A stretch of 64,000 bases of DNA from Fibrobacter sp. UBA7003 (GTDB lineage Bacteria > Fibrobacterota > Fibrobacteria > Fibrobacterales > Fibrobacteraceae). Under the pieces are notes generated by a model. The model was not told the DNA's origin and did no database searches. It saw nothing but the letters and a program-made list of their open reading frames with translations. Positions 1-64,000 of the stretch are shown here, piece by piece. How positions within the stretch are numbered: position 1 is the first letter of the stretch; the number at the start of each line of letters is the position of its first letter. The translations under genes were made by a program, and so were the position numbers. The stretch is taken from assembly GCA_002449765.1 (NCBI GenBank), contig DJXN01000002.1:1-64000 (forward strand), read 5' to 3'.

Positions 1-1847
1 GTCATGCCGACGAAACGGCTGCTGTTTTCAACTTCGTCCTTGACGGCCGTTTCGACAGCGGAGGCTTCCGGTTCGATCTTGTTGTTCACGCGGACCATGA
101 CAGCACCGAGTTCCGTTTCGATGACCGGGCCCCATTCGCCAACCTTCTGGCCATTGAGCACCTTGTAGAGGTTCGTGCTCGCATAACCGAATCCGGGAAC
201 GAAACCTTCAGCAGAAGACTTCTGGTTCTGGAGGCTAACCTTCTCGATCTTTGTAGAATCGGCAGCGCCCTTCCATTCCTTCACCTTGGCGGCGACAGAG
301 TTGAGATAGGCGGCAGCGGCAGCGGCAGACTTCTTGGCCTTCAGGTTGTTCTTGATAGCATCGAAATGCATATCCAGATCGCGGGTACCAGCCTTGAGTT
401 CCTTAGCCTTCACAGCCAAAGCGACATACTTGCTGTTCTTGAGAACCGGAGAAGCGATTCCGCTTTCGTCCGGGAGGTTTTCGTTGGGCCAAGCATACGA
501 GACAAGACCCCTCAGGTATCCGACAGCGGAAATGCTTCCGTTGTGGCCAATCCATTCAGATTCCTTGACTTCAAGTCCGCGTTCCTTGGCGGCAGCGGCA
601 AAATCCTTTCCGGCATCGACTTCGGTCTTGATCCCCGTCAGGATGCGTTCGAGACTGTCAATCGTTTCGGAGGATGCGTTCACGACAAGCAGGATGTGGC
701 CGACCTTGGCCGTCACGGCACCGGTAGAATCCGTCGTCTTGCCGAAGCTCTTGATGATATGGTAGCCATACTGGGAACGAACCGGTTCGGAAATGGCACC
801 GGAATCAAGGGCGAGAGCGGCCTTTTCGAATTCAGGCACGAAGAGGCCCTTGCCAGCGGGCTGATCCAGGATGCCGCCGTTGGCTGCGCTGCCCGGGTCC
901 TCGGAAGAGATGCGGGCCATTTCTTCGAAATCAGCCGTCGAGGACGTGTCGGCAAGCTGGAAGTAAATCGTCATCGCGTATTCGCGGATGCGTTCCTCGT
1001 CACCGGCGGTCGCCGCAACAGGAAGCACGACGTAATTGAACTTCACGGCATCGTTTTCGACAAAGAAGCTATCCTGGTGAGCGTTGAAGTAGCCCTTCAC
1101 CATGGCGGTATCGACGACATCGTCGGCAACGGCAAAATCGCTATTGGAAGCGAAAGCGATATCAACATCGAAATCGGTCAGGCGGCGGTTGGCCGACCAC
1201 TTGGCTTCGAGCGAAGTCGGATGGACGGAAGCCCCGACCAGCACTTGAAGTTGACGCATCGGAACGCTCTTGGTCTTGAGTTCTTCTTCAATCTGGAGCA
1301 TCGAGCCCCACTTGAAAGCTTCGGGAGTTTCGAGCCAAGCTTCGTAATCTTCCTTGGTGGCCGCGGTATCGACCATGAACTTGGGAAGACTGGCGATGTA
1401 GGCCTGGCTGCGCTGCATCAAGTCTTCCTGGGAAGTCGCCTGCTGCTGGATAGCGGCAAGACGGTACTGGGCTTCCTGCACCAAGCGGCTACGGACAGCA
1501 TTGGAATTGTTCTTGAATTCGGCCTTGAGTTCAACAACCGAGGCTGCCAGTCCGGCTTTTTCAATCTGTTCGTCCTGCAGGATCTGACGGACGAAAGAGC
1601 GAAGGACATCATTACGAAGCTGGGCATACTGTTCGTCATCGAGATGCTGTTCGCCATTCTGGTTCTGCTGAATCATCTTGATACGGGTATCAAATTCGAC
1701 AGAAGACACCTTGTGGCCGTTCACTTCCACAATCGGATAGCTCTGCGCCGTCTTGGGGACGCGGTCCATGGCAAGAAGACCGACAGCGATACCCACCGCG
1801 AAAATGACGATGACCCATTTAGCTTTTTCATTAATCCACGTTAACAT
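1..1847 (-). CDS. PpiD/SurA-like periplasmic peptidyl-prolyl isomerase (3' end outside window)
   Basis: Likely inner-membrane-anchored foldase that helps fold exported proteins. The 615 visible codons start at ATG 1847; the C-terminus lies beyond base 1. Residues about 11-27 form one membrane segment (VIVIFAVGIAVGLLAM) after a short cytoplasmic tail, followed by a helical SurA_N-like region. A parvulin domain spans about 255-365 and ends in the typical YGYHIIK strand. A second, degenerate parvulin-like unit begins at KVGHILL, which matches the PpiD layout. It is divergent from nadB. A SurA-type chaperone is the alternative, but the uncleaved-looking anchor favours PpiD. Confidence 0.85.
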   Translation of the reverse strand, partial: MLTWINEKAKWVIVIFAVGIAVGLLAMDRVPKTAQSYPIVEVNGHKVSSVEFDTRIKMIQQNQNGEQHLDDEQYAQLRNDVLRSFVRQILQDEQIEKAGLAASVVELKAEFKNNSNAVRSRLVQEAQYRLAAIQQQATSQEDLMQRSQAYIASLPKFMVDTAATKEDYEAWLETPEAFKWGSMLQIEEELKTKSVPMRQLQVLVGASVHPTSLEAKWSANRRLTDFDVDIAFASNSDFAVADDVVDTAMVKGYFNAHQDSFFVENDAVKFNYVVLPVAATAGDEERIREYAMTIYFQLADTSSTADFEEMARISSEDPGSAANGGILDQPAGKGLFVPEFEKAALALDSGAISEPVRSQYGYHIIKSFGKTTDSTGAVTAKVGHILLVVNASSETIDSLERILTGIKTEVDAGKDFAAAAKERGLEVKESEWIGHNGSISAVGYLRGLVSYAWPNENLPDESGIASPVLKNSKYVALAVKAKELKAGTRDLDMHFDAIKNNLKAKKSAAAAAAYLNSVAAKVKEWKGAADSTKIEKVSLQNQKSSAEGFVPGFGYASTNLYKVLNGQKVGEWGPVIETELGAVMVRVNNKIEPEASAVETAVKDEVENSSRFVGM

Positions 1848-1966
1848 AGATTAGACTCCATAGAAATTTTTGTCGGGGCAAAATATAACAAATAAATGCG
1901 ATATATAATCAAGAAGGCTCTTTTTTTCTATCGTTGGGACATAAAACCAACCAACGGAGTTTGGTC

Positions 1967-3550
1967 ATGTACGATATTCTAGTCCTCGGGGCCGGCATTT
2001 CCGGCCTCTCCGCCGCCATCCACGCGGCAGAAAAAGGCCTCTCGGTCGTTATTTTAACAAAGGGCGCAAAGCCGGATGGTTCATCGAACTACGCACAGGG
2101 CGGCATCGCGACCGTCACCGAAAAGACAGACAAGTTCAAGTTCCATATTGACGACACGCTCGAAGCGGGAGCCGGCCTCTGCAAAAAAGAGCCGGTGAAC
2201 ATCCTCACCAAGAGCGGACCCGCGACCATCAAGCAACTCGTCAAGTGGGGCGTGCAGTTCACCCCCTCGCCCGCCGACAAGACACAGTTCGACCTGCACC
2301 TCGAAGGCGGCCACAGCCACCACCGCATCTTGCATGCGGCGGACCTCACCGGCAAGGAAATCATGCGGGCGCTCCTCGCCGAGCTCCACAAGCACAAGAA
2401 CATCCATTACATCGAGAACTGCTACATCAAGGACCTCATCTGCAAGGGCGAAGGCAAGAACAAGCGCTGCGTGGGTGCAAAGATCATCCACCAGAAGACG
2501 GGCCTTGTCGAAGACCTGCTTGCAAAGGCTTCCATCCTTTCGACCGGCGGTGCTGGCCGTATCTGGCAGTACACCGTTTGCCCGCCCGACAGCTGTGGCG
2601 ACGGCATGGCGATTGCGGCCCGTGCAGGCGCCGGCCTGCAGGATATCGAGTTCATGCAGTTCCACCCGACAAGCCTCTACGCCCCGCAACTCAAGAAGCC
2701 CTTCCTGATTTCGGAAGCGGTGCGCGGATTCGGCGGCATCCTCAAGAACTACAAGGGCGAAGAATTCATGAACCAGGTGCACCCGCTCCATTCGCTCGCG
2801 CCGCGTGACATCGTGGCCCGCGCCATACACAGCGAGATGCAACGGCTCGGCAAGCCCAACATGTTTATCGACCTCTCGGGCCGCACCCCGAAGGATATCA
2901 AGAGCCACTTCCCGAACATCTACGCGAAGTGCCTCGACGCAGGCATCGACATCACGAAGGAGTGGATTCCCGTGGTGCCCGCCGCACATTACATGTGCGG
3001 AGGCGTACTGGTCGATACTTGGTCGAGGACCGAGATCAAGGGCCTGTACGCCTGCGGCGAAGTCGCCGCGACGGGCGTCCACGGCGCAAACCGTCTCGCC
3101 TCGAATTCGCTTCTCGAAAGCGTCGTCTTTGCCATCCGCGCCGTCGACAACATCCTCGAAAGCGGACTTCTCAATGCGAAGATCGACGTGAAAAAATCCA
3201 ACAAGAAAGAGCACGTCACCTTCACGAAGGGCGCCTACTGGCACAAGCGCAAAAAAATCCTCCAGGATACAATGTGGACACACTGCGGAATCGTCCGCAC
3301 CGTCGCAGGACTCAACCAGGGACTCAAAATTATCGAAGGGCTTGAAAAGGACGTGGACGCCGCCGTCAAGAACAAGGAGACGGACAACTTCTACTTCATC
3401 GAATTCCTGAACGCTCTCCAGGTTTCGAAGATGATCCTGATTGCGGCGCTCCACCGCAAGGAATCTCGCGGACTACACTACATCCTCGATTACCCGAATC
3501 CCGACCCGAAAACGAAACACCACACGATTTACCTGAACGACAAGAAGTAG
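1967..3550 (+). CDS. nadB: L-aspartate oxidase
   Basis: FAD enzyme that oxidises L-aspartate to iminoaspartate, the first step of de novo NAD synthesis, in the cytosol. The 527 residues open with the FAD dinucleotide fold (GAGISG, residues 8-13), followed by SSNYAQGGIA. The active-site stretches HHRILHAAD and APRDIVARAI, and the FAD-binding tail GLYACGEVAATGVHGANRLA, are all intact, with a helical C-terminal domain. I chose ATG 1967, which has CGGAG 7 bases upstream, over an in-frame TTG at 1934. A TATAAT box sits at 1904-1909. No nadA or nadC is adjacent. The following kinase gene starts 10 bases after the stop, so the two are probably cotranscribed. Confidence 0.95.
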   Translation: MYDILVLGAGISGLSAAIHAAEKGLSVVILTKGAKPDGSSNYAQGGIATVTEKTDKFKFHIDDTLEAGAGLCKKEPVNILTKSGPATIKQLVKWGVQFTPSPADKTQFDLHLEGGHSHHRILHAADLTGKEIMRALLAELHKHKNIHYIENCYIKDLICKGEGKNKRCVGAKIIHQKTGLVEDLLAKASILSTGGAGRIWQYTVCPPDSCGDGMAIAARAGAGLQDIEFMQFHPTSLYAPQLKKPFLISEAVRGFGGILKNYKGEEFMNQVHPLHSLAPRDIVARAIHSEMQRLGKPNMFIDLSGRTPKDIKSHFPNIYAKCLDAGIDITKEWIPVVPAAHYMCGGVLVDTWSRTEIKGLYACGEVAATGVHGANRLASNSLLESVVFAIRAVDNILESGLLNAKIDVKKSNKKEHVTFTKGAYWHKRKKILQDTMWTHCGIVRTVAGLNQGLKIIEGLEKDVDAAVKNKETDNFYFIEFLNALQVSKMILIAALHRKESRGLHYILDYPNPDPKTKHHTIYLNDKK

Positions 3551-3560
3551 GGCAGACAAG

Positions 3561-4589
3561 ATGGCTGTGGCAAAAAAGACAAAGGACGCATTGCCGAAGC
3601 GAATCGGAGGCTACACGCCGACGCAGATGCTCGGGCACGGAGCCATGGGAAACGTATGGCTCTGTCACGACGAGTCGCTCGACCGCATGGTCATCGTGAA
3701 GCAGATGGTCCCGAAGCTTCTGGACCAGGATTCCTTCATCTACCGCTTCCAGCAGGAGGCGACCATCCTCGCCCACCTCAACCACCCCGCCATCGTCGTT
3801 CCTTACGCCCTCTGGAAAGAAGCCGACGGCCAGCTTTCGCTTTCGATGGAATTCGTGATGGGAAAGAACCTGCGCGAAATCCTCGATGTGTGCAAGCGTC
3901 CGCCCGTATGGGTCGTGATGGCGATCCTCCACGAGATATTCCTCGCATTGAGCGCCGTGCACCGTGCGGGCATCGTCCACCGCGACCTGAAACCCGCGAA
4001 CATGATGATTGACCGCGACGGCCGAATCCGCCTGCTCGATTTCGGCGTCGCACACGTCGACAAGCGCTACGAAGACGACATGACGCTCACCATGGCAGGC
4101 TCGCAAATCGGCACCGGCGCCTACATGAGTCCCGAACAGACCGTCGGAGACGAAGCCACGCCCGCTTCTGACCTTTTCAGCATGGGCATCATCGCAAGCG
4201 AGATGCTCCTTGGCGAGAACGTATTCCGCGGACAGTCGCTAAACGAGACATTCCAGAATATCCGCAGGATGGTCATTGGCAAAAAGGCTTTCCCGCCGGA
4301 CACACCAAAGGAACTGGTAAAGCTCATCACGCGTCTTCTTGAAAAGAAGCCCTCCAAGAGGCCTCTTTCGGCAGCCGACGCAGCCGCAGAGCTCAGCCGC
4401 ATCATGCGAATTTACCCGCGCGACCTTACCCCCTACCTCGCCGACTGGGTCAACTCCACCATGAAGGGCGAAAAAACAACCATCGAGCCGGAAACATATG
4501 CAAACAGGTCCAAACTGATTATCGCGATTACCGCACTGTCCTCCATCGCAGTTACAGCAGGCGCATTCTTGCTCATTTCAAGCATCTAA
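3561..4589 (+). CDS. Membrane-anchored Hanks-type Ser/Thr protein kinase
   Basis: Eukaryote-like kinase of 342 residues. The glycine loop GHGAMGNVW lies near residue 24, the ATP-binding Lys in VIVKQM near 47, the catalytic loop HRDLKPAN near 140, the DFG motif near 160 and the MSPEQ activation-segment end near 190, so it should be active. The kinase domain is N-terminal and a single hydrophobic helix (about 319-342) closes the protein, anchoring it with almost nothing outside. It has no PASTA or sensor domain. It lies between nadB and cvpA with gaps of 10 and 18 bases, which suggests one transcript. Its substrate cannot be read from the sequence. Confidence 0.9.
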   Translation: MAVAKKTKDALPKRIGGYTPTQMLGHGAMGNVWLCHDESLDRMVIVKQMVPKLLDQDSFIYRFQQEATILAHLNHPAIVVPYALWKEADGQLSLSMEFVMGKNLREILDVCKRPPVWVVMAILHEIFLALSAVHRAGIVHRDLKPANMMIDRDGRIRLLDFGVAHVDKRYEDDMTLTMAGSQIGTGAYMSPEQTVGDEATPASDLFSMGIIASEMLLGENVFRGQSLNETFQNIRRMVIGKKAFPPDTPKELVKLITRLLEKKPSKRPLSAADAAAELSRIMRIYPRDLTPYLADWVNSTMKGEKTTIEPETYANRSKLIIAITALSSIAVTAGAFLLISSI

Positions 4590-4607
4590 AAGAACTTAAA
4601 GGTCACT

Positions 4608-5300
4608 ATGAATTGGATTGACATATTCAGCCTCATTTGCATTCTCGTCTTGACACTCATCGGTGTGTGGCGCGGTTTCCTGAAAGGGTTGTTCCGCGTG
4701 CTCGCCTGGGCCACCGCCATCGCCGGCGCATATTTCTCGTACGACCTCCTGGGAAACACCATTGCGTCCAACCTGCAAATCGGCAGTTTCACCGTCAGGA
4801 TTGTCTGCATCTGCCTCGGGTTCCTCATCCCGTTTCTCACCTTGTTCGTCGTCGGGCATTTCTTCGAAAAAAAAATCAAGGACACCTCGCTCGGAAAAGC
4901 AAACCGCATCCTTGGCGGCATCCTGGGTTTATGCAAGGGATGGCTCATCTGTTTCGTATTGCTGACCATCCTCCACATCCTGCCCGTTTCCGGCGACCTG
5001 CGCGAGGCTCGCAACGACGCTATCGCCTACAGCCTTTACAAAAGGAACATCGAATTGTTCGGATTCTCGTCCAAGGAAGTTGACCTCGTGGGAATGGCCG
5101 AAGAAAGGGCAAAGAAGCTCAGCAACGAATTAACGAACAAAGCCGTCGAAAAGGTCAAGGAATCCTCCGTCCAGGCCGCAGAGCAGGCCAAGGAAGCCGC
5201 CGTAAAGGCAATCGAAGAAAAGAAGGATTCCCTAGTCAAGAAGATTGACGCAAAAAAAGACTCCGCCGTTTCCAAGGTCAAGGAAAAGGCGGACAAGTAA
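4608..5300 (+). CDS. CvpA family membrane protein with Lys/Ala-rich tail
   Basis: Four hydrophobic segments in the first 135 residues and the family opening (DIFSLICILVLTLIGVWRGFLKG in outline, residues about 4-26) identify a CvpA/colicin V production family protein. The remaining 95 residues are hydrophilic, rich in Ala, Lys and Glu, and predicted to be a long coiled coil (KAVEKVKESS, KEAAVKAIEEKKDS). That tail is longer than in the compact family members. The molecular role of CvpA is not well defined; in other bacteria it is linked to envelope resistance and biofilm. It is probably the last gene of the nadB-kinase-cvpA run and is convergent with the amidohydrolase, with only 10 bases between stops. 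Confidence 0.85.
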   Translation: MNWIDIFSLICILVLTLIGVWRGFLKGLFRVLAWATAIAGAYFSYDLLGNTIASNLQIGSFTVRIVCICLGFLIPFLTLFVVGHFFEKKIKDTSLGKANRILGGILGLCKGWLICFVLLTILHILPVSGDLREARNDAIAYSLYKRNIELFGFSSKEVDLVGMAEERAKKLSNELTNKAVEKVKESSVQAAEQAKEAAVKAIEEKKDSLVKKIDAKKDSAVSKVKEKADK

Positions 5301-5310
5301 GCGGCACGCC

Positions 5311-6579
5311 TTAATAGGCTAGCCGTTTCGCACAGGCTTCGGCTTCACGCACAATTTCTTCTTCGCCATCCACGTGGCGGCCACGCATTACGAACTTTCC
5401 GTTACAGATAACCGAATCGATGCAACTGCTGTCGGCAGCGTACACCCAGTTACTTACCAGGTTGTGACCAGGCACCATCCGCTCGTTCTTCAGGTCGACC
5501 AGCAGGCAATCCGCGAGGTAGCCTTCCTTGATTTCGCCGGCATCCATTAGCCCGTAGGCGCGCGCAGAGTTCACCGTCGCCATTCTAAGCGCGTCGTGCG
5601 CAGGCAAAGTTTCGGCACCGCCCTGCACTTTCGCAAGCAACGCCGCAAGCTTCATCTCCTCGTGCATGTCGAGGTTGTTGTTCGAAGAATCGCCGTCCGT
5701 ACCGAGGGCGACATTTGCACCGGCACGCAACAGGCGGTCAATCGGCGGGATACCGCTTGCAAGTTTCAAGTTCGAATTCGGGTTCAATACCGCCGTCGCG
5801 CCCGAATCCACGAATGCCTTCATGTCGTCATCCGAGAGATGAACGCAATGCGCCGCAGCGAGGTTCGAACCGAGCATTCCCGCACGTTCCAGCAGGCGGA
5901 CCGGACTGCACCCGTACTGCCTTTCGCAATCTTCCAGTTCCTTTTTCGTTTCGGAGAGGTGCGTATGGACCATGAAATTTTCGGAACGGGCAAAGTCGGC
6001 ACAGCGCTTCAGCAGCGTCTCGCCCACTGTGTATACGGAATGCGGGGCAACCGCAAGGCGCACGCGTTCCGATTCACCGGTATGCGCGGCAAGGAACTTG
6101 AAATTGCCCTCAATCGCTTCTGGCGACATGAGAGATTCCGCAAACGTCACGCCCACTGCAGCACGTATGCCCATCTCCCCGACAACCTTGATGGTACGTT
6201 CGCGATGCCAGTACATGTCGGCAAAGAAAACCGTACCCGACTTAATCATCTCGAGAAGGGCAAGTCGACAAGCCACGTCGATATCGTCACCCGTAAGTTT
6301 GGCCTCGAACGGCCAGATGTATTCCTGCAGCCACTTCTGGAGCGGCATATCATCGGCATACCCGCGCAAAAGGGTCATGGCCGCATGCGTGTGCCCGTTG
6401 TAAAACGCCGGGAGCACGGCAAAATGCGAGCAATCGACAATTTCGGCCCCATCGGCATCTGCCGGAGCAGCCGCATCCGCTATTTTCAGGAACCGCCCGT
6501 CCCCTATAACAATGTCCTTTCGCGACGTTTTATCGCATTCCGTCTCGACCAGGGCCGATTTCAAAAGTATTTTTTTCAA
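5311..6579 (-). CDS. Amidohydrolase, MTA/SAH deaminase or chlorohydrolase type
   Basis: Metal-dependent deaminase of the ATZ/TRZ amidohydrolase family; plausible substrates are 5'-methylthioadenosine and S-adenosylhomocysteine. Metal and catalytic motifs are visible: NGHTHAAMTLLRG near the N-terminus, HTHLSETKKE, AAHCVHL and ALGTDGDSSNNNLDM. The 422-residue length is normal. The start is uncertain: I use TTG 6579 because the protein then begins (M)KKILLKSALV as relatives do. A longer frame from TTG 6621 adds 14 unlikely residues and would run into the promoter of the divergent GGDEF gene. Substrate assignment is by family only. Confidence 0.8.
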   Translation of the reverse strand: MKKILLKSALVETECDKTSRKDIVIGDGRFLKIADAAAPADADGAEIVDCSHFAVLPAFYNGHTHAAMTLLRGYADDMPLQKWLQEYIWPFEAKLTGDDIDVACRLALLEMIKSGTVFFADMYWHRERTIKVVGEMGIRAAVGVTFAESLMSPEAIEGNFKFLAAHTGESERVRLAVAPHSVYTVGETLLKRCADFARSENFMVHTHLSETKKELEDCERQYGCSPVRLLERAGMLGSNLAAAHCVHLSDDDMKAFVDSGATAVLNPNSNLKLASGIPPIDRLLRAGANVALGTDGDSSNNNLDMHEEMKLAALLAKVQGGAETLPAHDALRMATVNSARAYGLMDAGEIKEGYLADCLLVDLKNERMVPGHNLVSNWVYAADSSCIDSVICNGKFVMRGRHVDGEEEIVREAEACAKRLAY

Positions 6580-6630
6580 TTTAAAGCCTATTTTTATATA
6601 CCATGCTATTCTATATCGCAAAATAAAATA

Positions 6631-6642
6631 TATAATAATCCT
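6631..6642 (+). promoter_or_regulatory. -10 box of the GGDEF gene, leaderless type
   Basis: TATAAT at 6631-6636 is followed by only six bases and then the ATG at 6643, so transcription would start at or next to the first codon. The -35 is not clear (ATTCTA at the 17-bp position). The call rests on the -10 match and the absent ribosome-binding site. Confidence 0.45.
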
Positions 6643-7638
6643 ATGAACTACGACGAACTCGAAACACTACCCATTTCCAGAAATACCTTCTACAATCTGG
6701 ATATCTTCAAGAACGTGCAGTTCGAAAAACTGGCGGGCTATCTCCTTTCCTGCTCGACTGAAATTGTCGAACCGGGAACCAAGCTCATCTACCCGGAACT
6801 CGAGAATCAACGCCTGATTATCCTCCTGGAAGGCCTTCTCGAAGTCAAGCTCGAATCCCAGGGCGGAGAATTCACCGACACCATCAAACCCGGACACTGC
6901 GCCGGGGAAATGTCCATCTTCGACGACATCAAGCCTAGCGCAACCGTAAGCGCCAAGGAAAAAAGCAAGCTCCTTATCATCCCGGCAGACGTGGCAACGG
7001 TCATGGTCCACGCATCACACCAACTTTGCCTGAACTTCCTGCATATCCTGAGCCAGAGGCTCCGCAACAACAACAAGGTCGTCTGCGAGGAACAGTACCA
7101 CATCCGCTGCATGGAAGAATTCGCGAAAATCGACCCCATGACCGGGCTCCACAACCGCCGCTGGCTCGAAGAGATGTACACGCGCGAAATCAACCGCAGC
7201 AACATTGGCAACTTCTCGCTCACCGCGTTCATGATCGATGTCGACCACTTCAAGAACGTGAACGACACCTACGGCCACCTCGCCGGTGACCAGGTGCTTA
7301 TCTCTGTAGCAAGGACCCTAGTGCACAGCCTCCGCCCCTCCGACATGCCCGTGCGCTACGGCGGCGAAGAATTTACCGTATTCCTCCCCGGAACCACGAC
7401 CGAAAACGCGAAGGTTATCGCCGAACGCATCCGCAGCAACATGGAAAACATGAGCGTGGTGCTCCCCGACGGAAACGTCATCCCTGTTACGGTGAGCATC
7501 GGCTTTGCCGAACGCGTTGACGGGGACACCGTCGCAAGCCTCATCGAACGCGCCGACCAGGCGGTCTATCAGGCTAAAGAAAACGGAAGGAACCGCGTCT
7601 GTCAGAATCTCGGCGGCGGCAAGTTCAATTTACTGTAA
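6643..7638 (+). CDS. Cyclic-nucleotide-binding/GGDEF diguanylate cyclase
   Basis: Cytosolic 331-residue signalling protein. Residues about 15-140 resemble a CRP/cNMP-binding beta roll (GHCAGEMSIFDDIKPSATVSA is the core). After a linker, a complete GGDEF domain begins at DPMTGLHNRR. The active-site motif is GGEEF at 240-244. RPSD at 231-234 lies exactly five residues upstream, which is the canonical RxxD product-inhibition site, so the enzyme should make c-di-GMP from two GTP and be feedback inhibited. There is no membrane segment. The start ATG 6643 lies 6 bases after a TATAAT box (6631-6636) and lacks a Shine-Dalgarno sequence, consistent with a leaderless message. Confidence 0.9.
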   Translation: MNYDELETLPISRNTFYNLDIFKNVQFEKLAGYLLSCSTEIVEPGTKLIYPELENQRLIILLEGLLEVKLESQGGEFTDTIKPGHCAGEMSIFDDIKPSATVSAKEKSKLLIIPADVATVMVHASHQLCLNFLHILSQRLRNNNKVVCEEQYHIRCMEEFAKIDPMTGLHNRRWLEEMYTREINRSNIGNFSLTAFMIDVDHFKNVNDTYGHLAGDQVLISVARTLVHSLRPSDMPVRYGGEEFTVFLPGTTTENAKVIAERIRSNMENMSVVLPDGNVIPVTVSIGFAERVDGDTVASLIERADQAVYQAKENGRNRVCQNLGGGKFNLL

Positions 7639-7675
7639 TCGAAAAAAGAGCCGCCAAAGCTTCAGTTCATTGAAT

Positions 7676-7753
7676 GTCATCCCCGCTATACGAAACTTGG
7701 CAACTTGTTGCCCTAGTTGAGTTATCCACTTTGTGGACGAAAGGTGGGGATCT
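7676..7753 (+). repeat. Long palindromic repeat element, copy A
   Basis: A 78-bp element that starts GTCATCCCCGC and ends GGTGGGGATCT, so its ends are inverted repeats. Its interior holds the palindrome GGCAAC-TT-GTTGCC. The first 60 or so bases closely match the reverse complement of copy B beside tRNA-Arg (15955-16082). It fills the whole gap between the GGDEF gene and the Mur ligase and ends at the base before the Mur ligase stop codon. The ends match those of three short copies elsewhere in the window. Confidence 0.8.
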
Positions 7754-9181
7754 TTATTTGTTTTCAAGGAGTTTCTGTACCGATTGCGCATACGCCTGCA
7801 AACTCGGGTCGCGAGCTCCCATCAGCAAGATGGTGTCGCCGGGCTGGGCGCATTCCACCATCTTCTTCGCGCATTCGTCACGGTTCTCGATGTAGATGGC
7901 CTCGCAGCCCTTCAGCAAGAGGTCGTCTGCAAGGTCGCCCGCACTTATATCGCGCGTGACGGTACCGCCCGCATAGTAGATCTCGCTGAAGAACATCATG
8001 TCGTTGTCGCGATCGAAGTCAAAATCCTTCGGGCGGAGCGTCTTCGCGATGAATTCCACGAGGTCATGCCGCAAAAAACGCGTGGGCCCAAAGCCGTGCG
8101 GTTGGAACCAGGCAATCACGCGGCCCTCGGTAAAGTCCTGCGCACTCCTGATGCTTGCCGCAATCTTTGCCGGGTTATGCGCGAAGTCATCCACGAGGGT
8201 AACGCCATTGAACGTTCCTAAAATCTGATGGCGGCGGAACACGCCCGGGAACGTTGCAAGCGCGTCGGCACACGTATGGAGCGACACTCCGGCGCGAAGC
8301 GCGGCGGCGGTCGCCGCAAGCGCATTTTCCATGTTGTGCTTGCCCGGGAGCGGCACCTCGAAATTCACGAGTTCCGCCTTATGGCGCACGCGGAACTTGA
8401 TATGCGTACCCGCGGTCTTGAAGTCCGTACCCTGCACGCCCACGTAGTTCTCGAACCCGAAATCGAATTCGCGACCCGCGCTGAACTTCTTTGCCAGCGG
8501 GTGCGCATCGTTCACGATGAGAATTTTTCCGTTGTCCAGGATATTGTGGCTGAACTTAAGGAAGATTTCCTGCAGTTCGTCCATTTCCTTGTGGTCCTTG
8601 TCCACATTGAGAATCAGGCCGATTTCCGGCTCGTAGCGCACGAGGGTTCCGTCGCTCTCGTCGGCTTCCACCACGAGCCACTCGCCCTTGCCGCTCACGG
8701 CGTTACCGATCTTGCCCTGCGCCTGCAGGTTCACGAGGCCCGCCCCCGTCATCACGGAGGGCTGGAGTCCGGCGTATTCCAGAATATGGTAAATCATCGC
8801 GGTCACGGTGCTTTTACCGCTCGTTCCGCTCACCGCAATCGTGCGGGCTTCCTTCGAAATCTTCGCGAGCATCTCGCTACGGTGCATCACGGGGACGCCG
8901 AGTTCCTTCGCACGCTTCAAGTCGGGGTTCGTATCCTCAATGGCAGTACTCACCACCACGGCAGAGAGGCCCGCGACAATGCCCGAGCCGTCCTGCGCAA
9001 AGCACTTGATTCCGCAATCTTCGAGCTGACCCATCACGAGCGGCTTTTCGCACTTGCCCGCAAGGAATTCACCGAACTGACGGTCGGACCCGCTCACCGC
9101 GACGCCCTTGCCCGCCAAGTACTGCGCGATGGCACTCATGCCCACGCCCGCAACACCGATAAAGAAATATGAATCAGTCAT
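7754..9181 (-). CDS. MurC/Mpl-like Mur ligase
   Basis: ATP-dependent amide ligase of peptidoglycan synthesis, 475 residues with all three Mur domains. The N-terminal Rossmann domain begins FFIGVAGVGMSAIAQYLAGKG, the MurC/Mpl pattern for UDP-MurNAc binding. The P-loop near residue 118 reads GTSGKST instead of the GTHGKTT usual in MurC. VEADESDGTL, with the catalytic acidic pair, and ILNVDKDHKEMDEL follow. It could be UDP-MurNAc:L-Ala ligase or the recycling ligase Mpl; position alone does not decide. It is last in a minus-strand run starting with lspA and neighbours, 18 bases after the pseudouridine synthase. Confidence 0.8.
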   Translation of the reverse strand: MTDSYFFIGVAGVGMSAIAQYLAGKGVAVSGSDRQFGEFLAGKCEKPLVMGQLEDCGIKCFAQDGSGIVAGLSAVVVSTAIEDTNPDLKRAKELGVPVMHRSEMLAKISKEARTIAVSGTSGKSTVTAMIYHILEYAGLQPSVMTGAGLVNLQAQGKIGNAVSGKGEWLVVEADESDGTLVRYEPEIGLILNVDKDHKEMDELQEIFLKFSHNILDNGKILIVNDAHPLAKKFSAGREFDFGFENYVGVQGTDFKTAGTHIKFRVRHKAELVNFEVPLPGKHNMENALAATAAALRAGVSLHTCADALATFPGVFRRHQILGTFNGVTLVDDFAHNPAKIAASIRSAQDFTEGRVIAWFQPHGFGPTRFLRHDLVEFIAKTLRPKDFDFDRDNDMMFFSEIYYAGGTVTRDISAGDLADDLLLKGCEAIYIENRDECAKKMVECAQPGDTILLMGARDPSLQAYAQSVQKLLENK

Positions 9182-9199
9182 CGTCCAAGACCTTAAAAA

Positions 9200-10477
9200 C
9201 TAAAGCAAATCCGGGTCAATCGTGGGTTCGTAACCGGGTTCCACGAAGTCCTCGGCAGAAATCCCTTTACGACGCGCGGACTTCATCTGCCTGATGAGTT
9301 TGCGTTCAGCGGCCTTCGCCCTGCGCTGCGCGGCCGTAGCAGCCTTCTCTGCATGACGCTGGGCGCGGGTTTTACGCTCCTTCAGCTCCGGGAAGACGCA
9401 TTCATCGAACTTGTCGAGCGATTCCTCATCGAGTTCGTCATCGAAACCTTCGTCAAAGCGGATGTCCGCATCAAACTCATGGAATCCTTCTTCCTCGTCG
9501 AACACGGGCGCATCTGCCGGGCATTCCTTCTTCAGGAGTTTCAGCACCTTCGCGAAAGGTTCTTCCATCGGAACCTTGAACTTCATCTTCTTGCCTGTCC
9601 GCGGGTGGATGAGTTCAATCTTCACCGCCTGCAGGAGCTGCGCCGGAGCTATTTCCAACATTTTCTCCGCGATTTCCTTCATCAGGGGCGGCACACGATT
9701 CAAGCTTTCCTCGCGGCCGTCATACAGCGGGTCGCCTACCACCGGGTGGCCCGTATAGCGGGTATGCACGCGAATCTGGTGCGTGCGGCCCGATTCGAGC
9801 TGCAGTTCGAGCAAAGTAGCAATCGCAAAGAACTGCTTTGCAACAAAATGCGTACGGCTTTCCCTGCCACCCTTCACCACCGCCATCTTCAGGCGATTTT
9901 TCGGGTTACGCCCGATAGGGGCATCAATGCAGCCTTCCAAATCGCGCGGGCAGCCCCACACGAGGGCGTTGTACGTGCGGTGCAGCGTGCGGGTTTCGAG
10001 CTGGTGCGCCAAATGCCTGTGGGCGGCGTCGTTTTTAGCCACCACCATGAGGCCCGGCGTATCCTTGTCCAGGCGGTGCACGATACCTGGACGAAGCGGG
10101 CCGTTGACTGCCGAGAGATTGTCCTTGAAATGGTGCAGGAGCCCTGCGGCAAGCGTTCCCTTGCTCACACCGCTCCCCGGATGCACCACCAGGTTGCGCG
10201 GCTTGTTCAGCACGACAATGTCCTCGTCCTCGTACACGATGTCTAGCGGGATATCCTCGGGTTCGAGCGTACTCGAAGGCTTCTCGATAAGTTTTTCCAC
10301 GACGACGACCATGCCGGTCTCCACGCGGAAATTCTTGGAAGCCGGAGCACCGCCGACTTTCACCTCCCCCGCGGCAATCAACTTCTGCACGTCGGTACGG
10401 GAAACGTTCTCCATTGCGCCGACAAGGAACTTGTCGATGCGCTCGCCGGAATGTTTTTCTTGTACGAGGTAGTTCAT
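9200..10477 (-). CDS. RluD-family 23S rRNA pseudouridine synthase with charged C-terminal tail
   Basis: An S4 RNA-binding domain (residues about 12-70, GERIDKFLVGAMENVSRTDVQKLI) precedes the RluA/RluD catalytic domain. The catalytic Asp lies in HRLDKDTPGLMVVAK near residue 135, with SGRTHQIRVHTRYTGHPVVGD further on. The domain order fits RluD, which modifies helix 69 of 23S rRNA, but RluC is possible. After about residue 330 there is an extra tail: an acidic stretch rich in Asp, Glu and Phe, then a basic Ala/Arg/Lys stretch (AEKAATAAQRRAKAAERK) that E. coli RluD lacks. The gene starts 2 bases after the lspA stop, so the two are probably coupled. Confidence 0.88.
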   Translation of the reverse strand: MNYLVQEKHSGERIDKFLVGAMENVSRTDVQKLIAAGEVKVGGAPASKNFRVETGMVVVVEKLIEKPSSTLEPEDIPLDIVYEDEDIVVLNKPRNLVVHPGSGVSKGTLAAGLLHHFKDNLSAVNGPLRPGIVHRLDKDTPGLMVVAKNDAAHRHLAHQLETRTLHRTYNALVWGCPRDLEGCIDAPIGRNPKNRLKMAVVKGGRESRTHFVAKQFFAIATLLELQLESGRTHQIRVHTRYTGHPVVGDPLYDGREESLNRVPPLMKEIAEKMLEIAPAQLLQAVKIELIHPRTGKKMKFKVPMEEPFAKVLKLLKKECPADAPVFDEEEGFHEFDADIRFDEGFDDELDEESLDKFDECVFPELKERKTRAQRHAEKAATAAQRRAKAAERKLIRQMKSARRKGISAEDFVEPGYEPTIDPDLL

Positions 10478-10479
10478 GC

Positions 10480-11109
10480 CTAATCCTTCGGCTCGGTTGC
10501 ATCAGACACCTGCGATTCCTGGTTAGCTTCGGGCGCCTTGGAATCGGCAAGTTTCTGTTTCTCTATTTCCTTTTCTTCCTTGATCTGCTTATGCAGTTTC
10601 TTCAAAACAACAGGCGACAGAATCACGATGGCAACACCTACCGTAACGAAGGAATCCGCGACGTTGAACGTCGGGAAACGTGTCATGATAAAGTCGGGCA
10701 AGTCGCAATCGATAAAATCGACAACCATGCCGAGGCGCATGCGGTCGATGAAGTTTCCGACGGCTCCGCCGAGAATCATCACCACGCCCAAGCGACTCAT
10801 CCAGTCGCGCTTGTCGATGGACTTGTAAAACCATAAAAGCACAACAGTCGCGACAACCGAAATCAGCAAGAAGAACAGCCAAGGAGGCAAGAACGGCATC
10901 AAGTCCTGCGGACGGCTGCTGAACGCGGCCCCCTTGTTAAAGACCAGCTGGAAGCGCACAAATTCACCAATCACGTTGATAAAATCATGGTTCGGCGCAC
11001 CCGTCTCGTTCGTGAACCGGGCAAGCGCCCACAGTTTCGTGAGCTGGTCTGCCACAATGCTAAAAACGATTACACCAATATGGAACGGCCACTTGTTATA
11101 GAACTTCAT
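10480..11109 (-). CDS. lspA: Lipoprotein signal peptidase (signal peptidase II)
   Basis: Inner-membrane aspartic protease that removes signal peptides from diacylglyceryl-modified prolipoproteins. The 209 residues have four hydrophobic segments and the family motifs DQLTKLWAL, GGAVGNFIDRMRLGMVVDFID and FNVADSFVTVG; the Asp residues in the last two are the catalytic pair. A Lys/Glu-rich cytosolic tail of about 40 residues is longer than in E. coli. ATG 11109 is preferred to TTG 11112 and has GGTG six bases upstream. Several predicted lipoproteins in this window would be its substrates. It lies 15 bases after the squalene-synthase-like gene. Confidence 0.93.
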   Translation of the reverse strand: MKFYNKWPFHIGVIVFSIVADQLTKLWALARFTNETGAPNHDFINVIGEFVRFQLVFNKGAAFSSRPQDLMPFLPPWLFFLLISVVATVVLLWFYKSIDKRDWMSRLGVVMILGGAVGNFIDRMRLGMVVDFIDCDLPDFIMTRFPTFNVADSFVTVGVAIVILSPVVLKKLHKQIKEEKEIEKQKLADSKAPEANQESQVSDATEPKD

Positions 11110-11124
11110 CAATACACCGGGCGA

Positions 11125-12249
11125 CTAGACGCCCGCCTCCTTCTTCAAGTTGCTGTAGGATTTTTCAATCCACCCGTCCGAATAAAAATGCGTCGAAGTA
11201 GACTTGATAATCTTCTTCACCGTATCTCGCGAAATCTTCATCTTCTTGTCCGAAACGAAAAGCCCCGAGCCGTCACCAATGAGCTTCATGTTTTCGGCAG
11301 CCATGAACAGCGGCCAAAGGCAGAAGAGCCTCGTGCGCATCTTCAAGTTCGGCACAAGCTTCGTATAGGCAATCGCATCGTCCAGATGCTTCCACGCCTT
11401 CTTGACAAGTTCGCCCATCACGGCAGCGCGGCGTGCATCAAAATCGGCCCTCACTTCCTCAGAAACACCGGCCGGAGCAACAAACATCTCGTATGAATGC
11501 GCAAAGCCATGACGGCGGCAGATTTCTTCGGGAACAAAGCACACGCGACGTGCAGAATCCTCCACGCAGTCCTTCACGATGTTTGCGACCTGGAGCGCAA
11601 GCCCGAAGCTCACATCGAGCTTTTGCATTTGAGCCTTGCGGGCGTCTCCAATCAGGCACGTATCCGCAGCGAACAAGTTCGTGAGCAGCTTTCCGACGAT
11701 ACCCGCCACATAGTAGCAGTATTCGTCCAGATCGGCGACGCTTTCGAGCGTAAACCATCCCGAACTCAGCGCCGCCTCCTGACGCAAGGCAAACTTCGCC
11801 ATGCCGCGGCACATCTCGATAGTGACATCGCGGACCGGAGCCGCATAGACCTCCGGCAATTCCTTCAACAGAGGCACCACCACATGCGTATGCAGACAGA
11901 GGTTCATGTAGGGGTGTTCGGACTTGCGCCAGCTTTCGGGGAGCGCCGCCTCGAATGCGATAACAGCCTCCTCCTTCAAGTCGGGAGTGCGGAAAATGTC
12001 GGCAAACAGCCCGAGCAATTCTTCCTTCTCGGATGCGTTCATGTCGGGGTCGTCTTCCACCGTATCGGCAATGCGGAGGTAAAGGTAGGCAAGCAGGATG
12101 CTCTTGTGGAGTTTTCCCTTCAACACGTTGATGTTGAGCGCAAACGTCCTCGATACGAGAAGCAAAATCTCCTCGGCATATTGCCAGGCCTTTTTCCCGT
12201 CCAAAACTTCCTCGCCCATTCCGAGCGTGTCCAAAATATTCTTAGACAT
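11125..12249 (-). CDS. Squalene/phytoene synthase family protein
   Basis: Trans-isoprenyl diphosphate head-to-head synthase fold, 374 residues. Both Asp-rich Mg-diphosphate motifs are visible: DTVEDDPD near residue 62 and DCVEDSARRVCFVPEE near 225. The latter follows LQVANIVK and resembles squalene synthases more than phytoene synthases. SRTFALNI near the start matches the conserved first helix. The C-terminus has a modest hydrophobic patch. I chose ATG 12249 because GGAG lies 8 bases upstream; it overlaps the stop of the preceding gene by 8 bases, implying translational coupling. Product (squalene, dehydrosqualene or other) cannot be told from sequence. Confidence 0.82.
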   Translation of the reverse strand: MSKNILDTLGMGEEVLDGKKAWQYAEEILLLVSRTFALNINVLKGKLHKSILLAYLYLRIADTVEDDPDMNASEKEELLGLFADIFRTPDLKEEAVIAFEAALPESWRKSEHPYMNLCLHTHVVVPLLKELPEVYAAPVRDVTIEMCRGMAKFALRQEAALSSGWFTLESVADLDEYCYYVAGIVGKLLTNLFAADTCLIGDARKAQMQKLDVSFGLALQVANIVKDCVEDSARRVCFVPEEICRRHGFAHSYEMFVAPAGVSEEVRADFDARRAAVMGELVKKAWKHLDDAIAYTKLVPNLKMRTRLFCLWPLFMAAENMKLIGDGSGLFVSDKKMKISRDTVKKIIKSTSTHFYSDGWIEKSYSNLKKEAGV

Positions 12250-12802
12250 AGGTGGTCTCCGCATATACGTCGGGCGGAATCTTTTTGGTTTTCGCCATGG
12301 CGTTCACATATTTCCAAAGACGTCCGTGCGCTTCTGCATTCTTGAGCTTCTTGGTAAAGCTCCAGATGGTACGGTTGTGGACATCGGCCTCGCTGCGGAA
12401 ATTGCCCTTGATCTCGGTCTCGTAGCGCACCTTGCGGTATTCAAGGAAATATGCAGACTGGAAAAGCTCCCCCGTCCGGCGTTTTGCCATGCCGCAAAGG
12501 ACTAAGCCCAAGAGCAAAAACAGGGGGACGGAAGCAAAGCCGTAGAACCACGGCAAATCGCCCAGTTTCACCAGTCCCCATGCGACCGGAAGGACAGACG
12601 CTAGCGCAGCAAGCAATGTCCACACGACATCCAAGACAAACCAATAGCCCTTCCATTCGGGCACGAACGCCCACTTGTGACCCTTTTTCATCTGCTTCTT
12701 GAGATATGTCGGGTAGGAAACTCGATAAAACCAGAAATAAAGCCCAACCCAAAAAAGAAGCGGGGACCAAAACCAATAATCCATACTTTCAAGAATTTGC
12801 AT
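12242..12802 (-). CDS. Uncharacterised inner-membrane protein, 186 aa
   Basis: No family recognised. Hydrophobic segments lie near residues 9-27, 52-76 and 82-103, followed by a soluble, basic C-terminal half (KRRTGELFQSAYFLEYRKVRYETEIKG). The N-terminus is unusually rich in Trp and Tyr (MDYWFWSPLLFWVGLYFWFY). The start ATG 12802 lies 9 bases after a TAAATT box with no Shine-Dalgarno sequence. Its stop overlaps the start of the squalene-synthase-like gene, so a role linked to that enzyme or its lipid product is a reasonable inference, not shown. Confidence 0.8.
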   Translation of the reverse strand: MQILESMDYWFWSPLLFWVGLYFWFYRVSYPTYLKKQMKKGHKWAFVPEWKGYWFVLDVVWTLLAALASVLPVAWGLVKLGDLPWFYGFASVPLFLLLGLVLCGMAKRRTGELFQSAYFLEYRKVRYETEIKGNFRSEADVHNRTIWSFTKKLKNAEAHGRLWKYVNAMAKTKKIPPDVYAETTYV

Positions 12803-12811
12803 ACGAGAGTA

Positions 12812-12839
12812 AATTTAAAAAATTAAACCGACAATCCAA
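12812..12839 (-). promoter_or_regulatory. Promoter of the 12802-7754 gene run
   Basis: On the minus strand TTGGAT (12834-12839), a 16-bp spacer and TAAATT (12812-12817). The ATG at 12802 begins 9 bases past the -10 box, so the transcript would have almost no 5' leader. Confidence 0.55.
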
Positions 12840-12848
12840 AACGATAAT

Positions 12849-14177
12849 CTAGCAGCTAACCGCCAGTTCCGAAATGGCGAGAGCGGGGACCTTGATTCCG
12901 GAGAAACGGTCATAATACTCGTTCCCGACACCAACGACATTCTGGATGATGTCGAAGAAGTTCCCGGAAAGCGTCACCCCGTCAACCGGATGCTGAACAA
13001 CGCCATTTTCGCACCAGAACCCGTGAGCCCCTATGCTGAGCTCGCCGGAAACGGCGCTGCAGCCGGATCCACCTTCGAGACGCACGACCAGAAGGCACTT
13101 CGGGAACATCTTGAGAAGTTCCGCCGTCGAGGCCTCACCCGCAGGGACAAACATGTTCCAAAAAGTCGTGCCCATCTTGGAACCAAAACCGCGCGCAGCG
13201 TTCCCGCTCGAAGACCGACCCGCCTTGGCTGCGGTTTCAAGATTGTAGAGGGCCTCGTTAAAAATACCATTCTTCACGACTTCCACACGGCGCGTGAGCG
13301 AGCCTTCGGAATCGAAGTAGACCTTGTTGCAGAAGTTTTCGGAATTCGGATCGCTCCACAGAGAAAACTTGTCCGAAGCAATTTTCAAGCCTTCCTTGTC
13401 CGCAAGGCGCGAAGTTCCCTTCTGCATGGATTCCGCAATAAACGGAGACGCATACATGTTCATAAAGCGTCCCGCAATACGTTCCGAGAACACTACCGGA
13501 ATCTTGCCGCCTTCTATCTTTTTTGCCCCGAAAAGTTCCGTTGCATACGTCGCAGCCCTGTCGGCGATTTCCTTCATCGAGATTTCGTTCCAGTCGCGGC
13601 TGCTCTTTACGAAATTGCCAAGTTTGCTTATGCCGTCGCGTATGGCTACGGCCCCCGCCCCGACCGAAACCGAATTATCCCTGTCGGTGTAGAAAAGCCC
13701 GTTGCTGTTCGCCACTATCGAGATTTCGCGGTTCAAGTCCGCCCCCAGATAAGGGATGTTCACGATTTCCTTGGAACGTGCAAATGTTTCCTTTTCCAGC
13801 TCAATGCAAAAATCCTTGAGCTCTGCAAGCGAAAGCTTTTCGAGCGCAGGATTGTAGTTTGGGTTTCCTTCCGGAATCTTGGCGGGCGAAGGAAGCTTGA
13901 TATTCACGGGCTCGGTCCATTGCGTATGACAGACGGCATCCCTGATGGTCTGCGCAATCGCCTCTTTCGTGAGGCGTTCGGTATGCGCGTAGCCTGGGCG
14001 GCCATCCTTAATCACGCGGAGGCCAAGCCCTACGGAATCGGAAATTTCGGTATTCTGCACCTGCCCCTGGAAAACGGACAAGCCTTCGGAATGCGAATTC
14101 GAAGCGATAATGTCAAACTGTTCCGCCTCGCCCTTCGCGAGATCGCACATACAAGAAACGGCATCGGTAATATTCAT
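12849..14177 (-). CDS. pmbA: TldE/PmbA-like metalloprotease subunit
   Basis: The 442 residues show the TldD/PmbA fold throughout: NTEISDSVGLGLRVIKDGRPGYAHTE at the start, then SREWNE-like and GGKIPVVF segments, and a C-terminal barrel with GVTLSGNFFDIIQNVVGVGNE. There is no HExxxH zinc site, so this is the TldE (PmbA) partner, not TldD. In E. coli TldD/E degrades CcdA antitoxin and matures microcin B17. No tldD gene is in the window. Its ATG shares one base with the stop of the XRE gene before it (TAATG), so translation is probably coupled. Confidence 0.88.
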   Translation of the reverse strand: MNITDAVSCMCDLAKGEAEQFDIIASNSHSEGLSVFQGQVQNTEISDSVGLGLRVIKDGRPGYAHTERLTKEAIAQTIRDAVCHTQWTEPVNIKLPSPAKIPEGNPNYNPALEKLSLAELKDFCIELEKETFARSKEIVNIPYLGADLNREISIVANSNGLFYTDRDNSVSVGAGAVAIRDGISKLGNFVKSSRDWNEISMKEIADRAATYATELFGAKKIEGGKIPVVFSERIAGRFMNMYASPFIAESMQKGTSRLADKEGLKIASDKFSLWSDPNSENFCNKVYFDSEGSLTRRVEVVKNGIFNEALYNLETAAKAGRSSSGNAARGFGSKMGTTFWNMFVPAGEASTAELLKMFPKCLLVVRLEGGSGCSAVSGELSIGAHGFWCENGVVQHPVDGVTLSGNFFDIIQNVVGVGNEYYDRFSGIKVPALAISELAVSC

Positions 14178-14413
14178 TATGCATTCCTCTTTGCTTTAGA
14201 CGCAAGCATGCGCCAGTAGGCCGCAGGGCTACCTGTCACGGATTCGAGCGATTCGGCAAGTTCGCGGGTGATTTCCACCGTTCCCGCAATCAAGCCTTCA
14301 AGCGTTTCCATCGGCACCCCGATGCGGCGCGCGAATTCGGCCTTGTCCATCTTGAGCCATTCGATACCTTCCAGAATAGCCTGCCCCGGAGTGGGGGTTC
14401 CATGCCTTGCCAT
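14177..14413 (-). CDS. Small XRE-type helix-turn-helix protein, HigA antitoxin-like
   Basis: A 78-residue protein consisting of one helix-turn-helix domain (MDKAEFARRIGVPMETLEGL) followed by ITRELAESLESVTGSPAAYW, the end typical of HigA/VapI antitoxins. The start ATG 14413 is chosen over a longer upstream frame that overlaps the AlgX-like gene. No HigB toxin lies next to it: the neighbours are the AlgX-like gene 8 bases upstream and pmbA overlapping downstream. It may be an orphan antitoxin or a local regulator. Pairing with a TldE protease subunit is notable because TldD/E is known to process an antitoxin. Confidence 0.75.
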   Translation of the reverse strand: MARHGTPTPGQAILEGIEWLKMDKAEFARRIGVPMETLEGLIAGTVEITRELAESLESVTGSPAAYWRMLASKAKRNA

Positions 14414-14421
14414 AAAGACCT

Positions 14422-15927
14422 CTATAATTCCACGTCTTTCCAACCTTCCGCACCGAAGCGGAGGTCGCGTTCCACGAATTCCCAAATTAACAATTTCTTG
14501 CCCTTGAGTACGCCTGCCTTGCGGGCAAGTTTCTCGCGCACCAAGGTCGAAGCGCCGCCATCGCTCACAATGGAAGCTACCGGGCGGTTCATATCCTTCG
14601 CGAAGTGCGCAATCCATCCGGCGTTCACCGGCGAATCGGTCTGGTAAATGCGGCTGAAACTGTCTCCGAGAATCAAAATCTTTGCCTTGCGGAAATCGTC
14701 CTTGAAGGGAATATGTGAAGAATCGGAAACCACATGCCCGATTACCTTCTGCACTTTGAACACGCCGAACTTGTTGAGTCCGCTCATCTCGCCAATATCG
14801 CCCATGCGGTCGGCAACGGAATCAGATGCGACGTATTCCATAGACGGTTCGCCAATATCTACGATGCCCGCGTCCGCCATCTCGCGCACCTTGCCCGCAA
14901 TCACGCCTGCCGCAAGTTCAGCTCCGCGCGGAGTCCAGTGCGTGTCGTCGTTCAGGTAGAGCGGCCCGAGTTTTGCATCGTCAGCCTTCGCGGCAAGGAG
15001 CGGCGTGTACAAATCCACCGTATGGAGCCCGAGCCGTGCGAGCGAATCGAGAATCGCCTTGCCGTGGCCTGTGCTGTTAAAGCCTGCGACCGGGGATGCG
15101 CCGGTCAGCCTTTCGGGATAGATGCTCGGCTTGCCCGGAGTAATCACCACCAGGAGTTCCACGCCCTTCGCCTTCAGCTGGTCGCGGAATTTTTCAATCG
15201 CTGCAATCGGGTTATCCAGTTTTGCACTGCGCACATCCAGCGGGGACGGTTGCACCAGGAATTCCACATCCTGCCGGTAGAATAGCCAGCGGTCTTCCCC
15301 CGCACCGAGAACCACCTTCTCGCCCGGATCGTTAAAGATATTCCACACCGCGAGCTGGTAACGCGGGCGCACCGCAAGCACCAGCGCATTCTCGTCTTCA
15401 ACCTTCTTCTCGAAAGCCCGCAGGTAGCGGCTCGTCCATACGCCGTAATGCTTGACACCCGAAATTGCCCGCACAACAGAGAAATGCCCGAACTCGCCCA
15501 CCACCGCCTTGAGTGTTGAATCGACGACCTTGAAACTTTCGGGCTCGTCCTCGAGGCTTGCCAGCAGCGTGTCCGCCTGCTTGAGCAACTTGTAGCCCGC
15601 CTCCACGGTATCGAGCGACGCATACGCGTTGACGGTCAGCGCGACCGCCTCCAAATCCGAAAGCGCACCGATGACCGGTTCCAAAGCGTCCGCGGTTTCC
15701 GAACCAGCAGCAATGGATTCACGGGCGGTCCTCCAGGTGCTATCGAGCCTTGCCGAAAGCATCTCCATGCGCGACTCGCGCACAAACGGCGTATAAAGAA
15801 CATCCTTGAAAATATCGAAAGAAACAAACCGTTTATCGCCACGCAAATCCACAACGGTCTGCACCGTAAACGGCAGCAGCAACAACAAAGCAAATAGAAC
15901 TACGATAACGAGATAAACTTTCTTCAC
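14422..15927 (-). CDS. AlgX/AlgJ-like SGNH acetyltransferase-type protein
   Basis: The 501 residues begin with a signal anchor (VYLVIVVLFALLLLLPFTV). The C-terminal half holds SGNH-type motifs: GEDRWLFY where AlgJ/AlgX have GRDGWLFY, DDTHWTPRGAELAA with the catalytic Asp-His pair, and ILGDSFSR with the nucleophilic Ser. Relatives move acetyl groups to exported polysaccharides in the periplasm with an MBOAT partner. No MBOAT (AlgI-like) gene is adjacent, so the partner must be elsewhere or absent. The N-terminal 200 residues are helical and not recognisable. It is the first gene of the minus-strand run ending at 7754. Confidence 0.78.
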   Translation of the reverse strand: MKKVYLVIVVLFALLLLLPFTVQTVVDLRGDKRFVSFDIFKDVLYTPFVRESRMEMLSARLDSTWRTARESIAAGSETADALEPVIGALSDLEAVALTVNAYASLDTVEAGYKLLKQADTLLASLEDEPESFKVVDSTLKAVVGEFGHFSVVRAISGVKHYGVWTSRYLRAFEKKVEDENALVLAVRPRYQLAVWNIFNDPGEKVVLGAGEDRWLFYRQDVEFLVQPSPLDVRSAKLDNPIAAIEKFRDQLKAKGVELLVVITPGKPSIYPERLTGASPVAGFNSTGHGKAILDSLARLGLHTVDLYTPLLAAKADDAKLGPLYLNDDTHWTPRGAELAAGVIAGKVREMADAGIVDIGEPSMEYVASDSVADRMGDIGEMSGLNKFGVFKVQKVIGHVVSDSSHIPFKDDFRKAKILILGDSFSRIYQTDSPVNAGWIAHFAKDMNRPVASIVSDGGASTLVREKLARKAGVLKGKKLLIWEFVERDLRFGAEGWKDVEL

Positions 15928-15954
15928 GATGTAAAGTTAGAAAAAAAATTTGCG

Positions 15955-16082
15955 AGATCCCCACCATGGTGGCCACGCGCACTAAAGAGCATAGCTCTAA
16001 GTGCTGTCCGCCCGCCTTCTCCCCAAAGAGGATAACTCTACTATGGCAACAAGTTGCCAAGTATCGTATAGCGGGGATGACA
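15955..16082 (-). repeat. Long palindromic repeat element, copy B
   Basis: A 128-bp element read on the minus strand from GTCATCCCCGCTATACGA to GGTGGGGATCT. Its first part matches copy A (7676-7753) at nearly every base, including the GGCAAC-TT-GTTGCC palindrome and GAGTTATCC. It then carries about 50 extra bases before the common right end. It lies between tRNA-Arg and the start of the AlgX-like gene and may affect that gene's expression. Confidence 0.75.
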
Positions 16083-16112
16083 ACAAAAACGCTGGTGGAA
16101 TCATCCACCAGC
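16083..16112 (-). terminator. Rho-independent terminator of tRNA-Arg
   Basis: Perfect 9-bp stem GCTGGTGGA / TCCACCAGC with a 4-base loop, followed on the minus strand by GTTTTTGTTG. It begins 4 bases after the mature 3' end of the tRNA. Confidence 0.9.
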
Positions 16113-16116
16113 GTAA

Positions 16117-16189
16117 TACCCGGTCCGCGACTCGAACGCGGAGCTCATCCTTAGGAGGGACGCGTTTTATCCTGTTAAACTAACCAGGC
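16117..16189 (-). tRNA. tRNA-Arg (anticodon CCT)
   Basis: Folded by hand as a 73-base cloverleaf: acceptor GCCTGGT / ACCGGGT with two G-U pairs, D stem GTTT/AAAC, anticodon stem CGTCC/GGATG with loop CTCCTAA (anticodon CCT), and T stem CCGCG/CGCGG with loop TTCGAGT. The discriminator base is A. CCA is not encoded. It reads AGG codons and stands alone between its own promoter and terminator. Confidence 0.95.
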
Positions 16190-16229
16190 ATGCAACCTTC
16201 AGGCCTTGCGGTCTTTCAAGTTCGCGACA

Positions 16230-16258
16230 AATATAACTAAAAGCGCCCGTTTTGTCAT
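16230..16258 (-). promoter_or_regulatory. Promoter of tRNA-Arg
   Basis: Minus-strand ATGACA (16253-16258), 17-bp spacer, TATATT (16230-16235). The -10 lies about 40 bases before the mature tRNA, leaving a short 5' leader for RNase P to remove. Confidence 0.6.
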
Positions 16259-16274
16259 CGGGGCGAAAGTCCGC

Positions 16275-17813
16275 CTAGTAAGCGTGGTCGCAGTCGACGT
16301 TCTCCTTGCCCTTGATTCCGTTCGCACATTCGATAAGGCCCTGGAGTTCGCCGTTGCGGAACGTGCCCCAGCTCTTTTTGTCCTGTTTCTCGGTCAAGCA
16401 AACCTTGTTGGTCGTTTCGGGATCGATTCCCTCAACCCCGTTTACCGGAATCCATTCATAGCAAGTTTCCTTGACGGCAAAGGTCATGTACTTGCCATCG
16501 AGTTTACCGTCGCGGTAGTTGCCGAAGGAGTATCCGAGGTCGTTCGGGCCGTTAAGCTTGCCCTTCTTGTAATCGATGGTCACCTTGTCCTTGGGCTTGT
16601 TTTTCTCGCGCTCTTCCTTCATCTTGTTGAAGGCTTCCATGGCCTCTTCCTTGTCTTTCTTCTTCTTGATCTTGGAAATGCGCTTCAGTTCCTTCTTGTC
16701 GGCAGCTTCAATCGCCTTCACGTCTTCGACAAACGGGTAGTGGACCACGACCCTGCCATGAATCGTGTTATCCCAGTAGGGGATCTCGGCCATGAGGAAG
16801 CCCTTGTGCGAAAACATGTTGACTACGCCATGTACAGCGCCCTTGCGGTAAGGCACTTCGAGATGGAGGAAGTAATACTTTTCAAGCTTCTTATGGAGTT
16901 TCTTGTCGGTCACGCTAAGGTTGTCCATCGCGCTGTAGCGGTAGAACTTGGCCGTACCGTTCTTGACTCCGTGGACATAGTCCACCGTATAGAGGACCTT
17001 GCCAAAATCCTTGCCCTGACGCGCCGGGAGCGTAAGGTCGTTGCCGTAACCCGTCTCGCGACCGTGGAACTTGCCTTCGGCATCCACGTGCATCACGTTC
17101 TCAATGTAGCCGTTCACGAGGAATCCCGACCATTCGTTTCCGTCCTTGCAGCGCACATCGCTGTAGTCGGGGAAACTCCCGATGGATTCAGGCAGCAGCT
17201 TTTCGGGGAGCCCGGAGATGCTGAAAACCCCCTTCTTGTCCCAGTCCAGAAAACGTTCCGTCCCCGGGCGTTCATGATACTGGAAAAAGCAGAGGACGCT
17301 ATCGGAACGGTCCTTGCGTTCATCGAGATACTTGCCGAAATCGGTAAGATTGGAATCCTCCCCCTTCTTCGCCTTTTTCTTGGACTCGGGGAATTTTTGA
17401 GCGATTGCATCATGAACCTTGCCGCCCTCCTTGAAATCGGACAGCTTGAAGCTGCTGTTGTTCAGGTGGTCGACGCAGAGGTCGAGACTCTTGTTGTAGG
17501 TCTCGCTCGTATCGCTGCAGTCCTTCGCGCGGCAGGGATAAATTTCGAACGGCGGCAGGTCCCAGACCTTGTTCACCTTCGTGAGCACTTCGCCCTCCTG
17601 CCAGTCCTCGCCTTCGGTGTCCTCGACATTGAAGCAACCGCAAATCCACGCATCGCCATAGGTCTTGATTCCAAGGCGCTGGATTTCGTCCGCATTCACG
17701 TGCGCGACGTTCTCCATCCAGCAGTCAAAATACTTCGAGCTGAATTGTTGAGCCTGTGCCGCAGCGACAACCGCAGCCAGGGCAACACAAACTTTTAAAA
17801 AGGTCTTTGTCAT
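16275..17813 (-). CDS. Secreted protein with MORN-like repeats, 512 aa
   Basis: A signal peptide (MTKTFLKVCVALAAVVAAAQA) precedes a Cys-containing N-terminal region. The C-terminal half carries several MORN-type units of aromatic-x-x-Gly-x-x-x-Gly form: YRKGAVHGVVNMF, YWDNTIHGRVVVHYP, YKKGKLNGPN, YRDGKLDGKYMTF and FRNGELQGLIE. These are interrupted by a Lys/Glu-rich helical insert near residues 375-420. MORN_2-type repeats are often surface or membrane-proximal, but the function here is unknown. A Shine-Dalgarno AAGGAA precedes the ATG. No operon partner is evident. Confidence 0.75.
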   Translation of the reverse strand: MTKTFLKVCVALAAVVAAAQAQQFSSKYFDCWMENVAHVNADEIQRLGIKTYGDAWICGCFNVEDTEGEDWQEGEVLTKVNKVWDLPPFEIYPCRAKDCSDTSETYNKSLDLCVDHLNNSSFKLSDFKEGGKVHDAIAQKFPESKKKAKKGEDSNLTDFGKYLDERKDRSDSVLCFFQYHERPGTERFLDWDKKGVFSISGLPEKLLPESIGSFPDYSDVRCKDGNEWSGFLVNGYIENVMHVDAEGKFHGRETGYGNDLTLPARQGKDFGKVLYTVDYVHGVKNGTAKFYRYSAMDNLSVTDKKLHKKLEKYYFLHLEVPYRKGAVHGVVNMFSHKGFLMAEIPYWDNTIHGRVVVHYPFVEDVKAIEAADKKELKRISKIKKKKDKEEAMEAFNKMKEEREKNKPKDKVTIDYKKGKLNGPNDLGYSFGNYRDGKLDGKYMTFAVKETCYEWIPVNGVEGIDPETTNKVCLTEKQDKKSWGTFRNGELQGLIECANGIKGKENVDCDHAY

Positions 17814-17889
17814 CTTTTAATTCCTTTACAGGAATAAAATATAGACAACTTTCCCCGAAAAAGAGCAAAGCAGGGCAAAAACAGCGTGT

Positions 17890-18216
17890 TTAGCCACCGG
17901 AGAGCTTGACCGTAAAGCCCTTTTTCTCCAGTTCTGTTTTCAAAATATTACGTTTGTCGCCCTGGATTTCGATGTTGAAGTCCTTCACGGAGCCTCCGAC
18001 ACCGCATTTTTGCTTGAGACCGCGAGCCAGATCCTTGAGTTCGTCTTCATCAAGCGGAATTCCGGAGACGACGCTTGCCATCTTGCCGCCCCCGAGGCGC
18101 TTTAACTGAATGCGCACGACGCCGTCGCCCTGCGGGCGCTCGACCTTCGGCTTTTCTTCCTTGACGCGGCCGACCCCGGTCGCAAAAACGAGCGTGGAAC
18201 GTTCTTCGATAGACAT
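17890..18216 (-). CDS. SUI1/eIF1 homologue (YciH family)
   Basis: A 108-residue protein whose second half is a SUI1 domain: VRIQLKRLGGGKMASVVSGIPLD, then LKDLARGLKQKCGVGGSVKDF and IQGDKRNILKTELEKKGF. Bacterial YciH proteins bind the 30S subunit and can discriminate against non-canonical initiation complexes in vitro. The N-terminal 30 residues are a variable linker. It lies 2 bases after a small membrane protein gene on the same strand, suggesting cotranscription. Confidence 0.92.
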   Translation of the reverse strand: MSIEERSTLVFATGVGRVKEEKPKVERPQGDGVVRIQLKRLGGGKMASVVSGIPLDEDELKDLARGLKQKCGVGGSVKDFNIEIQGDKRNILKTELEKKGFTVKLSGG

Positions 18217-18218
18217 GG

Positions 18219-18401
18219 CTACTCCTTGTCCGAAGATTTACGGTTCATGACAAATGCAACCAGGAGCCCGACAAGAACGTAGAGCGCCACCGCCGAAACA
18301 AGGGCCAGGATATCGGAACCAGTCTTGTCGGAAACCTTGATAAACAGGAAAACCGAGCAGGGCATGGCGAGCAGAAAGAGAATGCCGGGAAGATGCTTCA
18401 T
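18219..18401 (-). CDS. Small two-helix membrane protein, 60 aa
   Basis: No family recognised. Two hydrophobic helices (LPGILFLLAMPCSVFLFI and ILALVSAVALYVLVGLLVAFV) joined by a short polar turn, with a charged tail NRKSSDKE. I use ATG 18401; a TTG at 18410 would add three residues. It ends 2 bases before the YciH start, which supports it being a real gene. Confidence 0.6.
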   Translation of the reverse strand: MKHLPGILFLLAMPCSVFLFIKVSDKTGSDILALVSAVALYVLVGLLVAFVMNRKSSDKE

Positions 18402-18437
18402 GCCCCACAATATAGTTTTTCCGCAAATGAAGCGATG

Positions 18438-20099
18438 TCACTTCACTTCCAAATCGAACGTCTTGCCGTCGGCAGTTACCTTGTACCTGCCCTTGAACCC
18501 GCGGAACTTCGCGACACCGTCCGCACCGGCCTTCACCGTCGCCTCGGTAGTCCACACCTTGTGCCACAGGTCGTAGACACGCTTGGCGGCTGGTTTTTCG
18601 CGGCCGTCAGCGGCGACGATGCCTCCGTTCTTGACCCAGTGGCGGTTGTCCCAGAATCCCCAGAGCACAATTCCGTTGATAGCGGGGTGGCTAAACGCAG
18701 TACGGATGAAGGTCTCGAACTTTTCTGCCTGCACTTCTTCGGGGTCATTCATGCCTACCTGCCAGTCGCCAACGTCAAATTCGGTCACCTTGATCGGAAG
18801 CCCGAGGCTCGCAAGCTTGTCGAGACGTTCCTTGATGAGACCCGGCACAACCGGACGCAGGCCAAAATGGCACTGCACGCCGATTCCATGGACAGGGACC
18901 TTACGGGCGAGCATTCCCTTGATGAGGCTCACGTAGCGGTCCGTCTCCCCTGCCGCGACGACATTATACTCGTTGATGTAGAGTTTCGCGTCCGGGTCGG
19001 CACGGTGCGCCCAGACAAACGCACTGTCAAGGATGCCCCAGCCGCAAGTATTGAACGTGTAAGATTCATGCAGAGGTTCGTTCCACACGTCATATTCCGT
19101 AATTTTCCCCTTGTATTCCTTGAGGTCGCGCTCGATACGGGCCTTGAGGAACTTCGCGAAATCCTTGCACTGTTTCGCATTCTTGGGGTTGGAGTAATGC
19201 TTGTCGAAACCATAGCCCTGGTGGCCCCACATGAGCGCATGTCCACGCAGCTTCCAGCCGTTTTCCCTGGTGAAATCCACGTAGCGGTACATCTCGTCCT
19301 TCAGAATCTTGCCCTTCTTGGGTTCGTATTCCGGCCACTTGAACTGATTCTCGCTTACCGCATGCCAAAAGAGCTTTTTCGCTTCGCCCTTGTACCAGTT
19401 CTCGATGCTGTCACTCTTGTCGCTCGTGGTAATGTTGAGGGCGGTTCCGAACGGGAACGCATGTTCGACAAGCTTTACGGACACCTGGGAACCCGGAGCC
19501 GCCTTCACCGTAAAGTCCGCCTTGCGCAGGCTGTCGATGCGGGTTTCCGCATTATTGTACCAGGCCGTATCCATGGCCTCGGACTTTTCGATTTCCACAT
19601 CGTCCATCTGTAGCCAGCCCTTTTGCAGGCCTACATGGAACGTCACATTGTTGAGGCCATAACCCTTCTGGTCGGCAAGGAAGGTCATCGAGAACGTCTG
19701 CCACTTGTCGGTAAGCTGGAAGCTCCCGCTTTCTTTTTGACGATAGTCGGGCGGCCCGCCCTGCACCACCGCATTGATAGGCATGTTGCCCTTCGCCTTG
19801 AAGGTGAGCGTGTAATAGGCTGAATCGGCCAGCCACTGTGGCGGCTGCAGCTGGAGTCCCCACCAAATTTTAGGAAGATCCTTCACCACCACCTTAACGC
19901 CCTGCGAGCCGTCGAATCCAAGGCCGGGCTTGGCAAGCTGCATCTCAACCTTCGCCGGACCGTCGGGATTGTTCCACAGGTACCAGCCCCCGTCTCCATA
20001 TTCCATATCGCCGTTGCTCAGCACGTTCTTCGCCATCGAGGGCGCAGCGAGAAAAGCGGCAGAGAGAGCCAGGGCAGCCGCAGTCTTCGAAAAATCCAT
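18438..20099 (-). CDS. Secreted GH10 endo-1,4-beta-xylanase with N-terminal CBM
   Basis: Cleaves internal beta-1,4 bonds of xylan outside the cell. The 553 residues have a signal peptide (ending SMAKN), a carbohydrate-binding module of the CBM4/9-like jelly-roll type at about 22-175 (NVLSNGDMEYGDGGWYLW), then a GH10 barrel. The acid/base Glu lies in DVWNEPLHE near 340 and the nucleophile Glu in KVTEFDVGDW near 438; HALMWGHQGYGF is the substrate-binding strand. It ends with a short beta extension and lacks the VFDMQGR sorting tail seen on the two GH11 enzymes. ATG 20099 follows AGAGG. It is a single gene with a TATATT box upstream. Confidence 0.93.
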   Translation of the reverse strand: MDFSKTAAALALSAAFLAAPSMAKNVLSNGDMEYGDGGWYLWNNPDGPAKVEMQLAKPGLGFDGSQGVKVVVKDLPKIWWGLQLQPPQWLADSAYYTLTFKAKGNMPINAVVQGGPPDYRQKESGSFQLTDKWQTFSMTFLADQKGYGLNNVTFHVGLQKGWLQMDDVEIEKSEAMDTAWYNNAETRIDSLRKADFTVKAAPGSQVSVKLVEHAFPFGTALNITTSDKSDSIENWYKGEAKKLFWHAVSENQFKWPEYEPKKGKILKDEMYRYVDFTRENGWKLRGHALMWGHQGYGFDKHYSNPKNAKQCKDFAKFLKARIERDLKEYKGKITEYDVWNEPLHESYTFNTCGWGILDSAFVWAHRADPDAKLYINEYNVVAAGETDRYVSLIKGMLARKVPVHGIGVQCHFGLRPVVPGLIKERLDKLASLGLPIKVTEFDVGDWQVGMNDPEEVQAEKFETFIRTAFSHPAINGIVLWGFWDNRHWVKNGGIVAADGREKPAAKRVYDLWHKVWTTEATVKAGADGVAKFRGFKGRYKVTADGKTFDLEVK

Positions 20100-20234
20100 A
20101 GTAAACCTCTTTTTTAGCACAATATAGATTGTGGAAACCAACGTTCACCCTATAAAATGCCTTTTTTCGTTTACAAGAAAAAACAGAAGTGTTTTATAAA
20201 AATATCAAAGTGTAGCAAGTGTATCAAGCCCGTA

Positions 20235-20696
20235 TCATCGGTGATGGTACGGGTGGTTCTGCATCACCATCTGCACGCGGTAGAGCTGTTCTGCCATAAT
20301 CACACGGGCATGGTCGTGCGTGAACGTCAGGGGCGAAAGCGACAGCAGCAGGTCCGCCGTCTTTTTCAGGCTCTCGTCGATCCCGTAGGCAGACCCAATC
20401 AAGAACACGATATTGCCCGGGAAGCGGTCACGGAGCGTGTCCGAAAGCTTTACCGTATCCATGAGCTTGCCCTCTTCGGAAAGGATGACGCGGCGGTATT
20501 CCGACTTCGGGAACTTTTTCTCGAATAGCGCGGCCTCCTGCGCAAGCGACTGCACGCGGTCATCGAGTTTTGATTCCCTGAGTTCCACGACCTCGAGCGG
20601 GAACATGCCGCCCCGCAAGCGCTTCACGTACTTGTCCACCTCGTCCGCGATAAACGGCGAACCGGCCTTACCGAAAACAGCGAGGACCCATTTCAT
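20235..20696 (-). CDS. rlmH: 23S rRNA (pseudouridine1915-N3)-methyltransferase
   Basis: SPOUT-fold methyltransferase that uses SAM to methylate the pseudouridine at 1915 in helix 69 of 23S rRNA. The 153-residue length is normal. The SAM-binding knot FLIGSAYGIDE and the conserved end LSLSPLTFTHDHARVIMAEQLYR plus PYHHR are intact. It lies 4 bases after the phosphoesterase gene. The RluD-like enzyme in this window would make the pseudouridine it acts on, if it is indeed RluD. Confidence 0.93.
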   Translation of the reverse strand: MKWVLAVFGKAGSPFIADEVDKYVKRLRGGMFPLEVVELRESKLDDRVQSLAQEAALFEKKFPKSEYRRVILSEEGKLMDTVKLSDTLRDRFPGNIVFLIGSAYGIDESLKKTADLLLSLSPLTFTHDHARVIMAEQLYRVQMVMQNHPYHHR

Positions 20697-20700
20697 GGCG

Positions 20701-21429
20701 CTAGCGGCCCACGCTCAGGCGGTCGATGAGGAAGCTCGGCATTCCCGCCTTGCGCATGCGTTCCTGCGTCTGGAACACATCGTATTCTACGCGGATGAGC
20801 CTCACACACTTGGTCTCGGTATCGAGAAGGCACCAGCAGGCGCGGCAGTCGCGGTCGCGCGGTTGCCCGACACTTCCCACGTTTACGAGCAAACGCTCCG
20901 TATTCACGATGGTGTATTCGTACTCGTCCAAAATCTTGGGGATGGCCATCGGGCGGCTCGCGACAATCACAGGGCTGTGCGTGTGGCCAATAAAGCAGTA
21001 GGTGCCACGAAAATGGTCAAACGCCTCAAGCGCCTCCTCGAGGTCGGTCACGTAGACCCAGTCCGCAGGCGAAAGCGGAGAGGCGTGCACGAACGTGATG
21101 TCATTTTCTTCACGGATATAAGGAAGCGCCTTCAAGTAATCCGCCGATTCTTCGCTCAGGTGCGCCTGTGTCCAGTCGATTGCCTGTTTCGCATAAGGGT
21201 TGAACCCGACGCTCGACTCGTACTTGATGGCCACGCTATCGTGATTTCCGATAAGGCAGATATCCATGTTTTCGCGAGCGAGTTTTACACATTCGTCAGG
21301 GTCTGCACCGTAGCCCACCAGGTCGCCCAGGCAGACGCGCCTTTCGACCCCGTTTTCTTCCATGGACTGAAGCACCGCCTCGAACGCCGTCGCGTTGGAA
21401 TGAATGTCAGAGCAAATTCCGTAAAGCAT
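20701..21429 (-). CDS. Calcineurin-like metallophosphoesterase
   Basis: The 242 residues have all two-metal phosphoesterase motifs: CSDIHSN at the N-terminus, CLGDLVGYGADP, CLIGNHD, FVHASPL and FIGHTHSP. It belongs to the YfcE/diadenosine-tetraphosphatase-like group, usually cytosolic; the substrate is not readable. It is divergent from the FKBP gene with 38 bases between starts and lies 4 bases upstream of rlmH. Confidence 0.88.
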   Translation of the reverse strand: MLYGICSDIHSNATAFEAVLQSMEENGVERRVCLGDLVGYGADPDECVKLARENMDICLIGNHDSVAIKYESSVGFNPYAKQAIDWTQAHLSEESADYLKALPYIREENDITFVHASPLSPADWVYVTDLEEALEAFDHFRGTYCFIGHTHSPVIVASRPMAIPKILDEYEYTIVNTERLLVNVGSVGQPRDRDCRACWCLLDTETKCVRLIRVEYDVFQTQERMRKAGMPSFLIDRLSVGR

Positions 21430-21467
21430 GGCAGCAATGTAGCAAAAAAATCTATATTTGCGCGCGT

Positions 21468-22061
21468 ATGGAAGTTATCGAAGACAGGACAAAGGTCAGT
21501 ATCGCCTATGTACTCAAGGAAAAGGGACGTATTCTCGAAGAAATTCCCGCCTCCTACCCCTTTGTCTACATTCACGGGTACAACAACATCATCCCGGGGC
21601 TCGAATCCGCTCTTGCCGGTCGAAAGCTCGGAGAAAGGTTTTCTGTCGACATTCCCGCAAACCTCGGGTACGGCCCCTACCGCGACGACCTCATCATGAA
21701 GGTGCCCAAGGCAGAACTCCAGGACGTGGGTGAACTCTGGCTCGGGATGGAGCTCGAGATGTTCATGGACAACGACATCCGCGAATTCCAGTTGCCCGAT
21801 ACCGCAGACGAATTCGTTGAAGACCTCAACCTCGACAGCGACGAAAGCGACGGCATCTTCATCGTCAAGGAAATCTACCGCGATTCCGTACTCGTAGACG
21901 GGAACCACCCCTTTGCGGGCAAGGACCTCACCTTCGAGGTGGAGGTCGTCTCCATCGAAGAACCGAGCTTCACGGAACTCGAATCGGGATTCCCGGACGA
22001 CGACGATTATGAAGACGGCTACGACGACGGCTACAGCGACCGCTACGACGAAAAATTCTAA
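21468..22061 (+). CDS. SlyD-like FKBP peptidyl-prolyl isomerase
   Basis: FKBP domain in the split SlyD arrangement: VSIAYVLKEKGRILEE, then YIHGYNNIIPGLESALAGRKLGE and FSVDIPANLGYGPY, followed by an insert-in-flap region and the closing strands NHPFAGKDLTFEVEVVSIEE. The protein is longer than usual (197 residues) because the flap carries an acidic insert and the C-terminus is a repetitive Asp/Tyr/Gly tail (DDDDYEDGYDDGYSDRYDE) rather than the His/Cys metal tail of E. coli SlyD. The ATG lies 9 bases after TATATT (21453-21458) with no Shine-Dalgarno sequence. Confidence 0.88.
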   Translation: MEVIEDRTKVSIAYVLKEKGRILEEIPASYPFVYIHGYNNIIPGLESALAGRKLGERFSVDIPANLGYGPYRDDLIMKVPKAELQDVGELWLGMELEMFMDNDIREFQLPDTADEFVEDLNLDSDESDGIFIVKEIYRDSVLVDGNHPFAGKDLTFEVEVVSIEEPSFTELESGFPDDDDYEDGYDDGYSDRYDEKF

Positions 22062-22120
22062 CGCGCAGGCCCGCAGGCGCCTGTAGCCTACACCACCGTA
22101 TTTCGCACAAACTAAAAATC

Positions 22121-22148
22121 CCCCGGTCTAGGACCAGGGGACTTTTTT
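22121..22148 (+). terminator. Terminator of the FKBP gene
   Basis: Hairpin CCCCGGTC / GACC-A-GGGG with a 3-base loop, then CTTTTTT, 59 bases after the FKBP stop. Confidence 0.85.
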
Positions 22149-22184
22149 CAAGCTTTTCGCCTGTTGTGCGCTTGGCTACCGCGA

Positions 22185-22823
22185 TTATGCTTCGTCAGCG
22201 AGCTCAGGGAGCTTCTTAATCACGTTGCGACGGCCATAGCGGACCTTGTTCGGGTCGAACTCGGTCGGAGTGGCAATCACCGGAGCTTCGGCGGCTGCGG
22301 GAGCGGCCACAGGAGCTTCGACAGCCGGAGCGGCAGGGGCAGCCGGAGTTTCAACCGGGATGCGCGGAGCGAGCGGACGGCGGGCTTCGGTTGCAACGGG
22401 AGCGGCAGTTTCGGCGGCCGGAGCCTGGACGGCCTCGGCAGGAGCTGCGGCTTCGGCAGCCGGCTTGTTGAATTCACGACGCGGACGGTCGGGACGGCCT
22501 TCACGGCGGTCACGGCGCGGGCCACGGTCGGAGCGCTGTTCGTTGCGGTCACGGTTCTGGGCGGGCTGGGCCTGCTTGTCACCGCGAGCTTCCTTGTTGT
22601 TCTGACGATCCTTGCCATGGTCCTTGTTGTTGCGGTCACCGCGCTGAGCCATGTCCTGTGCGCTTACGGGGCGACGGGAATTCGGCTTCAAGTTCATGTC
22701 CGGGGTGAGCTTTTTAACAATCGGAGTATGGAGATTGTCGAGAACCTTGTTAACCTTAGTCAGGATAACGATGCTCAGAATCACTGCGACGAGCGACAGA
22801 GCAATTGCGATGTATGTTTCCAT
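22185..22823 (-). CDS. Membrane-anchored Arg- and Pro/Ala-rich protein, 212 aa
   Basis: No family recognised. One N-terminal membrane helix (YIAIALSLVAVILSIVILT), then a hydrophilic region of about 60 residues dense in Arg, Asp, Asn and Gln with GDRNNKDHGKDRQNN and RGPRRDRREGRPDRPRR. A Pro/Ala/Val/Glu linker follows, and the protein ends in a short conserved-looking motif (FDPNKVRYGRRNVIKKLPEL). The Arg-rich stretch resembles disordered RNA-binding segments such as those of RNase E or RGG proteins; that is inference. GAGGTG lies 6 bases before ATG 22823. A candidate structured RNA lies about 50 bases upstream on the same strand. Confidence 0.7.
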   Translation of the reverse strand: METYIAIALSLVAVILSIVILTKVNKVLDNLHTPIVKKLTPDMNLKPNSRRPVSAQDMAQRGDRNNKDHGKDRQNNKEARGDKQAQPAQNRDRNEQRSDRGPRRDRREGRPDRPRREFNKPAAEAAAPAEAVQAPAAETAAPVATEARRPLAPRIPVETPAAPAAPAVEAPVAAPAAAEAPVIATPTEFDPNKVRYGRRNVIKKLPELADEA

Positions 22824-22874
22824 CTGGGCACCTCATAAATAAGGGTTAAGCCACAACGGAAGGCTGGAAAAGAC

Positions 22875-23044
22875 CCGCCGTAGGGGTGATTGCGAGTGTG
22901 TGTAGTTTAGGGCCATCTTAATAGCGCTTCTAGGGAAGCTTGACGGCCAGGGGCTCCTATCCAGCGGACTTGAGTCCGACTCAGGAATCTGGAGCAGGGC
23001 GGTTTTCGCCGCAGCGATGAACCGCAGGGGGCAATCACGGGCGG
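22875..23044 (-). ncRNA. Candidate structured RNA or 5' leader, about 170 nt
   Basis: The ends pair perfectly over 8 bp (GTGATTGC at 23031-23038 on the minus strand with GCAATCAC at 22886-22893), extended by CCGCC/GGCGG. Inside are three hairpins: GCGGTT-TCGC-loop-GCGA-AACCGC, GCTCC..CGGAC-TCAA-GTCCG..GGAGC, and GGCCGTC..GCTTC-CCTA-GAAGC..GATGGCC. One pair in the last stem is G-U on the minus strand but A-C on the plus strand, so the minus strand is the likely transcript. It does not match tRNA, tmRNA, SRP RNA, RNase P or a riboswitch I know. A 6S-like RNA or a cis-acting leader of the 22185-22823 gene are the main options. Confidence 0.5.
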
Positions 23045-23074
23045 AAATTTAACAAAATTTTGTGTCAAAAAACG

Positions 23075-24178
23075 TTATACAAACGCTTTTTCAACAACTT
23101 TTTCCATTTTTTCGGCCATTGCGTCCCAACTCATGGTCAGGGCACGCTCGCGGGCGTTCTTTTCGAGTTCGGCAAGGCGGGCCTTGTCATGCAGAACGGC
23201 CGCGGCCTTCTCGCAGAAGCCTTCGGGATCGTCATTCTCGTACAGGAGGCCGGTCACGCCGTCCACCACCGAATCCTTGAGGCCAGCGACGTTGTTGCTC
23301 ATCGAGATCGTTCCGCAGAGGTTCGCCTCGATGTTGTTGATGCCCCAGCCTTCCTTGAACGAGGGGTTTATGAAAAGGGAGGAGCGGCTCAGGAGGTCGC
23401 GCTTTTCGTCTTCGGATACGCGTCCGAGGAACTTCACGGAATCACGCACGCCAAGCTTATCGACCAACTTTTCGAGTTCGGCGCGGTAGTCCCCGCCACC
23501 CGCGACCTCAAGTACGACGCCCGGCACCAGTTCGCGGAGGCGCGGCATGGCGTTGATCACGAACTGCGCGTTCTTGTACTTCATGAGGCGGCCCACGTAA
23601 GAAATCACCGGAGGGTCAGCCTTGGGTTGTGTCGGATGGAAGTACACCGTATCGATGCCCGGCTCCACCACCTCGGTCCACCTGGGCTTGATTCCCATGT
23701 CGGCAATCTCGTCGGCGGTGCTCTGCGAAATCGCGAGGAAGTTCTCGCCCTTGTAGAAGAGCGCCACCGCACGTTCCATCAAGTACACGTACAGCGCCAT
23801 CGGGAAGAACGTCTCGCGGAAAATCGACTTGCGGAAAAAGTGCATCACCATGTGGAGACGCTTGACCTTCGTGTTGCACGGCGTGAAGAACGGAATCTTG
23901 TTCAGGTCCTCCACGATGAGGTCGTATTCGTGCTGGTGCTTGTGGGCATAGCGGTGCGCCGTGTAGTTGAAAAGGAACTTGTTGCCCGTGCGGATGGTGC
24001 GCATGCCATCGACCACCTCTTCGTCGGGCAGGCCCTTCACGCTATGCGAAAGGACCGTCACCTCGTAGTTGCGGGTGTTGATGCGCTTGAAAAACTCGTG
24101 AAAGTACAGTTCGGCGCCACCCGCTTCCGGGTTCTTGATGTCGCGCCAGTTGATAAGCAAAATCTTTTTCTTTTCCAC
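23075..24178 (-). CDS. Family GT4-type glycosyltransferase
   Basis: Retaining GT-B glycosyltransferase of 367 residues. The N-terminal domain starts KILLINWRDIKNPEAGGAE, with the GG of the acceptor loop. The C-terminal domain has VISYVGRLMKYKN and the donor-binding E-x7-E (EGWGINNIE) followed by ANLCGT. It probably transfers a sugar from a nucleotide donor to a surface polysaccharide or lipid; substrates are not readable. The start is GTG 24178, with AGGT upstream. No other glycan genes are adjacent, so it appears to be a single gene. Confidence 0.88.
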   Translation of the reverse strand: MEKKKILLINWRDIKNPEAGGAELYFHEFFKRINTRNYEVTVLSHSVKGLPDEEVVDGMRTIRTGNKFLFNYTAHRYAHKHQHEYDLIVEDLNKIPFFTPCNTKVKRLHMVMHFFRKSIFRETFFPMALYVYLMERAVALFYKGENFLAISQSTADEIADMGIKPRWTEVVEPGIDTVYFHPTQPKADPPVISYVGRLMKYKNAQFVINAMPRLRELVPGVVLEVAGGGDYRAELEKLVDKLGVRDSVKFLGRVSEDEKRDLLSRSSLFINPSFKEGWGINNIEANLCGTISMSNNVAGLKDSVVDGVTGLLYENDDPEGFCEKAAAVLHDKARLAELEKNARERALTMSWDAMAEKMEKVVEKAFV

Positions 24179-24225
24179 GTTACGACCTGTTCAATTTCCG
24201 CGTGTAATATACAAATTTTCAGGTA

Positions 24226-25548
24226 CTAGGAATCCGCAAGCGAGCGCATCCTCGCTACTGCTTCCTTAAACAGCGCCGGTTCCTGCAGGAGCGAGATAAC
24301 CACCCAGCCATCTTCGTCAAAGTCGAAGAAGAACCCGGGCTGCACCAGCACGTGCTTTTCGCGGAGTAAACGGAGTGTGAGTTCCTCGTCGTCTTCGCCC
24401 AGGCGGATAACCGCATACCAGCCGCCGAGGACCTCGGGGCAGTACTTGGACGGGAAGGCTTCACGAAGGGTCTGCCAGTTCTGCAAAAGGCGTCCCTTGA
24501 CGCGCGATTCGTAGGCGGCGGACTGCTTGAGGAGCGCGGTGCCGAGAGCCTGCGCCGGGGCGGACACGCTCAGGTAGGCGTCTTCCACGAATTCGAGTGC
24601 CGCGCGGATTTCTTCAAAGCGTTCGCGGGGCGCGTAGAAAACCATCCAACCGAGCTTGAGCTGCGGGGAACCTACAGCCTTGCTTAAGCCGTTCAGCCAG
24701 AATATGGGGCACTTGGGGCCGTCTTCGGGAAGGTTGATGAAATCGCCGCCGCCCGCATCCCAAAGAGACTCTCGCCAACAGTCATTCCCGCGCAGGCGGG
24801 AATCTCTCTTTCCGCCCATCAGGTATTCCCAACTACGGCGGACCTCCGGCGAAAAACCGTAATCGCCGAAAACCTCGTCCACCACGAGAATCATGTCGTT
24901 CTCTTCGCAAAAACGAACCGCCGCATTCCATTCTTCGCGGGAAACGCAGTGCCCCGTCGGGTTGTGCGGCGAAACGAGCAGCAAGATTTTCGCTTTCTCA
25001 GGAGCTGCCAGCAGGCTGTCGGTATCGAGTATGAATCGAAAATCCACGCCCGATGTCATCCCCGCGCAGGCGGGGATCTTTTTTTTCTTCTCCCGTTGCA
25101 ATTTTAAAAAGTACGGCGCACATTCCAGGTGTTCCAACTGCGCAAGCGTATCGAGCAGCGGATAGCCCGGCATCGGCGTGAGGATTACATCGCCCGGATC
25201 GCAGAATGTCTTGAACAGCACCGAATACGCTTCGCTCGTACTTGCGGTCAAAATGATTTGCCCCGCCGTAAAGTTGCCGCCGCGTTCGCGATAGTACTCC
25301 ACCACCGCCTCGCGTGCAGACTTCCACCCCGCCGCATCCGGATTCCAGCAACCGAAATCCTTGCGAGCATCCTCCACCGCCGCATTCAAGTCTATCGGCA
25401 ATCCCGCCTTCACCGGGCTGCTTACCGTCATGTCGATGAACGGGAGCCCACCCTCGGCAGCATCCTTTTTCGCACACGCCTTCACGCGTTCCAGTTCAGC
25501 AAAGAACGGCGACGGGGAAAGATCTTTAGGCAAGCGGGAAGAAAGCAT
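24226..25548 (-). CDS. Fold-type I PLP aminotransferase with two in-frame repeat insertions
   Basis: Class I/II aminotransferase of 440 residues. PLP motifs are intact: SPHNPTGH near 193, VVDEVFGDY near 223 and the Schiff-base Lys 290 in NGLSKAVGSPQLKLGW. Two stretches look foreign: KKIPACAGMTSG near 157-167 and KRDSRLRGNDCW near 247-258. Each is encoded by the same 24-25 bp palindromic repeat, read in two different frames, inserted without breaking the frame. Both fall in expected surface loops: before the small-residue strand and between VFGDY and the PLP Lys. Substrate unknown. It starts 16 bases after the FISUMP lipoprotein stop. Confidence 0.85.
   Translation of the reverse strand: MLSSRLPKDLSPSPFFAELERVKACAKKDAAEGGLPFIDMTVSSPVKAGLPIDLNAAVEDARKDFGCWNPDAAGWKSAREAVVEYYRERGGNFTAGQIILTASTSEAYSVLFKTFCDPGDVILTPMPGYPLLDTLAQLEHLECAPYFLKLQREKKKKIPACAGMTSGVDFRFILDTDSLLAAPEKAKILLLVSPHNPTGHCVSREEWNAAVRFCEENDMILVVDEVFGDYGFSPEVRRSWEYLMGGKRDSRLRGNDCWRESLWDAGGGDFINLPEDGPKCPIFWLNGLSKAVGSPQLKLGWMVFYAPRERFEEIRAALEFVEDAYLSVSAPAQALGTALLKQSAAYESRVKGRLLQNWQTLREAFPSKYCPEVLGGWYAVIRLGEDDEELTLRLLREKHVLVQPGFFFDFDEDGWVVISLLQEPALFKEAVARMRSLADS
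24781..24804 (+). repeat. Short palindromic repeat inside aminotransferase gene, copy D
   Basis: GTCATTCCCGC, a 2-base centre and GCGGGAATC: a near-perfect palindrome. It encodes DSRLRGND on the minus strand. Both arms carry T/A where the other copies have C/G, a compensating change that keeps the hairpin. Confidence 0.85.
25055..25079 (+). repeat. Short palindromic repeat inside aminotransferase gene, copy C
   Basis: GTCATCCCCGC..GCGGGGATCT, the minimal form of the repeat family, followed by a run of T. It encodes KIPACAGMT on the minus strand, a different frame from copy D. Confidence 0.85.
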
Positions 25549-25564
25549 AGGAAGTGATTAATAG

Positions 25565-26506
25565 CTAGTCCTTAAGGCAACGAATACTCTTTCGATTATA
25601 CATTCTAGAGTCGAACAGCGAAGCCTTAAAATACGCACCTGTCAGCCCCATTACACCAGCACAACCAGGAGTTTCATCAGACTCCGAAGAACTCCAGAAG
25701 GAGGCATCATCACCATATTCCCATTCCCCCAACAAAGACTGTTTGCTTACAGGCAATGCCGTGAACCCATATTCATCCGTTCCGTTTCCACTAGGAACAA
25801 AACAAAAAATCGAATCATTACAGGGGATGTACCATCCGCCATATTCGCTAGCGTTCCAGCCACTCGTTGATTTTAACACCATTCCTGCCATGGAACCTGC
25901 GGTATCCAACTGATTACCTCTAAAACTCGTGTCAACCACAGCTCGAAGCAAAATCCACCATTCATCCCTTGTAGGCAAATGCCAACCTTCGGGGCAAATG
26001 CCCTGTACGGGGTAAGTCGGCGAACATTCATGCTCATGCCCGCAACCCTCACCATTCGTACTGAAAACGGCGGCGCTATCCATCGCCTCCGCCCATGTAT
26101 AGAAGCGCCCGTACTCAACGCAATTGGAATCGGCGTCTCCAAAGCAAACGCTGTTCCCCGTTTCGAAGTTCAGGTTTTGCGCCATCCAGACCTGGTCACC
26201 AATTTTTACGGTCTTGTAAGTTTGACCATCACGATCGTCAGTCAAGGATCCATATTCGCAAGTATCCGTGCTATCCGTCTTGCAAGGTGGCGTCGTCGGA
26301 TTCATTTCGGGTAGCGAATCTGCCATATATTGCAGTGCCGCTGGAAGGGTATCCCATGCCCAAACGGAAGATGACGAATATCCGTTGTCGTCAGCGACAC
26401 TGGAAGACGAATCGTCAACATCCGTAGACGAACCGTTATCGCCGCAAGCGGAGAAAAGCGCCGTCAAGAAGATGCCGGTTCCAAGAAGCAAAAGACTTTT
26501 TTCCAC
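25565..26506 (-). CDS. FISUMP-domain lipoprotein 1
   Basis: Secreted lipoprotein of 313 residues starting at GTG 26506, with AAGGAGGA 6 bases upstream. The signal peptide ends at the lipobox LFSAC, then a Ser/Asp-rich linker. From about residue 85 to the end is the Fibrobacter succinogenes major paralogous domain: CEYGSLTDDRDGQTYKTVKIG, WMAQNLNF, YGRFYTWAEAMDSAA, GICPEGWHLPTRDEW, GFTALPVS, FWSSSE and the terminal SIRCLKD. This domain is abundant in Fibrobacter surface proteins; no biochemical role is established. It shares layout with the next gene upstream and is a tandem paralogue. Confidence 0.92.
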   Translation of the reverse strand: MEKSLLLLGTGIFLTALFSACGDNGSSTDVDDSSSSVADDNGYSSSSVWAWDTLPAALQYMADSLPEMNPTTPPCKTDSTDTCEYGSLTDDRDGQTYKTVKIGDQVWMAQNLNFETGNSVCFGDADSNCVEYGRFYTWAEAMDSAAVFSTNGEGCGHEHECSPTYPVQGICPEGWHLPTRDEWWILLRAVVDTSFRGNQLDTAGSMAGMVLKSTSGWNASEYGGWYIPCNDSIFCFVPSGNGTDEYGFTALPVSKQSLLGEWEYGDDASFWSSSESDETPGCAGVMGLTGAYFKASLFDSRMYNRKSIRCLKD

Positions 26507-26596
26507 AAAATCCTCCTTTTTTCCGTAAATATACAATAAGTTCACTACTGAGCGTTACTTTATTCCGACAATGGAACAAATAGCTAGACAGAACAC

Positions 26597-26644
26597 AAAA
26601 AACGGCGACGGAGAAAGATCTTTAGGCAAACGGGAAGAGAGCAT
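26597..26644 (-). pseudogene. Duplicated 5' fragment of the aminotransferase gene
   Basis: Starting at ATG 26644, 16 codons read MLSSRLPKDLSPSPFF, identical in protein to the start of the aminotransferase at 25548. The four base differences are all synonymous. Similarity stops after codon 16. The fragment follows FISUMP lipoprotein 2 exactly as the real gene follows lipoprotein 1, so it is a scar of a tandem duplication. Confidence 0.85.
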
Positions 26645-26649
26645 CAAGT

Positions 26650-27564
26650 TTAGTCCTTTAAGCAACGGACCGATTTCGCAGAGTTGGCATCATCTTTGTC
26701 AGCAGTACCAAAACCCATATAAAAATTGACATACATATAGTAGGCGTTATCAGTAGAAGACCCCTCATCATATGGAGTAGAACTCCAGAAAAGCGCATTG
26801 CTGCCCAAGTCCTCATACTTTTCATCGAAATAGCCTACGGGCAGAACAGTGAACCCGTAGGAGTCTGTACACCCAGCACCGCAGTCGCGCCATTCATCGA
26901 CCGCCATCAATTTTTTCTTTGCAACATCATTATCGTCATAACCGCCTACGGATTCATAAAGAACCATGAATTCAGCCCTTGTAGGCACATGCCAACCCTG
27001 AGGGCAAACACCCTGCACCCTCTCAGCGGGATTGCAATCGTGAATATACCCGCATCCTATGCCGTCATCGCTATAAATAGCGGCACTGTCCATCGCTGCG
27101 CCCCATAAATACAAGCGACCATATTTTTCACAATTCAAAGCATCGTCATCGTAGCAAAAACTGGAGGAATCTCGAGTTTCGGTCGGCTGCAGGTAGGCAA
27201 AATTCAAGTTCTCGGCCATCCACCACTGGTCACCGATTTTTACGGTCTTGTAGGATTGCCCATCACGTTCGTCAACCAGGGTTCCGTATTCGCAATCATC
27301 AAAGTACTCGTCTCTACAAGGTTCCGCGTAAGCCACGCTTATACTGCTGCTGGAGCGAGCGCTGCTAGACCTCACGCTCGAAGAATACCTGTCCGAAGAC
27401 GAGGATGATTGGGCGGAAGATGACGAAACATCCGAAGACTCCGTGTCAGAGCGCGTCAGGAAGACATCGCTTCCATCGTCTCCGCAAGCGACAAGCATTG
27501 TGCAAGCAAAAGCCCCGACTAGGGCCAGCAACTTCCACGAAGACAACCTTGAAACCGACTTCAT
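26650..27564 (-). CDS. FISUMP-domain lipoprotein 2
   Basis: Tandem paralogue of the 25565-26506 gene, 304 residues. Signal peptide with lipobox MLVAC, then a poly-Ser linker (SSSSAQSSSSSDRYSSSVRSS) of the type common in Fibrobacter surface enzymes. The FISUMP domain follows: CEYGTLVDERDGQSYKTVKIG, WMAENLNFAY, GVCPQGWHVPTRAEF, GFTVLPVGYF, FWSST and SVRCLKD. The N-terminal parts differ completely between the copies while the domains are clearly related. A duplicated piece of the aminotransferase start follows the stop by 5 bases. Confidence 0.92.
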   Translation of the reverse strand: MKSVSRLSSWKLLALVGAFACTMLVACGDDGSDVFLTRSDTESSDVSSSSAQSSSSSDRYSSSVRSSSARSSSSISVAYAEPCRDEYFDDCEYGTLVDERDGQSYKTVKIGDQWWMAENLNFAYLQPTETRDSSSFCYDDDALNCEKYGRLYLWGAAMDSAAIYSDDGIGCGYIHDCNPAERVQGVCPQGWHVPTRAEFMVLYESVGGYDDNDVAKKKLMAVDEWRDCGAGCTDSYGFTVLPVGYFDEKYEDLGSNALFWSSTPYDEGSSTDNAYYMYVNFYMGFGTADKDDANSAKSVRCLKD

Positions 27565-27591
27565 TTTTTCTCCTCCTCTTTACAAAAAAAA

Positions 27592-27930
27592 CTACTTCTT
27601 ACGGCGCAGGAAGCCAGCCAACGCCACCGCGATGAGGATGCCCGCAGGGAGCACGACCGCGATGGTCAACAGGATGAGCTTCTGGAAATCAGAAAGTCCC
27701 TTCAGCGATTTCTTGAAATCCTTGAGTTTGGCAAGCAGCCCGGGCTTCTTGCCCGGAGTTGCTTCGCCGGATTCCTCGCCCAAATCTTCGGAACCCGCGA
27801 AGGCCTCCCCCTTCGGGATCATCGCGAGCAACTTCGACGCCGATTCCCTGACAGGCCCGACAAAGCCTTCCAGCTTACCGCGGTACTTGTTGTAGCGCTT
27901 CTTGAACGGGCGCTTGAGTTGTTCGAGCAT
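27592..27930 (-). CDS. Tail-anchored small protein, 112 aa
   Basis: No family recognised. A basic N-terminus (LKRPFKKRYNKYRGKLEGF), a Gly/Glu/Pro-rich middle and one C-terminal membrane helix (LILLTIAVVLPAGILIAVALAGF) ending RRKK, so it would sit in the inner membrane with its bulk in the cytosol. It stands 47 bases after the leuA stop on the same strand, beyond a repeat that could act as a terminator. Confidence 0.65.
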   Translation of the reverse strand: MLEQLKRPFKKRYNKYRGKLEGFVGPVRESASKLLAMIPKGEAFAGSEDLGEESGEATPGKKPGLLAKLKDFKKSLKGLSDFQKLILLTIAVVLPAGILIAVALAGFLRRKK

Positions 27931-27950
27931 GTGGATTTCCTTTTCTTAAA

Positions 27951-27975
27951 AGATCCCCGCCTTCGCGGGGATGAC
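27951..27975 (-). repeat. Short palindromic repeat, copy E, acting as leuA terminator
   Basis: Minus strand GTCATCCCCGC-GAAG-GCGGGGATC then TTTT, two bases after the leuA stop. It has the family ends and also the shape of an intrinsic terminator, so the repeat has probably been co-opted for that role. Confidence 0.75.
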
Positions 27976-27977
27976 AA

Positions 27978-29549
27978 TTAGGCCTTCTTGTACAGGAGGT
28001 TCACGCCGCCGAAGAGGGCGCGCATGTTGGCCTTGAGCGTATCGCTACTGACGCCGCGGCCTTCGACCTCAACATCGCCCGCCTTCAGGAGCATGCGGCT
28101 AAGCCCGCGGCCAGCCCACAACTTGTCCTTTTCAGGTACCACAAGCTGGCGGTACTTCACGAGTTCCACCGGCATGCCGATTTCGCGCATGAGCATGAGG
28201 GCGGCCTCGATCGGGCCTTCTGCCGTAATGGACCTCACCAGCGGTTCGCCGTCCTTCTTGAAGTGAAAAATGAAGCGGTTCTCGTCGGGGATAACCTCGA
28301 TGTTGTTGAACACCAGGCGGCCGTTCACGTTCACGCGCTGCTCGCGGAACACGTCCAGCACGCGCTCGGCGCTGAGTTCGCCTTCCTTTTCGCTGTAGGA
28401 CTTCAGGATCGGCTGCAGTTCGGCGGCTTCGGCGAGCGTCATCTTGTAGCCGAACTTCGTGATAATCTCGTACACGGCGGTGCGGCCGCTCTGGCTCGTG
28501 AAGCTCAGGGCGTCGTTCTGGTGGCGGCCGATGATGGAGTAGTCGATCGGGCGGTAGGCGCCCTTCTTCATGTCCTTCGTCTTGGAGGCGCCATCCTGGT
28601 GGATGCCGCTACGGTGCACGATGGCTTCGGCGCCAATCAGCGGGGCGCGGCTGTAGATGTTGATGCCGGACCACTGGGAAATCAAGATGGCCGTCTCGTA
28701 GATGCGTTCCATGTGCAGGCCGGTCTGTACGCCGGAGTTGTGCAGCGCGACCGCAACTTCGTAAAAATTCGTGTTGCCGCAGCGTTCGCCCAAGCCGTTC
28801 AGCGCGACTTCCAGCTGGGTTGCCCCCACGAAGAAACTTTCGACGGTGGCGGCCGTCGCCATGCCAAGGTCATTATGGCAGTGCACCGAAATCGTGACGT
28901 CCTTCGGGAGCGCCTCGTACACCTGCTTAATCTGGTTCACATACAGGAACGGACGGTAGCGTTCCACCGTATTCGGCAGGTTGATGGTCGTCGCACCGGC
29001 TTCGACCACGGCCTTCAGCACGTCAATCACGAAATCCATGTTTTCGAGACAGTCACCGAAATGCTCGGCGCTGAATTCCACATCGCCCTTGCTACCTACG
29101 AGCGACTTTGCAAACTTCACGCAATGCACCGCCTTCTCCTTGACCTGTTCGGGGGTCAGGTGCAGCACGTACTCCATCGAGAGCGGGCTTGTGGCGAGGA
29201 AGGTATGAATACGCGGGTGCGGAGCGTACTGCACCGCTTCCCAGCAGCGCTGGATATCGCTTTCCACACAGCGGGCCAGGCCCGAAACCACGATGCGCTT
29301 TGCGACTTCGTCGCCTTCTTCAGCCATCTTGGCGGTCAGCTGGGCAAGTTCCTTGCACGATTCAAAGTCCATCTCGCTCGAAGCCGGGAAGCCGACTTCG
29401 GCACCCTGCACGCCGAGCTTCAAGAGCTGCAGGTATACGTCCTTCTTCTGGGCGTTGTTCCAGGGCTTCGGGAGCGCCTGGTTGCCGTCACGCAGGGTGA
29501 CATCGTAAAAGAAAGGTTGTCTTTCAATCGTGTTCTTATTTTCGCTCAT
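27978..29549 (-). CDS. leuA: 2-isopropylmalate synthase
   Basis: Condenses acetyl-CoA with 2-oxoisovalerate in the first committed step of leucine synthesis. The 523 residues show the catalytic HMGL-like barrel: DVTLRDGNQAL at the start, GAEVGFPASS, SAEHFGDC, INLPNTV and the metal motif SVHCHNDLG. A linker leads into a C-terminal LeuA dimer/regulatory-like domain after about residue 390. Citramalate synthase is the alternative, but the leucine-rich leader peptide upstream points to leucine control. AAGGAG precedes ATG 29549. It is monocistronic. Confidence 0.88.
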   Translation of the reverse strand: MSENKNTIERQPFFYDVTLRDGNQALPKPWNNAQKKDVYLQLLKLGVQGAEVGFPASSEMDFESCKELAQLTAKMAEEGDEVAKRIVVSGLARCVESDIQRCWEAVQYAPHPRIHTFLATSPLSMEYVLHLTPEQVKEKAVHCVKFAKSLVGSKGDVEFSAEHFGDCLENMDFVIDVLKAVVEAGATTINLPNTVERYRPFLYVNQIKQVYEALPKDVTISVHCHNDLGMATAATVESFFVGATQLEVALNGLGERCGNTNFYEVAVALHNSGVQTGLHMERIYETAILISQWSGINIYSRAPLIGAEAIVHRSGIHQDGASKTKDMKKGAYRPIDYSIIGRHQNDALSFTSQSGRTAVYEIITKFGYKMTLAEAAELQPILKSYSEKEGELSAERVLDVFREQRVNVNGRLVFNNIEVIPDENRFIFHFKKDGEPLVRSITAEGPIEAALMLMREIGMPVELVKYRQLVVPEKDKLWAGRGLSRMLLKAGDVEVEGRGVSSDTLKANMRALFGGVNLLYKKA

Positions 29550-29615
29550 TTTTCATCTCCTTGCCGACTTCCATGCGCCGCAAAGTTCCTTTTCCTGTTC
29601 AAAAATAGCATTTTG

Positions 29616-29650
29616 CCATAAAAAAGAACCCGCTTCGTCACGGAAGCGGG
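29616..29650 (-). terminator. Attenuator terminator before leuA
   Basis: Minus-strand stem CCCGCTTC / GAAGCGGG with a 6-base loop (CGTGAC), followed by TTCTTTTTT. It lies 36 bases after the leader peptide stop and 67 bases before leuA. Its 5' arm can instead pair with CACGGAGCGAGG (29692-29703) in the end of the leader ORF, giving an antiterminator. Confidence 0.85.
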
Positions 29651-29685
29651 CCCTTTAAGTTAATTCCTATTTAAAACGAAATAGC

Positions 29686-29745
29686 CTAAAACCTCGCTCC
29701 GTGCGCGATACCAAGTAGAAGTCGAAGGTTAAGGTTCTTTCTCAT
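29686..29745 (-). CDS. leuL: Leucine leader peptide
   Basis: ATG 29745 opens a 19-residue peptide, MRKNLNLRLLLGIAHGARF, with five Leu, three of them consecutive. It ends upstream of a terminator hairpin ahead of leuA, the classical layout of amino-acid attenuation. A ribosome stalled at the Leu codons would leave the His-Gly-Ala-Arg codons free to pair with the 5' arm of the terminator; a ribosome reaching the stop would cover them and let the terminator form. There is no Shine-Dalgarno sequence, and the promoter places the mRNA start at about the ATG. The peptide itself probably has no other function. Confidence 0.85.
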   Translation of the reverse strand: MRKNLNLRLLLGIAHGARF

Positions 29746-29752
29746 GCCATAG

Positions 29753-29781
29753 AATATACAAAGTTTTGGGCTACGTGGCAA
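29753..29781 (-). promoter_or_regulatory. leuL-leuA promoter
   Basis: Minus-strand TTGCCA (29776-29781), exactly 17 bp, TATATT (29753-29758). Seven bases separate the -10 box from the leader ATG, so the leader mRNA would be leaderless or nearly so. Confidence 0.8.
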
Positions 29782-29806
29782 GGGGTCGCTTCAAGACGCC
29801 CGCGAT

Positions 29807-30013
29807 CTAACGTTCCTCCCAGATGCCGTTCGGGAGCTTGCCGATATCGCGAAAGTCCAGTTCACCGCCGGAACGCGAAGATGAAACGTTCACGAGACGC
29901 GCAAGCGGCTTGCCCGCACGTTCAATCACGATTTCTTCTTGCGAGAGCGAGACCTGGTTCAGCAAGTTGCCGAAGTTTTGCCTCGCCTCCATGGCGGTGA
30001 CTGTCTTTGCCAT
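29807..30013 (-). CDS. Phd/YefM-type antitoxin without a neighbouring toxin
   Basis: The 68 residues begin with the Phd/YefM DNA-binding fold: TVTAMEARQNFGNLLNQV, then EEIVIERAGKPLARLV. The C-terminal toxin-binding tail is short (DFRDIGKLPNGIWEER). No Doc, YoeB or PIN toxin follows; the next element downstream is the leuA promoter. It starts 8 bases after the OmpA stop on the same strand, with AAGG upstream. It is either an orphan antitoxin or a repressor. Confidence 0.82.
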   Translation of the reverse strand: MAKTVTAMEARQNFGNLLNQVSLSQEEIVIERAGKPLARLVNVSSSRSGGELDFRDIGKLPNGIWEER

Positions 30014-30021
30014 ACGGAACC

Positions 30022-31194
30022 TTACTTCTTTGCAGGTTCAGCGGCCGGAGCGGCACCTTCGGCAGGAGCGGCGGGTTCAGCCACAGGTTCAGCATTCTGC
30101 AGGGCCTTGTCCTGAATGACGAGGTCCACGCGGCGATTCTTCTGGCGACCTTCCTTCGTCTTATTGTCGGCAATGGGCATGGTCATCCCGAGCCCCTTGG
30201 CGGTAAGGCGGCCTGCGTCGATGCCCTGTTCCACGAGGAAGTTCTTCACGTTGTCGGCACGCTGCTGCGAGAGCTTCATGTTATGCTCGGCAGAACCCGT
30301 GTTGTCGGTGTTACCCTCGATGGAGACATTGAACTGCTGGTACACGGAGAGGATTCCCGCAACCTTCGCGAGGCTCGTCTTGAGGTCGGCCTTGAGGGAA
30401 GCCTTGTTCACGTCGAACAGGATGTCGGACATGGACAGGATAATGCCGCGGGCGTCCTTCGTCACCTGGATGAGCTTGGACTGGAGTTCGTTCAGCTTGT
30501 TCATGGCTTCGGCCTGGCGAGCTTCAGCCTTCGCGCGCTCCTCGGCAAGGGCCTTCTTCTCAGCTTCAAGCTGTTGCTGCAAGGCAGCCTGCTGCTTCTG
30601 GAGGTTGGCTTCGCGTTCGCTGGCGGCCTTAAGAGCCGCTTCCTTGGCGGCTGCTTCAGCCTGGAACTTTTCCTGATTCTGCTGCATTTCGGCCTGGAGG
30701 CGGGCTTCCTGGTCCTTCATCTTGGCCTTTTCAGCCTCGAGGTCGTTTACCTTACCGCTACGGGCCTGGCCAATCTGTTCCTGGATGGCTTCAATGGAGC
30801 GCGCTGTCGCTGCACGCTTTTCCCAGTTCTCGGCGGTATGGTTGCGGAGAGCCTGCGTTTCGGCCTGGACCGCAGCAATTTTCGCCGTCTTGTCGCATTT
30901 GTTCGCAAGAGCCTTTACGCCATCGGATTCGGGGTCATCATTGAACGCCGCTTCCAGGTCGGCGAGAGTAGCCTTTGCGGCTGCGAGAGAATACTTTGCA
31001 GAAACGGCATTTGCGGGAACATCCTTGGACGCCGCATCGATAGACGCCTTGCACGCCTCAACGGCATTCGGTTCTGCAGCGGGGGCTTCGGCCGCAGGGG
31101 CTTCAACAGCAGGAGCCTCGGCCTTGGCTTCTTCGGCAGCAAAGCAAGCGGATGCCACCAGGGCAGTAATAACAAACAGATTCCTTGTCTTCAT
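30022..31194 (-). CDS. OmpA-family protein with coiled-coil midsection
   Basis: A signal peptide and an Ala/Pro/Glu-rich linker lead into a long helical region (about 120-250, rich in Glu, Ala, Gln and Lys). The C-terminal OmpA-like domain spans about 265-375: ILFDVNKASLKADLK, VSIEGNTDNTGSAEHN, LSQQRADNVKNFLVEQGI and the peptidoglycan-binding RQKNRRVDLVI. It would link the outer membrane or a lipoprotein to the cell wall. Its ATG overlaps the stop of the lipoprotein gene before it by one base (TAATG). The C-terminus ends in another Ala/Pro/Glu stretch. Confidence 0.9.
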   Translation of the reverse strand: MKTRNLFVITALVASACFAAEEAKAEAPAVEAPAAEAPAAEPNAVEACKASIDAASKDVPANAVSAKYSLAAAKATLADLEAAFNDDPESDGVKALANKCDKTAKIAAVQAETQALRNHTAENWEKRAATARSIEAIQEQIGQARSGKVNDLEAEKAKMKDQEARLQAEMQQNQEKFQAEAAAKEAALKAASEREANLQKQQAALQQQLEAEKKALAEERAKAEARQAEAMNKLNELQSKLIQVTKDARGIILSMSDILFDVNKASLKADLKTSLAKVAGILSVYQQFNVSIEGNTDNTGSAEHNMKLSQQRADNVKNFLVEQGIDAGRLTAKGLGMTMPIADNKTKEGRQKNRRVDLVIQDKALQNAEPVAEPAAPAEGAAPAAEPAKK

Positions 31195-31589
31195 TACTTC
31201 GCCTCCGCCTTTTTCGTTTCCTGGTCAAGAATGTTCTGGTAGATGAGCTTGCGTTCGACATCGCCACGAAGTTCCTTCTCGACGCGTTCATCTTCCTTCT
31301 TTGCCGCATCGCGCTCGGCCGTCGCAACGGCAAGCCTGTATTCAAGGGCACTCTGTTCGGCAAGGGCGGCAGCCTGCTCGTCTTCTCCACTTGCCTGCAA
31401 GGCCTTTGCGGAATCGAGTTTCGCATTTGTCGATTCGACCTGTGCGGGATCCGCTTTCGCCTCCTCGGCAATCGCCTTATTGGCAGATGCATATTCAATC
31501 GACCGTGTCGCATTTACGCTTCCGGCACAACCAGACAGCAGGGCAACCGCCGTAACGGCTACACCCGCTGCAAAAAATCTCAATTTCAT
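31194..31589 (-). CDS. Helical lipoprotein, DUF4398-like
   Basis: 131 residues with a signal peptide and lipobox LLSGC. The mature part is one long amphipathic helical region rich in Ala, Glu and Lys, resembling DUF4398 lipoproteins that are often encoded beside OmpA proteins. AAGGAG precedes the ATG. Its stop overlaps the start of the OmpA gene, so the two products probably act together at the cell wall. Confidence 0.8.
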   Translation of the reverse strand: MKLRFFAAGVAVTAVALLSGCAGSVNATRSIEYASANKAIAEEAKADPAQVESTNAKLDSAKALQASGEDEQAAALAEQSALEYRLAVATAERDAAKKEDERVEKELRGDVERKLIYQNILDQETKKAEAK

Positions 31590-31668
31590 AGAGAACTCCT
31601 TTATTTAAACCAATCACCCAACAATATAGTAAAGAACAGCGGCTCTAGACCACCGGAACCCGCAAGGG

Positions 31669-33234
31669 TTAACCCTGCGACGTCTCGGCAAACTTCAAAT
31701 TCTCGTAGTTCTTCATCGCGAGGTTCAGACGATACTCGTTCGGGAAGAGGCACACGAGGTTCCTTTCCTTGTCCATCATGCAGTCCATCGCGTATTCCTC
31801 GGCGAACTTGCCCACGTCCTTCTCGGGGCCAGAAACCCAGCGGATTCCGTGGGCAGGCACGCGGTCCAGCGAGACGTCGGCGCCGTATTCACTCTGCAGG
31901 CGGAACTTGAGCACGTCGAACTGCAGCTCGCCCACCACGCCGATAACCGGAATCGCGGACTTGAGCGGTTCGTACAACTGCGTTGCGCCTTCTTCGCTCA
32001 ATTCGGCAAGGCCCTTCGCCATCTGCTTCGACTTGAGCGGGTTCAACAAAGTAACGCGGGCGAAGTGTTCCGGAGCGAAGTCAGGAATGCCCGTGAAGTT
32101 CATCTTCTCGCCGTCCGTGAGCGTGTCGCCGATGCGGAACAGTCCCGGGTCGTTGATACCCACGATGTCGCCCGCCCAGGCGTGGTCGATGACTTCCTTG
32201 TCCTTCGCGAGGAACGCCGTCGGGGCGGCCAGGCGGATTTCGCGACCGGTACGCACGTGAAAAACTTTCTCCCCGCGGGTAAAGCTTCCCGAACAAATTC
32301 GCAGGAAAGCCGTGCGATCGCGGTGCTTGGGGTCCATGTTGGCCTGAATCTTGAACACAAATGCGCTGAAGGCATCCTCGTCGGGGCTCACCGGGCGCTT
32401 GTCGGTCTCGCGCACCATCGGGGGCGGCGCAAGCTTTGCGAAAGCGTTCAAAAGCTGACGCACACCGAAGTTGTTCACCGCAGAACCGAAGAACACGGGG
32501 CACATCTCGCCCTTCAGGAACTTCTCGTGGTCGAACGGATCCATACCGCCGGTAACCATCTCGTATTCTTCCTTGAACTGGTTCACCCAGTTCTCGCCGC
32601 ACATTTCCACGAGGCGCGGATCGTCCGGGCCTTCCATCTGGATAATTTCCTGATGGCCTTCTTCCTTGTTGAAGGTATGGAACGTATTCTCGGCGATGGA
32701 ATAGACGCCCTTGAAAAGCTTACCCACGCCAATCGGGAGCGTAAACGGAGCCGTCTTGATGTGCAAGACATTTTCAATCTGGTCGAGCAGGTCGAGCACA
32801 TGGCGGCCATCGAGGTCCATCTTGTTGATGAACGTGATAATCGGGGTGTGGCGCATGCGGCACACGTCCATGAGCTTGATAGTCTGCTTTTCCACGCCGT
32901 TCACGCTATCGATAAGCACGAGGGCCGCATCCACGGCGGTCAGGGCGCGGTAGGTGTCTTCACAGAAGTCCTGGTGCCCCGGGGTATCGACGAGGTTGAA
33001 CATGCAACCTTCGAACGGGAAATTCAAAACAGAAGAGGAAACCGAGATACCGCGCTGCTGTTCAATCTTCATCCAGTCACTCACGGTGTAGCTGCGGTTG
33101 GCCTTCGCGCGCACGTGGCCCGCCTCGCGGATGACGTTCCCGTACCACAGGAACTTCTCGGTGATAGTGGTCTTACCCGCGTCCGGGTGGCTGACAATGG
33201 CGAAGGTGCGGCGTTTCTCAATTTCTGCGTTCAT
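31669..33234 (-). CDS. prfC: Peptide chain release factor 3
   Basis: GTPase that ejects RF1/RF2 from the ribosome after termination. The 521 residues carry all G motifs: SHPDAGKTTITEKFL (P-loop), RGISVSSSV (switch I), DTPGHQDF (G3) and NKMD (G4), followed by EF-Tu-like domain 2 and the RF3 C-terminal domain. Length is normal. It is divergent from dapA with 117 bases between starts. Confidence 0.95.
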   Translation of the reverse strand: MNAEIEKRRTFAIVSHPDAGKTTITEKFLWYGNVIREAGHVRAKANRSYTVSDWMKIEQQRGISVSSSVLNFPFEGCMFNLVDTPGHQDFCEDTYRALTAVDAALVLIDSVNGVEKQTIKLMDVCRMRHTPIITFINKMDLDGRHVLDLLDQIENVLHIKTAPFTLPIGVGKLFKGVYSIAENTFHTFNKEEGHQEIIQMEGPDDPRLVEMCGENWVNQFKEEYEMVTGGMDPFDHEKFLKGEMCPVFFGSAVNNFGVRQLLNAFAKLAPPPMVRETDKRPVSPDEDAFSAFVFKIQANMDPKHRDRTAFLRICSGSFTRGEKVFHVRTGREIRLAAPTAFLAKDKEVIDHAWAGDIVGINDPGLFRIGDTLTDGEKMNFTGIPDFAPEHFARVTLLNPLKSKQMAKGLAELSEEGATQLYEPLKSAIPVIGVVGELQFDVLKFRLQSEYGADVSLDRVPAHGIRWVSGPEKDVGKFAEEYAMDCMMDKERNLVCLFPNEYRLNLAMKNYENLKFAETSQG

Positions 33235-33313
33235 GGTTCAAAAGCCCGTTATTGTAATCAGGCGACAAATATAGTTTTTTTCGCGGCCATCCATATCAAA
33301 AACAAAATAGCTT

Positions 33314-33342
33314 TTGCCGCGACTCTCGCCTTTTAGTATATT
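33314..33342 (+). promoter_or_regulatory. dapA promoter
   Basis: TTGCCG (33314-33319), 17-bp spacer, TATATT (33337-33342). ATG 33352 lies 9 bases after the -10 box, implying a 5' UTR of about 2-3 bases. Confidence 0.75.
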
Positions 33343-33351
33343 TAAGGCACT

Positions 33352-34308
33352 ATGCAGATTACTAACGCTTCTCAACTTACCGGTGTTTTCCCCGCGTTGT
33401 TCACCCCGCTCAAGAACGACGATCCCAAGAACCTTCGCAACTCCATCGACTACAAGAAGATGGGACAGATGATCGACGACGTGATTGCAAACGGCGCAAG
33501 TGGCGTGCTCCCTGCCGTGACCACGGGTCAGAGTGCGACGGTCTCTCCGCAGCAGCACCTCGATGTCATCAAGTTTACGCTCGACTACGTGGACGGCCGC
33601 GTGCCCGTGATTGCCGGTGCCGGTTCCAACTGCACCCGCGAATCCATCGAAATGATCGAGAACGTGCAGAAGATTGCCCCGGTGGCAGTCCTCTGCGTGA
33701 CTGGCTACTACAACAACCCGCCGCAGGAAGGCCTCCTGAAGCACTACCGCACGCTCAGCAGCGAGACGGGTGCCAAAATCGTTATCTACAACGTTCCGGG
33801 CCGCACCTCCAGCTACGTGCATCCCGACACCCTCATCGAGCTTGCCGAAGACAAGAACATCATCGGCCTCAAGCAGGCTGTTGAATTCGGCTTTGGCGAA
33901 AAATTCCACGAAGACACGATGCGCGTCATCAAGGAAACGAAGGGCAAGGACTTCGCCGTGATGAGCGGTGAAGACGGCTTGTTCGCCGACCTCCTCGAAA
34001 TGGGCGGCACGGGCCTCATCAGCGCTTCGGGCAACATCCCCGAGGCCACGAAGACCTTCGTAGAACTCTACAAGGCTTTCCAGGCCGGCGACAAGGAGAA
34101 GGCGCACAACCTGCAGAAGGACGCACGCGACTTCATCGACATCACGTTCTGCCGCAAGAACCCGATTCCTCTCGGCACGCTGTTCAACAGCCCGCTGTTC
34201 CAGCCGCTCGTGAGCGTGAAGGACACGGCCAACGGCGCCGACGCTGTCGCCCGCATCATGAAGCTTATCGAAGAAAAGGCCCCGAGCCTCAAGAAGTATC
34301 ACATATAG
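33352..34308 (+). CDS. dapA: 4-hydroxy-tetrahydrodipicolinate synthase
   Basis: Aldolase-type enzyme that condenses pyruvate with aspartate semialdehyde in the lysine/diaminopimelate pathway. The 318 residues form the DapA barrel: PAVTTGQSATVS (usually TTGESATL), VIAGAGSNCTRESIEM, the catalytic Tyr in VTGYYNNPPQEG and the Schiff-base Lys in IIGLKQAV near 176. IPLGTLFNSP marks the C-terminal helices. A related DapA-superfamily lyase cannot be excluded, but Tyr, Arg (NVPGRTS) and Lys are all present. It is followed 8 bases later by a Cys-cluster protein, with a shared terminator at 35010. Confidence 0.9.
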   Translation: MQITNASQLTGVFPALFTPLKNDDPKNLRNSIDYKKMGQMIDDVIANGASGVLPAVTTGQSATVSPQQHLDVIKFTLDYVDGRVPVIAGAGSNCTRESIEMIENVQKIAPVAVLCVTGYYNNPPQEGLLKHYRTLSSETGAKIVIYNVPGRTSSYVHPDTLIELAEDKNIIGLKQAVEFGFGEKFHEDTMRVIKETKGKDFAVMSGEDGLFADLLEMGGTGLISASGNIPEATKTFVELYKAFQAGDKEKAHNLQKDARDFIDITFCRKNPIPLGTLFNSPLFQPLVSVKDTANGADAVARIMKLIEEKAPSLKKYHI

Positions 34309-34316
34309 GAGGCCCC

Positions 34317-34985
34317 ATGGCTAAGATTCAGAAATCCATTACTGACGAAATCTGCGACTACCTCAAGAAGCAGAAGCTCTCCCCCATTCCCGTCCAGACC
34401 CTGAACGAGGAAGCAGAATCGACCCGCTACTTCGGCGGCGACCTCAAGGAATTCATTGCCGCGGCCAAGACGCTCGGCGCAAAGGGAATCTTCGTGGAAG
34501 AACTCTACCTCGAAGACGACGAGTTCTACTACGACAGCGGCATGGACGACGAAGAGTACATGGCGCTCTACGGCAACGAGAACGTGGAATGCAAGTGCTG
34601 CGGCGAAGACTGCAAGTGCAAGAAGGGCAAGAAGGCGAAGGACGACGACAGCGATGTCGACGCCGTGTACTTTGAACCCGAGGACCTCGACGGACTCGAC
34701 CTCACGCTGTTGAAGCCGCAGATGGCGAAGTTCCTCGACCGCATCGGCGAAGCCTGCGGTGCACGCCTCACAGTTCCGGGCGTCGACCACCTCGAAGTGG
34801 AAATCTTCGCTGACTGGTACGACGAATTCGCCGAACTCGTGGACGAAGCTTCCGAAGCTATCGAAATCGACCCGACCGACGCTCTCCGTCAGGCACAGGC
34901 CGTTTACGAAGCCGGCGAAAAGGCAGCCAAGGCCAAGGGCACAAAGAAGATTGCCGCGCACCCGCCCAAGAAGAACAAGAAGTAA
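34317..34985 (+). CDS. Uncharacterised acidic protein with Cys cluster, 222 aa
   Basis: No family recognised. The protein is very acidic for its first 90 residues (VEELYLEDDEFYYDSGMDDEEY), then has CKCCGEDCKCKKGKK at 92-106 with five Cys in ten residues, which could bind metal. A second acidic half follows and the tail is Lys-rich. There is no signal peptide, so it is cytosolic. AGGAGG lies 4-9 bases before the ATG. It is cotranscribed with dapA (gap of 8 bases), but a role in lysine or cell-wall synthesis is only an inference. Confidence 0.75.
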   Translation: MAKIQKSITDEICDYLKKQKLSPIPVQTLNEEAESTRYFGGDLKEFIAAAKTLGAKGIFVEELYLEDDEFYYDSGMDDEEYMALYGNENVECKCCGEDCKCKKGKKAKDDDSDVDAVYFEPEDLDGLDLTLLKPQMAKFLDRIGEACGARLTVPGVDHLEVEIFADWYDEFAELVDEASEAIEIDPTDALRQAQAVYEAGEKAAKAKGTKKIAAHPPKKNKK

Positions 34986-35009
34986 GGGGCCGTTTCAAGG
35001 CAAATATTT

Positions 35010-35038
35010 ACACCCTCGCCCCCGCGAGGGTGTTTTTT
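35010..35038 (+). terminator. Terminator of the dapA operon
   Basis: ACACCCTCGC / GCGAGGGTGT stem with a 3-4 base C loop and TTTTTT, 25 bases after the Cys-cluster gene. Confidence 0.92.
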
Positions 35039-35069
35039 ATTGCAGCAAAAACCATCGCAACAGCAAACG

Positions 35070-35093
35070 AAAAGGCCCCGCCGAAGCGGAGCC
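35070..35093 (-). terminator. Terminator of the 35116-36045 barrel gene
   Basis: Minus-strand GGCTCCGC-TTCG-GCGGGGCC (one G-U pair) followed by TTTTCG, 23 bases after the stop. It is arranged back to back with the dapA terminator. Confidence 0.8.
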
Positions 35094-35115
35094 GAATTCC
35101 TGAATCGTTAGCCGA

Positions 35116-36045
35116 TTACTTGAACCAGGGGTTCATGTAGAACTGGATCTGCCAGGACTTGGCGGAGCTTTCTTCGTAACCAGAATTGGTGAATATGTCA
35201 TCAAGCTTGATGTAAGGCAGGAAGTCGATGATGACGCGGACACCAACATCGGTATAGAACTTGCCGACATCGATCGTGGTACCGCCACCGATGACAATCG
35301 AAGCCACGAAGGACTGGGCATCGAAGTAATTGTAGATCCACTTGTCTTTCATCATCGCTTCCGTCATGCCTGTCACTTCCGTGCCGTCTTCGTCGGAGAA
35401 GCTGATGCCCGTGCCGAGGTTGAGTTCCAACTGCAGACCGGCTTCGGCATAGATGGTCGGGGTGAAGTTGTAACGGGCAAGCACCGGAACCTGGAGACCA
35501 AAGACAAAGGCATCCAAGGTCACGTCGCTGTCGTAGGAATATCCATAGCTATTATAGATGCTGAACCGACCGAGGTTGGCCATGTAGAAGCGAATGTCGA
35601 TGTTCGCTTCGGCAATCAAGCTGAGGTTGTTGTTGAAGTGGTAGTTCAAAGATCCACCGAACTCCATTGCGCCACCGAAGAGGTCTCCACCGTAGTCATC
35701 GCAGGAGCCCGGAATATTGGGAATGCAAACTTCCGTGCTGAAGAAGCCGCTAAAACCGACACCGACATTCCAGCCGAGGTTGTAGGGCTTATCGAAAACG
35801 GAGCCGCCTTCGCCTTCGGTGCGGCTGGTCTTCTTGCTCTCGTCGTCCATGCTCTTGTATTCGACGTCAGAACCGGAATTGTCGGAGGTCGATTCGTCAC
35901 TGCTACCCATGTCAGTATAGCCGTCTTCAGACGCCGGTGCGGATTCTGAAGAACCGTAGTCCTCGCCGTAGTCATAGTCATCCTGAGCAAATGCCGTCGC
36001 GCTAACAAGGCTTGCGGCAGCAAGGAACAGGAACATCTTCTTCAT
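35116..36045 (-). CDS. Outer-membrane beta-barrel protein, 309 aa
   Basis: A signal peptide (ending ATAFAQ) and an acidic, Ser-rich N-terminal linker of about 55 residues (DDYDYGEDYGSSESAP) precede a barrel of alternating strands: NLGWNVGVGFSGFF, GGSLNYHFNNNLSLIAEANIDI, VLARYNFTPTIYAEAGLQLEL and WQIQFYMNPWFK, ending in aromatic-x-Phe-Lys. Two Cys (about residues 107 and 114) may form a disulphide in an outer loop. It looks like a small porin-like or OmpA-type barrel of 8-10 strands; no function readable. AAGGAGAGA precedes the ATG. Confidence 0.75.
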   Translation of the reverse strand: MKKMFLFLAAASLVSATAFAQDDYDYGEDYGSSESAPASEDGYTDMGSSDESTSDNSGSDVEYKSMDDESKKTSRTEGEGGSVFDKPYNLGWNVGVGFSGFFSTEVCIPNIPGSCDDYGGDLFGGAMEFGGSLNYHFNNNLSLIAEANIDIRFYMANLGRFSIYNSYGYSYDSDVTLDAFVFGLQVPVLARYNFTPTIYAEAGLQLELNLGTGISFSDEDGTEVTGMTEAMMKDKWIYNYFDAQSFVASIVIGGGTTIDVGKFYTDVGVRVIIDFLPYIKLDDIFTNSGYEESSAKSWQIQFYMNPWFK

Positions 36046-36087
36046 AATGATCTCTCCTTAAAGGGGGGGTATTGTTGTTGAATGTAA

Positions 36088-36115
36088 AATTTAGAAAAAG
36101 GTTGTTCGGAACCAA
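36088..36115 (-). promoter_or_regulatory. Promoter of the 35116-36045 barrel gene
   Basis: Minus-strand TTGGTT (36110-36115), 16-bp spacer, TAAATT (36088-36093), leaving a 5' UTR of about 35 bases. Confidence 0.6.
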
Positions 36116-36117
36116 TG

Positions 36118-37380
36118 TTACTTTTTGAATTCTTTCGTAAATTTCGCAATCTCGTTCACGGACTTGCGCGCGAAGTCGATTGTCATCTGGTCGTTCATCT
36201 CGCTGCAAGCGCGGAGCGTAATCGTCGTATGCTTGCACACCGGCTTGTACGCTTCAGGCGCACCCGTGCAACCGGCAACGATTCCCGACGAGAGCACGCC
36301 CACGCGAATGTCTGACTTTTTCTTGATTTCACCCGTCGCGAAATCGAGGATCTGGATAAAGCCGGAAGTCGAAGCCTTCTTGGTCAGGGAGTCGATAACG
36401 ATGTGCGCATAGACCGTCTTGTAGTCGGGCACGTTGTAGCAACGGCGCTTGCCGCTCTTCAGAGTTTCACATTCCTGGTGGCTGCCATACTGGACGCGCG
36501 CGGTGTTTTCTTTCTCTTCGCGATCGCGTTCCACGTCGCGTTCATCATCGGAACAGACGTGCTTCTCGATGGAACCCGCGATGAGGTATTCGGCACTGCG
36601 GAGCTTGCCCATCATCTCCTCGCCTTCGCTATCCTGGAAGTCTGCCGAAGAACTCAGGTTCTGTTCGTCGAGCAGGCGATCGAGGTCGGCTCGCGTGAGG
36701 AACAGCAGGAACTCGGAAGCTTCCTTGTTCTTCTGGAGTTCCGAAATAAGGGCTGCGTCCATGCGGCCACTGTAGTCGTTCTTGAACGGGTCCACGACCA
36801 CACGTACGGTTCCGCGCTTCTTGCATTCCGCATAGAGCCTCTTGGAATCCTCGTAATCATCGTGGTAGGTAAACGCCTTGCGGAAATGGATGGCGGCCTG
36901 CTGCTGGTCGGACTTGTTACGGCCGTTCATCTTTTCGAGACCCGCAGCATAGTGCGAAGCAGCGGCACTATCCTTTGCAACCTTAAGATCCCTCGGGTTG
37001 AAGTCCACGCTCAACTTGATTTTCTCGTTGCGGCGGGCAATCAGCTTGATCTGCTTTGCGTATTCCGCCTTCTGTTCTTCCATGTGAACAATCTTGTCCC
37101 AGCGCTTCGGGTTCGGGTCATCGCGCTTCTTGAACATCGCAATCGTGTCGTTCTTCGCAGAAACCACATCGTCAAACGTCTTGTTGAGGAAGTCAATAGC
37201 AGGCTGATAGTCGGGCTTGATTTTCAAGGACTTGAGAGCCTCTTCGATAGCCTTGTCGTCCTTGCCATCATTATACGCCTTCTGGGCACGGTTGAAAGCA
37301 TCTACGTGCGGACCTGTCGCGGCGCAAGATATGAGAGCAAATGTGGCTGCAGAGAGCAGGGCTAGCCATGTCTTTTTCAT
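36118..37380 (-). CDS. CsgG-like lipoprotein with N-terminal TPR-like region
   Basis: 420 residues with lipobox LISCA. Residues about 25-70 look like a TPR pair (AYNDGKDDKAIEEALKSLKIKPDYQPAID), followed by a helical region and, from about 190, a CsgG-type domain: RVVVDPFKNDYSGRMDAALISELQ, LFLTRADLDRLLDEQNLSSSADF and SAEYLIAGSIEKH. CsgG forms the curli secretion pore, but the wider family serves other envelope functions and no curlin genes are here. A basic Asp/Arg/Glu insert (DDERDVERDREEKE) sits in the middle. It is cotranscribed with the secreted protein gene 15 bases upstream. Confidence 0.72.
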   Translation of the reverse strand: MKKTWLALLSAATFALISCAATGPHVDAFNRAQKAYNDGKDDKAIEEALKSLKIKPDYQPAIDFLNKTFDDVVSAKNDTIAMFKKRDDPNPKRWDKIVHMEEQKAEYAKQIKLIARRNEKIKLSVDFNPRDLKVAKDSAAASHYAAGLEKMNGRNKSDQQQAAIHFRKAFTYHDDYEDSKRLYAECKKRGTVRVVVDPFKNDYSGRMDAALISELQKNKEASEFLLFLTRADLDRLLDEQNLSSSADFQDSEGEEMMGKLRSAEYLIAGSIEKHVCSDDERDVERDREEKENTARVQYGSHQECETLKSGKRRCYNVPDYKTVYAHIVIDSLTKKASTSGFIQILDFATGEIKKKSDIRVGVLSSGIVAGCTGAPEAYKPVCKHTTITLRACSEMNDQMTIDFARKSVNEIAKFTKEFKK

Positions 37381-37395
37381 TCTGAGGATACTCCG

Positions 37396-38421
37396 TTATT
37401 TTAGGAATTCAAATACAATCTTGCCTTCGTCGTCGTTCGGACCCTCGAAGGACTTTTCGTCGAAGCCGGGCTTGTCGCCAATCGCTTCAAGAATCGCCAT
37501 GCCGAGGTCGCTCTTGGAGCCCCTGAACGTCACGGCGTAGGTCACGATATCCTTTTGAGGCTGCGTCTGCGAGTTGAGCGTCGCGATACCCTTGAGAGCC
37601 TTTTCAAACGGCATCCTCTGGCTGCGGGCCGACTTCATGTTGCGAAGTTCGACCGTGTACTGCGAGCCATTGTCCGCGGCACTAATCCAGGCCTCCAGGA
37701 CCTGTTCGGAAAGAGTGCGGGCAGCGACGACTGCCGCCTTGTTGATGCCGCCGTTACGGGCAACTTCCATGGTAGATGCGACCGTGTGCACCGCATTGGA
37801 GAACGTGGCTACAATCTCACCGGAATTCACATTGACCACTTCGACGCCAATCTGCAGCGAAGCCTTGATCTTGTTGCCCGATGCGCGCTGGTAGCTGATG
37901 ACCGCCACTTCGCCACGGGCCACGAAATTCACGCCCTCCTTCTCGGCAAGCTTGCGAACGGCAGCACGATCCGAAGGATCCACCCCCGTCTTGGCAAGCG
38001 AGGGCGCAAGCGCGATGTTGCGAGCGAGATCGGAAGCCTTCACGTTGAACTGCTGCTTCACGAACTGCTGCTGGAACTTGTCAACAATCTGGGCGTCAGG
38101 AATCTTCTTCCAGATATTTTCGGTAAAGACTCCAATCGTGACATCGGTCTGGGTACGATTGTTCGTCTCGATATCGGTCCTGGAGCCGTCGAATCCATCC
38201 TCGGAAGCTTCCTCGCGGGAGCCCTGGACCTTGGTATCCTGGGTTGTCGTCTTGGAAATGGCGATTCCCTTCTTTTCCCACGTGGTGAGAACGAACGCAA
38301 TGGAGGGACGATTCTTCTGGACCTGGCCGTATCCGCCGCCCGTGAGATCGTAGGCAAAGCCTGCAACAGCGAAAACGAGCGTCGCCAGCAACGCCAGGAA
38401 ACAAGTCGATATTTTTTTCAT
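37396..38421 (-). CDS. Secreted protein, partner of the CsgG-like lipoprotein, 341 aa
   Basis: Signal peptide ending VAGFAYD. The rest alternates helices and strands with no certain family; RPSIAFVLTTWEKKG, VNFVARGEVAVISYQ and SLQIGVEVVNVNSGEIVATFS resemble the fold of FlgT/LPP20-type and CsgG-related periplasmic proteins. The C-terminus has KALKGIATLNSQ and VTFRGSKSDLGMAILEAI. It is first in a two-gene unit with the CsgG-like lipoprotein and has a strong promoter upstream, so the pair probably work together in the envelope. Confidence 0.7.
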   Translation of the reverse strand: MKKISTCFLALLATLVFAVAGFAYDLTGGGYGQVQKNRPSIAFVLTTWEKKGIAISKTTTQDTKVQGSREEASEDGFDGSRTDIETNNRTQTDVTIGVFTENIWKKIPDAQIVDKFQQQFVKQQFNVKASDLARNIALAPSLAKTGVDPSDRAAVRKLAEKEGVNFVARGEVAVISYQRASGNKIKASLQIGVEVVNVNSGEIVATFSNAVHTVASTMEVARNGGINKAAVVAARTLSEQVLEAWISAADNGSQYTVELRNMKSARSQRMPFEKALKGIATLNSQTQPQKDIVTYAVTFRGSKSDLGMAILEAIGDKPGFDEKSFEGPNDDEGKIVFEFLK

Positions 38422-38457
38422 ACACGCCTCTTTCGAAAAGGGTATAAAGCTATTCTG

Positions 38458-38486
38458 AATTTAAGTTTTTTTTTACTTGCCGTCAA
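38458..38486 (-). promoter_or_regulatory. Promoter of the 38421-36118 unit
   Basis: Minus-strand TTGACG (38481-38486), 17-bp spacer containing an A tract, TAAATT (38458-38463). Confidence 0.75.
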
Positions 38487-38525
38487 TAGCTAATCATTGA
38501 AAATAAAAGGCATCCCCCATAATCT

Positions 38526-38555
38526 TAAAAATCCCCGCCCGAAGGCAGGGATTTT
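38526..38555 (-). terminator. Terminator of the 38583-40316 xylanase gene
   Basis: AAAATCCC-T-GCC-TTCG-GGC-G-GGGATTTTT, a stable UUCG hairpin on the minus strand, 28 bases after the stop. Confidence 0.9.
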
Positions 38556-38582
38556 CAAAAGAAAGAGGGAGTATGCTATAAA

Positions 38583-40316
38583 CTAGCGGTTCACCACACG
38601 GACCTTCTGGACGCCCATGGCGCCCTTCACCATGTAGATGCCGGACTTCTGGAACTTTGCAGCGACGGCATCCTTGAGCGACGTGCCCGCAGAGAGTTCC
38701 ACCTTGCCCATGAACTTGCCCTGCATGTCAAAGACACTGACCGTCTGCGCATAGTCCATGCGGAGCTGCTGGGCAATAACAGTCGTCGTATCGTCGCCCG
38801 GACCGTTTTCGGAACCCGGTTTAGCAGTGGTGAAGACCAACTTGACGTCACTAAACTTGACCGAACCTGTAGCTTGTCCCAAGTTGAAGGCAAACTGAGC
38901 GGCATCATCAGAAGCTTCTTCCATAGTAAAGATGAATGAGTATTCCTTTTCCGTAGTGGTGATGTCAAATTCCTTAGTGGCGTATGCACCCCAGGGGTCT
39001 ACGGATTGCTGGAAAGTAGCTTCAATCTTGCGATCTACATCAGCGCTAGCCTTAAAGGACAGCTTGTACGTCATGTCCTTATCAAGAGCCAGATTGTACT
39101 GAACAAGCTGCGGCTGGTAAGGTTCTGAACCAATAGTGGTAACGTCAACCGTAGCCGTGCCACCAGAAACAGAAGTCTTTGCAGCAGAGTTACCCCAGTT
39201 TGAACCCTGACCTAGGAACCAAGATGCATCTTGGTTTGTAGAAATCACGCTGCTGCTCGGGAAATCACCATCCTTAAGAAGGTTCACTGTGGTTTCGCCA
39301 ACCAATTCAAACTTGGCGACCACATCCTTTTCCTTGTCCATAGTTACAGAAATGGTTTCGGTAGTGCCGGTAACAGCACCTTCCCAACCCACAAACTTCC
39401 AGCCTTCGTTGGCTTTGGCGGTGAGCTGAACAGTTGTCTTGGGAGCATAATAGTTAGCGCTCGGGCTCTTTGTCACAGTACCTGCAGCAGCCGGAGATGC
39501 AGTTACATTGAGGGCAAGTTCATCGGCACTGCCACCGATTTTCAGCAGGTTCTTCTTAACGGTAGCATGACCTTTTGCAGTGCCCGTATTTCCAGTGTAG
39601 GATTCAATCTTCATGGAAGCAACTTCATACAGTCTACCCATCTTCATACCCACTTTAGCCCATTCGCTGAAGTGCTTGGAAATAGAAATGGTGCCCTTGG
39701 TGCGATGCTGGCTCGTATTCGACGGGATGGACCAATACTGCTTAAAGGTGCTGGTACCCGAAAGAGAAGGTTGCTGAATACGGTCGGTCGTATAGAAATC
39801 GTAGCTAATACCATCGATAACTGCAGAACCGAACTTTTTACCGCCCTGGGTAGGATTGTAGCTTCCGCGATCCTGGACAATGTAGTATTCAATTTCGTTG
39901 CTGAAACCACTGGGAATGTCCTGCTGGTCGTAATAACCCCAGCCATAGACACTGACATACTTCACGTTGTCGGTGGAGCTCCATTCCACTTCAAATTCGG
40001 CGGTAATATTACCCACATTCTGAACGGTAACAGTGGAGTTAGACCCCCAACGCTTTCCGGAACGGGCCAACATGTTGATAGTACCACTCCATTCAACGGA
40101 GAATGCACCACCATTTTCGGTGCTCGGGTTAAGCGTCATAGTTGCGTTGCCGGCACCATTCTGGCTCCAGAGTTCGTAATCATAGCCAGCGCCGCTACCC
40201 ATTTTCTGGGATTGGCCATTAGAGCAGTTAAGGGTGGTCTGCCCCCAGGAAACGGAAGACATAATTGCGGCTATGGCAATCCCCATCTTCGTAATTTTTG
40301 CAATACTCCTATTCAT
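38583..40316 (-). CDS. Secreted GH11 xylanase with accessory domains
   Basis: 577 residues: signal peptide (ending VSWG), GH11 jelly roll at about 27-255, then an InlB/bacterial-repeat-like module (about 275-337, GWKFVGWEGAVTGTTET), a CBM4/9-like module (about 345-495, NLLKDGDF to VKFSDVKLVF) and a C-terminal tail. The catalytic Glu pair is E143 in NEIEYYIVQDRG and E238 in KIESYTGNTG. The tail (VSVFDMQGKFMGKVELSAG, SGIYMVKG) closely matches that of XynC and probably directs secretion or attachment. AGGAG precedes the ATG. It cleaves xylan outside the cell. It is next to xynC but has its own terminator and probably its own promoter. Confidence 0.92.
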   Translation of the reverse strand: MNRSIAKITKMGIAIAAIMSSVSWGQTTLNCSNGQSQKMGSGAGYDYELWSQNGAGNATMTLNPSTENGGAFSVEWSGTINMLARSGKRWGSNSTVTVQNVGNITAEFEVEWSSTDNVKYVSVYGWGYYDQQDIPSGFSNEIEYYIVQDRGSYNPTQGGKKFGSAVIDGISYDFYTTDRIQQPSLSGTSTFKQYWSIPSNTSQHRTKGTISISKHFSEWAKVGMKMGRLYEVASMKIESYTGNTGTAKGHATVKKNLLKIGGSADELALNVTASPAAAGTVTKSPSANYYAPKTTVQLTAKANEGWKFVGWEGAVTGTTETISVTMDKEKDVVAKFELVGETTVNLLKDGDFPSSSVISTNQDASWFLGQGSNWGNSAAKTSVSGGTATVDVTTIGSEPYQPQLVQYNLALDKDMTYKLSFKASADVDRKIEATFQQSVDPWGAYATKEFDITTTEKEYSFIFTMEEASDDAAQFAFNLGQATGSVKFSDVKLVFTTAKPGSENGPGDDTTTVIAQQLRMDYAQTVSVFDMQGKFMGKVELSAGTSLKDAVAAKFQKSGIYMVKGAMGVQKVRVVNR

Positions 40317-40395
40317 TTTCTAACTCCTGAATGTTTAGGTTTCTGCCCTAAAGATATATCAGAACACTCTAAACTGGAATACAACCAACAAAAAG

Positions 40396-40419
40396 GCGTT
40401 GTTGCAAAAAACAACACGC
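40396..40419 (-). promoter_or_regulatory. Candidate operator upstream of the GH11 gene
   Basis: Inverted repeat GTTGTT-GCAAAA-AACAAC inside GCG..CGC, 80 bases before the ATG. GCGTTGTTG is identical to a site 85 bases before xynC. Confidence 0.4.
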
Positions 40420-40444
40420 AACGAGCAAAAAATTGCCGTTTTTA

Positions 40445-40475
40445 GCGAAAATTCCCCACTTTCGCAGGGAATCTC
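40445..40475 (-). terminator. Possible terminator of xynC
   Basis: Minus-strand ATTCCC / GGGAAT with a 10-base loop, followed by TTTCG, about 34 bases after the xynC stop. The stem is short and the T run weak. Confidence 0.45.
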
Positions 40476-40505
40476 GTTCAGGAGTATCTGAAGATTAAGC
40501 GTTTT

Positions 40506-42389
40506 TTACGGAGTCACCTTCACGCGGAGGAAGGTCTTGCCCTGCTTCACGAGGTAGATGCCCGTATTCTTGAACTTCGCCTTGATGGCAGATGCAACCG
40601 TAGAACCGGCCGGCACATCAATTGCGCCAAGAGAGCGGCCCTGCATGTCGAACACCATGAACTGGCCATCCATAGTCGCGAGAGCCTGGGTCATGAACGG
40701 GAGAGCATCCGTGCTGCTACTGCTGCGGCCCCAGTTCCACCCGCCACGGCTAGAACTGGATTTAGCGCTACCGCTGGAGCTGGACTTGGCCACGTTGGAG
40801 CTAGATTCCGGTTCCGGCTGCGGGAGCGGATGCTTGGCGTCGGTCATCTTGAAGTAGGTCACGTCGAACGAACCCGTTCCACCACCCGCTTCTACGAGTA
40901 CCTTGGCTTCGTACATCTTGCCCATCTTCATGCCGAGGGATTCCCACTTCTTGAAGTGAGCCGTGATGTCGATATGGCCACACTGACGGGCACTCTTACG
41001 CACGCTGAAGTACTGCGGGAAGGTCTGGTCGCCCTTGATAGAGGGGGCGTTGTAGCGGGTATTCTGGTAAATTTCGTAGGTATCGCCGTCAACCGTGAAT
41101 TCACCCTTTCTTTGGCCGAGGAGGTTTGCGCCCGGCTTGTTGAACCAGTCGTCCACGATGTAGTATTCTACGAGCGGGTCAACTGTCCAGCCGTAGATAC
41201 CAATGTAGTTGTAACCGCCTGCGCTGCCCTGGTGGCTCCACTTGTAGTAAGCATCGATGGGACCAACTTGTTCATAAGTCTGCTTTTCATCATACTTGAA
41301 GCCTACGCGGGCAAGGAAATCGTTTGTGCCGCTCCATTTGGCGGTGTAGGTTCCGTTGTCGTAGTAGGTCATGGAGTTGTTGCCACCCTGGTACCAGATT
41401 TCGTAATGGTAACCAGTGGAGCCGATATTGCCCGTAGAGCTTGAGTTATTGCGGCCATTGTCTGTCTTGCTCTGGCCTTCATGGCCCATAGCGTCCTTGC
41501 AGGCGTCGATGGTGCCCGAAACTGCAGTCCCACCCTTAGAAGAGCTAGACTTTGCCACGGAGGAACTAGACTTCGACGAGGCGCTAGAAGTCGGCGACGG
41601 CGTAGCATTGTCGACCATATTAAAGTATGTGTAGTCCACGGAACCCGTAGCATTGCCACCCGCTTCGGTCATGAGCATCACTTCGGTCACGTTACCGAAC
41701 TTGAGCGAAGCAGATCCACCGCCCTTCGAACCGCGAAGCTGCTTCTGCTGGCCGGTGAAGAGTTCATCCCACTTCTTGAAGTGGGCAGAAATGTCGATAT
41801 GGCCACACTGACGCGGAGTCTCGCGAATGCTGAAGAACTGCACGAACGTAGAAGTACCCGACTTGGAGGGTTCCTGCTGGCGGAGGAACGCGTGGATGGA
41901 GTACTTGGCGCCATCCACCGTGATTTCGCCGAACTTTTCACCCACATACTGTTCGCTCGGCTTACTGAACCAGTCGTCCACGATGTAGTATTCCGTTTCC
42001 GGGTTCTTGGTCCAGCCGTAAACGCCGATGTAACCGTACTGGGCGTTACCGCTCTTGGTGTACTTGTAGTCGACCGCAAAGTTCTTTGTTTTGTGGCTGA
42101 TGCCGTTGCCGTTGTACTGGTAGCCCACGCGAGTCAGGTAGTCGCTAGAACCACTCCAGTTGGCCTTGAACGTACCATTGCTGTAGTAGGTCATCGAGGC
42201 GTTGCCACCCTGATACCACTGTTCAAAGCCCCAAGGGGTCCCATTGATAGAACCCACCCTGTTGCCGCTCACTTGTGAGCCGTTTCCTGTATGACCCATG
42301 TTGTCGTTGCAGGCATCAGCAGCGAAAGCCGATACCGCTAACCCCAGCGTCATGGCAAGGCCGATACCGGCCAAAGAACATTTCATCAT
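40506..42389 (-). CDS. xynC: Two-domain GH11 endo-xylanase XynC
   Basis: 627 residues with two GH11 catalytic domains, the architecture known for F. succinogenes XynC. Order: signal peptide; domain A (about 25-265); Ser-rich linker (SSASSKSSSSVAKSSSSK); domain B (about 295-530); a second Ser-rich linker with GGWNWG; C-terminal tail (FMVFDMQGRSLGAIDVPAG, TGIYLVKQGKT). Each domain has its catalytic Glu pair: TEYYIVDDWF with MTEAGGNATG in A, VEYYIVDDWF with LVEAGGGTG in B. QCGHIDISAHFKKW and QCGHIDITAHFKKW show recent common ancestry of the domains. TAGGAG precedes ATG 42389. It acts outside the cell on xylan. Confidence 0.95.
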   Translation of the reverse strand: MMKCSLAGIGLAMTLGLAVSAFAADACNDNMGHTGNGSQVSGNRVGSINGTPWGFEQWYQGGNASMTYYSNGTFKANWSGSSDYLTRVGYQYNGNGISHKTKNFAVDYKYTKSGNAQYGYIGVYGWTKNPETEYYIVDDWFSKPSEQYVGEKFGEITVDGAKYSIHAFLRQQEPSKSGTSTFVQFFSIRETPRQCGHIDISAHFKKWDELFTGQQKQLRGSKGGGSASLKFGNVTEVMLMTEAGGNATGSVDYTYFNMVDNATPSPTSSASSKSSSSVAKSSSSKGGTAVSGTIDACKDAMGHEGQSKTDNGRNNSSSTGNIGSTGYHYEIWYQGGNNSMTYYDNGTYTAKWSGTNDFLARVGFKYDEKQTYEQVGPIDAYYKWSHQGSAGGYNYIGIYGWTVDPLVEYYIVDDWFNKPGANLLGQRKGEFTVDGDTYEIYQNTRYNAPSIKGDQTFPQYFSVRKSARQCGHIDITAHFKKWESLGMKMGKMYEAKVLVEAGGGTGSFDVTYFKMTDAKHPLPQPEPESSSNVAKSSSSGSAKSSSSRGGWNWGRSSSSTDALPFMTQALATMDGQFMVFDMQGRSLGAIDVPAGSTVASAIKAKFKNTGIYLVKQGKTFLRVKVTP

Positions 42390-42463
42390 AATTACTCCTA
42401 TAAAGAATCGACGCGATCCCTTAACTGTAATTTATATTGAAAACGTTCTTTTCTTTTACACAA

Positions 42464-42495
42464 GATATACAAAGCGTTGTTGTAAATTTCAACGC
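42464..42495 (-). promoter_or_regulatory. xynC promoter with overlapping inverted repeat
   Basis: Minus-strand TTGAAA (42487-42492), 17 bp, TATATC (42464-42469). A perfect inverted repeat GCGTTG-N10-CAACGC (42474-42495) covers the -35 and spacer, a likely repressor or activator site. Confidence 0.6.
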
Positions 42496-42540
42496 CGAAT
42501 TTTTCAAAATTCGGGCAGTTTTTGTAAACTTATTTCACGA

Positions 42541-42565
42541 CAAAAGGCGCCCGGAGGCGCCTTTG
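42541..42565 (-). terminator. gyrA terminator
   Basis: AAAGGCGCC-TCCG-GGCGCCTTT on the minus strand followed by TGTCG; the 3' arm ends in TTTT. It lies 29 bases after the gyrA stop. Confidence 0.85.
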
Positions 42566-42593
42566 TTAATATATGTTACATGTATTGCCGGAG

Positions 42594-45278
42594 TTATTCT
42601 TCGACGGGAACTTCGGGAGCGGCATCGGCGGGGTCAACCTTCTCGACGGAGTCGTCGTCGACTTCGACACCCTCCACGTGATCGAAGGTTTCCTTCGCCT
42701 CGGCGCTATCCTGCTCGATGTCTTCCACGCTCGGGAGCGCAGTCGCATCTTGCACCACGTCACCATCGCGGAGGCTAATCGCCTTGACGCCCTGGGCGTT
42801 ACGGCCCGTGAGGCGGATATCGGCAGCCTTGATTCGAATCACCTGGCCTTCGCGGCTGGTAATGATCAAGTCGTAGTCGTCTGCAACGCTTTCAACGAAC
42901 ACGGCGGCGCCCACCTTGTCGGTCACGTTCAAGTTGCGCACACCCTTGCTACCGCGACGGGTAATGCGGTAGGTCGAAGGTTCGCTGCGCTTGCCGTAGC
43001 CATTTTCGGTGATGGTCACAATCTTGTTGCCGGCCTTGAGCCACAGGAGAGAAATCACTTCGTCGCCTTCGGCCAAAGTAATGCCCTTCACACCGTGCGT
43101 GCCGCGGCCCATGGCGCGGAAGCAGCTGATCGGGAATGTAACGGCCTGACCATTGCGGGTCGCAAGCATCAGCAAGTCCTTAGGAATCGGTCGGGCTTCC
43201 AAATCGTCGGCGTCGTCGCCTTCGACTTCCGGCGCATCGGTGACTTCGGCTTCGGGCGCGTTATCGTCGCCTTCACCGGCATTCAAGGAAGCCTTGTATT
43301 CTTCTTCGGACATGCCAACGAGCTGAACCTTCACGAGTTCGTCGCCTTCGTCGAGGCTGATGGCGTTCACGCCCGCCTTGCGCGGACGGCTGAACAGCGT
43401 CAAATCCATCTTGTTGATAACGCCCTTCTTGGTCGCAAACACGAGGCAGAAATAGCCACCGAACTTGCGCACCGGAACAATCGCCTGTACCTTCTCGCCC
43501 TCGACAAGTCCCACGAAGTTAACTATCGGGCGGCCCTTGCCGTTACGCGTGCCTTCGGGCAAGCGATAAACCTTGGTCCAGTAGGCGCGCCCCTTGTTGG
43601 TGAACACAAGCAGATAGCTGTGGGTAGACGCCGTGAAAATCTGATCCACGTTGTCTTCTTCCTTGAGGGTGGCACCGATGATGCCCTTGCCGCCGCGGTT
43701 CTGGGCCTTGAACGTATCGATCGGAAGACGCTTGATGTAGCCTTCCTTGCTCAGGGTAATCACCTGTTCCTCTTCGGCAATCAGGTCTTCGTAGTCGCTA
43801 TCGTCCACAGATTCGCCAATCGTGGTGCGGCGTTCGTCACCGTACTTGTCGACAATTTCATCGAGGCGCTTGAGGATAATCGCAATGCGGCGTTCGCGCT
43901 TGGCAAGGATATCTTCCAAGTCGGCAACCGTCGCGATGAGTTCGTTGTATTCCGCTTCCAACTTTTCGAGGTTGAGGCCCGTAAGCTGGGAGAGTCGCAT
44001 ATCGACAATCGCCTGCGACTGGATTTCGTCGAGGTTAAAGCGATCCTGCAAGCTCTGCTTCGCGATTTCAGTCGTCTTGCTCGACTTGATAATCTGCACG
44101 ACCTCGTCGATATTCTGGGTCGCGATGCGAAGTCCCTCGATGATGTGCAGGCGAGCCTTCGCCTTGTTCAAATCGAACTGCGTAGCACGGGTCACCACGT
44201 CCATGCGGTGATCGATATAGATCTGGACGAGATCCTTGAGGGTCAAAAGCTTCGGCAGGTTGTTCACGAGCGCGAGGTTGTAGATGCTGAAGGTCGTCTG
44301 CAACTGCGTGTATTTGAACAAATTATTCAGGACAACCTCACCCACCGCGTCGCGCCTGAGTTCAATCACGATGCGCACATCCTTCGCCGATTCATCACGG
44401 ATGTCGGTAATGCCGTCCACGCGCTTTTCGCGAACGAGGTCCGCTATCTTCTTGCAGAGTTCGGACTTGTTCACCATGTACGGGATTTCGGTCACAATGA
44501 TGCGCGGCTTGCCCTTGGAATCGGTTTCGATTTCGGTACGGGCGCGCACGCGCACGCGGCCATGACCCGTGAGGTAAGCTTCGCGGAAACCGGAACGACC
44601 GCAGATGATGGCGCCCGTCGGGAAGTCCGGACCCTTCACGTACTGGAGCAGATCTTCGCCCGGGATTTCGGGATTTTCGGCAACCGCATGGATTGCAGCG
44701 GCGATTTCGCGCAGGTTGTGCGGAGCCATCGAGGTCGCCATACCCACGGCGATACCCGTCGTTCCGTTCACGAGCATGTTCGGAAGCGCGGAAGGCAGCA
44801 CCAGCGGTTCTTCGAGGGTTTCGTCGAAGTTCGGGCCCATGTCGACGGTATCCTTTTCGAGATCCTCGAGCATCAGGGCACCCACGTTGTTCATCTTCGC
44901 TTCGGTGTAACGCATGGCGGCTGCACCGTCACCGTCGATGTTGCCGAAGTTTCCCTGGCCGAATACCAGCGGATAGCGCAGCGAGAAGTCCTGGGCCATG
45001 CGGACCAAGGTCTCGTAGACAGCCGAGTCGCCATGCGGGTGGTACTTACCGATGACATCGCCCACGATACGGGCGCTCTTCACCGTCGACTTGTTCGGGA
45101 CCACGCCCAGCTTGTGCATGCTGAACATCACGCGGCGGTGCACCGGCTTGAAGCCGTCTCGTGCATCGGGAAGCGCACGCGCGACAATCACGCTCATGGA
45201 ATAGCGCAGATAGCTATCCTGCATGTCCTGTTCAATCAGGCTCTTGAACTGCGATCCTGGAACCAATTCTTCTGACAT
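42594..45278 (-). CDS. gyrA: DNA gyrase subunit A
   Basis: Breakage-reunion subunit of gyrase, which introduces negative supercoils. 894 residues; catalytic Tyr124 in [10 protein letters not shown]. The quinolone region reads [15 protein letters not shown], with Ser85 and Glu89 at the E. coli 83 and 87 positions, so no classical resistance change at Ser. The C-terminal beta-pinwheel is present and its GyrA box reads QNRGGKG instead of QRRGGKG. An acidic insertion of about 40 residues ([20 protein letters not shown]) interrupts the pinwheel near residue 660-700, and the tail is acidic too. It starts 21 bases after surE, probably on one transcript. gyrB is not in the window. Confidence 0.96.
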
Positions 45279-45299
45279 TCTCTATCCTCTAGTTATTGC

Positions 45300-46103
45300 C
45301 TAGCCGTTCCCGGCAAGCATTTTATTTATCACTTCTAAACTTTTTTCATCGGTCTGGTCGATGCGATGCGGCGTAATCGTCGCGTAGCCCTGATGGAGCA
45401 AGTAATCGTCGCTATCCTCGGGCTGTTTTTCCCACAACTTGTCGCCATCCAGTTGCCAAAGTCCACCCTCATGCGAGTAGTGGTCCGTAAACATTCCAAG
45501 GGCCATTCTTGCTTCCCTGAAACCCCTGAATGTTTCGGCAGTGGCCTTTGGAAAATTCACGTTCCAGAAGACTCCTGCGGGGATTTTTTCAAACAGGCGA
45601 TTTTGGACGACCCGCTCCGCAAACACCTTTGCAAATTCAAGCATGTTCGGCGTCACCCCGTGCAGCGAAAGCGCAATGCCAGGAACCCCCCAGAGGGCAG
45701 CCTCGCGCGCACCGGCAACCGTCCCCGAGTAAAGCGAGGAGACTCCGGAATTTTCACCCTGGTTCACGCCCGAAAAACACACGTCAAAGGGCCCCGGACC
45801 GGCCCCCTCGGTAGAAAGACCATGGGAGGCAAAATGCCCGAGGGCAAATTTCACACAATCGGCAGGAGTCCCGGACATCGAATAGGCTTCAACAGAGGAA
45901 CAATCCTTCCCCAGGTTCACCTTTTTTACCGAGAGCCCGCGACGTACCGTAAAGGCATGCGAGACACCGCTCTGTTCTTCTTCGGGAGCAAACACGTAAA
46001 CCTCCGCTATGGGCACAAGAGCATTCGCCAAAGCAAGCATATAGCCGCTTTTTATCCCGTCATCGTTCGAGATGAGGACGCGTGGTTTTTGCGTGTTCTG
46101 CAT
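45300..46103 (-). CDS. surE: 5'/3'-nucleotidase SurE
   Basis: Metal-dependent phosphatase of nucleoside monophosphates, 267 residues. LISNDDGIKSGYMLALANAL holds the metal Asp pair; FAPEEEQSGVSHAFT, SGTPADCVKFAL and FSGVNQGENSG are the other SurE signatures. ATG 46103 lies 9 bases after TATATT (46113-46118) with no Shine-Dalgarno sequence. It is divergent from the SpoU gene and upstream of gyrA. Confidence 0.94.
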   Translation of the reverse strand: MQNTQKPRVLISNDDGIKSGYMLALANALVPIAEVYVFAPEEEQSGVSHAFTVRRGLSVKKVNLGKDCSSVEAYSMSGTPADCVKFALGHFASHGLSTEGAGPGPFDVCFSGVNQGENSGVSSLYSGTVAGAREAALWGVPGIALSLHGVTPNMLEFAKVFAERVVQNRLFEKIPAGVFWNVNFPKATAETFRGFREARMALGMFTDHYSHEGGLWQLDGDKLWEKQPEDSDDYLLHQGYATITPHRIDQTDEKSLEVINKMLAGNG

Positions 46104-46173
46104 GTCATCGGAAATATAGAAAAAACAGGAAATTTTAAGGAAAAATCAGCATATTTTTCTAGCTTTTTACGTG

Positions 46174-46929
46174 ATGTATACCGAACCGAAATTCCTCGCA
46201 ATGAAGGAGACCTCCAAGGCAAAACGCATGGCGGAACTCCTGCGCGTCATCATACTCCAACTGGGCGACGACGTGGCTCGCGCAAGGCGCGAATTCGAGA
46301 CCTACGCCGGATGGATGAAGCTCCCCGAAACAGAGCGTCTCGTAGGCAAAAACCAGGCCCAGATGATTGACCTGTACAAGACGTTCCGCACAAGGGCGGG
46401 CCTCGGATTCGAACGCGACGTCTACCTGGAACAGGAACCGGGGGACCGCGAAACCCCGAATGAAAAGCCCCTCCCCTTCGCGGTGCTCGTCCACAACTTG
46501 CGCAGCGCCTTTAACGTGGGATCCATCATCCGGAGCACCGACTGTTTTGGGCTCGAAGGAGTCCACCTGAGCGGTTACAGCTGCGGACCCGACCACGTGA
46601 CGGTAAAAAGCGCCGCCCGCGGATGCCAGGAATGGATTCCCATCAAGCGCTGGGACTCCCCCTTCGACTGCGTCAAGTGGCACAAGGACAACGGCTACGA
46701 AATCATCGCGCTCGAAACCGGCGAAGACATCCCGAGCATCAACGATGTGAAGTGGCCCGAAAAGGGACTCATCCTCCTCGGAAACGAAGAACTGGGAATC
46801 GCCCCCGAGCTCATGGCCGAAGCGACGATGAAGGTGACCATCCCGATGGCAGGCCGCAAGGCGAGCATGAACGTCGCGGGCGCATTCGCCATCATGGCAT
46901 TCAAGATCAGGACCGACTGTAAGGAATAG
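46174..46929 (+). CDS. SpoU/TrmH-family RNA methyltransferase
   Basis: SPOUT 2'-O-methyltransferase of 251 residues. Motif 1 is VHNLRSAFNVGSIIRSTDCFG, motif 2 is LILLGNEELGIAPE and motif 3 is TIPMAGRKASMNVAGAFAIMAF, all with the knot residues intact. The N-terminal 110 residues are helical and charged. The target RNA (tRNA or 23S rRNA) is not readable. ATG 46174 directly follows an in-frame GTG; ATG 46201 is a shorter alternative. Confidence 0.9.
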   Translation: MYTEPKFLAMKETSKAKRMAELLRVIILQLGDDVARARREFETYAGWMKLPETERLVGKNQAQMIDLYKTFRTRAGLGFERDVYLEQEPGDRETPNEKPLPFAVLVHNLRSAFNVGSIIRSTDCFGLEGVHLSGYSCGPDHVTVKSAARGCQEWIPIKRWDSPFDCVKWHKDNGYEIIALETGEDIPSINDVKWPEKGLILLGNEELGIAPELMAEATMKVTIPMAGRKASMNVAGAFAIMAFKIRTDCKE

Positions 46930-46935
46930 CTTTCC

Positions 46936-49900
46936 CTATGCCATCTTCGATGCGTCGGTGGTATTGGTCGCATCGACCTTGCCCGCAAAGAAGCTGTAGG
47001 CCGCAGGCACAATAAACAGCGAGAGGAACGTGGCAAACGTGAGGCCACCCGCAATGGCGATGCCCATCGCGATGCGGCTGGGCGTGCCGGTCATGATGAG
47101 CGGCACCGCGCCCAATACTGTTGACAGGCTTGTCATCAGGATTGGGCGGAAGCGGCGTTCTGCCGCTAGCCGAGCCGCCTCGAGCTTAGAGCACCCGGTA
47201 TTCGCCGCAATCTGGTTTGCAAATTCCACAATCAATATGCCGTTCTTCGTCACGAGCGCGATAAGCAAGATGAGCGCAATCTCGCTAAAGATATTGAGCG
47301 TCTGGCCGGTAATGAACAGGCAGGCGAGCGCGCCCGCAAGTGCGAGAGGCACCGTAAAGAAAATCACGAAGGGAGCGCGGAAACTTTCGAATTGCCCCGC
47401 AAGCACCAGGAACACAAGCGCAAGCGCAAGCAGGAACACGATATAGAGACCGCTGGAACTTTCCTCGAACTCCTTGGAGGAGCCGCTCAATGCGGTACTC
47501 ACGCTCGGGTACTCCTTCAGCAAATGCTTCGCAATCCGGCGCATCTCCTCCACGCCGTCGCCAATCGTCTTGCCGGGCACAAGGCCTGCCTGGATGGTGG
47601 CCGCACTGAAACGGTTGAATCGCGGGAGCGACGGCGATGCGGACTGCTCGCTGAACGTAATGAAGTTATCGAGACTCACAAGTTCGCCCTTCGCGTTCTT
47701 GACCGTGAGCATCGCGATGTTCTCGGGCATGCTCCTGTACTGGTAACCCACCGCACCGATGATATCGTACTGGCGTCCGTCCTTGTAAAATTCGCCATAG
47801 CTCTGGTCGCTTATCGCAAGTTGCACCGCCTGCGCGATGTCGTTCACCGAAACGCCTTCCTCGTTCGCCTTGTCGCGCAGAATCTCGATATGCAATTCGG
47901 GCTTCGTGAATCTCAGGTTCGTGTTCACCACGCTGAACACCGGGCTCTTGCTCGCCTCTTCCTCGAACTTGGGCACAAGCGTGCGGAGAATCTCGATATT
48001 CGGGGCCTGCAACACGAACTGCACCGGAAGTCCACCGCGCTGCGTGCTGATGCTCTGCGGTTCAAAAACCATCACGCGCAAATCGGGGTACTCATTACCG
48101 AGCACCTGGATGCTGCGGGCGATTTCGCTCTGCGGGCGGCGCGCCTTCTTGTCAGCGTTCAGGAATATGCGCATTCTGGAGTTGCCCGCGTTCCAAGCGC
48201 CCGCCTGAATTTCGGTATACTCGTTGGTATCCATGAGCGCGATGACTTCTTCGGCAAAGGCATCGGCCATGCGCTTGGTGCGCGTGAGCGTCACGCCTTC
48301 GGGCATGTTCAGGTTCACCATGACCGCGTTGGAGTCTTCCGTCGGGGCCATCTCGCTACTCATGTTGTTGAAGCAGAGGTACGCAATAGCCAGGAGGCCC
48401 GCCACTACCGGGAAAAGCAAGAATCGCAACTTGAGGAACCCACCGAGAAGCACAGCGTAAATGCGGTTGAGCCAGTCAAAGAACGGCTCGGTAACGCGGA
48501 AGAACCAGCCCTGTTTTTGGCGGCTCAGGAACTTGGAACAGAGCATCGGCGAAAGCGTGAGCGCACAGAGCGTCGAGAGGAACACCGTACCGATCATCAC
48601 CGCCACGAACTCGCGGAAAAGTAAGCCCGTAGTACCGCCCAGCGCAAGCACCGGCACAAACACGGCCATGAGCACCACAGATGTCGCAATCACCGCGAAG
48701 AAGATTTCGTTTGTACCCGCGACCGCCGCCTGCTTGGGCGTCATTCCGCGTTCAATCTTGTGGTAGATATTTTCCACAATCACGATGGCGTCGTCGACCA
48801 CAAGGCCAATCGCCAAGACCATCGCAAGCAAGGTCAGCACGTTGATACTGAACCCGCACAAGTACAGCACGAAGAAGCTTCCGATAACGGCCACCGGCAC
48901 CACCACCATCGGGATGAGCGTCGTGCGGGCCTGCCGCAGGAAGGCAAAGATAATCGCAATCACCAGCAGGAACGCGATGAAGATGGTCTCCACCACCTCC
49001 TTGATGGAAGCGCGGATGTTGATGGAGGTATCACGCCCATAAAGCACCTGCACGCCCTCGGGAATCTCGCGGCGGATATCCTCCACGCGCCTGTAGAACT
49101 CGTTCGCAATTTCCACGTGGTTACTACCCGGCTGCGCCATCAGGGCAAGCGTGATGGAGTTCTTGCCGTTGCGGCGGAACCCGGTACGCGTATCCTTCGG
49201 TTCGTAATGGATATCCGCCACATCGGAGATGCGAATCACGGTACCGTCAGCAGCGGTCTTTACCGCAATGTTCTCGAACGCCTTCGGGTCAAGAATGCGG
49301 CCCAGCGTGCGGATAGAAAGCGTCGTCTCGCTACCCTCGATAGAACCGGAGGGCAGTTCCAGGTTGCCGCGTTTGAGCGCCGCCGACATCTCGGCTCCCG
49401 AAACGCCAAGAGCTTGCAGGCGCACCGGGTCAATCCACAGGCGCACCGTCGGGCGCTTTTCGCCCCAGATGGCAACTTCAGACACACCGTTGATGGTCTG
49501 CAGGCGTTCCTTCACAAAGTTGTTCGCGATTTCGGAAACTTCCATCGGGTCGAGTTTGTCGCTCACGAGGCTCACCATCAATATCGGGTCGTTGTCGCTA
49601 TCGGACTTATAGACCGTCGGCTCGTCCACATCGTCAGGGAGTCTGCGGCGCACGCGGCTCACGCGGTCGCGGATTTCGTTCGCGGCCGCCTCCAAGTCCA
49701 TTCCCGTTTCAAACTCGATGTTGATGAAAGAGAAGCCGTCTCGGCTCGTGGAGGTAAGCGCCTTGATGCCCGACGCACTGTTGATGGATGCTTCCAAGAT
49801 TTCGGTGACTTCGGCCTCCACCACCGCGGCGTTCGCGCCCGGGTACGAGGTACGCACCTGAATCAAGGGATAGTCGACGTTCGGGTATTCGCGCACGCCC

Positions 49901-49995
49901 AGGTTGCTTGCGCCAAACGCACCGAGCAGGATGATGACAAGCGCCATCACCGTCATGAGTACCGGACGACGTACGGAAAGGTTCGCGACACTCAT
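46936..49995 (-). CDS. RND-family (HAE1) efflux pump permease
   Basis: Proton-driven inner-membrane pump, 1019 residues, with two repeats of the AcrB layout: VANLSVRRPVLMTVMALVIILLG as first helix, a large periplasmic loop, six clustered helices, then the second half. The proton-relay Asp pair is in GLVVDDAIVIVENI (TM4). GALACLFITGQTLNIFSEIALILLIALVTKNGILIVEFANQ is in the second half. The substrate is unknown; drug or lipid efflux is typical. It lies 6 bases after its adaptor gene. No outer-membrane TolC gene is in the window. Confidence 0.93.
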   Translation of the reverse strand: MSVANLSVRRPVLMTVMALVIILLGAFGASNLGVREYPNVDYPLIQVRTSYPGANAAVVEAEVTEILEASINSASGIKALTSTSRDGFSFINIEFETGMDLEAAANEIRDRVSRVRRRLPDDVDEPTVYKSDSDNDPILMVSLVSDKLDPMEVSEIANNFVKERLQTINGVSEVAIWGEKRPTVRLWIDPVRLQALGVSGAEMSAALKRGNLELPSGSIEGSETTLSIRTLGRILDPKAFENIAVKTAADGTVIRISDVADIHYEPKDTRTGFRRNGKNSITLALMAQPGSNHVEIANEFYRRVEDIRREIPEGVQVLYGRDTSINIRASIKEVVETIFIAFLLVIAIIFAFLRQARTTLIPMVVVPVAVIGSFFVLYLCGFSINVLTLLAMVLAIGLVVDDAIVIVENIYHKIERGMTPKQAAVAGTNEIFFAVIATSVVLMAVFVPVLALGGTTGLLFREFVAVMIGTVFLSTLCALTLSPMLCSKFLSRQKQGWFFRVTEPFFDWLNRIYAVLLGGFLKLRFLLFPVVAGLLAIAYLCFNNMSSEMAPTEDSNAVMVNLNMPEGVTLTRTKRMADAFAEEVIALMDTNEYTEIQAGAWNAGNSRMRIFLNADKKARRPQSEIARSIQVLGNEYPDLRVMVFEPQSISTQRGGLPVQFVLQAPNIEILRTLVPKFEEEASKSPVFSVVNTNLRFTKPELHIEILRDKANEEGVSVNDIAQAVQLAISDQSYGEFYKDGRQYDIIGAVGYQYRSMPENIAMLTVKNAKGELVSLDNFITFSEQSASPSLPRFNRFSAATIQAGLVPGKTIGDGVEEMRRIAKHLLKEYPSVSTALSGSSKEFEESSSGLYIVFLLALALVFLVLAGQFESFRAPFVIFFTVPLALAGALACLFITGQTLNIFSEIALILLIALVTKNGILIVEFANQIAANTGCSKLEAARLAAERRFRPILMTSLSTVLGAVPLIMTGTPSRIAMGIAIAGGLTFATFLSLFIVPAAYSFFAGKVDATNTTDASKMA

Positions 49996-50001
49996 CCGCG
50001 T

Positions 50002-51132
50002 TTACTCCACTTCGTAATCGGCGTTGTGGCGGATTTCACGGATGCGCACAGAAATGCCTTCGCGCAGGCTAATGAGGCCCGAAGTAATCACGGTATCGCC
50101 CTCGTCGAGCCCTCCGGTCACATCGACCGTAATCGGCGTGCGGAGCCCGGTCTGTACGTGCTTGATTTTCGCCTTCCCGCCCGTAGCCACGAACACGTAG
50201 GCGCCGTCCTTGTCCAGCGTGAACGCCTCGGCCGGAATCGGGATGCTCTTTGCGACTCCCGCCTGCATAGTCACGTTCACTTTTGCGTAAGAACCCGCAA
50301 GGAGTTCGCCCCCTGCGTTATTGACTTCCACCAGCACCTGGCGGGTACGGCTACTTTCCGAAAGTCCCGCTTCCAGGGCCTTCACCTTGCCGTTTGCAGA
50401 AATATTGCGCTCCTCGTCCTTGAGTTCTACGGCATCGCCCGGCTTGAGGGCCGATGCATAGCGCTGCGGGAGGGCGAATTTCGCCTTCAACTTCTTCACT
50501 TCGCTGAGGGTTGCAATGGATGTCCCCGTGGTAAGCCAGGCGCCCACGGACACGTTCACAAAGCCGAGCTTGCCAGCGAACGGGGCACGAACTTCGGTCT
50601 TCGCAATCTGCGCCCTGATGAGTTCCACCGACGCTTCCGCAGACTTGAGCGACGCTTCCGCCGCTTCCATGTCGGCCTTCGTCGCACCATCCTTCTCGTA
50701 GAGCCCCTTCGCGCGGTCGTACTTCTGCTGGGCGAGCTGCTTGTTCGATTCCGCCTGCTTGAGCTGCGCCCTGAGTTCGGAATCGTCAATCTTTGCAAGG
50801 AGCGTGCCCTTCTGCACCTGGGCGCCGTCCTTCGCATAAAGGTTCATGAGCCTGCCGGATGTTGCCGCGGTCAGTTCCACACTGTTGAGGGGTTCAAGCG
50901 TCGCCATCGCAGAGAACGTCTTGCCGCCCTCGTGGGCTTCGGCAATATAGCCTTCGACTGCAATTTCGCGCGCGGGCCTGCCTCCCGGTCCGCCTTTCCC
51001 GCCCGGGCCGCCCTTGCCCGGAGCACCAGCACCCTTCGCACCGCTCGCAGCGGAATCTTCGCCACCGCAGGCGGCAAGGAAAAGGGCTACAAAAACGAAT
51101 ACAATAAACTTTTTCACGCGATTTAGATGCAT
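50002..51132 (-). CDS. RND pump periplasmic adaptor (lipoprotein)
   Basis: Membrane fusion protein of the AcrA/MexA type, 376 residues. Lipobox LFLAAC anchors it to the inner membrane. A Gly/Lys/Pro-rich linker (GAPGKGGPGGKGGPGGRP) unusual for the family follows, then the lipoyl-type halves (LEPLNSVELTAATSGRL and APFAGKLGFVNVSVGAWL), a helical hairpin, and the beta-barrel and membrane-proximal domains (GAYVFVATGGKAKIKHVQTG). The start is uncertain between ATG 51132, ATG 51153 and a GTG a few codons further in. It pairs with the permease downstream. Confidence 0.9.
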   Translation of the reverse strand: MHLNRVKKFIVFVFVALFLAACGGEDSAASGAKGAGAPGKGGPGGKGGPGGRPAREIAVEGYIAEAHEGGKTFSAMATLEPLNSVELTAATSGRLMNLYAKDGAQVQKGTLLAKIDDSELRAQLKQAESNKQLAQQKYDRAKGLYEKDGATKADMEAAEASLKSAEASVELIRAQIAKTEVRAPFAGKLGFVNVSVGAWLTTGTSIATLSEVKKLKAKFALPQRYASALKPGDAVELKDEERNISANGKVKALEAGLSESSRTRQVLVEVNNAGGELLAGSYAKVNVTMQAGVAKSIPIPAEAFTLDKDGAYVFVATGGKAKIKHVQTGLRTPITVDVTGGLDEGDTVITSGLISLREGISVRIREIRHNADYEVE

Positions 51133-51171
51133 ATCGGGTACTAATGGTTGCATTTAAATGAAATTCCCCGG

Positions 51172-51894
51172 TCAAAATTTCACATTGAAAAGAAGCCCGC
51201 TGCCGTCTTCATAGAACTCGGGGGTCACCTTGAAGCGCTCCGTGAACGATTTGGAGGACGTCGCGCGGTAGATGCGCATGGCATCGAGCATGGAGACGAC
51301 GCGGTTCAGCACCAGCGCCCCCACCGACACCTGGAAAATAATGCGGCTAACACGGTAATGGCGCAAACGACTCTTGAACTCGTCGATATGTTCCGTCGTC
51401 TCGGGATTGTCAGAACTTCCCCAGTCCCACTGGATGCTCTCGTCGAGTTCGCTGTTGACATCCTTGCCCGCGCGGATCATCGCCTGGTTGTAGTCCTCGT
51501 CCATGTCGGGCGAGGAATTCTGCCCCGCAACGCCACCACGGCTCCGGTAGTCGCCCACCGTATTGAGCATCGAGATTTTCTTGCTAGAACTCGTGAGTCC
51601 CGCATACCGGACAGCATAGGAATGCGCCGAAGCGATGTATTTTTCGCCAATAAAATACGAACCGAAAGTCGTAAGCCAGAGGGCCGCATCAGTCCATACA
51701 AAAGGCCGCACAAGAGACTTCTCGCCCAAGTAAAGTTCGCCCATGCCTGGCAAGAGAGCAGATGCGCCCAACGCCAACCACAGACTCTTGTCCTGGTTCT
51801 TGCTCACGCTCTCGTCGACCGAAATCACGACCTGCGAAAAAGCGGCAGACGAGGCAACGAGGACTCCCAGGAGAACCGACAGGATCAGCCGCAT
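51172..51894 (-). CDS. Membrane protein, DUF5683-like, 240 aa
   Basis: Signal peptide (ending AAFSQ), then a hydrophobic hairpin LWLALGASALLPGMGELYLGE with the PG-x-G-x-x-Y pattern of DUF5683 proteins, LWLTTFGSYFIGEKYIASAHSYA, a soluble middle and a further helix ALVLNRVVSMLDAMRIY. It resembles the protein encoded just upstream in these same motifs and is probably its paralogue. Its ATG shares one base with that gene's stop (TGATG). Function unknown. Confidence 0.7.
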   Translation of the reverse strand: MRLILSVLLGVLVASSAAFSQVVISVDESVSKNQDKSLWLALGASALLPGMGELYLGEKSLVRPFVWTDAALWLTTFGSYFIGEKYIASAHSYAVRYAGLTSSSKKISMLNTVGDYRSRGGVAGQNSSPDMDEDYNQAMIRAGKDVNSELDESIQWDWGSSDNPETTEHIDEFKSRLRHYRVSRIIFQVSVGALVLNRVVSMLDAMRIYRATSSKSFTERFKVTPEFYEDGSGLLFNVKF

Positions 51895-53330
51895 CAGAAT
51901 CCCCAGCTAGCCTGCACGCCCACGTCGAGTCCGTTGAATATGTTCACGTAGCTGTCGAAGTGGAGATGGTCGTACCACGAAAGTTCTTCGGAATAGAGCG
52001 CCTTGTTGTGCGCATTGGCCGTAAACGCAGCGTCAACCGCCGAGATAATATGGTTGAGGATAAGACCTCCAAAGAACCACACCTGCAAATCGGCGTAGTC
52101 GTTCGCCTTGTTGCGCATGGAACGGTACTTGTCCATGTTGGACGACTTTCCCAGCGGGACGATTCCGTCTTCCAGTTCGTCGTCCTCGAGCCCAAGGTTG
52201 ATGGCCACCGCCGGGTCTTCCACATCGTCCCAGCCGAGCACATAGGTCTTGTCAGAAATCTGCTGGAACAGGGCGGAAGCATCGAAGAATGCGCCCACCG
52301 CCTTGGTCTCATCGCCAAGCGAAGCATCTTCCAGCGCCGACGCGTTCGAGACGGAGAACCGGTCCGTATGCGCCTTGTCCTTATAGAAGAGCCTTCCCGC
52401 CGTGTAGCATCCCGAGTTGCCCGCATCGCCATAGATGGCCTCGCAGAACGCCTCGCGGCTGTTCATGTAGCGGGTCTCGAAGCGCGATTCTTCCGTCTCG
52501 TCCGAGAGCTGGCCGTAAAGTTCGCGCATGCCGGCCTCGTAGCGGCCAATGGAATAGTGCTTCTTCGCGAACTTCTTGTACTTGTCGACCTGGTCGTTAT
52601 ACTTGTAGACCGAGAAATAGCCCCAGCTGGTCCAAAGGGCGGCCTCGAGCGCGAGGTAGGCGCCACCGCGGACATAGGTGAACGTGGACCCGCCCACGTA
52701 GAGCTGGCCCGAACCAGGAACCACGAGCGACATGAACAGCGCCTTGCGCGGGCTCTTGTAACGGCCCTTGAGTTCGTCAATGCCGTAGACCTTGGACACC
52801 TTCACCGGACCGAGAAGGTCGCGGCGGCTCATGGAACTGGAAGAGATGTCCGGAGCCGGCTGTTCGGAACTGCTGGAGCTGAGGGCAGCAAGCGAATCGC
52901 GGATACGGTTCTCTTCGGAAAGCCTCTTCATCTCTGCAGCGTATGCCTCCTCGGGAGTCATCTGCATCGCGGAATCGCCGGCAGCGGAGTCGGCAACCGC
53001 CGTATCGGCAGGAGCAGCCGTGTCCGCCACAGCGGGGGCGGTCGTGTCGGCAACCGCGGGGGCAGCAGAATCAGCCGGAGCGGCAGGCTGTTCGGCAGAA
53101 GACGAGAGCGGGGCGCTCGACGGCGAAACGGGTACGCTGGAAGACGAGGCAACCGCGCTAGAAGAAACGGCGACACTCGACGAGGATAACACCACCGAGG
53201 AACTGGAAACCTCCTGGGCAGCCTCGTTTTCGGCCTCGAACTCCGCGAACAGGTCGCGGGGCTGGGCAAGGGACTGGCCCACAAAGACACTGGCCACGCA
53301 GGCCACAAATGAAAGAGCGAACTTACGCAT
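51894..53330 (-). CDS. Secreted/membrane DUF5683-like protein with Ser-rich and Pro/Ala linkers, 478 aa
   Basis: A signal peptide (ending QSLAQ) is followed by about 60 residues of Ser clusters and by AAPADSAAPAVADTTAPAV-type repeats, then a C-terminal domain with KALFMSLVVPGSGQLYVGG, LALEAALWTSWGYFSVYKY and GGLILNHIISAVDAAFT. The last three match the same positions in the 240-residue protein downstream. The low-complexity linkers place the folded part away from the N-terminus. Coupled translation with its paralogue suggests a joint complex. Function unknown. Confidence 0.72.
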   Translation of the reverse strand: MRKFALSFVACVASVFVGQSLAQPRDLFAEFEAENEAAQEVSSSSVVLSSSSVAVSSSAVASSSSVPVSPSSAPLSSSAEQPAAPADSAAPAVADTTAPAVADTAAPADTAVADSAAGDSAMQMTPEEAYAAEMKRLSEENRIRDSLAALSSSSSEQPAPDISSSSMSRRDLLGPVKVSKVYGIDELKGRYKSPRKALFMSLVVPGSGQLYVGGSTFTYVRGGAYLALEAALWTSWGYFSVYKYNDQVDKYKKFAKKHYSIGRYEAGMRELYGQLSDETEESRFETRYMNSREAFCEAIYGDAGNSGCYTAGRLFYKDKAHTDRFSVSNASALEDASLGDETKAVGAFFDASALFQQISDKTYVLGWDDVEDPAVAINLGLEDDELEDGIVPLGKSSNMDKYRSMRNKANDYADLQVWFFGGLILNHIISAVDAAFTANAHNKALYSEELSWYDHLHFDSYVNIFNGLDVGVQASWGF

Positions 53331-53345
53331 ATAGCCTTAAAATAG

Positions 53346-53373
53346 CAAAAATCGCCCCCATAACAGGAGCGAC
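53346..53373 (-). terminator. Terminator of the rpsF-rpsR-rplI operon
   Basis: Minus-strand TCGCTCC / GGGGCGA with one G-U pair and TTTTTGC, 31 bases after the rplI stop. Confidence 0.82.
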
Positions 53374-53403
53374 TTTTAAAAGTTTTTGTAGTTGCGAGAA
53401 TTA

Positions 53404-53850
53404 TTACTTCTCAGCGACCACCCAAACCTTGACCTGAGCTTCTACGTCGCTGAACACCTTGATGGTGACAGTGTAGACACCGAGCTGCTTGATGGGCTCT
53501 TCGAGGGCAACCTGAGCACGGCTGACCTTGACACCCTGCTTGGTGATGGCATCGGCGATGTCGGCAGCGGTCACAGAACCGTACAGACGTTCGCCTTCCA
53601 CGACGCGGCGTTCGAGGTTGACAGAAACCTGGGAGAGCTTGGCAGCGACGTCACCGGCGGCGGCGAGTTCCTTCTGGAACTGGGCCTCGAGGGCGGCGCG
53701 GTTGCTTTCGATCTGGGCCTTGGCTTCCTTGGTAGCACGGACGGCGAGTTTGCGCGGGAAGAGGAAGTTACGGGCATAGCCGTCCTTCACCTTCACGACG
53801 TCGAGCATCTTGCCCAAGTGGGGAACATTGGCTTTAAGAATAATTTCCAT
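53404..53850 (-). CDS. rplI: 50S ribosomal protein L9
   Basis: 148 residues. The N-terminal RNA-binding domain has the L9 signature in LGKMLDVVKVKDGYARNFLFPRKLA, followed by the long connecting helix and the C-terminal domain. It is the last gene of rpsF-rpsR-rplI, 14 bases after rpsR. GGAGG lies upstream of ATG 53850. Confidence 0.97.
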   Translation of the reverse strand: MEIILKANVPHLGKMLDVVKVKDGYARNFLFPRKLAVRATKEAKAQIESNRAALEAQFQKELAAAGDVAAKLSQVSVNLERRVVEGERLYGSVTAADIADAITKQGVKVSRAQVALEEPIKQLGVYTVTIKVFSDVEAQVKVWVVAEK

Positions 53851-53864
53851 AGTCTAGTTCCTCC

Positions 53865-54116
53865 TTAGCGCAGGCTGTCCGAAACGAACGGGAGAATGGC
53901 CATCTGGCGGGCGCGCTTGATAGCCTCGTTCAGCATACGCTGGTACTTGGCGGACGTGCCGGAGATGCGACGCGGGATAATCTTGCCACGTTCAGAGATG
54001 AAGCGACGGAGAGTCTTCTCGTCCTTGTAGTCAATGAACTTGACATTGTTTTCCGTGAACCAGCAAGTCTTCTTGCGGCGGATACGCGGAGCCTGTTTCT
54101 TGTCTTCAAAAGCCAT
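53865..54116 (-). CDS. rpsR: 30S ribosomal protein S18
   Basis: 83 residues with the S18 core [32 protein letters not shown], then the helix ending in [14 protein letters not shown]. The N-terminus has one Cys only, so it is the zinc-independent form. Its ATG shares one base with the rpsF stop. No ssb gene lies between rpsF and rpsR, unlike Bacillus; E. coli has priB there. Confidence 0.97.
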
Positions 54117-54487
54117 TATTCAGCCTCCCCTTCTTCTGCGTCGACCGGGATGATTTCCTCGGTGGACTGAGCCATATCCTGGTTGTAGACGATTTCGCTC
54201 ATCGGATAATCAGCGAGGGTCATCCAGCGGAGAGCGTTCTCGTTCAGCTTGAGGGCAGCTTCCATGTTCGCCACCACAGAGGCTTCGGCCTTGTAGTAGA
54301 AAATCACGTAGTAGCCGTGCTGGCGCTTGTTGATGGTGTAGGCGAGCTTGCGCTTGCCCCAGTCGTCGCGACGGAGAATTTCACCGCCGCCGTTGGTGAT
54401 CATGGCACCGATGTTCTCGACTTCAGCGTTGATGGCGTCGTCAGAGATCATAGCGTCGATGATAACCATCGTTTCGTATTGTCTCAT
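54116..54487 (-). CDS. rpsF: 30S ribosomal protein S6
   Basis: 123 residues with the S6 fold: [16 protein letters not shown], the strand pair [23 protein letters not shown] and [13 protein letters not shown]. It has an acidic tail of about 25 residues ([16 protein letters not shown]). It is first in the S6-S18-L9 operon, with AAAGGGA before the ATG. The promoter lies inside the 3' end of the preceding gene. Confidence 0.97.
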
Positions 54488-54494
54488 AATGAGT

Positions 54495-54556
54495 CCCTTT
54501 GGTCTATCGCCCGGCTACCGACATTGGCTCCGGGAGGGTTCCGACTAAAATCGGTG
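54495..54556 (-). promoter_or_regulatory. rpsF leader with hairpins, possible S6:S18 feedback site
   Basis: The roughly 65-base leader on the minus strand contains CCGA-TTTTAG-TCGG and CCCGG-A-GCC-loop-GGT-AG-CCGGG. Many bacteria carry an S6:S18-binding structure here for feedback control; I cannot confirm the consensus by eye. Confidence 0.35.
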
Positions 54557-55645
54557 CGGCAAATATAGAAAACGAGGCCTTTTTGTCAACACGGACCGGC
54601 CCTTGAGGTCGAACTTGGCCGCTTTCGAGGGAAAAACGCCCCTGTACGTGTAGGGGGAACGGCGGATGGAGGTCGGACCATCCCCGAACGAGCCCTCCGG
54701 GTCGATTTCGCGGATACTTACATATTTATATTCGCCCTGGACCACGTTGCTCTGGTTGCCGTCGGTGCGCATCAGGGCTATTCCCCCGCCCTCGACGATA
54801 GGCGCGAGGGCGTCCTCGAGACCGTTATAATCCTTGCAGCCGTCGATTTTCGCGGCCCCGCCCGAAGCCCCGGACCAGTCCTTCCCCTCGTCGAGCGCCT
54901 CGCCGACCTTCTCCCATTTCGCGTTAGCGGGCTCGCCGTTCGAGGTGGAATCGATGTAGAGTTCGAGCTTCACGGATGCATCCGTTATGTTGTACACAAT
55001 AAACTTCATGCCGATCCAGCGCCCCGTCGGGAGCTTCGCGCCGCCCCAGAGAGGCGTCTGCTTGCCCATCACGCCCTCGCTCTGGTAGTAGCTGCCGGGG
55101 TGTTTCCATTCCTTCTCGAAATCCCACTTGCCATCGTGCCGGAAGCGTGCGTAGTAAGTACTCGCGTCGCAGTTGTTGCCCCCGCCGCTCGCATGCCCAA
55201 GCGCGCCACTCCGCACGCCGATCACCATGCCGCCGTAGTCGGGGCCGTTTGCGGAAGCCTCGCCCCTGCGGTAGTAGGCGGTAAACTCCACGTCGCGATA
55301 GAACTGCTTCTTTGCGGCCCGAGACGTCTGACTGTTGATGTGGAACCGCGGGCCGGAACTCATCATCTGCATGACACCCTTGCCGTCTATCTTGAAGAAG
55401 GGAGACGCGTCGCCCGCGCTACGGTTGTCCGTCCATTCCAGCGGATCGTCGGCATCGCCATCCCATTCGATACCGCGCGCATGGCCGTTCGCCCAATGCG
55501 CCGAATTCCATTCGACAGTACCCGACTTCGTGGGATAGAACTTCTCGATGCCGAAGGTATCGCGCGGGGATTCCTCGGCAAAGGCAACCGTGCACGCGAA
55601 AGCCAAAATCGAAACTGAACGCCAAAGACATTTTCCTGGACCCAT
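54545..55645 (-). CDS. Secreted lectin-like/carbohydrate-active protein, 366 aa
   Basis: Signal peptide (ILAFACTVAFAEE) and a beta-rich single domain of about 300 residues (VEWNSAHWANGHARGIEWDGD, FYRDVEFTAYYRRGEAS, WIGMKFIVYNITDASVKLELYID) that looks like a concanavalin-type jelly roll as in lyases and lectin-like glucan-binding proteins; no catalytic family is certain. The C-terminus has KFDLKGRSV, the start of the Fibrobacter secretion tail, but then runs out after 14 unrelated residues (ending RFLYLPHRF). ATG 55645 is chosen because GAGGTG lies upstream; a longer frame adds 28 residues before the signal peptide. Confidence 0.72.
   Translation of the reverse strand: MGPGKCLWRSVSILAFACTVAFAEESPRDTFGIEKFYPTKSGTVEWNSAHWANGHARGIEWDGDADDPLEWTDNRSAGDASPFFKIDGKGVMQMMSSGPRFHINSQTSRAAKKQFYRDVEFTAYYRRGEASANGPDYGGMVIGVRSGALGHASGGGNNCDASTYYARFRHDGKWDFEKEWKHPGSYYQSEGVMGKQTPLWGGAKLPTGRWIGMKFIVYNITDASVKLELYIDSTSNGEPANAKWEKVGEALDEGKDWSGASGGAAKIDGCKDYNGLEDALAPIVEGGGIALMRTDGNQSNVVQGEYKYVSIREIDPEGSFGDGPTSIRRSPYTYRGVFPSKAAKFDLKGRSVLTKRPRFLYLPHRF
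54562..54589 (-). promoter_or_regulatory. rpsF operon promoter
   Basis: Minus-strand TTGACA (54584-54589), 16-bp spacer, TATATT (54562-54567): the best -35 match in the window. It lies within the last 15 codons of the 54545-55645 gene. Confidence 0.85.
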
Positions 55646-55683
55646 AGAGCACACCTCACTACATAGGAATATATGTTTTTTCG

Positions 55684-55706
55684 GGCGCGAATCGCGCCTT
55701 TTTCTC
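55684..55706 (+). terminator. Hairpin with T run ahead of the mlaD-like gene
   Basis: GGCGCG-AAT-CGCGCC followed by TTTTT on the plus strand, 24 bases before the ATG. No plus-strand gene precedes it, so it is either an insulator against read-through or part of a leader. Confidence 0.6.
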
Positions 55707-55729
55707 GTTTTTTTGTTAAATTTCACCAC

Positions 55730-56749
55730 ATGAAAATTTCGGACAAGGCTATCGGCTACTTTTCGCTACTCGCCCTACTCGGGCTGTTCGCGGGCATCGC
55801 CTACGGCATGTTCGAGGCACACGAAAAGGTCACCTACAAGGCCTACGTCGACTTCAAGGAACTCGGGTCGCTACAGCCCGAAGACCCGGTGGTCATCCGC
55901 GGCTACACCGTGGGCACCATCGGTAAGGTGACCTGGATGGGCGACCGCGCCCGCGTGGAAATCAAGTTCGACGAGCCCCGCACCATCCGCGAGGGCACGA
56001 AGTTCAACAACGTGAACTACGCCATCATGGGCCAGCGCAGGCTCGAAATCGTCCCGAACAAGAACGGCAAGGTCCTCCCCGAAGACTTTATCCACCAGGG
56101 CAACTTCGAGCCCGGCATCGCCGAGGCGCTCCGCTACATGGAAGACGTCAACGAACAGCTTAACCACGTGCGCGAGGTCATCACGCTCATTACCGAGGGC
56201 GACTCCACCCACAAGTCCGTAAAGGAAATCTACGAGACCGTGATGCAGACGACCGAAGGGATCCTCGACAATGCCGACAAGACTCTCGACAAGCTCTCCC
56301 CCGCCATCAAACAGCTTGTAGGACAGCTGAACCAAGCGGCGAATTCCGTAGCCGACATGGCAAACCAGGTGGACACGACCGTCAAGGTGACGACGGACGC
56401 CCTCAACGAGAAAATTGCGCAGGCCGACAGCGCCATCCACGCCATCACCGAAGGCACGAAGAAGGCCGAACAGATTATCGCAACCATCGAGAGCACCCCC
56501 GCCGTGGACAAGCTCCTGAACACGAAGGACCTCGTCGACCGCGCGAACGACCTTGTCAAGAAGACGCAGGCGCTCATCGCCGCCATCGACACGAAGGGCG
56601 TCAAGATGTACGACGACCAGGGCAAAGAAGTCAGGCTCTTCACCTGGAAGAACACGAACCTTATCGGCAAGACAGCCCGCGAAAAGGCGAAACTCCGTGC
56701 CGAAAAAGGAGAAAGCCTTCCGGATTCCGGCCCCGCCGAGAGCGAGTAA
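55730..56749 (+). CDS. MlaD/MCE-domain lipid transport protein
   Basis: 339 residues. One N-terminal membrane helix (YFSLLALLGLFAGIAYGMF), an MCE domain at about 35-115 (YKAYVDFKELGSLQPEDPVVIRGYTVGTIGKVTW), then a long helical/coiled-coil region with amphipathic repeats (ILDNADKTLDKLSPAIKQLVGQLNQ). MCE proteins form periplasmic hexamers that move phospholipids. No MlaE permease or MlaF ATPase is adjacent. The start ATG lies 7 bases after TAAATT (55717-55722) with no Shine-Dalgarno sequence. recG follows 24 bases later on the same strand. Confidence 0.88.
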   Translation: MKISDKAIGYFSLLALLGLFAGIAYGMFEAHEKVTYKAYVDFKELGSLQPEDPVVIRGYTVGTIGKVTWMGDRARVEIKFDEPRTIREGTKFNNVNYAIMGQRRLEIVPNKNGKVLPEDFIHQGNFEPGIAEALRYMEDVNEQLNHVREVITLITEGDSTHKSVKEIYETVMQTTEGILDNADKTLDKLSPAIKQLVGQLNQAANSVADMANQVDTTVKVTTDALNEKIAQADSAIHAITEGTKKAEQIIATIESTPAVDKLLNTKDLVDRANDLVKKTQALIAAIDTKGVKMYDDQGKEVRLFTWKNTNLIGKTAREKAKLRAEKGESLPDSGPAESE

Positions 56750-56773
56750 CGCGCAAGCAAGAAGGCTCCACCC

Positions 56774-58852
56774 ATGGAAATTTCACAGCTTCCAGGACTC
56801 GGCCCCAAACGCGTCGAGGCTCTCCGTAAATCGGGGCTAGTCTCCATCGCGGACCTCCTCTACAATATACCGCGCACCTACCTCGACCAGACCAAGGTTT
56901 CAACCATCGGCAACTGCCATCCGGGCGAAAAGGTCGTGCTTATCGGCACCATCAGCCGTTCCGGAATCGTGCGGGGGCGCAGTTCCAGATTTATCGCCAC
57001 CCTCACCGACGGCTCCGGCGAAATCCAGTTGCTTTTTTTCCGAGGCACGAGTTTCTGGGCCAGGAAAATCAAGAACGGCACCCGCTGGCTCGTCACGGGC
57101 CAGGTCGGTGAATACCGCGGACTGCAAATAACGCATCCCGACCTGCAGCCTATCGACGAAGGAGAAGAATTCAACGGCTGCATCCAGCCCATCTACCCCA
57201 TCAGCGAAGCCTGCCGCGAAGCCCGGATGGAACAGAAGTTCTTCCGCGGTCTCTACAAGACGGTTTTCAACTTCCCGGGACTCACGCTCTCCGGGCTATG
57301 CCCCAGGGAACTGACCGACTACCTGCATTTCGCGCCCGTCATGGCGAATCTCCGCACGCTGCACCAGCCGCAGGATTTCCCATCGATCTACAAGGCGAAA
57401 CGCGAACTCAAGGTACTCGAGCTACTGCCGTTCTGCCTGCGCATGGTCAAGCGCCGCGAGAACCAGAAACTGCGCGGTCACGAGCGCCAAATCGACCTCG
57501 GGACGGTAATGGCCGCAAAAGCAAGGTTGCCGTTCTCGCTCACGCGCGGACAGGAAGAGGCTCTCGACACGATTGTCGCGGGGCTCAACGGCAAAAAGCA
57601 GTTCCACGCGCTTTTGCAGGGCGACGTCGGCTGCGGAAAGACAGTTGTAGCGATGCTTGCGATAATGGCCGTATGCGGCGCGGGCGAACAATGCGCCCTC
57701 ATGGTCCCGACCGACATCCTCGCGCGGCAGCACTTCAAGAGCCTCAAGCCGTTTTTTGACGCGGCAGGGCTCAGCGTGCGCCTGCTGGTAGGCGCCACCC
57801 CCGCCGCAGAAAAGAAGACAATCCTCGGCGAACTGCAGATGGGACTTGCAAACGTCGTCATCGGCACGCACGCGCTGTTCAGCAAGGATGTCACATTCGC
57901 GAAGCTCGGGTTCGTCATCATCGACGAACAGCACCGCTTCGGCGTAGGCCAGCGCGAAGCGCTTCTTGCCAAGGGAGACTACCCCGACATGCTCGTGATG
58001 AGCGCCACCCCCATTCCCCGAAGTCTCGCGATGACGCTCTATGGCGACCTGAAGGTCATAAGCATCAAGGAAAAGCCCGCAGGCCGGAAGCCCATCAAGA
58101 CGCGCCTCGTAAACGCAAGCAAGCGCGACGACATGAAGAAATTCATTTGCACGGAAGCCGCCGGCGGGAACCTCTGCTACTGGATTGCGAGCCGCGTCGG
58201 CACGGACGAGGAAGGTAGCGCCCGGAGCGTCGACGAAATTGTCGATGAACTGAGGAACTACATCGCGGGGCCGGGCCGCGCCATTCCGGGAGGAGCAACG
58301 CTCAAGGTCGCGGGAGTCCACGGCCAGATGGACGAGGCGCAGCGCGACGCCATCATCGCAAGATTCGCGAAAGGCGAAATCCACATTCTCGTAGCGACGA
58401 CCGTCATCGAAGTCGGCGTGAACGTGCCCGCCGCGAACCTCATGGTCATCGACCAGCCAGACCGATTCGGTCTGGCGCAGCTGCACCAGCTGCGCGGCCG
58501 TGTAGGCCGGGGCGATGCCCAGGCATGGTGCTTCCTGATGATTCCCGAGGGCGACGCGGCGGATTCCAGCATAGAACGGCTATCGCAGTTCTCGCAAACC
58601 GAAGACGGCTTCGAGATTGCCGAACTCGACCTGCAAAACCGCGGCGCAGGCAACCTCGAAGGCAACGAACAGAGCGGCGCATGGGTGTTCCGCTGGTTCG
58701 ACTGGATCGCCGACCAGGAACTCATCAGCCAGACGCTCGAAACGGCAGAACACATCCTGAAGGATTCGGGTTCATTCGACGAAAGCGCCCGCATGAAAAT
58801 CCAGGCCTGGTACGGCGAAAAGGAATTCGCAAACGAAGACGGCGTGCACTAG
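56774..58852 (+). CDS. recG: ATP-dependent DNA helicase RecG
   Basis: Branch-migration helicase that reverses stalled forks. 692 residues: a wedge/OB domain (LPGLGPKRVEALRKSGL, SSRFIATLTDGSGEIQLLFF), then two RecA-like domains. Walker A is GDVGCGKTVVA near 283, the DExH motif is DEQHRFG, motif III is MSATPIPRSLAMTLYGDL, and motif V/VI are TTVIEVGVNVP and QLHQLRGRVGRG. It follows the mlaD-like gene by 24 bases and is convergent with a small membrane protein. Confidence 0.96.
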   Translation: MEISQLPGLGPKRVEALRKSGLVSIADLLYNIPRTYLDQTKVSTIGNCHPGEKVVLIGTISRSGIVRGRSSRFIATLTDGSGEIQLLFFRGTSFWARKIKNGTRWLVTGQVGEYRGLQITHPDLQPIDEGEEFNGCIQPIYPISEACREARMEQKFFRGLYKTVFNFPGLTLSGLCPRELTDYLHFAPVMANLRTLHQPQDFPSIYKAKRELKVLELLPFCLRMVKRRENQKLRGHERQIDLGTVMAAKARLPFSLTRGQEEALDTIVAGLNGKKQFHALLQGDVGCGKTVVAMLAIMAVCGAGEQCALMVPTDILARQHFKSLKPFFDAAGLSVRLLVGATPAAEKKTILGELQMGLANVVIGTHALFSKDVTFAKLGFVIIDEQHRFGVGQREALLAKGDYPDMLVMSATPIPRSLAMTLYGDLKVISIKEKPAGRKPIKTRLVNASKRDDMKKFICTEAAGGNLCYWIASRVGTDEEGSARSVDEIVDELRNYIAGPGRAIPGGATLKVAGVHGQMDEAQRDAIIARFAKGEIHILVATTVIEVGVNVPAANLMVIDQPDRFGLAQLHQLRGRVGRGDAQAWCFLMIPEGDAADSSIERLSQFSQTEDGFEIAELDLQNRGAGNLEGNEQSGAWVFRWFDWIADQELISQTLETAEHILKDSGSFDESARMKIQAWYGEKEFANEDGVH

Positions 58853-58874
58853 GCATGCGCGTTTCGAGCAGCAA

Positions 58875-59207
58875 TTAAATCAAATTGGTGAACGTGCCGA
58901 GCACAAGCGCAAGGAGCGCGATATTCAAGAAGAACATGGCGCGGCGCACTATCATGAAGAACACCGCCTGCCAATGCAGGATGCCGTCCGTCGGCGCAAC
59001 CAGTTCCTTGACAGCGAGGAACATGTTGAGGATGCCCGTAAGCACCATCATCAGCGCACCCGCGAAGTAGCCCTCGTTCCAGACCATCACCGTAACGACA
59101 ATGCCCGCCACCATCGCAAAAAAGCCGATGATGACCTCTACACGCAGGAACATGGACTTTATCTTGCGCGCTAGGGAACGGACCTCGTTTTGTTTTTGTT
59201 CATCCAT
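58875..59207 (-). CDS. Small membrane protein, 110 aa
   Basis: No family recognised. A charged N-terminus (DEQKQNEVRSLARKIKSMF) and three hydrophobic stretches: VEVIIGFFAMVAGIVVTVMVW, GALMMVLTGILNMFLAVKEL and AMFFLNIALLALVLGTF. ATG 59207 lies 7 bases after TATATT with no Shine-Dalgarno sequence. It is convergent with recG, 22 bases between stops. Confidence 0.75.
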   Translation of the reverse strand: MDEQKQNEVRSLARKIKSMFLRVEVIIGFFAMVAGIVVTVMVWNEGYFAGALMMVLTGILNMFLAVKELVAPTDGILHWQAVFFMIVRRAMFFLNIALLALVLGTFTNLI

Positions 59208-59214
59208 AATCGAA

Positions 59215-59243
59215 AATATACAAAAGGATGGGAGACGCTACAA
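59215..59243 (-). promoter_or_regulatory. Promoter of the 59207 membrane protein gene
   Basis: Minus-strand TTGTAG (59238-59243), 17-bp spacer, TATATT (59215-59220), then 7 bases to the ATG. The -35 overlaps the stop of the upstream barrel gene. Confidence 0.65.
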
Positions 59244-61001
59244 CGAGTAGCTCGTCGTAATGGAGTAATGCAGATCCCCCTTGCGCTCCCCGTTCAGGGG
59301 CACACTCACGTCGACCTTGTTCACCAGCCTGGAGATGGACTTAGTCTGTACAAATCGAACGCCTAGCCCAAGCACATAGACCAGGTCGTCGCGGTTGATA
59401 TCCGAGAAGTTCCACGCCGTTTCGCCGATGCTTCCATACCCGACAAAAACGGGAACCAGCGTGAGAATTTCGAATCGCGGGAACCAGCGCTGTTCAAGGC
59501 TGCCGTAGACCCTCGCCTGTCCCGTGTAATATCCGGTCGGGAAACCAACAAAGCCGTCGGAGCCGCCCAGCGAAAGCTGGTAGCCAAGGCGCGCATCGTC
59601 ATAGAAGTCGGCAAGCCCGGTCAGCACCGTCGAGAACCGGTCATTCGGGTGGAAAATGTATTCTCCCTTGAGCCGGCCGAAAAAGTCGTGCTTTTCGCCA
59701 TGGTCCAGGTAAAAATGCGCATTCGACGAAAGAGTCAGGTGGTGCATGCCGAAACCGAGGTAGAGATTCATCCAGAAATCGAACCGGATGTCGTTATCGG
59801 CAGCCCCGATCTGCTCGTAGTTCTTGGAAACCTGCACCTTCGCCGTCCAGCCACGATCCACGTCCTCGGTCCACTTCGCATTGTGGAAGTTGCGGATCTT
59901 CTCGTAGCGCAGGTTCGAATACATAACGTAAGCGCCGAGCCTCGAATCCTTGCGTTCCGGAAGCCATTCGTTCCATGCCGAGGCCGAATCGATGGCATAG
60001 GACTTTTCGCCATCGGTGAACAAGTACCGCGAAAGTTCTCCCTTGCTCGCGGTAAGCCTGCGGTAGTCGTAAGTCGCACCGAGGTAAATCTTACGCTGCG
60101 TTCCGCCAAAGGAACGGCTAATCCTGAAGCTCAGCGAGTCGCTCACGAACTTCTTTACCTGCATGAGTTCGACCGTTTTCTTGCCGTTATATTTCTGCAA
60201 GGAATCCAGGGGTTTGTCCGTCGGGTACTCAACTGCCCCGGCAGGCATGTCGCCACTGCCATAAACGTAGTAATAGCTCTCGTTCTTGAGGCCTGCAAGC
60301 GTGTAGGCCCACTGGTTCACGCTCCGGCTGAGGAACGGCACATACATCTGCCAGCTCGCGAGGTAGCCGTCGGTATTGTAGCTGTAGAGAAAATCGAGAT
60401 GGTTGTAGCGGAAAATGAAATGCGGGTCGCCGTATTCCACCTGCCACATGTCGCGAAACTCGTTATGCCCGAAATAGAACCCGAGCAACTGGCCGAGGCC
60501 GAGGAAGTTGCTTTCCTGCACGCCGACACCCCAGTTGAAATTGTCGTAGCTCCATTCGCTGCCGCTGAACCCGAAACTAACCGGAATCGTCAGCGTCCAG
60601 TTGTCGCTCGTATGCACATTCACGATGTTTTTCCCGCCATCCTCGGAGACCGTAATGGAGGCGTCGCTCAAGAAACGCTGCTCGCGCAGGAAGCGTTCCG
60701 ATTCAAGCATCAGGTCGAGATTCGCCAAATCGCCCTGATTAAAAAGGAGGAGCTTGCGGACCGTGTGCTCGCGGGTCTCGATATGGATCCAGTTCAAGAA
60801 GCGATAGGCAAGCGCATCGTACTTGGTATGCACCTTGGAATCGTCGAACGCATCGCCGATATCGTAGACGATGCTATCCACATGAAAAAGGGAAGTAGAA
60901 TCCGCAACCGGCAATTCGGCCGCCACGGGAAAAGCCACAAGCAGTAAAAGAAATGAAAAAGCAATCAAGAAACGCACACGCACAATATAGAAAATACGCA
61001 T
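59238..61001 (-). CDS. Omp85-like outer-membrane barrel with one POTRA-like domain
   Basis: 587 residues. A signal peptide (FLIAFSFLLLLVAFPVAAE) is followed by a single POTRA-like unit at about 75-130 (REHTVRKLLLFNQGDLANLDLMLESERFLREQRFLSDASI) and a beta barrel of amphipathic strands rich in Tyr/Phe, ending ..LHYSITTSYSL. The POTRA pattern fits the FtsQ/Omp85 superfamily, but there is only one, so it is not BamA. It could insert or secrete envelope proteins. I chose ATG 61001; longer frames overlap rnpB. It is divergent from rnpB. Confidence 0.72.
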   Translation of the reverse strand: MRIFYIVRVRFLIAFSFLLLLVAFPVAAELPVADSTSLFHVDSIVYDIGDAFDDSKVHTKYDALAYRFLNWIHIETREHTVRKLLLFNQGDLANLDLMLESERFLREQRFLSDASITVSEDGGKNIVNVHTSDNWTLTIPVSFGFSGSEWSYDNFNWGVGVQESNFLGLGQLLGFYFGHNEFRDMWQVEYGDPHFIFRYNHLDFLYSYNTDGYLASWQMYVPFLSRSVNQWAYTLAGLKNESYYYVYGSGDMPAGAVEYPTDKPLDSLQKYNGKKTVELMQVKKFVSDSLSFRISRSFGGTQRKIYLGATYDYRRLTASKGELSRYLFTDGEKSYAIDSASAWNEWLPERKDSRLGAYVMYSNLRYEKIRNFHNAKWTEDVDRGWTAKVQVSKNYEQIGAADNDIRFDFWMNLYLGFGMHHLTLSSNAHFYLDHGEKHDFFGRLKGEYIFHPNDRFSTVLTGLADFYDDARLGYQLSLGGSDGFVGFPTGYYTGQARVYGSLEQRWFPRFEILTLVPVFVGYGSIGETAWNFSDINRDDLVYVLGLGVRFVQTKSISRLVNKVDVSVPLNGERKGDLHYSITTSYSL

Positions 61002-61002
61002 C

Positions 61003-61031
61003 TTGCACGAACCATGCCATTTTTCTAAATT
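61003..61031 (+). promoter_or_regulatory. rnpB promoter
   Basis: TTGCAC (61003-61008), 17-bp spacer, TAAATT (61026-61031), 6-7 bases before the RNA start near 61038. It abuts the start of the divergent barrel gene. Confidence 0.8.
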
Positions 61032-61035
61032 TGCC

Positions 61036-61410
61036 TGCGGGTAGCGGATGGCCGCCGGCAGCAATGCTGGAGGAAAGTCCGGGCACCACAGGGCAGGATG
61101 CTGGATAACGTCCAGGCGCGGAAACGCGACAGACAGTGCAACAGAAAGCAAACCGCCAGGTTCGGGCGCAAGCCTGAGCAAGGTAAGGGTGAAATGGCGA
61201 GGTAAGAGCTCACCGCGTTCCTGGTGACAGGGACGGCACGGTAAACCTCATCCGGTGCAAGACCAAGCAGGAATCCGTCCGCAAGGACCGGCTGCGGCCC
61301 GCGGCTGTTGGATATCCGGGTAGGTCGCTTGAGGCGGTCGGTAACGACTGGCCCAGAGAGATGGTCATCGCCCCGCAAGGGGTACAGAACCCGGCTTATA
61401 GATACCCGAC
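61036..61410 (+). ncRNA. rnpB: RNase P RNA, bacterial type A
   Basis: Catalytic RNA that removes 5' leaders of tRNA precursors. The universal core is present: GAGGAAAGTCCGGGC near 61070, CACAGGGCAGGATGCTGG, GGTAAGGGTGAAATGGCGAG with the P7-P10 region, and AGAGAGATGGTC near 61355 ending in CAGAACCCGGCTTATAG. P1 is CGGGTA (61038) with TACCCG (61403-61408). The length of about 375 bases is normal for type A. Confidence 0.96.
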
Positions 61411-61413
61411 TTG

Positions 61414-61448
61414 AAGGCTCCCGCCAACCGCGGGGGCCTTCTCCTTTT
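61414..61448 (+). terminator. rnpB terminator
   Basis: AAGGCTCCCGC / GCGGGGGCCTT stem (one G-U pair) with a 5-base loop, then CTCCTTTTC. Confidence 0.88.
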
Positions 61449-61471
61449 CACCGTAGCCGTCCCTTCATTTT

Positions 61472-61503
61472 GAATAAAATAAGCCCCTCCGTACGGGAGG
61501 GGC
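61472..61503 (-). terminator. Terminator of the 61526-61933 gene
   Basis: Minus-strand GCCCCTCC / GGAGGGGC stem, then TTATTTTATT, 22 bases after the stop. Confidence 0.85.
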
Positions 61504-61525
61504 CGTCTATAAAATTTAGGATAGA

Positions 61526-61933
61526 CTAGCGGTCGTGGATGTCGACGCATTCACGCACGTTGCGTGCGGCGAACATACGGCCACGGCGCGGATCGAGGCA
61601 GTCGACGCGTTCCGGACGGTTGCGGTGGAAGTCAACGATCATCCAGCGGGTACCGTCATTGCAGTAGTAATCGAAACGGCCTTCGGCATCGCCACGTTCG
61701 CAGCGGCCTTCAACCTGAACACGGCGGTTGCGGTAATCGAGTCGGAAACTGCGGTCACGGGGACGGCAGTCCGGCTTCTCGAAACGGCATTCCAGGCGTT
61801 CGCGCGGCGGCGGAGGAGGAGGATCGCTACGGCGTTCAGACTTCCTGTTATCCACATGGACAGAGAATCCTGCCCAGGCACCAGACGAAAGCACAAGCGT
61901 TGCAGCGATAACTGCAAGAAGGGACTTTTTCAT
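61526..61933 (-). CDS. Small secreted Arg/Cys-rich protein, 135 aa
   Basis: Signal peptide (LLAVIAATLVLSSGAWA) and a mature part of about 115 residues with a PPPPPPRERLE stretch, six Cys and 20 or more Arg, mostly in DRSFRLDYRNRRVQVEGRC and FHRNRPERVDCLDP. The spaced Cys suggest disulphides. ATG 61933 is chosen because AAAGGAG lies upstream. No family recognised. Confidence 0.72.
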   Translation of the reverse strand: MKKSLLAVIAATLVLSSGAWAGFSVHVDNRKSERRSDPPPPPPRERLECRFEKPDCRPRDRSFRLDYRNRRVQVEGRCERGDAEGRFDYYCNDGTRWMIVDFHRNRPERVDCLDPRRGRMFAARNVRECVDIHDR

Positions 61934-62121
61934 TTGTTCTCCTTTCATAAGAGTTTATGTTTACTGATTAACTATGGCCTAAATATACTTTTTTTTCATC
62001 GAAAAGCACGGCTATAGAAAAAAAACTAGATAAAACGCCATTTTTTTTGACTAGAAACACCCGAAAAAAGCAACATGCAACCGAAGCCCCACTCCAGGCA
62101 TCCAAAAAAAAACACCTCAAA

Positions 62122-62147
62122 AAAACGCCGGAATAATCCGGCGATTT
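62122..62147 (-). terminator. ppa terminator
   Basis: CGCCGGA-TTAT-TCCGGCG followed by TTTTTTT on the minus strand, 17 bases after the stop. On the plus strand it is followed by ATTTTTC, so it may work both ways. Confidence 0.92.
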
Positions 62148-62163
62148 TTCTATACAAACGCAA

Positions 62164-62754
62164 TCAGATCAGTTCGTCGGGCGGGAGGTGTTCCGCGCTT
62201 TCCGGTTCCTGGTAGAAGGTCTCGGGAATCTGGACCTGATTCTGGAAATAGGCCCTGTGCGCGGCAATCACGCGTTCACGGGCGAACGCGGCATCCTGCC
62301 ACTCCCCAATCTGCACGTCCTTGCCTTCCAGTTCCTTGTAGTTCTGGAAGAAGTTTTTCGTAATGCGCAGGAACATCTGGTCCACGTCGCCGATATCCTT
62401 GATGGGGCGCGGGTTGAATGTCGGCACGCCCAGCACCTTGTAGTCCTTCTTGCCGCCATCGGTCATGTCGAGAGCGCCAATCACGCGACAGGTGCAGACG
62501 GAACCCGTCATCATGGAAGCAGGGCTGTAGATGAGCATATCGAGCGCATCGCCGTCGTCTGCCTTGGTGCTCGGGATAAATCCGTAGGTGCAAGGATAGC
62601 TCATCGAACTGAGCAGGCAACGGTCCAGGCGGAACACATGCAGACGTTCATCGTACTCGTACTTGAGGTTCGTGTCCTTGCCGATTTCCACGACGCAATC
62701 CACTTCATAGGGATACTTGCGTCCGATAGGGAGATCGAGATAGTTAATAGCCAT
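62164..62754 (-). CDS. ppa: Inorganic pyrophosphatase (soluble, family I)
   Basis: Hydrolyses pyrophosphate to drive biosynthesis. 196 residues with the family I core: EIGKDTNLKYEYDE, YPCTYGFIPST and the metal-binding segment DDGDALDML, in which Ala replaces the usual Pro/Glu before Leu-Asp. KKDYKVLGVP and the YKELEGK end follow. It is single, with its own promoter and terminator. Confidence 0.94.
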   Translation of the reverse strand: MAINYLDLPIGRKYPYEVDCVVEIGKDTNLKYEYDERLHVFRLDRCLLSSMSYPCTYGFIPSTKADDGDALDMLIYSPASMMTGSVCTCRVIGALDMTDGGKKDYKVLGVPTFNPRPIKDIGDVDQMFLRITKNFFQNYKELEGKDVQIGEWQDAAFARERVIAAHRAYFQNQVQIPETFYQEPESAEHLPPDELI

Positions 62755-62823
62755 TTATACTCCAGGGGCCCACGTCGAGCCCGATTTTATTTACTCTCTA
62801 TTTATTCTTCAAAAAGTAACGCA

Positions 62824-62852
62824 AATTTAACATTTATGTATGAAATAGTCAA
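62824..62852 (-). promoter_or_regulatory. ppa promoter
   Basis: Minus-strand TTGACT (62847-62852), 17-bp spacer, TAAATT (62824-62829). The 5' UTR of about 60 bases contains GGGCTCGACGTGGGCCC, a hairpin just before the ribosome-binding site GGAG. Confidence 0.75.
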
Positions 62853-62876
62853 GTGTTCCGGCTCGCAGAAAACCAT

Positions 62877-64000
62877 TTACCGACTGCGCCACCTGGATGA
62901 TGTCACCTTGTCGAACAGCCCGAAATAGAACACCGGTTCTCCCCTGTCGGGACTGTAGCCGACCTCGAAGCGGATGCGGTCGAGTGCCGGAATCACGAGA
63001 TGCACACCGCCATAGACGGCGCCCTCGTAATCGTCCCAGCCGGGGCGGCCCCTGTCCCAGAGCAGGCTTCCGTCGAGACCGGCCACAAGTTGCACCCCAT
63101 AGAAGAAGTTCACGCCGGCAATACTTGCGGAACGGCGTTCCAAAAGCACGAACCTTTCTTCGAACGTAAGGAGTGCCTCGTGGACGCCGAGAGAGCCCGA
63201 GTCGGCCTCGTGCCCGCGGAACGTATTGGCACCGCCATGGTAGTAATAATCATAGAACTTCACCTCGCCCGGACGGTAACGCACGAGCGCCGTCGCACCT
63301 GTTACAAAGCGCCCGAAGGTCTTGTAGGCACGCGCATCGGCCAGGAGTTCCCAGTAGTTCTCGCCGTTATCCCTGTTGCAAAAGCGCGATTCCGTTTCGA
63401 CCGGTCCACCTGATTCGTCCGATTCGATATTGGCGCTACACGCAACATATTCTTCACCCGCACCCACATGCGTAAGCATATATTCGAAATACACGCCATC
63501 GCGCGTATCAAGCTTGCTGTCACGATAATCGAAAGCAAAGCCAAGTCCAAATTCTGGAAGATTCGCAAAGTCCCTCAACCGGCGGTAGGCGGCAGTCCCC
63601 AGCATCGACAGGTGCGGCAAGAACTTGTATTCCAGATCCAGGTCGAGCAAGACGCTTTTTTCCTGGAAACCCCGGATGTTGTCGTAGCTGTCGGTCAAGA
63701 GGAATTCGAAGTTCCACCCGAGCGGAAGCCCGAACAGGTAGGGGGAACTCGCATAGAAGGCGGCCTCGTTCTTGTCGAAGAACGGGTCCACCGTCGTGCG
63801 GTACTGCACCTCAAGCCGAATATCTTCGCCCGCCACATTGATGTTCGCAAGCGCGGCTCCGAGCATCAGACCGTCGCGGTCGGTCTTCTTGCCCGCGGGT
63901 GCCGGAATCCAGCGGAAGATTTCCTTGAAGGAATATGTGAGTTTTACAAGACCCGGTTCGGCAGGCTCACCGGCCTTTTCGCAAGAAACGGAAATCTCGG
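62877..64000 (-). CDS. Omp85/BamA-family surface antigen barrel (5' end outside window)
   Basis: The visible 374 residues are the C-terminal barrel of an Omp85-superfamily protein, open at the window edge. YHGGANTFRGHEADSGSLGVHEALLTFEERF contains the FRGhE pattern close to the VRGF/Y signature of Omp85 loop L6, and LVAGLDGSLLWDRGR is the following strand typical of bacterial surface antigens. The N-terminal POTRA part is outside the window. It could be a TamA-like protein or phospholipase-linked barrel. The barrel ends in SSRWRSR instead of an aromatic. Confidence 0.78.
   Translation of the reverse strand, partial: EISVSCEKAGEPAEPGLVKLTYSFKEIFRWIPAPAGKKTDRDGLMLGAALANINVAGEDIRLEVQYRTTVDPFFDKNEAAFYASSPYLFGLPLGWNFEFLLTDSYDNIRGFQEKSVLLDLDLEYKFLPHLSMLGTAAYRRLRDFANLPEFGLGFAFDYRDSKLDTRDGVYFEYMLTHVGAGEEYVACSANIESDESGGPVETESRFCNRDNGENYWELLADARAYKTFGRFVTGATALVRYRPGEVKFYDYYYHGGANTFRGHEADSGSLGVHEALLTFEERFVLLERRSASIAGVNFFYGVQLVAGLDGSLLWDRGRPGWDDYEGAVYGGVHLVIPALDRIRFEVGYSPDRGEPVFYFGLFDKVTSSRWRSR

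Follow-up and report, generated by a model that had tools for sequence, protein, structure and literature searches.

How does a Fibrobacter control its leuA gene, and could a short leucine-rich reading frame with no ribosome-binding site of its own serve as the sensor? The preliminary description of the window, that is, of the whole 64,000-nucleotide stretch analysed here, had proposed a leucine attenuator with a leaderless leader in front of leuA. This is still the best reading once relatives are considered: positions 29620-29781 very probably make up a ribosome-mediated leucine attenuator of leuA with a leaderless leader, a mechanism whose successive events (translation of the leader, stalling of the ribosome, termination and the response to leucine) we infer from the sequence.

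The elements named in that earlier account can be recovered in the window (Table 1). The promoter-like TTGCCA-N17-TATATT, followed by an ATG 7 bases on, is present letter for letter, and the leader frame of 19 codons, MRKNLNLRLLLGIAHGARF, carries the five Leu codons that had been noticed, at residues 5, 7, 9, 10 and 11. The sequence of a terminator hairpin with a U run occupies 29654-29620, and the segment CACGGAGCGAGG at the end of the leader (29703-29692) is complementary, with one bulge, to CCCGCTTCCGTG of the 5' arm of that hairpin. Between the end of the U run (29620) and the first base of leuA (29549) lie 70 bases. An earlier start, the ATG at 29750, opens only ATG-GCA-TGA, and most nearly identical relatives have ATA at this place. 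In the window alone, neither the promoter nor the terminator is remarkable, since a neutral scan of 29400-30000 returned one promoter-like and one terminator-like site against shuffle means of 0.4 and 1.0, respectively. Upstream of these elements, an ORF for a PhdYefM-type antitoxin (29807-30013, minus strand; PF02604, 36.4 bits, cut-off 29.8) ends 25 bases before the leuL -35 box.

Table 1. Features of the putative leuL attenuator and its controlled gene (window coordinates), with the Trp leader loci of the same genome.
Feature	Coordinates	Strand	Basis or remark
-35 element TTGCCA	29776..29781	-	Promoter-like scan and letters
-10 element TATATT	29753..29758	-	17-base spacer from the -35 element
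CTATGGC, 7-base spacer from -10 to ATG	29746..29752	-	Length kept, letters not
leuL leader ORF MRKNLNLRLLLGIAHGARF, predicted leaderless	29686..29745	-	ATG 29745-29743, stop TAG 29688-29686
Region 1, AACCTTCGACTTC within the Leu codons, predicted protector pairing with region 2	29718..29730	-	Folds
Region 2, antiterminator segment CACGGAGCGAGG	29692..29703	-	At the end of the leader peptide; pairs with region 3
Region 3, 5' arm of the terminator, common to the antiterminator	29643..29654	-	Pairing analysis
Region 4, 3' arm of the terminator (29636-29625) and U run (29624-29620)	29620..29636	-	Pairing analysis
Terminator-like hairpin AGGGCCCGCTTC-CGTGAC-GAAGCGGGTTCT	29625..29654	-	U run follows at 29624-29620
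Hairpin directly 5' of leuA, occupying part of its Shine-Dalgarno AAGGAG (29562-29557)	29559..29585	-	Single-sequence folds
leuA, 2-isopropylmalate synthase, LeuA2-type, controlled gene	27978..29549	-	NF042434, 540.8 bits, cut-off 500
Trp leader loci L146, L178, L179			Window genome, contigs C7 and C4

A search for LeuA in 111 genomes of the same family succeeded in 102, and named contigs gave 68 loci. Our assignment of the window genome to Fibrobacter follows the labels of those named contigs whose LeuA is nearest (94-98%), by far most of them Fibrobacter or F. succinogenes MAGs. Upstream DNA was read for 69 of the 102 genomes (the 30 best plus 40 chosen ones, one of which lay off its contig end) and at 63 of the named 68, and the two collections have many sequences in common. 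A paralogue (L002) and five loci without upstream DNA (L063, L087, L095, L096 and L097) were excluded before leader calling, and upstream DNA was short at L120 (61 bases) and L210 (141 bases). A Leu-rich leader with a terminator was detected by script before leuA in 61 of the 69 genomes and in 60 of the 63 named loci, where the three loci without such a leader (L090, L091 and L093) are not labelled Fibrobacter. Outside the family, a leader and a hairpin were present at all 13 loci from 12 genomes of families f2, f3 and f4, whose LeuA is 51-63% identical to that of the window; the leaders of these class-level loci were chosen by eye from the listing, and a fourteenth locus with too little DNA was left out. 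The preliminary description had named related genomes devoid of a Leu-rich short ORF or hairpin before leuA as the finding that would count against it; most relatives carry both. The putative leuL attenuator is a conserved device, found in four families of the class, and not the oddity of one Fibrobacter.

The eight genomes missed by the script comprise six of genus g4, one of genus g2, and L110 of genus g9. Inspected by eye, L110 has a leaderless-looking MTKYFFLPGLF with only two Leu codons, together with a hairpin; upstream of leuA in the other seven there is no leader of any such kind. Loci of genera g4 and g2 (L114-L118, L121 and L122) show no leuA attenuator, and at L122 leuA itself starts 7 bases after TACATT and looks leaderless.

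The family leader sequences, grouped at 90% identity, form 34 clusters, and the geometry of their starts is strikingly regular. Of 113 distinct family sequences, 107 have a hexamer of the form TA...T at a distance of 6-8 bases from the leader ATG. This count is somewhat inflated because the caller favoured such ATGs: it preferred those near a -10 box, and it switched to an earlier in-frame ATG wherever doing so brought the gap to 6-8. The remaining sequences are L003 (TATTAT, 10 bases), L113 (9 bases) and four loci with no hexamer (L068, L071, L136 and L137). By cluster, the gap between the -10 element and the ATG is 6 or 7 in 31 of 34. The base preceding the leader ATG is C or T in 32 of the 34 clusters and in 108 of the 113 sequences, as it is in 13 of 13 class-level loci, whose gaps are likewise 6 or 7. 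Bacterial RNA polymerase usually initiates at an A preceded by a pyrimidine, which makes the first base of the leader ATG the likely +1, and we infer from this layout that the 5' end of the RNA lies at or near the leader ATG.

In 23 clusters selected because their gap is 7 bases, mean pairwise identity rises from 0.25-0.26 in the DNA preceding the promoter to 0.53 over the -35 stretch (-41 to -25); it is 0.34 in the spacer, 0.97 at the -10 element, where three of the six bases are fixed by the choice of clusters (TA...T), and 0.68 over the first 30 coding bases. A Shine-Dalgarno-like 4-mer at positions -17 to -4 relative to the leader ATG is found in none of the 34 clusters, and no Shine-Dalgarno sequence precedes the leader at the 13 class-level loci; before leuA such a 4-mer is found in 34 of 34 clusters, by a more permissive test in which any open in-frame start was counted. 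The four loci without the hexamer keep the Leu leader and the hairpins with no -10 box before the ATG, and have a TAA about 30 bases upstream, possibly the end of an upstream frame; their leader may not be leaderless.

The composition of the leaders is that expected of a leucine sensor. Over the 34 clusters, Leu accounts for 18-38% of leader residues, with a mean of 28%; in 39 long ORFs of the window, taken to represent genes, its share is 8.3%. Among the 185 leader Leu codons, 37.8% are CTA, against 1.9% of 1440 in the long window ORFs; the chi-square on these Leu codons is overstated, the clusters being related. The preliminary description had counted a conserved Leu run with variable flanks as support, and this is the pattern observed: N-termini vary by genus and family, to the point of being unrelated across families, while the Leu run stays (MRKNLNLRLLL, MINQNILLGLLL, MSKAHAQLLLLGL and MTSANAKNTISLLLLGL). 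The distances along the leader are also suited to attenuation. Measured from the first base of the final Leu codon in the densest run, the start of the region-2 core is 16-33 bases downstream in all 34 clusters; relative to the first base of the stop codon, it falls anywhere from 24 bases upstream to 4 bases downstream. Taking the textbook size of a ribosome footprint, a ribosome stalled at the Leu run would leave the region-2 core uncovered, and one at the stop codon would cover it in most clusters.

Pairing was assessed on an alignment of the 34 clusters (A1), in which each cell counts a sequence and not an event; L090, L091, L114 and L122, having no leader, had been excluded beforehand. The antiterminator core, GGAGCG with CGCTTC (six pairs), is paired in 204 of 204 cells, against 40-58% in slid registers, and both its pairing percentage and its covariation score were reached by 0 of 500 shuffles. 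Its counts of varying pairs and of pair types are not above those of shuffles (413 and 500 of 500), and the 10 cells changed on both sides all fall at one of the six pairs. Across families the core changes jointly, from GGAGCG/CGCTCC to GGAGTG/CACTCC, and genus g15 holds both kinds of hairpin (L221 and L222 versus L214 and L220). The covariation that the preliminary description had proposed to check in relatives is supported by the unbroken pairing of the core and by its joint change between families, with the double changes restricted to a single pair. For the terminator, 87.7% of cells are paired (31-55% in slid registers), and 12 cells are changed on both sides, a number reached by 1 of 500 shuffles.

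Folding points to a third pairing, absent from the earlier account, that the control-codon region could form with the antiterminator segment: all 34 clusters fold with 3 to 19 bases of region 2 paired to upstream bases. Examined in one fixed register, pairing of regions 1 and 2 holds in 77.3% of cells (42-63% in slid registers) and shows no covariation, and we keep this protector pairing as a prediction only; it would complete the classical scheme of 1:2, 2:3 and 3:4 pairings. Up to the terminator, the leader of the window folds no better than shuffles (z = 0.35), while the mean over the 34 clusters is -2.12, with z below -2 in 17 of them; with the terminator included, z is -3.04 for the window and -3.85 on average. 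At equilibrium, the leader with its hairpin is predicted to fold into the terminator form for 31 clusters; the other 3 of the 34, the window among them, give the antiterminator.

Put together, these elements suggest the following course of events. RNA polymerase would begin on the A of the leader ATG or no more than about two bases from it, and a ribosome would load on the 5'-terminal AUG upon its emergence, with no ribosome-binding site involved. Such leaderless initiation would oblige the ribosome to stay close behind RNA polymerase, as the preliminary description had anticipated. When charged tRNA-Leu is scarce, the ribosome would stall at the CTT and CTA codons and cover region 1, so that region 2 would be free to pair with region 3 and transcription would continue into leuA. 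When leucine is ample, a ribosome at the stop codon would cover region 2, the 3:4 terminator would form and transcription would stop. Should the leader not be translated, pairing with region 1 would keep region 2 occupied, which would once more allow the terminator to form.

Several other explanations of these data can be weighed against the leaderless attenuator. The locus could be a leucine attenuator whose leader is read from the longer 5' leader of an upstream promoter and is not leaderless. Read-through is conceivable from the PhdYefM-type ORF, and in the clade of L068 no -10 box precedes the leader ATG, but we hold this variant to be unlikely: the conserved block starts at the -35 stretch, with identity further upstream at background level, the spacer keeps its length while its letters drift, and the leader is preceded by no SD-like word in any cluster. 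It is very unlikely that the terminated transcript acts mainly as a small RNA or gives rise to a trans-acting peptide, attenuation being secondary, as for rnTrpL/peTrpL in S. meliloti. Termination would indeed release an RNA of about 125 bases that begins with AUG and is built like rnTrpL as an excerpt of its description has it (PMC7298713); the letters of both peptide and RNA, however, drift strongly outside the Leu run and the pairing segments, unlike those of a conserved trans-acting product.

A shade less probable again is another kind of RNA switch, such as a T-box, a leucine riboswitch or a protein-bound leader of the type of the actinobacterial LEU element, beside which the short ORF would be incidental. 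The structure of the leader before the terminator, which exceeds that of shuffles in many clusters, would agree with a switch, but an untranslated switch leaves unexplained why the Leu run, with its rare codons, is retained from family to family, and in the trp genes Trp runs stand at the same place. No Rfam regulator matched over the attenuator stretch at its gathering score; a T-box or a known Rfam leader was accordingly rejected, with neither a T-box nor Leu_leader (RF00512, the enterobacterial leuABCD attenuator) among the nine weak matches at E up to 10. The weak matches below threshold include Thr_leader (20.8 bits, gathering 55) and Trp_leader (18.5 bits, gathering 41). Finally, an ordinary terminator beside a meaningless short ORF is scarcely credible. 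The scan does lead one to expect about one terminator-like site and now and then a promoter-like one in 600 bases of the window, but conservation in four families, maintained pairing and codon bias all speak against an artefact, and a chance ORF is ruled out because the elements are conserved across relatives.

The leaderless attenuator of leuA does not stand alone in this genome. Promoter-plus-ATG patterns with gaps of 5-8 bases, searched genome-wide, occur 14, 94 and 24 times; when reversed, they occur 2, 33 and 4 times. This suggests that leaderless mRNAs are common in Fibrobacter, and with such an excess of leaderless-looking starts, leaderless initiation itself is probably ordinary here. 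Among 126 distinct pattern starts, 64 head frames that exceed 60 codons or reach the end of the fetched DNA, some of them inside other genes, and 43 head frames of 8-60 codons. Eight of these short frames have, within 140 bases, a hairpin of -8 kcal/mol or better and then a T-rich stretch, and four of the eight are leuL and three trp leaders. These lie before a TrpB-like gene (MKFVASINFWWWQAQ; NF009057, 169 bits on the first 135 codons, whole-model cut-off 366), before trpB (MKMNAVIRFNRWWWGSTK; TIGR00263, 543 bits, cut-off 392) and before a trpE-like gene cut by the end of the locus (MMNFVTCATLNRRWWRGL; TIGR00564, 401 bits, cut-off 518). Their -10-to-ATG gaps of 7, 7 and 6 bases, together with terminator-like hairpins, give them a layout like that of leuL. 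Among 30 trpB loci fetched, 27 had enough upstream DNA, and 24 of these carry a Trp leader; the three without one comprise a Fibrobacter locus and two more distant loci. No leader of the leuL layout was found within 1.5 kb upstream of ilvB or hisG. Other attenuators may exist, the patterns being such that they miss other promoter types.

The enterobacterial leuABCD operon likewise has a run of Leu codons, alternative hairpins and control of leuA, but differs in the Shine-Dalgarno sequence of its leader. Leaderless counterparts are known from other bacteria. According to an excerpt of PMC11857589, citing Morbach 2000, the ilvBNC operon of C. glutamicum has a leader (IlvL) with branched-chain codons, a transcription start one nucleotide from the start codon, no ribosome-binding site, and a terminator and antiterminator; this system belongs to Actinobacteria, controls ilvBNC through Ile, Val and Leu codons, and uses other hairpins. 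In S. meliloti, an excerpt of PMC7298713 describes a trpLE(G) RNA (rnTrpL) that starts with the leader ATG and has a ribosome-dependent terminator and antiterminator; it differs in being alphaproteobacterial, in responding to Trp and in the trans roles reported there for RNA and peptide. The actinobacterial LEU element resembles the window in having an ORF with a Leu codon run upstream of leuA, but as presented in an excerpt of PMC1262725 it is a pseudoknot whose Leu codons pair with the leuA Shine-Dalgarno, where the window has a terminator and an antiterminator. Mycobacterial leaderless polycysteine sORFs are cysteine-responsive attenuators, to judge from a title cited in PMC13236596; the likeness is in the build, and the difference is cysteine.

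The mechanism proposed is therefore of a known kind, leaderless attenuator leaders being known in C. glutamicum and S. meliloti. The Flavobacterium group is the nearest large group to Fibrobacter. It is not wholly without precedent, since leader-peptide attenuation has been inferred in Flavobacterium psychrophilum, as stated in a passage of PMC9723704. In an excerpt of a 2010 survey, leader-peptide systems are given as known from Proteobacteria and Actinobacteria, to which Firmicutes were then added (PMC2965389), and a portion of PMC10783764 merely lists the class of Fibrobacter among those with Shine-Dalgarno pairing. Our survey of the open-access literature, with subscription journals mostly outside it, returned nothing joining Fibrobacter, attenuation and leader peptide, nothing joining 'Fibrobacter succinogenes' with 'transcription start site', no title on such attenuators among papers on Fibrobacter and leaderless, and, judged by match ranking, none with all three of Fibrobacteres, leader peptide and attenuator. 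The apparent novelty lies in the lineage, in how deeply the layout is conserved and in the joint leu/trp set. The preliminary description had called the device unusual in Fibrobacter, which applies to the lineage but not to the device itself, given its presence in four families of the class, the three trp leaders built alike and the two precedents above.

If correct, this reading adds Fibrobacter and its class to the lineages with ribosome-mediated attenuation by way of leaderless leaders. The device would persist there down to 51% LeuA identity, and the leu and trp genes of one genome share its build. Such leaders also provide a natural setting in which to ask how a ribosome loaded on a bare 5' AUG keeps up with RNA polymerase. 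We also put forward, tentatively and as an unlikely extension, that amino-acid attenuation is leaderless by design throughout the class and that the discriminator of 6-7 bases doubles as a translation-initiation signal, so that a shift of the start site by 1-2 bases would set the loading of the first ribosome and thereby termination before the leu and trp genes. If this were true, start-site choice would feed into the switch as a second signal alongside leucine or tryptophan.

Two minor observations concern leuA itself. Many LeuA matches contain a TAG; in 4 of 5 named loci examined, this stop stands directly after LLYK and the C-terminus is short, which suggests that the search aligned past an ordinary stop. 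In the hairpin adjacent to leuA, CUUUGCGGC pairs with GUCGGCAAGG, and this structure may add translational control. In single-sequence folds with no shuffle control, at least one base of the leuA Shine-Dalgarno is paired in 31 of 33 clusters.
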